The notes below the pieces were generated by a model. That model saw only the letters and a list, made by a program, of their open reading frames with translations, searched no databases and was not told the origin of the DNA. Positions 1 to 40,516 of a DNA stretch of 40,516 nucleotides are shown here, piece by piece. The stretch lies in NCBI GenBank assembly GCA_013150915.1, contig JAADJE010000068.1:1-40516 (forward strand). The letters are read 5' to 3'. The translations under genes and the position numbers were made by a program. Position 1 is the first letter of the stretch, and each line of letters starts with the position of its first letter. This DNA is from Gammaproteobacteria bacterium (GTDB taxonomy: Bacteria; Pseudomonadota; Gammaproteobacteria; BMS3Bbin11).

Positions 1-54
1 TTAAGGAAAGAAGATGATCCTTTTGATGAGTTTGACCACGCTGGATATGCCTGA
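1..54 (+). CDS. Possible C-terminal end of a truncated gene (left edge)
   Basis: Frame 1 is open from the window edge to a TGA at 52-54. The last 17 residues are acidic and end in DEFDHAGYA. This could be the tail of a real protein, but the fragment is too short to assign a family. A competing short frame starts at the ATG at position 14 and runs about 45 codons with no recognisable features. Nothing proves either is translated. Confidence 0.22.
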   Translation, partial: LRKEDDPFDEFDHAGYA

Positions 55-501
55 CCATGTGTTCCAGCCGGCGTGTTTGCCGTCGCTTCGCTTTGGCAAT
101 CACGCGGCTAAATACGAGCGTTATTTAATGACCGCTTCTGGCCGATAGCACTCATTTATTTTATTTCAATAATTGTCTGCTATGGGGAATTAATAAAATA
201 TTTCAGAATGTAGGATATGTCTGCCATGTCTCGTAAGCGGATATCCCAGCCAGCACTATGCTAAGGTTCTGCACAAATTTTGCTCTCAAATTCCCTTTTG
301 GGTTTCGAGTACGGATGAAACAGAATCGCGCCGTGACGGCGCTCCTACGATGTTGCCTTTGATGTTGACCTTTGAATCCCGTTCAGGCTTGCCGAGAAGC
401 GGAGATTGAGCATCGCAGGGAACCCGAAGGGCAAGCATGCGAGGGCCCTTTATGGGCGAAAAACACGGATCAATTCAGGAAAAAAATAAAAAATGAAACT
501 C
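55..501. other. Intergenic spacer with palindromes, no supported gene
   Basis: I see no convincing gene here. A short open frame that starts near 372 and runs into the protease gene on the opposite strand has no family features and is treated as chance. The spacer holds a REP-like palindrome (326-350), inverted 7-bp arms GCTTGCC/GGCAAGC at 387-393 and 430-436, and a 27-bp stretch (455-481) that recurs inverted at the far end of the window. It lies downstream of the minus-strand protease gene. No clear hairpin-plus-T-run terminator was found. Confidence 0.6.
326..350. repeat. REP-like palindrome
   Basis: Positions 328-342 form a perfect 7-bp stem, GCGCCGT and ACGGCGC, around a single base, followed by GCTCCTACGA. 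This layout is typical of short REP-type palindromes scattered between gammaproteobacterial genes. It is G+C-rich in an otherwise A+T-leaning spacer. I see no second full copy in this window, so membership of a repeat family is inference. Confidence 0.5.
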
Positions 502-2571
502 TTAAAACCGAGAAGAAAAATTTACCATCGTTCCATAACGTCCGCGAGCCACTTGTTCGTTCAACCCATTCGGGTCTGTACGATAGATCATATAGGCCGC
601 CAGTCCTGACTGCTTGCCTAACGGCAGGTGATAACCCAGTTCAATATCTGTTTCCCGTTTTGTACTGCCAAGATCAATACGTTCGGTTTGCCTGAGCGTA
701 TTACCGGACACAAAATCGATGCCTGTTGGTACAGAGAGTGACACTTCACCCCGATTGACATGCAGGGGACTTGATAAGGTCAGACTGACCCGATCATTTT
801 TTCTTATCAGGCCGGTAGCTGATATACCCATGGCATAGCTGCTACTGCGTATACCTGTAAATTGCTGCAGCAGCCCTTTCTTTCTATCATTGACCAGGGT
901 AAACCCCTGGGAATAGATGGAATGAATTGAAATTTTCCGATTCAACTTTAGCCTCGCCGTAACCCCCACTGCCAGGGTCTCTGAGGTATCTACACTGAAA
1001 GCCCCGGCCGAAGCACCGCCAAATAGACTGCCCTGCTCGTTAAGACCAGAGAACTGCAGCCCCAGTCTCAGTTTCTCGTGAGGCTGTATACTGCCCTCAA
1101 GTAATACAGACTTGCTTTTCACTCCAAAGTCTCTTTTATCATCCATGCTGACGACACCTAACTTGACATCTATACCACTCTTAGTCTTGTAACCTGCCAG
1201 TGCCATATTGGCGCTGGCAGCAAAACCGGCATAGGGGGCAGTGAGATTGCGTCGATCAAACAGGGTGATTCCGCTAGTCTCTTCAGCCAGCCCAAAAAAC
1301 TGGCGCGGATCAAGATTCAAATTTAATGCGTAGTAGGCGCCATTTTGCCCTCTCTGATAAAGCGACATCGACCAATTCTCAATATTCTCTTTATCTTCCA
1401 GCTCAGGCACTGCATACAGACGCTGTGCCGGATTGCGATCATACCAAATGGCCATTTGCAATCTATCTGTCACCGCTAGTCTTGCCATTTCGGTTGTACG
1501 ACGTAAATTCTGTATCATCCTCTCCAACGATAAACCTTCGCTATGTACCGTTATCAGATCAGTAAGATCAATCTGGTACGGTCGGTTATAGCTATCCACT
1601 ACAACCGCTTTTTTAAGCGATTTATTTCTGATAATAATTGCCGCCGCCACTCCTGCGCCAACAACCAGTCCAGCTACCAGTGCGCTTGAACCACCACTAT
1701 CGCTGGAGGTGCCTGGAATACTCAGATCACCCTGTGGTTGTAACGCCGCTGCTGTGTTTAGTCTGCCACGACCATAGACCGTATCTGTCCCTGGTACACC
1801 AAGGTCATCGGCTGAATTAAAGATAATTTCTGCTATTTGCTGAGCACTAAGACCTGGGTTCTGAGTCAATATCGCCGCAGCAGTACCCGATACATATGGC
1901 GCTGCAAAAGAGGTCCCGATAAAATTTGAAAAACTGGAGTAGCCCGGTGCAACAACATAAAATTGCTGACTGTTCCCGGCTCGATTGCTGTACGACGCTA
2001 TCAAACCGTTTCTGTCCAGCGCACCGACGGCAATTGCTGAACCTCCAAACAACGCGGCCAGACTTGCTGGAAATGTGGGGTTAGGCTGCCCACCGTTACC
2101 CGCTGCAATAACAAACAACTTTCCAGCCCATGCGGAACTCTGCATTGATGCTGTGAGTGCCTGGCTATAGAAATTTGTCAAACTACCCAGACTAAGATTG
2201 ATCACTTTTGAATCACTATTGCTCGCGACAGTTACACCGGCAATCACCAGTGCTTCGGAGGATAAGCCACTACTATCAAGTACCCGTATCGGCATGATCT
2301 TGTTCTGCTCATTAACACTGGCAATAATACGTGACACAGTGGTTCCGTGCTGCAGGGGCATTTCATCAAAAGGGTTGTCATCACCATCGATCAAATCCAC
2401 CCCAGGAACAATTCTACCCACAAGGTCTGCATAACCGGGGTTGACCCCTGAATCAATGACGGCGACCGTTTCTGCATAAACCTGTGAAGGCAGCAGTAGG
2501 CCTGCATAGAGGATTAAAGATGATACCGCTGAAAATAGGTGCCTACATAATCCCTGCTTTTCTTCTGTCAT
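502..2571 (-). CDS. Secreted S8 (subtilisin-like) serine protease with outer-membrane barrel-like C-terminus
   Basis: Predicted exported endopeptidase. The start at 2571 is chosen because AGGA lies just upstream and a good signal peptide follows at once (hydrophobic core, then cleavage after QVYA). The frame is open back to 2724, but that extra 51-residue stretch is Lys/Arg-rich and has no Shine-Dalgarno. Numbered from 2724, the triad is Asp91 (VAVIDSG), His126 (QHGTTV) and Ser272 (GTSFAAPYVSG), with oxyanion Asn210 (AAGN). The catalytic Asp falls only about 7 residues after the predicted cleavage site, so no I9-type propeptide is visible. A Gly/Ala-rich hydrophobic stretch at about 345-367 follows the catalytic domain. 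The last 270 or so residues alternate polar and apolar in beta-barrel style and end in Phe, as expected for BAM-assembled barrels. The overall plan suggests a type V (autotransporter-like) protease. Family call is strong; barrel is inference. Confidence 0.85.
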   Translation of the reverse strand: MTEEKQGLCRHLFSAVSSLILYAGLLLPSQVYAETVAVIDSGVNPGYADLVGRIVPGVDLIDGDDNPFDEMPLQHGTTVSRIIASVNEQNKIMPIRVLDSSGLSSEALVIAGVTVASNSDSKVINLSLGSLTNFYSQALTASMQSSAWAGKLFVIAAGNGGQPNPTFPASLAALFGGSAIAVGALDRNGLIASYSNRAGNSQQFYVVAPGYSSFSNFIGTSFAAPYVSGTAAAILTQNPGLSAQQIAEIIFNSADDLGVPGTDTVYGRGRLNTAAALQPQGDLSIPGTSSDSGGSSALVAGLVVGAGVAAAIIIRNKSLKKAVVVDSYNRPYQIDLTDLITVHSEGLSLERMIQNLRRTTEMARLAVTDRLQMAIWYDRNPAQRLYAVPELEDKENIENWSMSLYQRGQNGAYYALNLNLDPRQFFGLAEETSGITLFDRRNLTAPYAGFAASANMALAGYKTKSGIDVKLGVVSMDDKRDFGVKSKSVLLEGSIQPHEKLRLGLQFSGLNEQGSLFGGASAGAFSVDTSETLAVGVTARLKLNRKISIHSIYSQGFTLVNDRKKGLLQQFTGIRSSSYAMGISATGLIRKNDRVSLTLSSPLHVNRGEVSLSVPTGIDFVSGNTLRQTERIDLGSTKRETDIELGYHLPLGKQSGLAAYMIYRTDPNGLNEQVARGRYGTMVNFSSRF

Positions 2572-2736
2572 TGGGGTTCCTGGTGCCATCTCGATTAGGT
2601 TGACGCGATTAGCATACATTGAAGCATCCTTTTTTGCCGCAATTCTTTGACGAATATTTCGTCCTTTTTTCTGTTTATTTCTTCTTTTTTTGTACTGACG
2701 AACAGGTGGTTTCTTATACTCCATGTACGAGTTTAT

Positions 2737-2758
2737 GAATTGATCAGAGGTTCCTTAA
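2737..2758. repeat. Short dispersed repeat, copy 1
   Basis: This 22-bp stretch beginning GAATTGATCAG matches positions 12996-13017 at 19 of 22 bases in the same orientation. It lies between the exonuclease III gene and the protease gene, upstream of the protease signal-peptide start. Function unknown. Confidence 0.35.
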
Positions 2759-2774
2759 CGTTGGTACCGCCCCC

Positions 2775-3554
2775 TCAACCCACTAAATCGTAATCGTAAT
2801 CAACAATTAGTGGAGAATGATCAGAAAATCGTTTCTTCTTGTAAATGGATGTCGCCACAGCTTTTTCTGCAATACCAGGCGTAGCAATCTGATAGTCTAT
2901 ACGCCAACCTGTATTATTGTCCCAGGCCCGCCCACGGTTCGACCACCAGGTATACTGTCCTTCTCCCTGCTCCAGCAACCTGAATGTATCCACATATCCC
3001 GCTTCATCAATCAGCCAGTCCATCCAGGCACGCTCATCGGGTAGAAAACCGGAATTATTCTGGTTACTGCGCCAGTTCTTTAGATCGATCTGCTTATGCG
3101 CGATATTCCAGTCACCGCAAATCAGATATTCCCTGCCGGAGGCTCGCATATCAAGCAGGAGTGGTTTCATTCTGTCCATCATATCGTATTTGAAGTCCTG
3201 TCTTTCTTGCTTGCTGGAACCGGAAGGCATATAGAGTGAAATAATACTGAGATTGCCATAGTCTGCCTGGATGTATCGACCTTCAGCATCGATATCCGGC
3301 CAACCCAGGCCATAAACTACCTTGTCGGGCTGATAACGACAGTACAGTGCGACACCACTGTAGCCTCTCTTTTCGGCATCGTGAAAAAAACTGTGCATAC
3401 TTGGCGGGTGATACAGTTTATCCGTCAACTGGAATTCCTGTGCCTTGGTCTCCTGAATGCAGACAACATCTGCACGTTGTCTCAACATCCAGTCATAAAA
3501 ACCTTTCCTGGCGGCCGCACGTATACCATTCGTGTTGACAGTTATTATTCTCAT
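2775..3554 (-). CDS. xth: Exodeoxyribonuclease III (AP endonuclease)
   Basis: Cleaves DNA at abasic sites and removes nucleotides from 3' ends during base excision repair. The 259-residue length is close to E. coli ExoIII (268). It fits the EEP/ExoIII fold: metal-site Asn7 in ITVNTNG and Glu35 in CIQETKAQ, the central CGDWNIAH motif carrying the Asp/Asn pair, and the C-terminal RIDYQIATP and FSDHSPL motifs with the catalytic Asp-His. A purine-rich GGGAGAG lies upstream of the ATG. The gene diverges from pyrE across about 120 bp. Whether it belongs to the XthA or ExoA-like subgroup cannot be settled by eye. Confidence 0.93.
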   Translation of the reverse strand: MRIITVNTNGIRAAARKGFYDWMLRQRADVVCIQETKAQEFQLTDKLYHPPSMHSFFHDAEKRGYSGVALYCRYQPDKVVYGLGWPDIDAEGRYIQADYGNLSIISLYMPSGSSKQERQDFKYDMMDRMKPLLLDMRASGREYLICGDWNIAHKQIDLKNWRSNQNNSGFLPDERAWMDWLIDEAGYVDTFRLLEQGEGQYTWWSNRGRAWDNNTGWRIDYQIATPGIAEKAVATSIYKKKRFSDHSPLIVDYDYDLVG

Positions 3555-3673
3555 GCTTTCGCTCTCTCCCTCGTCCCATCTTACCCACTGTTCGTAAGTA
3601 AGGCCATTTTCATTCCGTCTCCTTGCCTATAGAATACAACAGTCAATTCAATATAAAAATATGGGCCATCACC

Positions 3674-4318
3674 ATGCAGGATTTCCGTAAAGAGTTTCTT
3701 GATTTCGCCATTCAAGCCGGTGTATTACGTTTTGGCCAGTTCACCTTGAAGTCAGGTCGAAGTAGCCCCTATTTTTTTAATACAGGCCTGTTTAACAGCG
3801 GAAATGGTCTGGCCCAGCTAGGTCGATTTTATGCCCGCGCCATTAGTCAATCAGGTATAAAATTCGACATGATATTTGGCCCTGCTTATAAGGGCATACC
3901 CCTTGCAGCCGCGACGGTTATTGCCCTGTCAGACTACCACGGACTGGACATCCCCTATGCCTTCGATCGCAAGGAGGCAAAAAACCACGGTGAAGGCGGC
4001 AATATCGTCGGTGCACCACTACAAGGCCGGGTACTGATCATTGATGACGTCATTACATCAGGCCTGTCCGCTACTTATTCGATAGAACTGATCAGGGAAA
4101 ACGGGGCTGAAGCTGCAGGCTTTGTTATCGCGCTCGACCGTCAGGAAAAGACAACTGAAAGTGAGACATCAGCATTACAATCACTGCAGCAGGATCAAAA
4201 CCTGCCGGTCTTCAGTATCGCCACACTGGAAGATCTGGTGGAGCTTCTGCAGCAGGATTCAGAAAAATCTGAAATATTGTCAGAAATAGAGACCTATAGG
4301 GAGAAATACGGTTGCTAA
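3674..4318 (+). CDS. pyrE: Orotate phosphoribosyltransferase
   Basis: Joins orotate to PRPP to make OMP, the fifth step of de novo pyrimidine synthesis, in the cytoplasm. The start at 3674 gives 214 residues, matching E. coli PyrE (213); the frame is open upstream to 3623, but those 17 residues do not look like PyrE. The PRPP-binding motif is VLIIDDVITSG at residues 120-130. The flexible catalytic loop is around DRKEAKNHGEGG (98-109), and the substrate-binding KSGRSSPYF lies near the N-terminus. No strong Shine-Dalgarno is visible. It diverges from exonuclease III and is followed after 37 bp by cca in the same direction. Confidence 0.96.
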   Translation: MQDFRKEFLDFAIQAGVLRFGQFTLKSGRSSPYFFNTGLFNSGNGLAQLGRFYARAISQSGIKFDMIFGPAYKGIPLAAATVIALSDYHGLDIPYAFDRKEAKNHGEGGNIVGAPLQGRVLIIDDVITSGLSATYSIELIRENGAEAAGFVIALDRQEKTTESETSALQSLQQDQNLPVFSIATLEDLVELLQQDSEKSEILSEIETYREKYGC

Positions 4319-4355
4319 ACCTAAACCAGGACAAACCATCCGGCCCTGAATCATA

Positions 4356-5591
4356 ATGGAAATCTACCTTGTTGGCGGTGCTGTGCGTGACGGCTTGCTC
4401 AAGCAGGCTTCCAGGGATAATGACTGGGTAGTTACCGGTGCAACCCCACAACAGATGGCTGATCTGGGGTATAAACCTGTCGGCAGGGACTTTCCGGTTT
4501 TCCTACACCCGGAAACAAAGGAAGAATACGCGCTGGCACGAACCGAGAAGAAAAAGGGGCACGGCTATCATGGTTTTGTTTTCCACACATCACCCGATGT
4601 CACACTAGAAGAGGATCTCGCACGCCGGGACCTCACCATCAATGCCATGGCACAGGATAGCGATGGCAATATCATCGACCCCTATGGCGGTCGTGATGAT
4701 TTAAAAAAAGGCCTGCTGCGTCACGTTTCGGATGCCTTTATCGAGGATCCAGTCAGATTATTGCGTGTCGCCCGCTATGCAGCTCGCTATGCAAAGCTCG
4801 GTTTCACTATAGCCGAAGAAACTCAGCAACTGTTAAAACAGATCGTCACTTCTGGAGAAGTAAATGAGCTGGTTGCCGAACGTGTCTGGAACGAGATCAG
4901 CGGTGCATTGGATGAAGAGACCCCTTCTGTGTTCTTCATTGCACTCAGGCAGTGCAATGCGCTAGCCGTATTATTACCTGAAGTTGACCGCTTATTTGGT
5001 GTTCCACAAACACCCGTTTACCACCCGGAGATTGATACTGGGGTACACACCATGATGGTTGTTGATATGGCCGCACATTTTGGTGCCGACACTTCCGTCC
5101 GCTTTGCCGCCCTCTGTCATGACCTGGGCAAAGGAACGACAGCGCCCTCCCGCTTACCTAAACATATCGCCCATGAGACACGCGGGCTAGCGATAATCAG
5201 GAACTTGTGTGAACGATTTCGCATTCCTGCTGCTCACAAACAAATAGCAGAACGGGTATGCGAATATCATACCCATTGCCATCATGCTGCTGAACTGCGA
5301 ATATCGACTATACTGAAGGTCCTGCAGGCACTGGATGTATTTCGACGACCACAGAGACTGGATAATTTTCTATTAGCTTGTGAAGCAGATGCGCGGGGCA
5401 GGACGGGGTTTGAAAACTCAGCCTATCCTCAGGCAGATATTTTCAGGGCCTGCTTCATGGCGGCGAATCAGGTCGACATCAAAGATCTGGTCAGCTCAGG
5501 GGTGGGTGGTAAGGAAATACAACGTCAACTAAAAAGCAGACGAGAACAGGCAATCGGTAAAGCACTTGAGTTTTTCAAATCAGGTGAGTAA
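4356..5591 (+). CDS. cca: Multifunctional CCA tRNA nucleotidyltransferase
   Basis: Adds or repairs the 3' CCA of tRNAs without a nucleic-acid template. At 411 residues it matches the gammaproteobacterial long form (E. coli 412). The N-terminal head shows GGAVRD (7-12) and the two metal-binding acids of DND (21-23). The neck contains RRDLTINAMA (90-99) and EDPVRLLRVAR (130-140). A C-terminal HD phosphohydrolase domain is present, with His255-Asp256 in CHDLGKG, so the 2',3'-phosphodiesterase and phosphatase activities known for the E. coli enzyme are likely. It follows pyrE closely and could share its transcript. Confidence 0.96.
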   Translation: MEIYLVGGAVRDGLLKQASRDNDWVVTGATPQQMADLGYKPVGRDFPVFLHPETKEEYALARTEKKKGHGYHGFVFHTSPDVTLEEDLARRDLTINAMAQDSDGNIIDPYGGRDDLKKGLLRHVSDAFIEDPVRLLRVARYAARYAKLGFTIAEETQQLLKQIVTSGEVNELVAERVWNEISGALDEETPSVFFIALRQCNALAVLLPEVDRLFGVPQTPVYHPEIDTGVHTMMVVDMAAHFGADTSVRFAALCHDLGKGTTAPSRLPKHIAHETRGLAIIRNLCERFRIPAAHKQIAERVCEYHTHCHHAAELRISTILKVLQALDVFRRPQRLDNFLLACEADARGRTGFENSAYPQADIFRACFMAANQVDIKDLVSSGVGGKEIQRQLKSRREQAIGKALEFFKSGE

Positions 5592-5681
5592 AGACTAAAG
5601 GATACCTCTATTGGGTATTCAAACTCTTAGGAATCACGAGATAAGCTAGACAGACAAGGCGATACTGCTAATAATTGCTAT

Positions 5682-7559
5682 ATGGCTGATAAAAAAGACA
5701 AAACACCATCGGAAGAGAGCGCGGAATCTGAATTAACCACCAGCAATTCGCTTGAGAAACCTTTGCTCGATGAAAAACCGCCTAAAGAAACGGCGGATAT
5801 CGACACTTCATATCTCACACTTGATGAAACATCGGGGCAATCTAACGATACGCTAGAAACTGTACAGGATCTTGAAACACCTGCCATTGATACCTCTCAC
5901 CTGTCCCTGGAAGAGGACGACAAGACAAAACCTTCAAATCGTCCCACTGAAGATTTAAGCCAGGACAACAATAAGACAGATGAAGGGACTCCCTCAGATG
6001 AACCACAGGCTGATACTTCAGTAGATAAACCGGAACCCGCCGAAAAGTCGCTTTTTGTTAAAAACCCACTGGCAAAAAAAGCAGCTGGACCGTCTGTAGA
6101 TTTACCTTCAGAAAAAGAGGCTCAGGCGCCGGCAAAGAGGGATGAGACTGAGCAGGTAATGCTGGCCACAGGGGTCTCTGACGCAGAATTTGATAAAGAG
6201 ATTCAGGCTGATACTGCAGGCAAGGCCCCCTCTAAAAACCCTAAAAGTGACGAAGACAGGCATTCTGAAGGCCCCATTAAATCCATTCTGGAAACAGTAA
6301 AAAAACCCGAAAGTATCGTCCGGAAAGCCTGGTCAGACAGCTCTACCCGACGATATCTTATCGATAATATCGAATCTTTTCGGGCTAAAGATGAAGATCA
6401 GAACATGGAAAGTGTCATCGAAAATGTTTACGGTGGTGCTATCGAAAAAAAAATTGCACCCGGCAAGTTTCTTAAGGAGAATTTATTATTCAGTTTTTTA
6501 CTTCTCATCTTCCTGTTCCTGGTAGGATGGAAAGTTGCTGGCATCTTTTTCCCTGAATTTATGCCAGCACTCAATGATCAGATTATTGAAACTGTACAGA
6601 AAACGACAAATAAAAAAAGCGTCACCAAACCTACCAAAAAGAAAAAACTCATTGCAACAAATGTTGCAAATAAAGAAAAAATAGATGTGGTTCTTTCACA
6701 TTGTCTGATTGAACCCGACGCACGCATTGTGTTTACCCGTAACTTTGCCCGTGTCGGTTACGAATTCTCTCAACGACCTCCTCTGACTCTCTCCTATGAG
6801 GAAGTAAAATATTCCATTCGTTCCTGGGAAAACATGAATATGGAATTCTACATCAAGGATACCGTTTCCCGCTTTCGTGAACTTGCGAGACTCGCCCTTC
6901 CCATTATGCAAAATGCAAAAAAAATAGTTTCTGACTACAATCAGTCACTGTCACGGGTCAAAGAGCAGGTCAATACGCTGGAATATCGCATCCGTAACAT
7001 CCAGACCCGCGGCGGCAATCAGACAACCAACACGATTAACGAACGTATACCCTTACTTAGCAAATTAGATGAAATTAATGCAAGACTTGTAGATGAGCCG
7101 GATCAAAAGAGGTTCGATAAGCTACTGAAGAAAATGCTATTAGTTGAAAATATTTTATCCGGGCGCGAGAAGCCGAAAAGACTCGAACCGGATCAACTCA
7201 CGGAAGATGACCCCGAATGGTTGCTGAGCACGGCTGAAACACCATCAAGTGATATCGCAACCCCGATCATTGGTAAGGTACTGCCTTCTATCGAGATACC
7301 CGCAGATAAACTTAGAAAGGTATTTCCCAAGCTAACGGCCTTCCGTCTGTCTGAACTCGAAAACGCACTGGATGACCTGCTAACATTAACTGCGTTAATC
7401 GTTTATCTTCCTGAGAACAAACTTATTCCTTATAAACTGGAGCTATCAGGCCTGAATCGGCGACTGAACAAAGTAATGAAGAAAGAACTTCCCGCATGGA
7501 TGAACGTTGACCGATGTCTGGCCAAAGGGCGTGCAGAAGTTTCTGCTGCTTCCGAATAA
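5682..7559 (+). CDS. Unrecognised single-pass membrane protein with long acidic N-terminal region
   Basis: Family not recognised. The 625-residue protein has three parts. Residues 1-260 are low-complexity, rich in Asp, Glu, Ser, Thr, Lys and Pro, and contain a repeated motif, DTSYLTLDE (41-49) and DTSHLSLEE (70-78). One strong transmembrane segment lies at about 267-290. A basic linker rich in Lys follows (about 308-335), then a 290-residue C-terminal part that is mostly helical, with coiled-coil-like stretches near 400-440. With no signal peptide, a cytoplasmic N-terminus and periplasmic C-terminus is the simplest topology, but this is inference. The start ATG at 5682 lacks a clear Shine-Dalgarno. 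It sits between cca and an ICMT-like gene, neither of which suggests a role. Long uninterrupted frame and normal codon use make it a real gene. Confidence 0.85.
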   Translation: MADKKDKTPSEESAESELTTSNSLEKPLLDEKPPKETADIDTSYLTLDETSGQSNDTLETVQDLETPAIDTSHLSLEEDDKTKPSNRPTEDLSQDNNKTDEGTPSDEPQADTSVDKPEPAEKSLFVKNPLAKKAAGPSVDLPSEKEAQAPAKRDETEQVMLATGVSDAEFDKEIQADTAGKAPSKNPKSDEDRHSEGPIKSILETVKKPESIVRKAWSDSSTRRYLIDNIESFRAKDEDQNMESVIENVYGGAIEKKIAPGKFLKENLLFSFLLLIFLFLVGWKVAGIFFPEFMPALNDQIIETVQKTTNKKSVTKPTKKKKLIATNVANKEKIDVVLSHCLIEPDARIVFTRNFARVGYEFSQRPPLTLSYEEVKYSIRSWENMNMEFYIKDTVSRFRELARLALPIMQNAKKIVSDYNQSLSRVKEQVNTLEYRIRNIQTRGGNQTTNTINERIPLLSKLDEINARLVDEPDQKRFDKLLKKMLLVENILSGREKPKRLEPDQLTEDDPEWLLSTAETPSSDIATPIIGKVLPSIEIPADKLRKVFPKLTAFRLSELENALDDLLTLTALIVYLPENKLIPYKLELSGLNRRLNKVMKKELPAWMNVDRCLAKGRAEVSAASE

Positions 7560-7628
7560 CAGATCATCCACAAATCGGTTAGAATATTCCGTCTTGAACC
7601 ACTACAACAGAATCTTCCACAGGCCACG

Positions 7629-8189
7629 ATGTTTTCTGATCTCTTCAATAATCCCACTCTACGTAAAAACTGGCTAAAAATTCGCTATCTGATCGGCGTA
7701 CTGATCCTTTTTTTACTGTTACGTTACATGAATACAGACTATCTACTGGTAGGTTTTCTGGTATCCCTGTTTGGAGAAATAATTCAGACCTGGAGTTTTG
7801 CATCCTTAATCAAGAACGTGGAGCTGACTGTCCGTGGACCCTATGTCATTGTCAGGAACCCCATGTATCTGGGTCGTTATTTCCTGGGTTTGGGTTTAGT
7901 TATCCTGCTCGACAACATCTGGCTTATTCTTATCTACACTGTGATCTACGTTTTATATATGGTCAACCGCGTCAATCGTGAGGAGGCCCGACTTGTCGGC
8001 CTGCTCGAGGGTTATGACGATTACCGTAACAAGGTTCGCTCCTTCCTGCCAACTAAAGGGGTCAGTGATACAAACGCTCTCTGGTATTTTAGCTGGGAGA
8101 CACTGCGCACAAACCACGGTGATCAGAACTTTGTCGTCTTTTTACTGATTTACGCCATCATCTTTTCTTATGTCATTTTCTTTAAGTAA
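7629..8189 (+). CDS. Isoprenylcysteine carboxyl methyltransferase (ICMT/PEMT)-family membrane protein
   Basis: A 186-residue polytopic membrane protein with several hydrophobic segments (about 18-58, 84-112 and 160-184). The family signature is visible: GPY (70-72), RNPMYLG (76-82) and the REEARL plus YDDYRNKVRSF stretch (117-139), which form the SAM-binding part of bacterial ICMT-like methyltransferases. In bacteria these proteins rarely act on prenylated proteins; substrates are mostly unknown and may be small molecules or lipids. Its 3' end overlaps the convergent comM gene by 22 bp. It may be transcribed with the unknown membrane protein 69 bp upstream. Confidence 0.8.
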   Translation: MFSDLFNNPTLRKNWLKIRYLIGVLILFLLLRYMNTDYLLVGFLVSLFGEIIQTWSFASLIKNVELTVRGPYVIVRNPMYLGRYFLGLGLVILLDNIWLILIYTVIYVLYMVNRVNREEARLVGLLEGYDDYRNKVRSFLPTKGVSDTNALWYFSWETLRTNHGDQNFVVFLLIYAIIFSYVIFFK

Positions 8190-9685
8190 CGGTCCAATGA
8201 GCGGTAACGTATAGCTTCAGCGATATGTTGCTGCTCGACCTCATCAGATTCGGCCAGATCTGCAATTGTCCTGGCCACTCGCAGCAGTCGGTGAAATGAA
8301 CGTGCCGACAGGCCAAGCCGGCTGATTACATCGGCCAGGCAACTGCGGGCAGAACTGCCAATCTTGCTTTGACGATCCAGCTGCTGGTTTGTTAACTGCG
8401 AATTCATCACACCTGACCTGTCCAGTTGCCTCTGCCTCGCCATCGAAACACGCTGTCGTACCACTTCACTGCCCTCTGCCTGATACTGATCGTCCAGCAG
8501 GACATCTACTGGCACAGCCAGCACCTCAACCTGCAGATCAATTCGATCCATCAATGGCCCTGACAATCGTGACCGGTAACGCTGTATCTGTTCTGCGGTA
8601 CAGCGACAACGCCCTGAGGGCTCACCAAAATATCCGCAGGGACAGGGATTCATGGCCGCAAGAAACTGGAACCTTGCCGGGTATTCTGCCTGGCTCGCTG
8701 CTCGTGATATTGAAACAACACCGGACTCCATCGGCTCACGCAACACCTCCAGCACGCGTCTACCGAACTCAGGTAATTCGTCGAGAAACAATACCCCGTT
8801 GTGTGCGAGTGAAATCTCTCCCGGTTTGGGTTTCGAGCCACCGCCAACAAGCGCAACAGCAGAAGAAGTATGATGCGGGGCACGAATTGGACGCTGGTTC
8901 CATCTGCTCATATCGATACCCTGCTTCCCGATAGAATAAATTGTAGCCGTCTGTAATGCTTCATCCCTGCTCATCGGCGGCAAAATACCCGGCAATCTGC
9001 TGGCCAGCATGGTCTTGCCACTGCCCGGCGGTCCTGACATCAGCAAGCTATGGTTTCCAGCTGCAGCGACTTCCAGCGCCCGCTTCGCCTGGTGCTGGCC
9101 ACGAACTTCGGCAAGGTCTGGATACGCTGTACATGCAGTACTGGATATATTTAGTTCAACCTGCGGCAGGACGTGTTGCCCGTTTAGGTGCGCAATAAGT
9201 TCCAGCAATGTCGCCGGTGCCAGTACATCACATTCTTCGACCAGGGAGGCTTCCTGGCCATTTTGTTTTGCCACAACCAGAATCCGGCCCTGTCTGATGA
9301 CCTGTAGTGCTGCAGGCAATATTCCACTTACAGGACGCAGCTCTCCACTCAATGCCAGTTCGGCTGAAAATTCATATCTATCAAGGTGAGCCTGTGCAAT
9401 TTGGTCCGATGCAGCCAGTATTCCAATAGCTATCGGTAGATCGAAACGCCCCCCCTCTTTTGGAATATCTGCAGGAGCCAGATTGATCGTGATACGTCGG
9501 GGTGGAAACTCAAAACCGGAATTCAATAATGCCCCACGAACCCTGTCCTTACTTTCTTTTACTGCCGCTTCGGGCAACCCGACAATGGATAGCGATGGCA
9601 AACCATTGGATAAGTGCGCTTCCACAAACACTTGTGGAGCCATCACTCCATCAGCCGAACGCGAGTAGATAATTGCCAGTGACAT
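8168..9685 (-). CDS. comM: YifB/ComM family AAA+ ATPase (Mg-chelatase-like)
   Basis: At 505 residues it matches ComM/YifB (about 506). ComM is a hexameric helicase that promotes branch migration when incoming single-stranded DNA recombines during natural transformation; the gene is also kept in non-competent species. Visible parts are an N-terminal Lon-like ChlI fold (about 1-170), Walker A GPPGSGKT (218-225), Walker B LFLDE (about 299-303), the conserved MNPCPCG with a following RCRC cysteine cluster, and a C-terminal Mg-chelatase domain with RSFHRLLRVARTIADL. No competence genes are in the window. The gene faces the ICMT-like gene tail to tail; ubiK lies 58 bp upstream on the same strand. 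Confidence 0.93.
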   Translation of the reverse strand: MSLAIIYSRSADGVMAPQVFVEAHLSNGLPSLSIVGLPEAAVKESKDRVRGALLNSGFEFPPRRITINLAPADIPKEGGRFDLPIAIGILAASDQIAQAHLDRYEFSAELALSGELRPVSGILPAALQVIRQGRILVVAKQNGQEASLVEECDVLAPATLLELIAHLNGQHVLPQVELNISSTACTAYPDLAEVRGQHQAKRALEVAAAGNHSLLMSGPPGSGKTMLASRLPGILPPMSRDEALQTATIYSIGKQGIDMSRWNQRPIRAPHHTSSAVALVGGGSKPKPGEISLAHNGVLFLDELPEFGRRVLEVLREPMESGVVSISRAASQAEYPARFQFLAAMNPCPCGYFGEPSGRCRCTAEQIQRYRSRLSGPLMDRIDLQVEVLAVPVDVLLDDQYQAEGSEVVRQRVSMARQRQLDRSGVMNSQLTNQQLDRQSKIGSSARSCLADVISRLGLSARSFHRLLRVARTIADLAESDEVEQQHIAEAIRYRSLDRYLKKMT

Positions 9686-9743
9686 AAGAGGAGTCCTTTC
9701 CCGTGCTGTCTTCCATGGTCGACATCTAATGTCGAGTGAGGTG

Positions 9744-9986
9744 TTATTTCTTCAACTGCTTTTCGAGTTGTGCTACCTGACGTTCTAGCTGATCGAGCTT
9801 CTCTCGGGTGCGCAGTAAAACACGTTTCTGCACCTCAAATTCCTCACTGCTAACCAGATCCATTTTTTCGAAGGCACTGTTTGCAGCTGCCCGCAAATTT
9901 TCACGTATTGCTGATGCAATACCGGCAGGCAAAGCCGCTTCGAAGAAACGGATAAAACTATCCGTGGTTGAGTTATTTTTGTCCAT
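9744..9986 (-). CDS. ubiK: Ubiquinone biosynthesis accessory factor UbiK
   Basis: An 80-residue protein of the BMFP/YqiC family. UbiK binds UbiJ and helps late steps of aerobic ubiquinone synthesis at the membrane-associated Ubi complex. The N-terminal half holds the conserved amphipathic region (FFEAALPAGIASAIRENLR). The C-terminal half is a heptad-patterned coiled coil (about 48-79, LDQLERQVAQLEKQLKK), the known trimerisation element. It diverges from glnK across 312 bp and precedes comM, the same order as in Pseudomonas. Confidence 0.92.
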   Translation of the reverse strand: MDKNNSTTDSFIRFFEAALPAGIASAIRENLRAAANSAFEKMDLVSSEEFEVQKRVLLRTREKLDQLERQVAQLEKQLKK

Positions 9987-10060
9987 ACAGGATCAGATCA
10001 TCCATACTTTACACAATTAAATCAACTGCTATGTGTCATATCACCGATCCTCTCACTGTA

Positions 10061-10077
10061 TGCACCAGAATGGTGAA
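10061..10077. promoter_or_regulatory. Putative NtrC (NRI) enhancer site
   Basis: TGCACCAGAATGGTGAA closely fits the NtrC dyad TGCACC-N5-GGTGCA, differing only in the next-to-last base. It is centred about 110-120 bp upstream of the sigma-54 promoter at 10182, a usual enhancer distance. No second comparably good site was seen in the spacer. Assignment rests on sequence match and gene context. Confidence 0.7.
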
Positions 10078-10122
10078 TTATTATTCAATCACAGCAATAA
10101 GAAAGTGCGGAGAACCCTATAA

Positions 10123-10137
10123 TTAACAGCCTGTTAA
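10123..10137. promoter_or_regulatory. Perfect 15-bp palindrome, possible operator
   Basis: TTAACAG-C-CTGTTAA is a perfect dyad with one central base, placed between the putative NtrC site and the sigma-54 promoter in the ubiK-glnK spacer. It might bind a dimeric regulator or belong to the ubiK promoter region. No regulator is assigned. Confidence 0.3.
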
Positions 10138-10181
10138 CCACAATACATTGTTTTTACGTATGTTTTTACAGAAATAAGCAT

Positions 10182-10197
10182 TGGCATGATTTCTGCA
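10182..10197 (+). promoter_or_regulatory. Sigma-54 (RpoN) promoter of glnK-amtB
   Basis: TGGCATGATTTCTGCA matches the -24/-12 consensus TGGCACG-N4-TTGCW, with the invariant GG and GC ten bases apart. Transcription would start near 10208, about 90 bp before glnK. Together with the upstream NtrC-like site this predicts induction of glnK-amtB under nitrogen limitation, the classical control of this operon. Confidence 0.8.
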
Positions 10198-10274
10198 TTA
10201 TAACGTTACGAGATTGCTGTATTTTAACTATTGTCTTGAACCAGCAGGCAACAGCACTGAACCGCAGTGCCTGA

Positions 10275-10637
<363 letters not shown>

Positions 10638-10671
10638 CCCGACTTTGTGAAAAACTAGAGAGGAATTTATT

Positions 10672-10881
10672 GTGGAAGCAATTGAAGGTATTAACAATCT
10701 AAGCTATGCGCTGGATACATTTTATTTCCTGGTTACCGGCACGCTGGTAATCTGGATGGCAGCAGTTGTAGCAACTAACATAAACAAACGGTCCGACAGC
10801 TTCTGTTACTCCGGTATATCTGGCTTCTTCTTTCAGATGCTATTCGTAGCAACCGCCATGTCAACGATCCTATTATTAAAA
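10672..10881 (+). pseudogene. Collapsed remnant of a second Amt-type transporter, fused in frame to amtB
   Basis: Residues 1-31 (ending YFLVTGTLVIWMAA) match the first helix region of an Amt subfamily that normally reads on as GFAMLEAGLVRSKN. Here the frame jumps to unrelated-looking residues. It then shows GFFFQMLFVATAMS, which fits a later Amt helix (usual form DFFFQVVFVATAMS, followed by AERMKLW). The intervening helices are missing. The simplest reading is an old amt gene reduced by internal deletion and overlaid by an intact amtB. The family motifs are recalled, not searched. Confidence 0.65.
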
Positions 10882-12255
10882 ATGAAAAAGTGGCTGGCTG
10901 GCCACTCCTGGCGTCCTGCTCCAGGCGGTACTCACACCTCCTTGTACAGTGGCTTAGTCGTCGCTCTCCTGGCAGGGTTGCCTACGCTGGCGTTCGGTCA
11001 AGAGGCCGCGGCCGCGGCGGCTGAGGCGGTGCCTACGCTAGACTCCGGGGATACCGCCTGGATGCTGACATCCACCGCTTTGGTACTCTTCATGACCATA
11101 CCCGGACTGGCGCTGTTCTATGCCGGCATGGTTCGGAGCAAGAACGTGTTGTCGGTCATGGTGCAGTGTTTCGCCATCACTGCTTTGATCACAATCCTGT
11201 GGGTAGTGTATGGCTACAGCCTGGCCTTCGGTGATGGCGGCAGCATGCAACAGTGGATCGGCGGACTGGGTAAGTCATTCATGAACGGGGTCGGCGTGGA
11301 CTCCCTGAGCGGTACCATCCCGGAAACGGTGTTCTCCATGTTCCAGCTGACCTTTGCCATCATTACCCCGGCCCTGGTTGTCGGCGCTTTCGCCGAGCGC
11401 ATGAAGTTTTCCGCTATGCTCTGGTTCATGGGGCTTTGGGTAACCTTCGTGTATGCGCCGATCGCCCACTGGGTGTGGGGTGGCGGCTGGCTAGGCGACA
11501 TGGGAGTACTGGACTTTGCTGGCGGCACGGTGGTACACATCAACGCCGGTGTCGCCGCCCTGGTTGCCGCATTGATGTTGGGCAAACGTAAGGGCTATCC
11601 TAAAACCACCATGGCACCAAATAACATGGTCCTGACGGTGGTTGGTGCATCGATGCTGTGGGTCGGCTGGTTTGGGTTTAACGCCGGCAGCGAGTTGGCG
11701 GCGGACGGCACCGCGGGTATGGCCATGGCAGTCACTCAGATCGCCACTGCCGCCGCCGCACTTTCCTGGATGTTCTTTGAATGGATGAGTCACGGCAAGC
11801 CCAGCGCTCTGGGTCTCGCTTCAGGCGCCGTCGCAGGTCTGGTGGCAATTACACCGGCCTCCGGTTTCGTTGGACCCATCGGGGCACTGGCGATCGGTGT
11901 TGCGGCTGGCGTGGGTTGCTACATTGCCGCCGTCAAGGTGAAACGCGTCCTGGGCTACGATGACTCGCTCGACTGTTTCGGCGTACACGCCATCGGTGGC
12001 ATTATCGGTGCCATGTTGACCGGTGTCTTCGTGAGCAAGGGACTCGGTGGTGTCGGTTTTGCGGAAGGCGTAACCATGGGCGCCCAGATTGGCAAGCAGT
12101 TCGTCGGTGTTATGGTCACAATCATCTACACGGGTATCGTGAGCTTCATCATCCTGAAAGTCGTGGATGTGGTCATCGGCCTGCGCGTCACCGAAGAGCA
12201 GGAAACCGAGGGTCTGGATATCGCGCTACATGACGAACGGGGTTACAACCTGTAA
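10672..12255 (+). CDS. amtB: Ammonium transporter AmtB with aberrant N-terminal extension
   Basis: Trimeric inner-membrane ammonium channel. The frame opens at a GTG (10672) with AGAGGA upstream, but only the part from about residue 71 (ATG 10882) looks like standard AmtB: a signal-peptide-like leader ending near LAFGQ, then the 11-helix core starting DTAWMLTSTALVLFM, with IPGLALFYAGMVRSKN, GAFAERMKFSAMLW, DFAGGTVVHINAG and DCFGVHAIGG. From 10882 the protein is 457 residues (E. coli AmtB 428). The first 70 residues resemble pieces of another Amt subfamily and are listed separately. Which start is used is undecided: 10672 has the better ribosome site, 10882 gives the normal protein. Spot counts of single 60-base lines give about 53-72% G+C in the core against 38-48% in the extension, suggesting the core was imported. 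Confidence 0.9.
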   Translation: MEAIEGINNLSYALDTFYFLVTGTLVIWMAAVVATNINKRSDSFCYSGISGFFFQMLFVATAMSTILLLKMKKWLAGHSWRPAPGGTHTSLYSGLVVALLAGLPTLAFGQEAAAAAAEAVPTLDSGDTAWMLTSTALVLFMTIPGLALFYAGMVRSKNVLSVMVQCFAITALITILWVVYGYSLAFGDGGSMQQWIGGLGKSFMNGVGVDSLSGTIPETVFSMFQLTFAIITPALVVGAFAERMKFSAMLWFMGLWVTFVYAPIAHWVWGGGWLGDMGVLDFAGGTVVHINAGVAALVAALMLGKRKGYPKTTMAPNNMVLTVVGASMLWVGWFGFNAGSELAADGTAGMAMAVTQIATAAAALSWMFFEWMSHGKPSALGLASGAVAGLVAITPASGFVGPIGALAIGVAAGVGCYIAAVKVKRVLGYDDSLDCFGVHAIGGIIGAMLTGVFVSKGLGGVGFAEGVTMGAQIGKQFVGVMVTIIYTGIVSFIILKVVDVVIGLRVTEEQETEGLDIALHDERGYNL

Positions 12256-12298
12256 GTTTAATTTGTAAACCTGAGTTTTTTCTTTGTTTAAGATTGTT

Positions 12299-12328
12299 GC
12301 GGGCGCCTTTTGGCACCCGCTTTTTTTT
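12299..12328 (+). terminator. Rho-independent terminator after amtB
   Basis: GCGGGCGCC, TTTT loop, GGCACCCGC forms a 9-bp stem with one C-A mismatch, followed by eight T. It ends 73 bp after the amtB stop, so the second glnK would need read-through or its own promoter. Confidence 0.88.
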
Positions 12329-12479
12329 GACCGTTCTCGCACGCCCCTTTTTCTGTTTATTACCACTTTAACCGACTGAAAAACCCGGTTACTCTTGAGA
12401 CGCGAAAAAATACCTCTGCGTTTAACTGAGCTTGATCCTTTCCACCAATTTAAGGCAAACTCCCCCACAGACATTTTAG

Positions 12480-12830
<351 letters not shown>

Positions 12831-12995
12831 AAATCAGGTGCCCGGGGAAGGATAAAAGACAAAAGTGGATCACCACAGGTTTTCCTCTAACGTTCCTAAT
12901 GCACCCCCTAAGCAATTGATTATTATTGTATAAGGATGCCATGCTTCGGCACGTGATTACAGAAAATATCCGAAGGGTGTAATGATGATTTTATT

Positions 12996-13017
12996 GAATT
13001 GATCAGGGCTTCCCTAA
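12996..13017. repeat. Short dispersed repeat, copy 2
   Basis: GAATTGATCAG followed by GGCTTCCCTAA matches 2737-2758 at 19 of 22 bases in the same orientation. It is just downstream of the surA stop, in the 202-bp spacer between the second glnK and surA, which otherwise shows no gene. Confidence 0.35.
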
Positions 13018-13032
13018 GCTTTTAGCTGCCTT

Positions 13033-14343
13033 TTACATCTCGTCAATCGGAACCCGGTATTCAATATACGCCCCAGATTTCAGTTGTTTCAGAAACTGGT
13101 CATATTTTTCAGCAACTTTTCGCTTACCAATCTGTTGCCTGATAACATCACGACGTTTCTGCTCACTGACATCCAGCAACCTTCTTTCCTCCAGCTGAAT
13201 CAGATGTACACCAAATTGACTGACGATAGGCTGGGAGATCTCACCCACTTGCAGAGCATCCATTGCCTGCTCGAAACCCGGTACAGTCTCCCCCTTGTTC
13301 AACCATCCCAGTTCTCCGCCTTTTACGGCACTTCCAGTATCCTGTGAAACTTCTGCGGCCAATTCACCAAAATCTTCCCCCGCGAGGATACGTTTGCGGA
13401 TTTTCTGCATTTCTAATTTAGCATGTTCGATATCAACCTTGTTCTTCGCCTTAAAGAGGATATGTCTTGCACGTGTCTGATTTACCAACTGTTGTTTACT
13501 CCCCTTTAGCTGGTTTAACTTCAACAGGTGTATTCCCCCCGGACTAACCAGCGGTTTGCTGATATCCCCCTCTTGCATACCTTCCAGAGCGTTGGCAAAA
13601 AGAGCAGGTAATTGATCCTTGGTTTTCCAGCCCAGGTTGCCACCTTTCTCACTGTCTGGGGCGCTGGAGTATTTTCTTGCCGCCGTGTCAAAACTAATCT
13701 TGCCTTCAAGAATGCGGCGTCTCAGGCTTATTCCACGTTCTCGGCCTTTTTCGAGCTCAGTAGGAGAGGCCTCTTCGTTCACAGGCAACATAATATGCGA
13801 AAGATTGTAAGTACGATTCGACCTGGCTGCCGCCACATTTTTAAGAACCCCATCAACTTCACTGTCCAGTACTGAAACCTGGCGCCTTACGTCTCTTTCA
13901 ATGGCGCGTTGTACAAGAAGTTGGTTCTTCAGATCTTCTTTGAATGTTTCCTCGCTAATACCTTCTTCTTTTAACTTCTGTAAAATCTGTGGAACGGTAA
14001 GATTGTTTTGTTTTGCAAGCCTTTCCATCGCTTGTTGTAGCATGGCATCCGTAACATTTATTCCCGTATTCTTTGCGTGCAATTGCAAAAGCTTCTCGAA
14101 CACCAGTTGCTCCAGAACCTTTTCCTTTAAGATTTTTTCAGACGGACTTTTCTCTCCGGAAGCTGCAAGTTTACTCTGCATACTGCTTAGTGCAGATTCA
14201 AACTCGCCCAGGGTAATAATATCGTCATCAACAACTACCAGTACGCGATCCAGCATTGTGACCGATTCTGCCAGCAGTACAACTGGGAACATAGATCCAA
14301 GCAGAAGCATAGCGGTAAGCAGGCTGAGCAGATATTTCAGCAT
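13033..14343 (-). CDS. surA: Periplasmic chaperone / peptidyl-prolyl isomerase SurA
   Basis: Escorts unfolded outer-membrane proteins, including LptD, across the periplasm to the BAM complex. The 436 residues (E. coli 428) start with a signal peptide (hydrophobic 4-25). Then come the SurA N-terminal chaperone domain (about 26-175), two parvulin domains (about 178-285, with LSHIMLPV and GGNLGWK; about 290-395, with ARHILFK and GGELGWL) and a short C-terminal helix. Downstream of lptD by 67 bp on the same strand, the usual lptD-surA pair. The pdxA and ksgA genes that often follow are absent here. Confidence 0.95.
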   Translation of the reverse strand: MLKYLLSLLTAMLLLGSMFPVVLLAESVTMLDRVLVVVDDDIITLGEFESALSSMQSKLAASGEKSPSEKILKEKVLEQLVFEKLLQLHAKNTGINVTDAMLQQAMERLAKQNNLTVPQILQKLKEEGISEETFKEDLKNQLLVQRAIERDVRRQVSVLDSEVDGVLKNVAAARSNRTYNLSHIMLPVNEEASPTELEKGRERGISLRRRILEGKISFDTAARKYSSAPDSEKGGNLGWKTKDQLPALFANALEGMQEGDISKPLVSPGGIHLLKLNQLKGSKQQLVNQTRARHILFKAKNKVDIEHAKLEMQKIRKRILAGEDFGELAAEVSQDTGSAVKGGELGWLNKGETVPGFEQAMDALQVGEISQPIVSQFGVHLIQLEERRLLDVSEQKRRDVIRQQIGKRKVAEKYDQFLKQLKSGAYIEYRVPIDEM

Positions 14344-14410
14344 AAGAAATATAATTCCCGTTGTGTCATTAGTGTTGTGTGGTCAAAACTTTTCCAGAAT
14401 CAGCCAATTA

Positions 14411-16651
14411 TCAAAAACCTGTTCTGATCTTTGTTAAACCATTTAATTCAAACTGAACCAGGAAGGCGTTGACATACTCGCTGTTATTATCGATTCTTCT
14501 TTGTGCGTCCACTCTGATCCCCCAACAACATGCATTATAACCAACACCTATACCACCACGTAGAAAATCATTGGCTTCAAGGTCATAACGTGCACTTGCG
14601 TTTAGCTGCCAGCGTGGTGCCAGCGCCCATGCAATATTGGCGTTTAGCTGCTGTGAACTGATGTTCCCATTTTTCCTGTTGTAATAACCCAATTTGATGC
14701 CTCTGCGTGCATCTTTTGTGTATCGCATATCGGTATTGAACACACCAAGCTCACTTTGCTCGGCATTGTATTGAAAAAAGTTGTACATATAGAATTTTTT
14801 TGACAATCGGGTATACAGTTCAGCGACAAAATCTGATCGGTTAAAGGTTTGAGTGAGTGCAGAATTCGTCGACAGACCCACCTGCCGGTCGTCAAAATAG
14901 TATATCTGTCCTACCGTCCCTCTCAATAATTCATCACCACTATCTGCAGCAATTAGTCGCGATGTCAATGATGCTGTTAACTGATTTGCATCGCCGATTC
15001 GGTCAGGTCCGGTAAAGCGATTTTCCCTAAACATGGTGCCCATACTGAATGTATTTTGTCCCGTGTCAAACACCGGGATATCGGTTTGATTCTGGTAAGG
15101 CACATACAGATAGAATAGACGCGGCTCCAGTGTAGTGGTGAAGTCCTTGCCTTTAATAAATGACGACTTCTCAAAGTAAAGGCCTGAATCAAGAGAAAAT
15201 ATTCCCAGACTTCGATCCGGGGTAGCGTTTTGGCCAGCAGCGACATTTGTCAGGTCATAGGCGGTATATCGAAAAGTCGCCTTAGGTTTAAAGAATCCAT
15301 ACATCTTACGGAAATCATAGGCAATACTTGCGCCCAGGTCTGAGCGTGGGCCACTGATCCTGTCCGTTCTCTGGAAATCTGTATAACTGCCATACACATC
15401 AAACTTGAAACGGTTTAATTTGGGGATATTTGTTGAGAAGGTAATCGACGGTTCACGCTTATAGGGTCTGTTTGCTTCTGGAATAGTGTCATCAATGGTC
15501 TGAAACTGTGAGTACAGCGCATTCGCACGGAAATAGCGCCCGGAATAGTCAATTCGTCCCTCCTGTCTCAGGTAGGTGGCAGAGGTTAACAACAGACTCC
15601 TGGAAAAATCCTCAAAATAGTTTTCATCTGAAACTGTTGCGTAATTGGCTGATGCATTCCATCTACCCGAGAATCTTTGTCTTAAATCAAACCTGTATCC
15701 GTATCGGTTTTTACCCGTTTCCTTATCGTCCGCCAGATATGCACCATTAAAATTTCCTCTGCCTCCTCTCGTCTTATAACGGTATTCACCCTGCAACTGA
15801 GCGCCACGTTTACCGTAGTAATTTGCGCTGACGGTAGCATCCATGCTGGGTGCAATATTAATATAATAAGGAATTTTGATGGATGTACCCAGACGGTTTG
15901 TAGAGCCTATTGAGGGCATCAAAAAACCCGTTTTTCGATCATCGTTTAATGGAAAGCTGATGTAGGGAAACCAGAAAACAGGTACATCAAATAATCGCAA
16001 CTTCATGTTCCTTGCTTTTCCTATACCAGCAGATTTATCCAGCTCAATTTTAGCGGCACTCAATACTGCAATTTCCTTATCTTTAGGGCAGGTTGAATAG
16101 GTTGCATCGTTCAGGATGACCACATCATGTCCCTCAAATTCGATACTTTTTGCCTCACCATGAGCACGAATATATTTTTTCCCACTGGGTGCTTTACCCG
16201 CCGTCTTCGATGTGAGGGTATATTTCACATCGTTAGCACGGCCTATCATGGTCTCCACCTCCATTTCCATTTGCTGTGCCTGAAATATATTGCCCGATGT
16301 GTCCTGTATACGAATATCGCCTTTTCCAGTAAAGCTGTCAGATGTCTTGTCATAACTAAGCTGGTCAGCACTGACCATCATGCCGTCTTTTTCCAGCTCC
16401 GCATTACCGGTAAACAAAATCGTTTTATCAACTATCTCTGTTTGGTCTGCCTCAACGGCAACAGCGCCAGGTTTTAGCGCACTATCTGCCGACTTGAAAT
16501 CGACCGTATCAGCCTTACAAACACCCGTAAAGGCTTCACGATAGGCATTAATCATGGAATTTCTGTATTCATTTATGCTGAAGGCATTTGCAGCAAATGG
16601 CAAAAAAAATGACAGAAATAAGGTGGTTTTCAGTGCAATTTTGTTATGCAT
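14411..16651 (-). CDS. lptD: LPS-assembly protein LptD
   Basis: Outer-membrane barrel that, with LptE, inserts lipopolysaccharide into the outer leaflet. At 746 residues it is close to E. coli LptD (784). A signal peptide ends after ANA (23). An OstA/LptA-like beta-jellyroll covers about 60-200, with AVAVEADQTEIV at its start. The large barrel follows to the C-terminus and ends in Phe. Cysteines at 45, 188, 708 and 709 match the two-pair layout (Cys, Cys, CC) whose non-consecutive disulfides are needed for E. coli LptD. Divergent from amgK; followed by surA. Confidence 0.95.
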   Translation of the reverse strand: MHNKIALKTTLFLSFFLPFAANAFSINEYRNSMINAYREAFTGVCKADTVDFKSADSALKPGAVAVEADQTEIVDKTILFTGNAELEKDGMMVSADQLSYDKTSDSFTGKGDIRIQDTSGNIFQAQQMEMEVETMIGRANDVKYTLTSKTAGKAPSGKKYIRAHGEAKSIEFEGHDVVILNDATYSTCPKDKEIAVLSAAKIELDKSAGIGKARNMKLRLFDVPVFWFPYISFPLNDDRKTGFLMPSIGSTNRLGTSIKIPYYINIAPSMDATVSANYYGKRGAQLQGEYRYKTRGGRGNFNGAYLADDKETGKNRYGYRFDLRQRFSGRWNASANYATVSDENYFEDFSRSLLLTSATYLRQEGRIDYSGRYFRANALYSQFQTIDDTIPEANRPYKREPSITFSTNIPKLNRFKFDVYGSYTDFQRTDRISGPRSDLGASIAYDFRKMYGFFKPKATFRYTAYDLTNVAAGQNATPDRSLGIFSLDSGLYFEKSSFIKGKDFTTTLEPRLFYLYVPYQNQTDIPVFDTGQNTFSMGTMFRENRFTGPDRIGDANQLTASLTSRLIAADSGDELLRGTVGQIYYFDDRQVGLSTNSALTQTFNRSDFVAELYTRLSKKFYMYNFFQYNAEQSELGVFNTDMRYTKDARRGIKLGYYNRKNGNISSQQLNANIAWALAPRWQLNASARYDLEANDFLRGGIGVGYNACCWGIRVDAQRRIDNNSEYVNAFLVQFELNGLTKIRTGF

Positions 16652-16777
16652 TCGATTTAATATCCCAATAACAGGCTTATGAGTGGTCGTACGATGTGTA
16701 AAATCGCATAGAATGGATACCCCTTCAAGCCCTTGTTCAAACTGAAGGCCATTATTATACAGATGGATTAAAGACTA

Positions 16778-17770
16778 TTGGATAGAAGAAAACAAATAAT
16801 TCATAACTGGATCGAGTCTCTTTACCCTACTGAGAAATTTAGCCTCGAACCGGCCTCCAGTGATGCCAGCTTTCGACGCTATTTCAGGCTCTTTATAAAC
16901 CACACCGGTCACGCTGATGGCCTGATCGTGATGGATGCACCACCGGAGAGCGAGGAAATCACCGTATTCTGCCGTCTGGCCAGACGTTTTCTCAAGCTCG
17001 GCATCAATGTCCCGCATATTTTGCATACCCATAAAGTACAGGGTTTTGTCCTGATGACAGACCTGGGTAGTCGGCATTATCTCGACAGCCTGAATGATAA
17101 CACTGTCGAGCGACTTTATGGTGATGCCCTCGGGGCCCTCGTGACACTGCAGACAGGCACCTTTGATGACCCCACCTTTCTGCCGCCATATTCAGCACAA
17201 CGGCTACGCCAGGAGATGGATCTCTTTCGAGAATGGTATTTGTCAACACACCTTGGTCTGGAAATCACCGCAGAAGAAAATAAAACTATGGATGAGGCCT
17301 GGCAGCTACTTATCGAGTCCGCTCTGGAACAACCTCAATTATGGGTGCACAGAGACTTTCATTCGCGTAATTTGATGGTTACTGACATCCATAATCCGGG
17401 TGTCCTCGATTTTCAGGATGCGGTAACGGGCCCTATTACCTATGATCTGGTTTCGTTACTGAAAGACTGCTATATCGAATGGCCCAAAGAACGCATCGAA
17501 GACTGGGCGCTTGGCTACCATGACCTGGCCTTGCAATCCGGTTTGCTTGAAAAAGAAGATGAACAACAATTTTTACGCTGGTTCCACCGCATGGGGATAC
17601 AGCGCCACCTGAAAGTTGCCGGTATTTTTGCCCGTTTGTCACACCGTGACGGGAAAAACCTCTACCTGAATGATATTCCGTTAACCCTCCGCTATCTGCT
17701 GTCAGCCCTACAGGATGACCCGGATCTGGATCGGCTTTACCAACTGGTAGCAGCAAAAATACCTCAATAA
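16778..17770 (+). CDS. amgK: MurNAc/GlcNAc anomeric kinase AmgK
   Basis: Phosphorylates the anomeric carbon of MurNAc (and GlcNAc) in the peptidoglycan recycling route that bypasses de novo UDP-MurNAc synthesis. It is an aminoglycoside-phosphotransferase-fold protein of 330 residues. The catalytic loop is HRDFHSRNL (191-199) with Asp193 and Asn198, and the metal-binding Asp211 is in LDFQDAVTGP. The start is a TTG; the only nearby ATG (16762) is followed one codon later by a stop, and the next in-frame ATG would remove 50 conserved residues. One base separates its stop from the murU ATG, so the two are co-translated. The position divergent from lptD-surA is the same as in Pseudomonas. Confidence 0.92.
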   Translation: MDRRKQIIHNWIESLYPTEKFSLEPASSDASFRRYFRLFINHTGHADGLIVMDAPPESEEITVFCRLARRFLKLGINVPHILHTHKVQGFVLMTDLGSRHYLDSLNDNTVERLYGDALGALVTLQTGTFDDPTFLPPYSAQRLRQEMDLFREWYLSTHLGLEITAEENKTMDEAWQLLIESALEQPQLWVHRDFHSRNLMVTDIHNPGVLDFQDAVTGPITYDLVSLLKDCYIEWPKERIEDWALGYHDLALQSGLLEKEDEQQFLRWFHRMGIQRHLKVAGIFARLSHRDGKNLYLNDIPLTLRYLLSALQDDPDLDRLYQLVAAKIPQ

Positions 17771-17771
17771 C

Positions 17772-18470
17772 ATGGCCGAAAAGAAATATGCAATGATACT
17801 GGCGGCTGGACGCGGTGAAAGGCTGCGGCCCCTAACCGATAACACGCCGAAGCCCTTGCTCAAAGCCGGCCCCAGACTGCTGATCGAGCATCACCTGCAT
17901 TCCCTGTCGACGGCAGGCTTCAGTGATGTGGTGATTAATATTGGTCACCTTGGGCAGCAAATTATTGATCAAATTGGCGATGGATCGCAATATCAGCTAT
18001 CAATCCAGTATTCAGATGAAAGGAACCGTGTACTTGAGACGGGTGGCGGTATATTCAAGCCCCTGCCGTTACTGAAATCCGAAAATTTCCTGGTCATTAA
18101 CGGTGACATCTGGACGGATCTTGATCTTTCTACATTACAGGTGGAGATCGATAGCCTCGCTCATCTGGTACTGGTAAGCAATCCCGTGCATCACCTGCAG
18201 GGGGATTTTTCTCTACAGGGGAATCTGCTACACGAAAGAAATAATACGGAACCGTCATGGACATACAGCGGCATTGGAGTTTTCAGTCACTCACTGTTTC
18301 AGAAATGTGAGGAAGAACGCTTTGCTCTTGCTCCTCTATTACACGAGCATTTAGCTGAAGGCCAGATTACTGGAGAAGTCTACAATGGCTTGTGGTTTGA
18401 TATAGGTACCAACGAGAGGCTCGTTGAGCTTAATCATTTGCTTAAAAACAGGGGAAAGAGGAAAGGTTAA
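17772..18470 (+). CDS. murU: MurNAc-1-phosphate uridylyltransferase MurU
   Basis: Converts MurNAc-1-phosphate and UTP to UDP-MurNAc, the step after AmgK. The 232-residue nucleotidyltransferase has the signature LAAGRGERLRPLT (10-22), KPLL, and metal-binding Asp112 in VINGDIW. It begins one base after the amgK stop. The last codons (RGKRKG, stop) lie inside the left arm of a 40-bp inverted repeat, so the natural C-terminus was probably altered when that repeat arose. Because this route avoids MurA, organisms carrying it may be less sensitive to fosfomycin, as known in Pseudomonas. Confidence 0.93.
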   Translation: MAEKKYAMILAAGRGERLRPLTDNTPKPLLKAGPRLLIEHHLHSLSTAGFSDVVINIGHLGQQIIDQIGDGSQYQLSIQYSDERNRVLETGGGIFKPLPLLKSENFLVINGDIWTDLDLSTLQVEIDSLAHLVLVSNPVHHLQGDFSLQGNLLHERNNTEPSWTYSGIGVFSHSLFQKCEEERFALAPLLHEHLAEGQITGEVYNGLWFDIGTNERLVELNHLLKNRGKRKG

Positions 18471-18517
18471 AGAGGAATGGAAAGTCAAGGACGGAGGACG
18501 AAGATCAAAATCAATAT

Positions 18518-18549
18518 CTGGATTCCGGCTAAGATCATACCGGAATGAC
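18518..18549. repeat. Dispersed palindromic repeat, short form
   Basis: CTGGATTCCGG and CCGGAATGAC flank an 11-base centre; ATTCCGG/CCGGAAT is a perfect 7-bp stem. The same two half-sites occur with a shorter centre at 20723-20749, so this is a family of intergenic palindromes. Confidence 0.6.
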
Positions 18550-18578
18550 GTCGTTGGGTTACAGGGTTATTGTCCTTA

Positions 18579-18631
18579 TGTAGGTTCGAATTCATTCGGA
18601 CAAGCTCTGTGCGAATAAATTCGCACCTACA
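18579..18631. repeat. Palindrome inside the murU-lipA element
   Basis: TGTAGGTTCGAATTCATTCG and its inverted partner ending TTCGCACCTACA pair over 22 bases with three mismatches across a short loop. Hairpins of this TGTAGG...CCTACA type are common intergenic elements in Gammaproteobacteria. It is centred between the two larger repeat arms. Confidence 0.6.
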
Positions 18632-18683
18632 AGAATAATCACATCACGGCAGCATCACCCAGAATTTGGCTTTCCATTCCTCC

Positions 18684-19670
18684 TTAACCTTTCCTCTTTC
18701 CTCTGCTTATCACCCCATCCGCCTGTAAATCCGCATGATACGATGACCGAACCAATGGCCCACTAGCAACGCTAGAAAAACCCATTTCCTCGCCTAGCAC
18801 ACGGTATTGCTCAAATTCTGTCGGATCTGCATAGCGACTCACCGGTAAATGATAACGGGAGGGCTGAAGATATTGACCAATAGTTAACATGTCGCAATGA
18901 TGCTCCCGTAAGTCACTCATCACCTCAACGACTTCATCAAAGGTCTCCCCGACACCCAGCATCAGCCCCGATTTTGTCGGCACAGTTGGGTGCAATTTTT
19001 TGAAGGCCATCAGCAATTTTAGTGACCAGTCATAGTCAGCACCCGGTCTGACCTGACGATACAGCCTCGATACAGTCTCCAGATTGTGGTTCATGACATC
19101 GGGTGGGGATTTTGACAATATTTCCAGGGCAATATCCATACGACCACGAAAATCCGGCACCAGCACTTCAATCCGAGTTTCTGGCGATTTATCCCGTATT
19201 GCTGCAATACAGTCCACATAGTGCCCAGACCCCCCATCTCTGAGGTCATCACGATCTACCGAGGTAATGACCACATAGCGCAACGTCATGGAGGCAACAG
19301 CTTCAGCCAGGTTTTGCGGTTCATTTATGTCGACGGGATCAGGTCTGCCATGCGCGACATCACAGAAAGGGCAACGCCGGGTGCAGACATTGCCGAGTAT
19401 CATAAAAGTAGCCGTACCTTTGCTGAAACACTCACCAAGATTAGGGCAATTTGCCTCTTCGCAAACGGTATGCAGACTCTGCTTGCGCAGTGCCTTTTTC
19501 AGGCGAATTACTTCATGTGTCACGGGTACCTTGACGCGGATCCAGGCCGGTTTACGAAGAAGTTCGCCTGTTGGCGCAATCTTTACCGGTAGGCGTGCTG
19601 TCTTTGCTCGCCCTTTTTCTGCCCCCTCCGGCAAGGATGCTGACAAACTGTCTGTTTGTTTACTGCTCAT
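18684..19670 (-). CDS. lipA: Lipoyl synthase LipA
   Basis: Radical SAM enzyme that inserts two sulfurs into protein-bound octanoyl groups to make lipoyl cofactor. The start at 19670 (MSSKQTD) gives 328 residues, near E. coli LipA (321); the frame is open to 19766 but that stretch overlaps lipB and is not LipA-like. The auxiliary cluster cysteines are Cys70, Cys75 and Cys81 ([12 protein letters not shown]), and the radical SAM triad is Cys96, Cys100 and Cys103 (CTRRCPFC). The C-terminal RSSYHA motif is present. The start overlaps the lipB stop by 11 bp. The final RGKRKG comes from the inverted repeat shared with murU. Confidence 0.95.
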
Positions 19671-20343
19671 CATTATGGTAGGTACAGTCATTATCGTCAT
19701 CAAAAACCGAATTATATCCCAGTGCCGCAGACAACACCTGCACGAACTGCCTGCCAACAGTATCAATATCTACCACCGAACCCAGTGTCTTCATGTCGGT
19801 CATTTTCATTCCGACTAACCCACATGGAATAATCCTGTTATACGGTGTCAAATCCATGTTTACATTTAAACTGAGTCCATGATAAGTACACCCGTGTTGA
19901 ACACGCAGGCCAAGGGAGGCAATCTTCCTACCATACACATAGACACCAGGAGCATTTTCCATTCTCACAGCCAAAATATTATACCTGGCCAGCAAATCAA
20001 TGGTGCTTTGTTCCAGTTGACTTATCATTGTTTTAAGGCCGGTACCCAGTCTGGGCAGGTCCAGCATAAAATAAATAACCATTTGCCCTGGCCCATGATA
20101 GGTGGCCAGACCACCGCGGTCTGTTTTTACGACCGGGATTTCGCCTGCATCTAAAATTTCCCCTTCATGTTCCCTGATGCCTAACGTAAACACGGGATCA
20201 TGCTCAAGCAACCAGACCTCATCAGTTGAGTCTTTTGTTCTCATTCGGGTATAGTGCTTCATCGCCTGCCAGCAGACCCGATAATCCTGCCTATGCTTGA
20301 ATTGCCGTATCTTCAGAGTTCTGGTGATTCCGTCTTCATTCAT
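19660..20343 (-). CDS. lipB: Octanoyl-ACP:protein N-octanoyltransferase LipB
   Basis: Moves octanoate from acyl carrier protein to lipoyl domains, supplying the substrate of LipA. The 227-residue protein shows the family motifs [12 protein letters not shown] (76-87), YGRKIASLG with catalytic Lys140, and [10 protein letters not shown] with nucleophile Cys174. It overlaps lipA by 11 bp and follows ybeD by 11 bp, so the three are very likely one transcript. Confidence 0.95.
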
Positions 20344-20354
20344 CTGAACAACTA

Positions 20355-20633
20355 TTACAGCGTCATTAATATATCTGGATGATCGTGCATCGTTTGGTAT
20401 ATCGCTTCCATCTGCTCCCGGTTTTCAATCTTTACTTCACAGGTAACGGCGTAATATTTGCCGCTATGGCTCTCCCTGCATCTCACCTCAATAATCGCAT
20501 CTGGCCCAGTATGACGGCTAACCATCTCTTTCACCATGTGCTCAAAATTCTCTGCCTGGCGCCCCATCGCCTTGATGCCGAGGGTGCAGGGAAAAGAAAG
20601 TCTCCCTGATTCTTCGTCTTTCTTATCTGTCAT
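20355..20633 (-). CDS. ybeD: DUF493 / YbeD family protein
   Basis: A 92-residue small cytoplasmic protein of the YbeD family (E. coli YbeD 87), which has a ferredoxin-like ACT-type fold. Typical features are FPCTLGIKAMG near the N-terminus, the YYAVTCEVKIENREQ strand-helix and the end HPDILMTL. The precise role is unknown; its constant place before lipB suggests a link to lipoylation or the neighbouring envelope genes. It lies 11 bp before lipB. Confidence 0.93.
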   Translation of the reverse strand: MTDKKDEESGRLSFPCTLGIKAMGRQAENFEHMVKEMVSRHTGPDAIIEVRCRESHSGKYYAVTCEVKIENREQMEAIYQTMHDHPDILMTL

Positions 20634-20677
20634 CGCTTTACCTGATTCTTTTCACTGCAGTCCCGTCAACGCCACAT

Positions 20678-20749
20678 CGTCATGCCGGGCTTGACCCGGT
20701 ATCCAGTAAGTCGTTGAAACCGCTGGATTCCGGCCTGCGCCGGAATGAC
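20678..20749. repeat. Dispersed palindromic repeat, long form
   Basis: GTCATGCCGG (20679-20688) pairs with CCGGAATGAC (20740-20749) with one mismatch, and TATCCAG pairs with CTGGAT inside. The right half has its own stem, ATTCCGG/CCGGAAT, and matches the repeat at 18518-18549. It sits in the 247-bp spacer between dat and ybeD, where no gene is visible. Confidence 0.65.
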
Positions 20750-20838
20750 AACACCATTGCATCCCAGGCACTACGACCACGACAGCAAAATAAGATCAGG
20801 TTAACGGGACAGAAGTGGTACGGAATATAATAATAAAC

Positions 20839-20866
20839 CCTCTGTGCCCTTTGTGTCCTCTGTGGT
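20839..20866. repeat. Phrase-like intergenic repeat (CTCTGTGCCCTTTGTGTCC)
   Basis: The stretch consists of three near-repeats: CTCTGTGCC, CTTTGTGTC and CTCTGTGGT. Phrases of this type turn up between genes in many unrelated bacteria without known function, as far as I recall. Here it follows the stop of the minus-strand dat gene by 14 bp. Confidence 0.4.
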
Positions 20867-20880
20867 AAAAAAACTTTTAT

Positions 20881-21744
20881 CTACGAAACCTTGCCATGTC
20901 TAAACCTCGACTTGAACTCATCATAAAGTTTTATAATCTGATGGTAATATGGGCCAGGTTTACCTTCGCCTACAGGGTTCCCGTCCAGTTTAACGATTGG
21001 CAGTATCTCTTTTGTCGAACTACTAAGCCACAGTTCATCTGCCTGTTTAACCTGTTGTTCCGAAATATCAGTCTGCTGGCACTGCAAACCGTGCTTGAGG
21101 GCAAGTTCAAGCACCAGCTTGCGGGTAATGCCCGGCAAGATACTGTGTCCCAAAGAAGGTGTCAGCAGTTGTCCATTATGCACAACAAATAAGGTACTCG
21201 CTGCACCTTCTGTCAGAAACCCCTCACGAAAAAGTACCGCCTCGGTCGCATCACGCTCATGCGCGTATTGCCGTGCCAGTACATTTGCCAGCAATGAAAC
21301 AGACTTTATATCACAACGATGCCAACGCTGGTCGGGATAACTGACTGCCGCCACGCCGGCCTCGCGAGTCCTCTGGTTCGGGTAAACAATGCCCTGCGCA
21401 TAGGCAAGTACGGTCGGTGAAATCGTGTCGGGAAAGGCGTGATTGCGCGGTGCGGAACCACGGGTTATCTGCAAATAAATAGAGGCGTCATCTGTGCCAC
21501 CACCCAGCAGCCTTTTGAATATTAAGGTCATTTCATCATCATTCAATGACACTGAAAGTCGAATTTCAGCCAGGGAATATCTAAGGCGAGCAAGGTGATG
21601 CGGCAGGCGGAACAGTCTGCCGCCATAGACAGGGATAACTTCATAGACCCCGTCACCAAAAGTGAACCCGCGGTCAAAAATAGAAACCGAGGCTTCTGCT
21701 GCAGGCAGGTATTTACCGTTTAAATAGACTTTTTCTACTGCCAT
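20881..21744 (-). CDS. dat: D-amino acid aminotransferase (class IV, PLP)
   Basis: Fold-type IV transaminase predicted to interconvert D-alanine and D-glutamate with their keto acids, supplying D-amino acids for peptidoglycan. The ATG at 21744 gives 287 residues; the upstream TTG at 21777 lies inside dacA and is unlikely. Motifs are SIFDRGFTFGDGVYEV (21-36), PLP-binding Lys147 in DIKSVSLLANV, LFREGFLTEGAASTLF and the late LWLSSSTKEILPI. Branched-chain or aminodeoxychorismate lyase activity cannot be excluded, but DRGFTFGDGVYE and the site beside dacA favour D-amino acid use. It starts 19 bp after the dacA stop. Confidence 0.88.
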   Translation of the reverse strand: MAVEKVYLNGKYLPAAEASVSIFDRGFTFGDGVYEVIPVYGGRLFRLPHHLARLRYSLAEIRLSVSLNDDEMTLIFKRLLGGGTDDASIYLQITRGSAPRNHAFPDTISPTVLAYAQGIVYPNQRTREAGVAAVSYPDQRWHRCDIKSVSLLANVLARQYAHERDATEAVLFREGFLTEGAASTLFVVHNGQLLTPSLGHSILPGITRKLVLELALKHGLQCQQTDISEQQVKQADELWLSSSTKEILPIVKLDGNPVGEGKPGPYYHQIIKLYDEFKSRFRHGKVS

Positions 21745-21763
21745 TGTATTTAGGGCGCCTGGT

Positions 21764-22924
21764 TTAAAAATCTGCAAACCAGAGCATAACCGTGCCGATC
21801 AATTGATCAACAATGCCCCCTTCCGGTACCTCTGCAACAGCTGTTAGTGGGTATTTCCCCAGCGAGGTGCCCTGTACACTGAATTCGATATCTCCCAGCA
21901 CCTGTCCACTATTTACAGGGGCAATAACATAAGCGGGAACCGTTACAGTTTGTGTGATCTTAGTGCTACCCCGCCTGGGAACCGTCAGGTAAATACTGTC
22001 AGCTGATTCTACAGATACAGCATCACTCACCCCTTTGTAGACATCGATTTTGCGAATCATTTTGCCTGCTGGATAGACCTTCTTGGTAATATAATTCCTG
22101 AAGCCATAATTCAGTAAATTTTGCACCATGTCAGCACGCGCCAATTTACTCTTCGTACCCGTAACCACGGCTATTAGCCTCATACCCTCTCGATCCGCCG
22201 ACCCGATCAGGCTATATCCCGCTGATTTAGTATGACCTGTTTTGACGCCGTCCACAGTTGGATCACGGTACAACAATAGGTTCCGGTTTCCCTGTGTGAT
22301 TTTATTCCAGGTAAATTCTTTGACAGAATAGTACTTGTAGTATTCAGGGTACTGGTTGATCAATGCCCGTGTGAGTATTGCCAGATCGGCCGCAGTGGTT
22401 AAATGACCTTCAGCTGGCATCCCCGAACTATTAACGAAGTGAGTGCCTTTCATGCCCAGCTCTGCAGCCACCGCATTCATCAAACCAACGAAGGATTCTT
22501 CAGTCCCCGCAACGTACTCTGCCAGGGCTACAGTCGCATCATTACCCGACTGGATAATCATCCCCTTCACCAGGTCTTCCAGTCTTACCTTGCTATTGAC
22601 CTTGATGAACATTCGGGAACCCTGCATACGCCAGGCCTTTTCGCTGACAATCACCCTGTCATCCAGACTCTGGCGTCCCTCTGCAAGCTCTTTGAAAACA
22701 ATGTAGGCCGTCATCAATTTTGTCAGACTGGCAGGCTCAATCTGCTTATCAGGATTACCCGCACTCAAGACCGCTCCACTGTCATTATCAATAAGTAGCC
22801 AGGATTTTCCTTCGATTACAGGTGGTGCCATATTTGCGTTCGATATGGCCTGCTGATCTTTTGAAAATGACGTAAGGGATGTCATAAGCAGGATCGCACC
22901 CAGAATTACTGGATATATGTTCAT
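21764..22924 (-). CDS. dacA: D-alanyl-D-alanine carboxypeptidase (PBP5/6 type)
   Basis: Removes the terminal D-Ala from peptidoglycan pentapeptides on the periplasmic face. The 386 residues include a signal peptide (about 1-21), the peptidase S11 domain with Ser66-x-x-Lys69 (SLTK), Ser126-Gly-Asn128 and Lys228-Thr-Gly230, the all-beta PBP5 C-terminal domain (about 270-360), and an amphipathic tail (VDQLIGTVMLWFADF) that anchors such proteins to the inner membrane. It overlaps rlpA by four bases (ATGA), showing translational coupling. Confidence 0.95.
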   Translation of the reverse strand: MNIYPVILGAILLMTSLTSFSKDQQAISNANMAPPVIEGKSWLLIDNDSGAVLSAGNPDKQIEPASLTKLMTAYIVFKELAEGRQSLDDRVIVSEKAWRMQGSRMFIKVNSKVRLEDLVKGMIIQSGNDATVALAEYVAGTEESFVGLMNAVAAELGMKGTHFVNSSGMPAEGHLTTAADLAILTRALINQYPEYYKYYSVKEFTWNKITQGNRNLLLYRDPTVDGVKTGHTKSAGYSLIGSADREGMRLIAVVTGTKSKLARADMVQNLLNYGFRNYITKKVYPAGKMIRKIDVYKGVSDAVSVESADSIYLTVPRRGSTKITQTVTVPAYVIAPVNSGQVLGDIEFSVQGTSLGKYPLTAVAEVPEGGIVDQLIGTVMLWFADF

Positions 22925-23763
22925 TTTTTTATATCTTCCTTTTCAGTGGTTTCTACAATGTAGTGTGCATTCGGATAACCTGTCCGTTGCAGATCGGCCA
23001 GTATAAAGTCGGCATTACCTGGTTGCAGTAATGGGCCAATTCTTACTCGATATAATTCAATCTGGCTTTGAATAAAGCGGCTCACCTTCGCAGTACGGTA
23101 GCCAGCCCCACGAAGATGTCTCTGAAGGCTGTAAGCTGCATCCTGATTACTGAAAGCGCCAAGCTGTATGAACAATAGCGGATCAGAAGCGGCTTGCCGG
23201 GTTTCTATGGCCTGATCTGTGCGGTTAAATGAATTTTCACCTACTGCAACAATTTCAACGGCCGCAGTTCCTGATTTAACCACATCCAGTTTCATTGCAG
23301 CGGCATAGGAAAGATCCATCACCCGATCATGTTTAAATGGACCTCGGTCATTGACTCTGACAACAACACTGCGACCATTTCTGAGGTTTGTCACCCTCAC
23401 ATAGCTGGGTAAAGGTAGAACAGTATGTGCAGCAGTCATTTTGTACATATCATAGGCTTCACCGCTTGAAGTCCGCTTGCCATGAAATTTTTTACCGTAC
23501 CAGGATGCCGTCCCTTTCTGTCTGAATCCCTGACTGCTTTTCAAAGGCACATAACGCTTGCCAAAAACAACATAGGGCTTATTGCCGGTCGCACTCAATG
23601 GCTCCATATGTGGAACAGCATCCTTTACTTTTGCCAGATCTAAAGTAGATTTTGGTGGGCCATCATCCAGATAATAACCGCCTCCGGTTTTTTTCTTGCC
23701 GGATGAACCACAGCCGGCGAGTAACAATATCAACAACCAGGATATCGCAAACTTCCATTTCAT
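22921..23763 (-). CDS. rlpA: Septal ring lytic transglycosylase RlpA (lipoprotein)
   Basis: Cleaves glycan strands without stem peptides. The lipobox LLAGC puts the lipidated cysteine at 18. The double-psi beta-barrel domain (about 84-175) carries the putative catalytic set Glu102, Asp105 and His113 in GEAYDMYKMTAAH, matching the active P. aeruginosa enzyme rather than inactive forms. A SPOR domain (about 200-275) binds denuded glycan at division sites. Coupled to mltB upstream and dacA downstream by four-base overlaps. Confidence 0.94.
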   Translation of the reverse strand: MKWKFAISWLLILLLAGCGSSGKKKTGGGYYLDDGPPKSTLDLAKVKDAVPHMEPLSATGNKPYVVFGKRYVPLKSSQGFRQKGTASWYGKKFHGKRTSSGEAYDMYKMTAAHTVLPLPSYVRVTNLRNGRSVVVRVNDRGPFKHDRVMDLSYAAAMKLDVVKSGTAAVEIVAVGENSFNRTDQAIETRQAASDPLLFIQLGAFSNQDAAYSLQRHLRGAGYRTAKVSRFIQSQIELYRVRIGPLLQPGNADFILADLQRTGYPNAHYIVETTEKEDIKK

Positions 23764-24755
23764 TTAGTTGCCTTAACACGTGACTTTATTTCCTCTCCCA
23801 ACAACTGAACTGCCGTTGCATAGAGCATGGAAGTATTGTAACGGGTAATGACAAAGAAATTATCAAATGCCACACGATATTCTGGACCCTTTTCACCCTC
23901 CAATTTTATTAGACCCGCCGGGGTCTGTGGATCAATCTGTTCCTGTAATGCAAACCCTTTCTGCAGAAAATCATTCAATACCCGATCAGTTTTTCGCTTT
24001 TTTACCACCATTTTGTTGGCCTTGCTCCTTACACCTCTGGTTGACCAGGATATGGGTTGGCCAGGTTCCCAGCCATGTTCAGAATAATAGCTTGCAATAC
24101 TACCAATCGCATCCTCAACACTGTTGACAAGATCACTGTATCCATCACCATTGAAATCAACGGCGTAGGCCCTATAGCTGCTGGGCATGAACTGAGGCAA
24201 ACCAATTGCCCCTGCATAGGAACCGGTCACCGCTAACGGGTTCAGCCTGTTCTCGTCGCTAAGTAAAAGAAAATTTTTCAGTTCCTTTGTAAAATATTCG
24301 CTACGGCGGGGATATTCCAGGCCCAGCGTAGTAAGCGCATCGATAACACGAAAACCGCCGGTATTGGTACCATAACGTGTTTCCACTCCCAATGTGGCAA
24401 TAATTATTTCAGGGGGCACACCAAATTTTTTCTCTGCCCGGGCGAGTGTATCAGCATGTTTTATCCAGTACTCCGCCCCTTTGCTGATGTTCTTTTCTGT
24501 CAGAAATATCTTACGGTATTGGTACCAGGGCATGGACTCTGCCGGTTTATCCATAATCTCAATAATGCGCGGCTGTATTTCAACTTTCTGAAACAGCGCC
24601 TCAAGATCAGTCACACTGTAAGCTGTTTTACTGGCGACCTCGTCAAACATTTTACCAAGCCGTTTGTAATCGCTAGTCTGTAATGAAAATGCAGACAGAC
24701 TAAGGAATACAGTACCGGACAGAGTCACCGTAAGCGTTTTGAGTAATTTTTTCAT
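23760..24755 (-). CDS. mltB: Lytic murein transglycosylase B
   Basis: Cleaves the MurNAc-GlcNAc bond to give 1,6-anhydro-MurNAc ends, which supply the recycling pathway. The catalytic Glu125 is in GVETRYGTNTGGFRV. The family stretch AIGLPQFMPSSYRAYAVDFNGDG and a C-terminal lobe are present over 331 residues. An N-terminal hydrophobic leader (about 1-25) has no cysteine, so unlike E. coli MltB this is not a lipoprotein; it should be soluble in the periplasm or anchored by an uncleaved leader. It overlaps the rodA stop by one base (TAATG). Confidence 0.94.
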   Translation of the reverse strand: MKKLLKTLTVTLSGTVFLSLSAFSLQTSDYKRLGKMFDEVASKTAYSVTDLEALFQKVEIQPRIIEIMDKPAESMPWYQYRKIFLTEKNISKGAEYWIKHADTLARAEKKFGVPPEIIIATLGVETRYGTNTGGFRVIDALTTLGLEYPRRSEYFTKELKNFLLLSDENRLNPLAVTGSYAGAIGLPQFMPSSYRAYAVDFNGDGYSDLVNSVEDAIGSIASYYSEHGWEPGQPISWSTRGVRSKANKMVVKKRKTDRVLNDFLQKGFALQEQIDPQTPAGLIKLEGEKGPEYRVAFDNFFVITRYNTSMLYATAVQLLGEEIKSRVKATK

Positions 24756-25834
24756 TACCGGATAAACCAGCGGTTAGAATAAGCGGACATCAGAATACCA
24801 AAACCAGCCAGCAGCGACACCATTGACGTGCCACCATAGCTTATCAGGGGCAAGGGTACCCCGACTATCGGTAATATGCCGGTCACCATCCCTATATTAA
24901 CAAATACGTAGATAGCAAAAGTGACGGCCAGTGAGCCGCACAACAGTCGTGTATAGGAGTCCTTGGCTTCTATTGCGATATACAGACTTCTGCTGACCAC
25001 AAACAGGTACACCAGTAATAATATCATCGAGCCCATAAATCCGAATTCCTCAGAAAATACGGCAAAAATAAAATCTGTCGACCGCTCGGGGATAAAATCC
25101 AGCTGTGACTGGCTGCCATTGAGCCAGCCCTTACCGTACAACCCACCGGAACCCACCGCTATCGCGGACTGGATAGTATGGTAGCCAGCCCCCAATGGAT
25201 CCGACCAGGGATCAAACAGAGTCAGAATACGCTGGCGCTGATAATCATGAATCAGAAACCAGCCCAGGGGGGCCGCAGCCGCCACCAGTGCGGCAAGTAC
25301 AGCGATAATCCACCAGGACATGCCAGCAAAAAAGATCACCACCAGACCTGAGGCGGCAATCAGGATTGCTGTACCAAGGTCCGGCTGCTTGATAACAAGA
25401 ATGACAGGTATAACAAGCACCACAAAGCCAAGTATTACAGTAGGAAGAGATGCCGGGAGTGGTTTTCTGACCATCACCCAGGCCACCATCATCGGCACAG
25501 CGAGTTTCATCATTTCTGCCGGCTGGAAGCGCATAAAACCAAGATCTATCCAGCGTTGCGCCCCTTTACCAATGACTCCAGCACCGAGTACGACCAATAA
25601 CATGATCAGTCCAATGCCGTATAAATACGGTGTCCAGCGTAAGAACTGATCTGGCGTGATGCGTGCAACTAAAAACATGACAGTAAACGCCAGAACAATA
25701 CGTATTGACTGTCGCATCAGCAAATCAGGATTCTGGTCACCCGCACTGTAAACCACAAACAGACTGGTCACTGAAAGAGCAAGCAAACCAGTCAATAATG
25801 CCCAGTCGATAGAAAAGCCTTTTTTGCCGTTCAT
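24755..25834 (-). CDS. rodA: Rod-shape peptidoglycan glycosyltransferase RodA
   Basis: SEDS-family glycosyltransferase that polymerises lipid II for lateral wall growth together with PBP2. The 359 residues (E. coli 370) form about ten transmembrane helices. Conserved SEDS stretches are seen: GKGAQRWIDLGFMRFQPAEMMKLA, with the known essential region, KQPDLGTAI, RSTDFIFAVFSEEFGFMG and the C-terminal PLPLISYGGTSM. It overlaps mrdA by four bases. Confidence 0.96.
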   Translation of the reverse strand: MNGKKGFSIDWALLTGLLALSVTSLFVVYSAGDQNPDLLMRQSIRIVLAFTVMFLVARITPDQFLRWTPYLYGIGLIMLLVVLGAGVIGKGAQRWIDLGFMRFQPAEMMKLAVPMMVAWVMVRKPLPASLPTVILGFVVLVIPVILVIKQPDLGTAILIAASGLVVIFFAGMSWWIIAVLAALVAAAAPLGWFLIHDYQRQRILTLFDPWSDPLGAGYHTIQSAIAVGSGGLYGKGWLNGSQSQLDFIPERSTDFIFAVFSEEFGFMGSMILLLVYLFVVSRSLYIAIEAKDSYTRLLCGSLAVTFAIYVFVNIGMVTGILPIVGVPLPLISYGGTSMVSLLAGFGILMSAYSNRWFIR

Positions 25835-27693
25835 GACGGATCCCTTTTCTGCTTCGGTTTTTTCCCAAGAAGATAAAAATCTATTACTTTACGCGCAATA
25901 GGTCCGGCAGTTGATCCCCCATGTCCCCCATTTTCTGCAATAACGGCAACGGCAATTTCTGGTTTCTCAGCCGGCGCATAAGCAATAAAAAGTGCGTGAT
26001 CTCTATTTCTCAGGGCTACTTCTGATTCCTTGTAATGCTCATTTTCCTTGATACCGATCACCTGTGCTGTACCCGTTTTAGCGGCTATCTTGTATGGACT
26101 ATTGATGCCAATTCGCCTGGCCGTACCCTGTGGCGTGTCCGTAACATCAATCATTGCCTGCTTAACGACTGCAAGATCTTTATCGCGCCAGATTTTGCTG
26201 TTCAATTTCACCGGTTCATTACGCTTCTTTCGGGCAAGCAATGCGTCTTCTTCAGACAGTAACAAATACGGCTTCATTCGTATTCCATTATTGGCAAGTG
26301 CAGAGGTTGCAGAAGCCAGCTGTAGCGGTGTTACCAGGACATAGCCCTGCCCAATACCGGCAATAACGGTTTCACCCCGGTACCACGGCTGATTCCTGGT
26401 CGCCCGCTTCCATTCCCTGGAAGGTAAAAGTCCACTGGATTCACCGTTCAGATCGATTCCGGTTTTAGTGCCGAAACCAAACAGTGCCAGATATTCATGC
26501 ATGTAATCAATACCCAGACGATCTGCCAGGTCATAGAAGTAAACATCACAGGACTGGACAATTGCATCATGTAGATTAACCGATCCGTGGCCACCGCGTT
26601 TCCAGTCACGAAACTTGCGCCCCCCTTTAGTCAACCTATAGTATCCCGGACAGTAAGTTTTTTTCACCGGACTTATCCCGGATTTCAGGCCGAGTAAGCC
26701 CATAAACGGCTTGATCGTTGATCCCGGCGGGTATCGCCCTCGCAGGGCACGGTTCAACAACGGTTTATCGGGCGAATCGCGCAAAACCGCATAGTCTGCC
26801 GTGCTGATTCCATTTATAAAGGCGTTGGGATCGTAGGATGGGGTGCTGGCAAAAGCCAGTATCTCACCCGTAGACGGCTTGATGGCCACCACTGCACCAC
26901 GGAAATCGCCAAGTGCCTGCTCTGCAACACGCTGCAATTCGCTGTCGAGAGTCAGATAAATATTTTTACCGGGTACTGATGGCGTACTGGAGATAGTTCG
27001 CACAACGCGGCCATGGGCATTGGTTTCAACCTGGTCAAAACCAATTTCCCCCCGTAGCAGGTCTTCGTAATAAGACTCAATCCCGGTTTTGCCCAGAAAA
27101 TTGATACCACGATATTTCTCCTTGTCCACCCTCTCGAGATCACGTGAGCTGATACGTCCGACATAACCCACCACATGGGCAGCACTTTCCTTTTTTGGAT
27201 AATTCCGCTCCAACCTGGCGCGCAGATCCACGCCCTTAAACCGATAGCGGTTGACGGCAAAGCGTGCCGCCTCTACATCCGTCAACCGGCTACGTAAGAT
27301 TATGGTATTAAATTGTGCATTGCGTTTGACATCACGATAAAATAGCTTGAGATCATATTCCGTCAGTTTCACCAGTTTGCCCAGTTCGTCCAGCAAATTA
27401 TCCATGTCCTTGACCTGGTCTGGTACGACCTCAAGGGTATAGGATGGGATATTTCGTGCCAGTGGGATGCCGTTACGGTCAAAAATAATCCCGCGTACAG
27501 GTGCCCTCGGTACCACACTAATTCGATTGTTTTTTGATAGGGTACTATAACGGTCGTATTCAATTACCTGTAGATAAAACAAACGCGCCAGCAGAATACC
27601 AATCAAAACAAGCAGCAATACCCCCGTCACAATTGATCGCGCGGTAAACACCCGCGTTTCAGAAAATACGTCCTTAATTTCTAAGCCCGGCAT
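25831..27693 (-). CDS. mrdA: Penicillin-binding protein 2 (elongation transpeptidase)
   Basis: Class B transpeptidase that cross-links wall made by RodA; the target of mecillinam in E. coli. The start at 27693 (MPGLEIKD) gives 620 residues (E. coli 633). The frame is open upstream to 28062, but that part is mreD read out of frame. One membrane anchor lies at about 20-42. The PBP dimerisation/pedestal domain follows, and the transpeptidase has Ser325-x-x-Lys328 (STIK), Ser381-Cys-Asp383 and Lys539-Thr-Gly541. SCD in place of SxN is normal for PBP2. It follows mreD by two bases. Confidence 0.96.
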   Translation of the reverse strand: MPGLEIKDVFSETRVFTARSIVTGVLLLVLIGILLARLFYLQVIEYDRYSTLSKNNRISVVPRAPVRGIIFDRNGIPLARNIPSYTLEVVPDQVKDMDNLLDELGKLVKLTEYDLKLFYRDVKRNAQFNTIILRSRLTDVEAARFAVNRYRFKGVDLRARLERNYPKKESAAHVVGYVGRISSRDLERVDKEKYRGINFLGKTGIESYYEDLLRGEIGFDQVETNAHGRVVRTISSTPSVPGKNIYLTLDSELQRVAEQALGDFRGAVVAIKPSTGEILAFASTPSYDPNAFINGISTADYAVLRDSPDKPLLNRALRGRYPPGSTIKPFMGLLGLKSGISPVKKTYCPGYYRLTKGGRKFRDWKRGGHGSVNLHDAIVQSCDVYFYDLADRLGIDYMHEYLALFGFGTKTGIDLNGESSGLLPSREWKRATRNQPWYRGETVIAGIGQGYVLVTPLQLASATSALANNGIRMKPYLLLSEEDALLARKKRNEPVKLNSKIWRDKDLAVVKQAMIDVTDTPQGTARRIGINSPYKIAAKTGTAQVIGIKENEHYKESEVALRNRDHALFIAYAPAEKPEIAVAVIAENGGHGGSTAGPIARKVIDFYLLGKKPKQKRDPS

Positions 27694-27695
27694 AC

Positions 27696-28154
27696 TTACT
27701 GTCGTCGTAGATCTCTTAGGACTATATATATAAATGGCCAGACCAGGGCACTGGTCAGCGCCGGTATCCAGTAAGCCCATGTAATGGGAAATTCTCCTGC
27801 GACACCTCTGACCCATGCGGTTAGCGTCAGATACACCATGGCTAACAAGAACACCACAAACGACTGTTGCCATATTGGGAACACACGTATGCGCAAATGA
27901 AAAATATTTACCAGATAGGCAATTATTGCCAGCACCATAGCATTTTGCCCCAGTAAACTGCCATACATTACATCCATGACAAGCCCCAGTAGCCAACCGG
28001 TAAAAATACCGATACGACTGGGGATTGCCATGCACCAGTAGATCAATACCAATACCAGCCATTCAGGCCGAAAAATGATCGCCATATCAGGCAAGGGCAC
28101 ACTGCTTAATATCAATGCCACAAGGAAGGAAACCAGTACCCACAGGCTACTCAT
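27696..28154 (-). CDS. mreD: Rod shape-determining protein MreD
   Basis: Small inner-membrane protein of the elongasome that links MreC to the wall synthases. The 152 residues are almost entirely hydrophobic, with about five transmembrane helices, and show typical WLLGLVMDVMYGSLLGQNA and the Arg-rich end. It overlaps mreC by eight bases and is followed after two bases by mrdA, so mre and mrd genes form one continuous run. Confidence 0.93.
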   Translation of the reverse strand: MSSLWVLVSFLVALILSSVPLPDMAIIFRPEWLVLVLIYWCMAIPSRIGIFTGWLLGLVMDVMYGSLLGQNAMVLAIIAYLVNIFHLRIRVFPIWQQSFVVFLLAMVYLTLTAWVRGVAGEFPITWAYWIPALTSALVWPFIYIVLRDLRRQ

Positions 28155-29022
28155 CAGTCAACTTCTGTAAAGGTTTATCTTTTTGAGTTCTGGTTACCCC
28201 AGGCCAGATAAGCAGAACCTCTCGCCCATGATCCAGCTGTGTAACCGGCAACGTATTAATAGTCAGAAATTCATCACTTGGCTTTTGTTTCACGTCAGTG
28301 ACTGTCGCAACAGGATAGCCGGGAGGGAAACGGCCACCCATCCCTGAAGTGATCAGCAAATCACCAATACGGATATCGGCATCGGCCGTCAAGTAAGGCA
28401 TGGCCAGTCTGTTACGTACACCGGTGCCGAACAATACACCTCGCAACCCATTTCGCATTACCATTACGGGTACGGCGCTGCTCGGGTCTGTCAACAACGT
28501 GACCGTACTCTGGAATTGACTTGTATGAACAACCTGGCCGATAACACCGTCACCATTAATGACGGGCTGTCCAACATAAACATCATCACGACTGCCTTTG
28601 TTGAGACTAATCCTCTGGGTATAGGGTTCAAGGCTAACCTCGACAAGTTCAGCCAGCAGCACCCGCTCCGCAATTTGATCCGATTGTCCAAGCAGACGTT
28701 TGAGACGACGATTATCGGCTTCCAGTGAATGTAATTTTTTCAGGCGGCTGCGTAACAGCAAATTTTCCTGCCGTAGCGATTCATTGTTGGTCTGTAGATC
28801 TTCACTTCTTTCCATAGAGCCTGTCAGCTCCTGGATTATCTCCCGCGGGATAATCGAAACAAACATAATCGGGTAGACAAGGGTCTGCAGAATATTCCGC
28901 AATCTTTCAAGTTGCTGTGTGCGGTAATCAACCAGCATCATGGAAACAGACAGCGCAATCAGGACTATGACACGCACAGTCGCAGGAGTGGCACCACCCA
29001 GGCGTCTAAGGAGTTCTCTCAT
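28147..29022 (-). CDS. mreC: Rod shape-determining protein MreC
   Basis: Bitopic scaffold that activates PBP2-RodA. The 291 residues comprise a short cytoplasmic N-terminus, one transmembrane helix (about 16-36), a periplasmic coiled coil (about 65-105) and the double beta-barrel domain with GDGVIGQVV, VTLLTDPSSAVPVMV and GMGGRFPPGYPVATV. Shorter than E. coli MreC (367), which has a long variable tail. It lies 107 bp downstream of mreB. Confidence 0.95.
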   Translation of the reverse strand: MRELLRRLGGATPATVRVIVLIALSVSMMLVDYRTQQLERLRNILQTLVYPIMFVSIIPREIIQELTGSMERSEDLQTNNESLRQENLLLRSRLKKLHSLEADNRRLKRLLGQSDQIAERVLLAELVEVSLEPYTQRISLNKGSRDDVYVGQPVINGDGVIGQVVHTSQFQSTVTLLTDPSSAVPVMVMRNGLRGVLFGTGVRNRLAMPYLTADADIRIGDLLITSGMGGRFPPGYPVATVTDVKQKPSDEFLTINTLPVTQLDHGREVLLIWPGVTRTQKDKPLQKLTDE

Positions 29023-29129
29023 TTACGGCCCGTCGGCAAAGACAGGAAAGTTATAAAAGCATTACAGGAATATTTTTCGCAATACCGGTATTCCCCTATG
29101 AAGTTTTTCAAGTCGCCCTGAGGAGTTAT

Positions 29130-30441
<1,312 letters not shown>

Positions 30442-30729
30442 ATGCCAATAAACAATGATGATGTGGAGAAAATTGCCCACCTTGCCCGACTCGGCATCAG
30501 CCCCGATCGACTGGAGACCTATACAAAAAACCTGTCCGGGATTCTTGAACTGGTTGAACAAATGAATGAGGTAGATACCAGTGGTGTAGCACCCATGGCC
30601 CACCCACGCGACACTAAACTCCGCTTGCGCGATGACGTTGTAAGCGAACACAATGAACGGGACAAATTTATCAAACTGGCCCCGGCAAGTGAAAACGGCC
30701 TGTTTCTGGTCCCCAAAGTCCTCGATTAA
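30442..30729 (+). CDS. gatC: Asp/Glu-tRNA amidotransferase subunit C
   Basis: Small stabilising subunit that wraps around GatA in the GatCAB complex, which converts Glu-tRNA(Gln) and/or Asp-tRNA(Asn) to the amidated forms. The 95 residues show the family pattern IAHLARLGISPD, LSGILELVEQMNEVDTSGVAPMAHP and the late LRDD. GAGGAGAG lies upstream of the ATG. First gene of gatCAB; gatA starts 29 bp later. Confidence 0.95.
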   Translation: MPINNDDVEKIAHLARLGISPDRLETYTKNLSGILELVEQMNEVDTSGVAPMAHPRDTKLRLRDDVVSEHNERDKFIKLAPASENGLFLVPKVLD

Positions 30730-30758
30730 TTGAGAACACATAGCAATAGCTTTCACCC

Positions 30759-32204
30759 ATGCACAAAAAATCCCTGCAAAAACTGGCGTTAGGCCTGGCG
30801 AATAAAGATTTCTCAACCATCGAACTGACCCAGTACTTCCTTGATCGCATAGAAGCGCATCAGGATATTAACGCGTTCATCACTGTTGATCGTGAAGGCA
30901 GCCTACAGCAGGCCGCTGCAGCCGATAAACTACTGAGTGCAGGTGAAGCCCAGCCCTTAACCGGTATACCACTGGCACATAAAGACATCTTCTGTACCGA
31001 CGGACTGCGCACCTCCTGTGGCTCGAAGATGCTGGACAATTTTATCGCACCCTATGATGCGACACTTATCCGAAAATTTCGTCAGACAGGCAGTATTATA
31101 CTGGGCAAGACCAACATGGATGAATTCGCCATGGGGTCTTCCAATGAAACCTCTTATTATGGTCGCGTATTAAATCCCTGGAACAAAGAGCGCGTTCCCG
31201 GCGGTAGTTCCGGGGGGTCTGCGGCGGCAGTGGCCGCACACCTTGCGCCAGCGGCCACCGGCACAGATACCGGTGGCTCAATACGCCAGCCCGCCTCTTT
31301 TTGCGGTCTCACTGGCCTGAAACCAAGCTACGGCAGAGTCTCACGCTATGGCATGATTGCCTTTGCCTCGTCCCTGGATCAGGCCGGGCCCATGGCCCAC
31401 AGCGCAGCAGATGCCGCCATATTATTACAAACCATGTCAGGATTCGATGAACGGGATTCAACATCGGTAGACATCGCTGTGCCTGATTTTTCTGAAGATC
31501 TGGAAAATAATCTTGAGGGTTTGAAAATTGGTATGCCGGTTGAATTTTTCAATGATGACCTCGACCCCGGCATTGCCTCCATCATCATGAATGCCCTGCG
31601 TGAATATGAAGTGCTCGGTGCGAAACTGGTCGATATCAGCTTGCCGAACAGCCATCTCTCGGTGCCCTGCTACTATGTTCTGGCACCCGCTGAAGCCTCA
31701 TCAAACCTGTCCCGTTTTGATGGCGCACGTTACGGCTACCGTACCGCGGAATACGATGACCTGCTGGACATGTACAAAAAGACACGCGCCGAAGGCTTTG
31801 GCGATGAAGTTAAACGTCGCATAATGATCGGTGCCTATGCCCTGTCTGCCGGCTACTACGATGCCTATTATCTCAAGGCGCAGAAGATACGCCGCCTGAT
31901 TTCTGACGACTTCACCCGTGCCTTCGAAAAATGTGATGTCATTGCCAGCCCAACCGCACCGGAAACGGCCTTCCGATTTGGTGATAAAAGTGATGACCCG
32001 GTAGCCATGTATCTGAATGACATCTATACCATCTCGGTTAATCTCGCCGGACTGCCGGGTATATCGATCCCGGCGGGCCTGGACAAGAATAATCTCCCTG
32101 TCGGTCTGCAGCTGATAGGTCAATATTTTGATGAAGCGGGACTGCTTAATGTCGCACATCGCTATCAACAGGTCACAGACTGGCATACGCTTAGCCCGCT
32201 TTGA
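30759..32204 (+). CDS. gatA: Asp/Glu-tRNA amidotransferase subunit A
   Basis: Amidase subunit that releases ammonia from glutamine for transfer to misacylated tRNA. The amidase-signature triad is complete: Lys75 (LAHKDIF), cis-Ser150 (VPGGSSGGS) and nucleophile Ser174 ([11 protein letters not shown]). Their spacing equals that of the well-studied S. aureus GatA (79, 154, 178). At 481 residues it has the normal size. The presence of gatCAB implies that this organism makes Gln-tRNA(Gln) and/or Asn-tRNA(Asn) by the indirect route. Confidence 0.97.
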
Positions 32205-32238
32205 GACCAACATGAAAGAATATTAAGGACATTATAAG

Positions 32239-33672
32239 ATGGAATGGGAAACCGTTATCGGGCTGGAAATCCACGCCCAGCTCAAAACAAAAAGTAAGAT
32301 ATTCTCCGGCGCGGCGACGGCATACGGTGCTGAACCCAATACCCAGGCCTGTGCGGTGGACCTTGCCCTGCCCGGTGTGCTACCGGTAATGAATCGTGAT
32401 GCCGCTCGTATGGCCGTTAAGTTTGGGCTGGCTATTGGTGCCAAAATCAATCAGACATCCATATTTGACCGAAAAAATTATTTTTATCCCGACCTCCCGA
32501 AAGGTTATCAGATTTCACAGTTGCAGTTGCCTATCGTCGGTGAAGGCTCTATCACTATTAATGTCAACGGTGAAAAGAAGACGATCGGTATTACCCGCGC
32601 ACACCTTGAGGAAGATGCCGGCAAGTCCCTGCACGAGGACTTTCATGGCATGACCGGCATCGATCTTAATCGTGCCGGCACACCATTGATAGAAATCGTC
32701 TCGGAGCCGGACATGCGCTCAGCCACTGAAGCCGTTGCCTATCTCAAGTCGATACATTCACTGGTGCGCTATCTCGATATCTGTGACGGCAACATGCAGG
32801 AAGGCTCTTTTCGATGCGATGCAAATGTTTCTATCCGCCCCCGGAGCCAGGAGGAATATGGCACCCGTACTGAACTAAAAAACATCAATTCATTCCGTTT
32901 CGTAGAGAAGGCAATTGAATTTGAGGTGGAACGCCAGATTGATATCCTTGAATCAGGCGGAAGGGTTGTACAGGAAACCCGCCTCTATGATTCGGATAAA
33001 AATGAGACCCGGTCAATGCGCAGCAAGGAAGAAGCCAATGATTACCGCTACTTTCCGGATCCCGATCTGCCTCAGATGGTATTGGAGGATTGGTTCATAG
33101 ACGCAATCAGAGCTGAGCTACCCGAATTACCCGGTGCCAGGCGTGAACGCTTCATTTCTGACTACGAGCTGTCAGATTACGATGCTGAAACACTCACCAC
33201 CAGCAAAGAACTCGCCGATTATTATGAACAGGCTGTCGCTATTTTACCCTCGCAGCCAAAACTGATTGCCAACTGGGTAAACGGGGAGTTATCCGCAGGA
33301 CTGAACCGGAATGCTATCAGGATCACTGAAAGCCCGGTCACGGCCACTATGCTCGGCCAGCTGCTGACGCGCATAGACGACAATACCATTTCGGGGAAAA
33401 TTGCCAAGGAGGTTTTCGAGGCCATCTGGCGCGGTGAAGGGAATGCGGACGAAATCATTGAAAAATGCAGTCTGAAACAGATTTCGGATAACAGCACCAT
33501 CGAACCTGTCATTGACGAGATCCTCAGCAACAACCCAAATCAGATTGAACAATACAAAGCGGGTAATGGCAAACTGCTCGGTTTCTTTGTCGGTCAGGTG
33601 ATGAAAGCCACCCAGGGCAAGGCGAATCCGAAGCAGGTCAATGAGTTGTTGAGGAAGAAATTGGACACCTGA
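32239..33672 (+). CDS. gatB: Asp/Glu-tRNA amidotransferase subunit B
   Basis: Kinase/amidotransferase subunit that activates the tRNA-bound carboxylate with ATP and receives ammonia through a tunnel from GatA. The 477 residues show [20 protein letters not shown], the [18 protein letters not shown] motif, [26 protein letters not shown], and a C-terminal YqeY-like tRNA-binding tail (about 330-477). AAGGA precedes the ATG; gatA lies 34 bp upstream. Confidence 0.97.
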
Positions 33673-33958
33673 CGTGGTATTTTTACCCATATCGTCCATA
33701 TTGGCTGCCCCATAGAATCTCTGGATTACGTCATAAAACTACATTATTATGAGCGAGGTATGGTAATCTTATATCCTATAATCAATCACTTATAGGTTGC
33801 TTCGGTACTATGTTCCTCGCAAAAATGAATAATTCAGAAGTACCCTATATAACTAAATGCTTGTTGAATTTTTCCAAAAAAAACTACAAACTCCGATAAA
33901 ACCATACAATTATAAGGGTATCCACATCCTTATTATTCTTCCAAGGAGACTCGCCAAG
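33673..33958. other. Leader region of the DUF1302 operon
   Basis: This 286-bp A+T-rich spacer separates gatB from the envelope operon. No hairpin terminator for gatB and no convincing -35/-10 pair were found. The frame of the next gene is open back to 33857, but AAGGAGA at 33943-33949 and a signal peptide fix the start at 33959. Confidence 0.5.
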
Positions 33959-35707
33959 ATGACTGATACTCCCCGCAATAACGCCGGTAACATACTCCGG
34001 TTGTCGCTTTTATCCATTGCCGTGACGGCGCTTACAACAGGCCCTGCTCAAGCATTTATCTTTAATAATGGTGATCTGCAAGGCAGTCTCGATACGACTA
34101 TCTCCTACGGTGCGCGCTGGCGTGTACAGGATCGGGATCAGTCGATCATTGGCAAGGCCAATGGCGGTACAGCCAATTCGGTCAATGGCGATGATGGCAA
34201 CCTGAACTATGACAAGGGGCTGGTTGCCAATGTCCTGAAGATCACACCGGAACTCGAGCTTAATTACAAAAATTATGGTGCTTTCTTCAGAGCTTATTAC
34301 TTCTATGATTTCGATATCATGGGTAGTAATACAGCGAGAACACCCTTGAGCAATGACGCCAAAGACCAGGTCGGTGAGAAAGGTGAACTACTGGATGCGT
34401 ATGTCTGGGGCAGCTGGGAGGCCGGAGGGAAACCTTTTGACGTCCGACTGGGTAATCAGGTTATTAACTGGGGTGAAAGTACATTTATCCAGGGCGGTAT
34501 GAACAGTATCAACCCGGTGAATGTTAACAATCTGCGTGTGCCCGGGTCCGAGTTGCGTGAGGCACTGAAACCTGTGCCAAGAATCTGGGCAAGTCTGGCT
34601 GCAACGGATAAAATATCAGTGGAGGGTTTTTACCAGACCAACTGGAAAAAAACAATTATTGACCCGGTCGGCAGCTATTTCAGTAGCAGCGATCTCGCGG
34701 GTGAAGGGGCAGAAAAGGTTGTGCTGGGCTTTGGTAGCGCCCCGGATAATCCCGCATTCCCAACAACCGTTGTTCCCAGAGGCAACACCAGAGATGCCAG
34801 GAATGGTGGTGAATACGGCCTTGCAATGAACTATCTAACAGACAATGCCACAGAATTCGGCTTCTATTTCGTTAACTACCACAGCCGTCTGCCTATCATT
34901 AGTGCGATGACAGGAAGCCTTGCCGGAGCGCTCGGTGGTGACTACCGAGCCAGTGCGCGTTATTTCATTGAATATCCGGAAGACATCAAAATCATTGGCA
35001 CCAGCTTCAACACTGAAATTGGTAACAGTGGTATATCCTGGCAGGGGGAACTGACTTACAAGATCGACGCACCGTTACAAATTGATGATACCGAATTACT
35101 GCTCGCTGCTCTGACCCCTGTAGCGCCTGCCCTGGGGGCCATCAACCAGGTCGGGACATTTGGTTTCGGCCAGGAAATCTCCGGTTACAAAAGGCTGGAT
35201 GTCGCACAAATCCAGTCTACCGTCACCCAGGTGTTTTCGAATATCATGGGCGCAAACCAGCTGGCTATAGTCGGTGAAGTCGGCTTTACCCAGGTCATCG
35301 ATATGCCCAGCTATCAGACGTTACGGTTCGAAGGCCCGGGCACTTACACCTCAGGCAGCCCCTTCCCCACGGTAGCAGGTGTTCAACCTGCCACTGAAAA
35401 GCCAGAAGGCTTTGCCACGGCCGCCTCCTGGGGATACCGCCTGCTCGGTCGCTGGCGGTATGACAATGCGTTCAGCTCTATCAACCTAAGTCCACGTATT
35501 GCCTGGGCACATGATGTCAGTGGCACGACACCTGGACCCGGTGGGAATTTCATCGAAGGTCGCAAGGCATTATCTATCGGCCTGAATGCTGTCTACCAGC
35601 AGACCTGGTCAGCTGATATCGCCTACACGCGTTACATGGGCGCTGGCCGATATAATCTGATCAACGACAGAGACTTCGTCTCTTTTAATATCAAGACATC
35701 ATTCTAA
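33959..35707 (+). CDS. DUF1302 outer-membrane barrel-like protein
   Basis: DUF1302 family; predicted outer-membrane beta-barrel of unknown substrate. The start at 33959 has AAGGAGA and gives 582 residues. A signal peptide (core LLSIAVTALTTG) ends after AQA, followed by FIFNNGDLQGSLDTTISYGARWRV, typical of the family. Alternating strands and Tyr/Trp girdles run through the protein, and it ends in Phe (FNIKTSF), a BAM recognition feature. It shares motifs such as RLGNQVINWGES and YQTNWKKT with family members. Its stop overlaps an ATG of the next frame. As first gene of the four-gene operon it is likely the outer-membrane component. Confidence 0.85.
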   Translation: MTDTPRNNAGNILRLSLLSIAVTALTTGPAQAFIFNNGDLQGSLDTTISYGARWRVQDRDQSIIGKANGGTANSVNGDDGNLNYDKGLVANVLKITPELELNYKNYGAFFRAYYFYDFDIMGSNTARTPLSNDAKDQVGEKGELLDAYVWGSWEAGGKPFDVRLGNQVINWGESTFIQGGMNSINPVNVNNLRVPGSELREALKPVPRIWASLAATDKISVEGFYQTNWKKTIIDPVGSYFSSSDLAGEGAEKVVLGFGSAPDNPAFPTTVVPRGNTRDARNGGEYGLAMNYLTDNATEFGFYFVNYHSRLPIISAMTGSLAGALGGDYRASARYFIEYPEDIKIIGTSFNTEIGNSGISWQGELTYKIDAPLQIDDTELLLAALTPVAPALGAINQVGTFGFGQEISGYKRLDVAQIQSTVTQVFSNIMGANQLAIVGEVGFTQVIDMPSYQTLRFEGPGTYTSGSPFPTVAGVQPATEKPEGFATAASWGYRLLGRWRYDNAFSSINLSPRIAWAHDVSGTTPGPGGNFIEGRKALSIGLNAVYQQTWSADIAYTRYMGAGRYNLINDRDFVSFNIKTSF

Positions 35708-35733
35708 TGACGCGAAAGTTTGGAGAACACATT

Positions 35734-37101
35734 ATGAAAATTACCAAAGCTGTATTACTTTTCACTACACTGACGCTGTCATTACTTGGTTTCACCACTA
35801 CTCAGGCAGCCGTCTCTGAAGCCGAAGCTGCTCGTCTTGGTAAGGATTTGACCCCAATGGGTGCCATCAAGGCAGGCAATGCCGAGGGCACGATACCCGC
35901 CTGGGATGGCGGTATCACCACACCCCCTGCGGCGTATAAACCCGGTGATCATCATCAGGATCCCTATGCGTCTGACAAGATACTCTATACAATTACTGCA
36001 CAGAACAAGGATCAGTACAAAGACAAACTGACCGCTGGTCATCTTGCCATGCTCGATACCTATCCCGACAGTTTCAAGATAAATGTTTACCCAACCCGGC
36101 GTAGCGCGTCTTACCCACAACGAATCTATGATGCAACACGGAAAAATGCCACTCGGGCTACATTAGTTGCCGATGGCAACGGCGTTAAAGATGCCATCAT
36201 TGGTATCCCGTTTCCAATACCGGCCAATGGACACGAAGCCATCTGGAACCATCTGCTGCGTTTTCGCGGTGACATAGTCGGTCGCTGGATAGCACAAGCC
36301 GCCCCGACAAGGAGCGGTAAATATACCCTGGTCAAATTTGAAGATGAATTCGACATGCTATACAGCAAGCCAGGGGCAACATTTGCAGGCCTGGACAACG
36401 TTATCCTGTATTTCAAACAGAAGGTTATCGCCCCTGCCAGACTTGCCGGCTTTATCCTGCTGGTACATGAGACACTCAATCAGGTCAAACAGCCACGTAG
36501 CGCATGGACCTACAACACGGGCCAGCGACGTGTTCGTCGGGCACCGAATGTCGCCTATGATAACCCTGGGACCGCTTCTGACGGCTTGCGTACTTCTGAT
36601 CAGTTTGACATGTTCAACGGGGCACCGGATCGCTATAACTGGAAACTGCTTGGTCGTAAAGAAATGATAGTCCCTTATAACGACTACAAACTTCACAGTA
36701 AAGACGTCAAATACAAAGACATCCTGACACCAAAGCACATCAACCCGGATCTGACTCGTTATGAACTACACCGTGTCTGGGTAGTAGACGCCACAGTCAA
36801 AGAGGGCATCAGTCATATCTATTCCCGCCGCACCTTCTATATTGATGAGGATAGCTGGCAGATTCTGGCTGTCGATCAATACGACCGACGCGGCAATCTG
36901 TGGCGTGTTTCGGAAGGCTTCGTGATCAACTACTACAATGTCCCCACCCTGTGGACGACACTGGAAGTCCATACCGATCTGCAGGCAGGGCGCTATCTGG
37001 CCATTGGCCTGGACAATGAAAGTCGTATGTACGACTTCAACCTGAAAAGAACAGCCGCAGACTATACACCTGCTGCACTGCGTCGTGAGGGCCTGAGGTA
37101 A
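35734..37101 (+). CDS. DUF1329 periplasmic protein
   Basis: DUF1329 family, usually encoded next to DUF1302. The start at 35734 is chosen because GGAGA lies upstream and a signal peptide follows (LLFTTLTLSLLGF, cleavage near TQA); an ATG at 35707 overlapping the previous stop would add nine residues. Mature start VSEAEAARLGKDLTPMGAIKAGNAEGTIPAWDGG is highly typical. The rest is beta-rich with many aromatic residues. I recall structural likeness to LolA/LolB-type lipid carriers; if correct it could ferry a hydrophobic ligand across the periplasm. That is inference. 455 residues. Confidence 0.85.
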   Translation: MKITKAVLLFTTLTLSLLGFTTTQAAVSEAEAARLGKDLTPMGAIKAGNAEGTIPAWDGGITTPPAAYKPGDHHQDPYASDKILYTITAQNKDQYKDKLTAGHLAMLDTYPDSFKINVYPTRRSASYPQRIYDATRKNATRATLVADGNGVKDAIIGIPFPIPANGHEAIWNHLLRFRGDIVGRWIAQAAPTRSGKYTLVKFEDEFDMLYSKPGATFAGLDNVILYFKQKVIAPARLAGFILLVHETLNQVKQPRSAWTYNTGQRRVRRAPNVAYDNPGTASDGLRTSDQFDMFNGAPDRYNWKLLGRKEMIVPYNDYKLHSKDVKYKDILTPKHINPDLTRYELHRVWVVDATVKEGISHIYSRRTFYIDEDSWQILAVDQYDRRGNLWRVSEGFVINYYNVPTLWTTLEVHTDLQAGRYLAIGLDNESRMYDFNLKRTAADYTPAALRREGLR

Positions 37102-37132
37102 ACGCTTTATACGATAGAGGCACTTCCATTCA

Positions 37133-38104
37133 TTGAAAGGTCTATCGATTTTGTTTCAGCCTTATCAGACAAAGTCTTTTTTCACAAGCATCCTGATTGC
37201 CTCGTTGCTGTGGGCACTGCCTGTCACAGCCAACGAGCAGTCAGAGCCTGCCAGGCTTGCCAGTCATGCACTGCTTCTTGACATCAGCCTTGCCGGGACA
37301 CGACTCATTGCTGTTGGTGAGAGGGGGATTGTACTTATCTCCGATGACAGCGGGAAATCCTGGCAGCAAAAACAGGTGCCGACTCGCAGTCTACTGACCG
37401 CCGTCTTTTTCGTTGATGAGCAAATTGGTTGGGCCGTGGGCCAGGACGCAGTGATCTTATCCACTGTTGACGGAGGCGACAGCTGGGTTCTACAACATCG
37501 TGACAAACAGTACGATGACCCGTTGCTCGATGTCTGGTTCAAAGACCGCAATAATGGTTTTGCCATTGGTGCCTACGGCCTGTTTCTATCCACTAATGAC
37601 AGCGGGAAAAGCTGGGATCGTCGACAAATCAGCGAGGATGACTTTCACCTCAATGCCATCAGCTCCCTCGGCAATAATGAACTCTTCATCGCTGCCGAAC
37701 AGGGACATTTGTATCACACTGTAGACGGTGGCTACAGTTGGACAAAACTCCCCTCACCGTATGTCGGATCATTTTTTGGTATCACAGGAATCGATCAGGA
37801 GACCATCCTGCTCTATGGCCTACGTGGAAATCTTTTTCGCTCAGCCGACAAGGGCGTAACTTGGCAAAAAATCGAAACAGGTACAGAGGCCTCTTTAATG
37901 GCAGCCCTGGTACAAAGGAACAGTACTATTCGCATTGTTGGACTGGGGGGAAACATTCTCACCAGTACCGATCAGGGGAAAAGCTTTTCACTCAGGGTAC
38001 GTGCAGACAGAAAAACACTGACCTCGATAATTGAGACCACAGACGGTCAACTGGTGATGACCGGCAGCGCAGGCATTACAATAGAGCCTGGAGATTCAAA
38101 GTGA
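37133..38104 (+). CDS. YCF48/BNR-repeat beta-propeller protein
   Basis: Predicted exported six-to-seven-bladed propeller. Six Asp-box motifs of the form S-x-D-x-G-x-S/T-W/F are seen near residues 70-77, 110-118, 153-161, 195-203, 237-244 and 278-285 (for example SDDSGKSW, TVDGGDSW, TDQGKSF). The start is a TTG at 37133 with AGAGG 12 bases upstream; no ATG exists before the signal-like segment (SILIASLLWALPVTA). It is related to HCF136/Ycf48, the photosystem II assembly factor, but in this context it has nothing to do with photosynthesis. Probably a periplasmic assembly or scaffold part of the operon. Overlaps the next gene by four bases (GTGA). Confidence 0.85.
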   Translation: MKGLSILFQPYQTKSFFTSILIASLLWALPVTANEQSEPARLASHALLLDISLAGTRLIAVGERGIVLISDDSGKSWQQKQVPTRSLLTAVFFVDEQIGWAVGQDAVILSTVDGGDSWVLQHRDKQYDDPLLDVWFKDRNNGFAIGAYGLFLSTNDSGKSWDRRQISEDDFHLNAISSLGNNELFIAAEQGHLYHTVDGGYSWTKLPSPYVGSFFGITGIDQETILLYGLRGNLFRSADKGVTWQKIETGTEASLMAALVQRNSTIRIVGLGGNILTSTDQGKSFSLRVRADRKTLTSIIETTDGQLVMTGSAGITIEPGDSK

Positions 38105-40416
38105 GTGAGAAAACTGACCTGGTGAATCGTATCAGTGGTCTGATCTTCCGTTTCAGACCACTGGTAATACTGTTTTTCCTCAGCGCCACGCTATTCATGC
38201 TATGGAGTGCCACGGCACTAAAAGTCGACGCAGGGTTTAACAAACTGCTACCGCTGGAACACCCCTACATGAAAACCTTCGTCAAATACCAGACGGAATT
38301 TGGTGGGGCAAATCGTATACTGATCGCTATCACTGTCGATAAAGGTGACATCTTTACCCCCGAATTCTTCAACACCCTGAAAAATATCACAGATGAAGTC
38401 TTCTTCATCCCGGGGGTTGACCGCTCACAGGTAAAATCCCTGTTTACACCGAATGTACGCTTCATAGAGATTGTTGAAGACGGCTTCGCTGGTGGAAATG
38501 TCATACCTGCCGATTTCCAGGGGACCAAAGAGGATCTGATTCAGGTAAGAAAAAACATCCTCAAGTCCGGTCAGGTAGGCAGACTGGTTGCAAACGATTT
38601 CAGCGGCGCCATGATCACGGCAGGTTTACTGGAGAGAGACCCTACTACCGGGGAGCGCATCAACTATCAGAAAGTTGCACAACATCTTGAAGATATCCGC
38701 CAGAAACATGAAACCGCCAGTATACATATCATCGGCTTTGCCAAGGTAATCGGTGATATTACTGAAGGCGCACAAAATGTTCTGATGTTCTTTGCCATTG
38801 CTTTCATCATCACAGGCATACTCGTTTATCTCTACTCGTTGTCACTGTGGCTCACGGCCCTCCCCCTGCTCACATCATTAACGGCTGTTAGCTGGCAGCT
38901 GGGTCTGCTGCCATTATTGGGTTTTGGTATTGACCCGATGTCGATACTGGTTCCCTTCCTGGTCTTTGCTATCGGTGTCAGTCACGGCGTGCAGATGATT
39001 AATTCCATGCGTTCTGAGATCTTAAATGGTGCCTCATCCAAAGAGGCGGCAAAAGCGAGCTTCCAGCGCCTGTTAGTCCCCGGCGGCATCGCCCTGGCCA
39101 GCGATACCGTAGGCTTTCTGACCATACTGCTGATTAAAATTGAGATGATCCAGGAGATGGCCATTACCGCCAGTATTGGTGTTGCCGTCATCATTCTTAC
39201 CAATCTCTTTCTACTGCCCGTGCTGCTGTCTTACCTGCCCAAAACGAAAGAAAAACTTCAATTACGGCTAAACAGACGTGTTGAACGACTGAAGCCCTTC
39301 TGGCACAAATTATCTGCATTTACCGTCAATCCACTGGTCACGGTAACGATCATTATTAGCCTGCTATTACTCGTTGCCGGACTCTGGAAAGGGTCAGAAA
39401 TCGAAATTGGTGATCTCGAACAAGGGGTGCCTGAACTGCGCAGTGATTCCCGCTACAATATCGACAGTGCAATCATCACTGACAAATTCTCCATTGGTGT
39501 AGATATCCTGACTGTCATTGCAGAAACCCGTGCCGATGGATGTATTGATTATGACACCATGTCCACTATCGACCGTTTTAACTGGCACATCCAGAATATA
39601 GCGGGCGTACAATCCGTTATTTCCCTGCCAACACTGGCTAAACTTTATAATGCCGGCTGGAATGAAGGCAACCCGAAATGGCAGGTTTTACCCCGTAATC
39701 AGCAGGTACTTGTCCAGGCCGTGACACCTGTCGATACATCGACAGGTTTGTTGAACGAAGACTGCAGCGCCATGCCAGTTCTGATATTCACCTCCGACCA
39801 CAAAGCGACGACCATCGCCCGAATTGTCGATGCCGTAAAAGAGTTTGAACAGAATAATACAAATCAAACCGTTCACTTCAGGCTTGCCAGTGGTAATGTT
39901 GGTGTCATGGCGGCAACCAATGAAGTCGTCGCTGCCGCCCAGTTCCCGATGCTACTTTATGTCTACGGTGCAATTATTACCCTGTGCCTGATCACTTTTC
40001 GCTCGCTGCGTGCCACCCTGTGCATCGTCGCACCACTCGGGCTGGTCTCCGCACTGGCTTATGCCCTGATGACTGTTCTGGGGATAGGGCTTAAAGTTTC
40101 CACTTTACCGGTTGTGGCGCTGGGTGTCGGTATTGGTGTCGATTACGGTATCTATATCTTCAATCGACTACACGAGCAACTGGATAAAGGCATGTCACTG
40201 CGCGATGCCTACGAACAGACCCTTAACATGACAGGCAATGCCGTCCTGTTTACCGGGCTGACACTGGGTATAGGTGTGTTTACCTGGATATTTTCTGATC
40301 TTCAATTTCAGGTAGATATGGGGATACTTCTGACGTTCATGTTCCTGCTGAACATGATTGCAGCTATTACTGTGTTGCCGGCGTTGGCGGCATTGCTTTA
40401 TCGGAAGCATTCCTGA
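38101..40416 (+). CDS. MMPL/RND-family inner-membrane transporter
   Basis: RND-superfamily pump of the MMPL branch (771 residues). It has a duplicated plan: TM1 (about 20-40), periplasmic loop (about 41-225), TM2-6 (about 226-380), TM7 (about 410-430), second loop, and TM8-12 (about 615-768). The proton-relay position in the second half is GVGIGVDYGIYIFNRL with Asp681-Tyr682. The matching place in the first half reads FAIGVSHGVQMINSM, with Ser-His in place of Asp-Tyr. MMPL relatives export lipids, hopanoids or glycolipids. GTG start overlapping the upstream stop indicates tight coupling. No membrane-fusion protein or TolC is in the operon. Confidence 0.9.
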   Translation: MSEKTDLVNRISGLIFRFRPLVILFFLSATLFMLWSATALKVDAGFNKLLPLEHPYMKTFVKYQTEFGGANRILIAITVDKGDIFTPEFFNTLKNITDEVFFIPGVDRSQVKSLFTPNVRFIEIVEDGFAGGNVIPADFQGTKEDLIQVRKNILKSGQVGRLVANDFSGAMITAGLLERDPTTGERINYQKVAQHLEDIRQKHETASIHIIGFAKVIGDITEGAQNVLMFFAIAFIITGILVYLYSLSLWLTALPLLTSLTAVSWQLGLLPLLGFGIDPMSILVPFLVFAIGVSHGVQMINSMRSEILNGASSKEAAKASFQRLLVPGGIALASDTVGFLTILLIKIEMIQEMAITASIGVAVIILTNLFLLPVLLSYLPKTKEKLQLRLNRRVERLKPFWHKLSAFTVNPLVTVTIIISLLLLVAGLWKGSEIEIGDLEQGVPELRSDSRYNIDSAIITDKFSIGVDILTVIAETRADGCIDYDTMSTIDRFNWHIQNIAGVQSVISLPTLAKLYNAGWNEGNPKWQVLPRNQQVLVQAVTPVDTSTGLLNEDCSAMPVLIFTSDHKATTIARIVDAVKEFEQNNTNQTVHFRLASGNVGVMAATNEVVAAAQFPMLLYVYGAIITLCLITFRSLRATLCIVAPLGLVSALAYALMTVLGIGLKVSTLPVVALGVGIGVDYGIYIFNRLHEQLDKGMSLRDAYEQTLNMTGNAVLFTGLTLGIGVFTWIFSDLQFQVDMGILLTFMFLLNMIAAITVLPALAALLYRKHS

Positions 40417-40516
40417 GTTTTTTTCTTTTTGTGCTGGCGCACGGCTAGCTTGTCTGTTGTGGTTTTCTTTTTTATTCGTTTTCCTGTGTTTATCCGTGTT
40501 TTTCGCCTTTTATAGG
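40417..40516. other. Right-edge spacer with inverted copy of a left-edge repeat
   Basis: No gene. T-rich sequence follows the transporter stop without a clear hairpin. Positions 40481-40507 match the reverse complement of 455-481 at 24 of 27 bases, including 16 identical bases ATCCGTGTTTTTCGCC. Confidence 0.5.

Follow-up and report, generated by a model that had tools for sequence, protein, structure and literature searches.

A conserved four-gene operon of the AmeABCD type in a gammaproteobacterial genome and its possible role in moving hydrophobic molecules through the envelope

DUF1302 and DUF1329 are still named domains of unknown function in Pfam, and a locus in which they adjoin genes for a YCF48-like propeller and an MMPL pump raises the question of what these four proteins move through the cell envelope, and in which direction. 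The answer matters for envelope passage, and for the choice between import and export in organisms that degrade terpenes, aromatics, alkanes and esters. The window, i.e., the whole stretch of DNA that was analysed (40,516 bp), is the entire contig C69 of a 2.65 Mb genome that is 97.7% complete. The nearest named relatives of this genome are Gammaproteobacteria MAGs, including one Arenicellales MAG apparently originating from sediment. An ORF check and Pfam searches gave the same four plus-strand genes at 33959–40416, with the same families and positions, as had been reported in a sequence-only reading of the window:

33673..33958, + strand: 286-bp gap 3' of gatB, the expected site of the operon promoter, judged by position
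33959..35707, + strand: DUF1302 outer-membrane beta-barrel, AmeA-like (582 aa; PF06980, E-value 5e-181; AF2 model)
35734..37101, + strand: DUF1329 periplasmic carrier, AmeB-like (455 aa; PF07044, E-value 4e-161; PF17131 LolA_like, 1e-7)
37133..38104, + strand: YCF48-like beta-propeller, AmeC-like (323 aa, signal peptide; PF14870 (YCF48/PSII_BNR), E-value 3e-30)
38101..40416, + strand: MMPL/HAE3 RND inner-membrane pump, AmeD-like (771 aa; PF03176, E-value 1e-34; HAE3 TIGR00921)

A promoter scan of the 286-bp gap yielded no prediction above chance. The pump and YCF48 genes share 4 bp (38101–38104), as had been noted earlier. The other reported junction, a DUF1302 stop codon overlapping an in-frame ATG of DUF1329, is likewise real (TAATG at 35705–35709), but the true start of DUF1329 is probably 35734 rather than 35707, because GGAG lies upstream of the former and a signal peptide begins there with MKITKAVLL. 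The YCF48 gene may start at TTG 37133 or at TTG 37151, the latter being better placed, after GAAAGG. For DUF1302, the ATG at 33857 is possible in frame, but the ribosome-binding site and the signal peptide (MTDTPRNNAG...TTGPAQA) fit 33959. Inspection by eye bore out N-terminal signal sequences on the first three proteins, and no lipobox Cys was found by eye in their N-termini. Located 5' of the operon are gatA/gatB as well as, on the opposite strand, mreBCD together with cell-wall genes. The contig ends 100 bp past the pump gene, so catabolic neighbours can be looked for within the window on the upstream side only. On that side, as stated earlier, the operon has no catabolic gene next to it, and no catabolic operon was seen downstream of the pump in two sister genomes.

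A system of this kind is known. AmeABCD (CDM25259–CDM25262), which was described in 2018 as an exporter of monoterpenes in Castellaniella defragrans 65Phen, consists of the same four families (barrel, LolA-superfamily protein, COG4447/YCF48 and HAE3 pump) in the same order, the likeness being one of family and order (PMC6394551). As in that system, the DUF1302, DUF1329, YCF48-like and HAE3 RND genes of the window are adjacent, on one strand and in that order. Deletion of ameABCD, which has a growth phenotype on non-functionalised monoterpenes (lowered growth), is rescued by acetate in the presence of limonene, and its authors proposed export and assigned the conserved cassettes to a new HAE3 subfamily (PMC6394551). 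The published evidence for efflux is weak, since Nile Red accumulation rose in the mutant only with an uncoupler and the efflux kinetics of mutant and wild type were almost identical (PMC6394551). AmeABCD is found in an inducible monoterpene island (PMC6394551), whereas the copy in the window is chromosomal, located after gatB and without catabolic neighbours. The present work adds a linkage to beta-oxidation genes in one clade of Desulfobacterota, three simpler sets that the genome also contains, and an SH/DY signature that does not vary within the pump family.

Similar sets are known from other degraders. Pseudomonas putida requires PP_0765, PP_0766, PP_2018 and PP_2019 to grow on Tween 20, and contacts have been predicted between carrier and pump, carrier and barrel, and PP_2018 and pump (Foldy paper, PMC10866462). 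The partnership there likewise joins a DUF1302 and a DUF1329 protein to an RND pump and a further periplasmic protein (PMC10866462), but the genes are split over two loci, while those of the window form one operon. In the benzene degrader Ca. Anaerobenzenivorax ORM2a, the DUF1329, YCF48-related and MMPL proteins of a 'nanopod' cluster are strongly expressed on benzene (PMC13101534). This cluster shares the three families and a porin-like protein with the operon of the window, from which it differs by two inserted genes, for a universal stress protein and a hypothetical protein (PMC13101534). In the phn island of Delftia, the DUF1302, DUF1329 and YCF48 (PhnL) genes are adjacent within a phenanthrene-degradation cluster, as in the window; in the parts of its description available to us, a pump gene is not mentioned and the phenotype is loss of vesicles (PMC3110197, PMC3958437).

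For the locus survey, genome contigs were scanned with the DUF1329 protein, which yielded 80 loci (61–85% identity); being picked by similarity, this set describes the near subfamily. The loci span Gammaproteobacteria, Verrucomicrobiota (mostly Opitutaceae), Acidobacteriota, Desulfobacterota, Myxococcota, Nitrospirota, Kiritimatiellota and Entotheonella. Seven of them are cut by a contig end; among the testable loci, 72 out of 73 have the exact barrel–carrier–propeller–pump order on one strand, and only a single locus (L102) has no adjoining pump. An evenly drawn sample of 114 gammaproteobacterial genomes was surveyed as well. Full-length DUF1329 was detected in 17 of these, and, at the thresholds used, the pump profile matched exactly the same 17 genomes and no others, the propeller profile 15 and the barrel profile 16 of the 17, neither with a match outside. 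The probability of finding all 15 propeller genomes among the 17 is about 7e-17 for independent genomes, an assumption that is not fully true. The window-like cassette is complete in all 12 genomes that carry it. In four genomes with several DUF1329 copies, many copies lie away from pump and propeller, as in P. putida. In 78 cassettes, the four proteins show correlated pairwise distances (Spearman 0.64–0.75), with a contribution from shared species history. The four genes are a real, conserved unit, in agreement with the earlier expectation that the families co-occur elsewhere.

The DUF1329 protein is made up of a signal peptide, an N-terminal region (residues ~30–160) and a domain (162–455) which, in the AF2 model (pLDDT 89.5), has the LolA/LolB fold. 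The model best resembles P. gingivalis LolA3 (PgLolA3, 9tp6; Z 22.7, rmsd 2.4 over 237 residues) and the DUF1329 structure 4z48 (Z 20.7), with P. aeruginosa LolA (2w7q) at Z 9.0; the LolA/LolB-fold matches range from Z 7 to 23. The lipid-carrier fold that the sequence-only reading had proposed was thus recovered by structure search. Judging from this fold, the protein looks like a putative periplasmic carrier of lipid-like cargo. Residues 30–160 are an addition to the LolA-type domain.

The DUF1302 sequence gave one weak, irrelevant match only when searched against the PDB. Its AF2 model (pLDDT 86) is a porin-type transmembrane beta-barrel, closest in fold to the OprD/OccK family (OccK3, Z 18.5, rmsd 3.3 over 295 residues), with AlgE next (Z about 16). 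On the model, the protein is an outer-membrane beta-barrel with a signal peptide, as anticipated. The propeller profile matches the solved Ycf48 structures 2xbg/5ojr at 1e-31.

Sequence analysis also upheld the assignment of the fourth protein, an MMPL-domain RND pump with charged or polar pairs in TM4 and TM10, for which proton drive is predicted; with the HAE3 model TIGR00921 it scores 208 bits, under the cut-off of 352. The profile matches MmpL3, MmpL4/5 and HpnN structures, its closest solved relatives by sequence. To our knowledge, HpnN and MmpL3 operate without barrel, LolA-like or propeller partners, and the window's pump differs in its TM4 motif, SH. This motif (S294-H295) is accompanied by D681-Y682 in TM10; the Ser-His pair is present in 99 of 99 homologues above 400 bits, and the Asp-Tyr pair in all 94 of those covering the position. 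Both pairs are also present in seven plasmid-borne relatives and are common to the pumps of four-gene plasmid cassettes (41–45% identity to the window's pump), whereas other pumps in the same genome carry AD/DF and AN/DD instead. Being invariant in the family and absent from the other pumps of the genome, SH/DY may serve as a diagnostic mark for this lineage of pumps. Neither a membrane-fusion protein nor a TolC-type channel is encoded with the pump, whose partner genes are those for YCF48, DUF1329 and DUF1302 instead, and so the locus was not classed as a classical tripartite HAE1 efflux pump. The propeller may take the place of a classical adaptor, an idea that fits the contact which AlphaFold predicted for PP_2018 with PP_2019 in published work (PMC10866462).

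Three simpler three-part sets were found in the same genome. Contig C117 encodes an MMPL protein, a LolA_like protein and a DUF1302-like barrel without a propeller. On contig C90, likewise without a propeller, the barrel's position next to the MMPL and LolA_like genes is occupied by a 394-aa signal-bearing protein with no match in Pfam. A LolA_like protein, an FtsX/MacB-type ABC permease and a DUF1302-like barrel are encoded on contig C40. Seen against these sets, the four-gene operon looks like an enlarged form of a common plan that combines an energised inner-membrane protein, a Lol-fold carrier and an outer-membrane barrel, the propeller being the extra part. The Lol system itself shares the LolA/LolB fold with DUF1329, but its pump is the ABC transporter LolCDE, and that of the window is of the RND type.

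With modest confidence, we read the operon as an AmeABCD-type trans-envelope transporter of hydrophobic molecules, here most likely fatty-acyl lipids or fatty acids. The pump, presumably proton-driven, would pick up a hydrophobic molecule in the inner membrane or the periplasm; the propeller would sit on the pump's periplasmic domain and dock DUF1329 there; DUF1329 would shield the cargo in its LolA-like cavity and carry it through the periplasm to the presumed outer-membrane port, the DUF1302 barrel. Co-occurrence and the two folds support the earlier suggestion of a trans-envelope system for lipids or other hydrophobic molecules. The present reading draws on these through the match to AmeABCD, the order kept in 72 of 73 loci, the presence and absence pattern in the 114 genomes, and the LolA and barrel folds, and further on beta-oxidation and plasmid catabolic neighbours, the Tween 20 genes of P. 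putida and the propeller-less sets. The lack of catabolic neighbours in the window and its sisters, the missing link to FadE and the weak efflux evidence for AmeABCD count against it. Lol carriers and characterised MMPL/HAE3 pumps work outward, and net movement to the outer membrane or medium is therefore slightly favoured; import would account almost equally well for the growth requirements and for the degradation genes nearby.

The gene neighbourhoods bear on this point. Genes for a FadD-like acyl-CoA ligase and a FadB-like protein are found 3' of the pump in six loci, with a thiolase gene in five and an acyl-CoA dehydrogenase gene in three of them; all six belong to a single Desulfobacterota clade, and the linkage therefore counts as few independent events. 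In one further locus (L120), FadE is directly upstream of the cassette. Plasmid DUF1329 copies (39–48% identity to that of the window) adjoin benzaldehyde and alcohol dehydrogenases in Azospirillum, a sterol-desaturase-family gene on P. aeruginosa pPAMH19 and catechol-type pathway genes in Vibrio alfacsensis, among others, in line with the link to degraders of hydrophobic compounds that had been suggested earlier. In seven of the eight plasmid loci examined the four genes adjoin one another, two orders being rearranged, and the eighth has DUF1302–DUF1329 only, next to fatty acid-CoA ligase and thiolase genes. A genome-wide association with FadE was dropped as evidence for fatty acids because no enrichment was observed (9/12 genomes with window-type cassettes vs 65/102 others). 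A supposed Mla-type ABC ATPase near one locus proved to be the urea transporter UrtD, and a uvrA-like gene conserved upstream in Opitutaceae reflects position only. Co-occurrence, cross-phylum order, the one-clade beta-oxidation linkage and the three-part relatives provide concrete, testable constraints.

Under import, a tentative and rather doubtful alternative, the barrel would admit fatty acids or hydrocarbons, DUF1329 would carry them inward, and pump and propeller would receive them at the inner membrane for CoA activation. The Tween 20 requirement of P. putida agrees with such a route (PMC10866462), as do the beta-oxidation genes 3' of the pump in the six loci of one clade and the catabolic genes beside the plasmid cassettes. 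The nearest barrel folds, OprD/OccK, are likewise those of uptake channels. The outward direction of characterised MMPL/HAE3 pumps speaks against it, and the genome has, besides, one FadL-family gene, for which reason a role as a FadL substitute was rejected. The acetate rescue of the AmeABCD mutant is what would be expected of tolerance (PMC6394551). Extended to a general inward envelope route for fatty acids and hydrophobic compounds, distinct from FadL, Mla/MCE and Lol, in which an RND-powered Lol-fold shuttle with a propeller dock would be a core function in some lineages (the window's genus, Opitutaceae, Desulfobacterota) and a mobile catabolic accessory in others, the idea becomes unlikely.

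It is improbable, at a lower level still, that the operon supplies lipids to the outer membrane, where their delivery would promote vesicles or a surface change aiding the use of hydrophobic substrates. Disruption of the Delftia YCF48 gene phnL, which has DUF1302 and DUF1329 genes next to it, strongly reduces the production of vesicles (PMC3958437), and nanopods contain DUF1302 and DUF1329 proteins (PMC3110197). The Lol-like fold of DUF1329 would suit this role, but the vesicle loss may be indirect, and other copies are located in catabolic islands, not next to envelope genes.

Localisation of the porin in the outer membrane by the pump and the Lol-like protein is very improbable, since signal-peptide-bearing barrels normally take the Sec/BAM route and the closest solved relatives of the pump, MmpL3, MmpL4/5 and HpnN, are lipid/siderophore exporters. 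Such a role was proposed for TOL_3187/TOL_3188 of Thalassolituus, a related MMPL/LolA-like protein and neighbouring porin induced on C28 alkane (PMC6304351).

Within its genus, the window's cassette is present as a single copy at a fixed position after gatB, and it looks more like core gene content than like a catabolic island. In a quick tree of DUF1329 and pump sequences, Verrucomicrobiota form one clade, while Gammaproteobacteria are interleaved with Nitrospirota, Tectimicrobiota and others, and some transfer between phyla is therefore likely.

In the pumps of the four-gene cassettes (DUF1302 barrel, DUF1329, YCF48-like propeller and MMPL pump), a Ser-His pair in TM4 and an Asp-Tyr pair in TM10 are invariant, whereas the other MMPL pumps of the genome differ. 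The two pairs, which may represent a diagnostic motif of the cassette pumps, are located in the window as follows:

38980-38985 (+), TM4 Ser-His pair, pump codons 294-295
40141-40146 (+), TM10 Asp-Tyr pair, pump codons 681-682

Among the 73 testable loci (those not cut by a contig end), only L102, from an uncultured gammaproteobacterium, harbors the barrel, DUF1329 and propeller genes without an adjoining pump; a second, weak propeller is found 3 kb beyond. On the P. aeruginosa plasmid CP109682.1 (L155), a DUF1302-DUF1329 pair lacking both propeller and pump adjoins genes for fatty acid-CoA ligase and thiolase. A serine/threonine-kinase-like gene is located close to the cassette in three gammaproteobacterial loci (L104, L106 and L121).

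The genome itself contains three smaller systems with a plan like that of the cassette, each on another contig:

C117, L041:4166-8757, MMPL, LolA_like and DUF1302-like barrel
C90, L042:6914-11230, MMPL, LolA_like and a 394-aa signal-bearing protein
C40, L043:7554-12839, LolA_like, FtsX/MacB ABC permease and DUF1302-like barrel

Elsewhere in the window, the 625-aa ORF at 5682-7559 has no Pfam matches. The APH-family kinase and nucleotidyltransferase genes adjoining lptD (16778-18470) probably encode AmgK and MurU of cell-wall recycling, rather than a resistance determinant.
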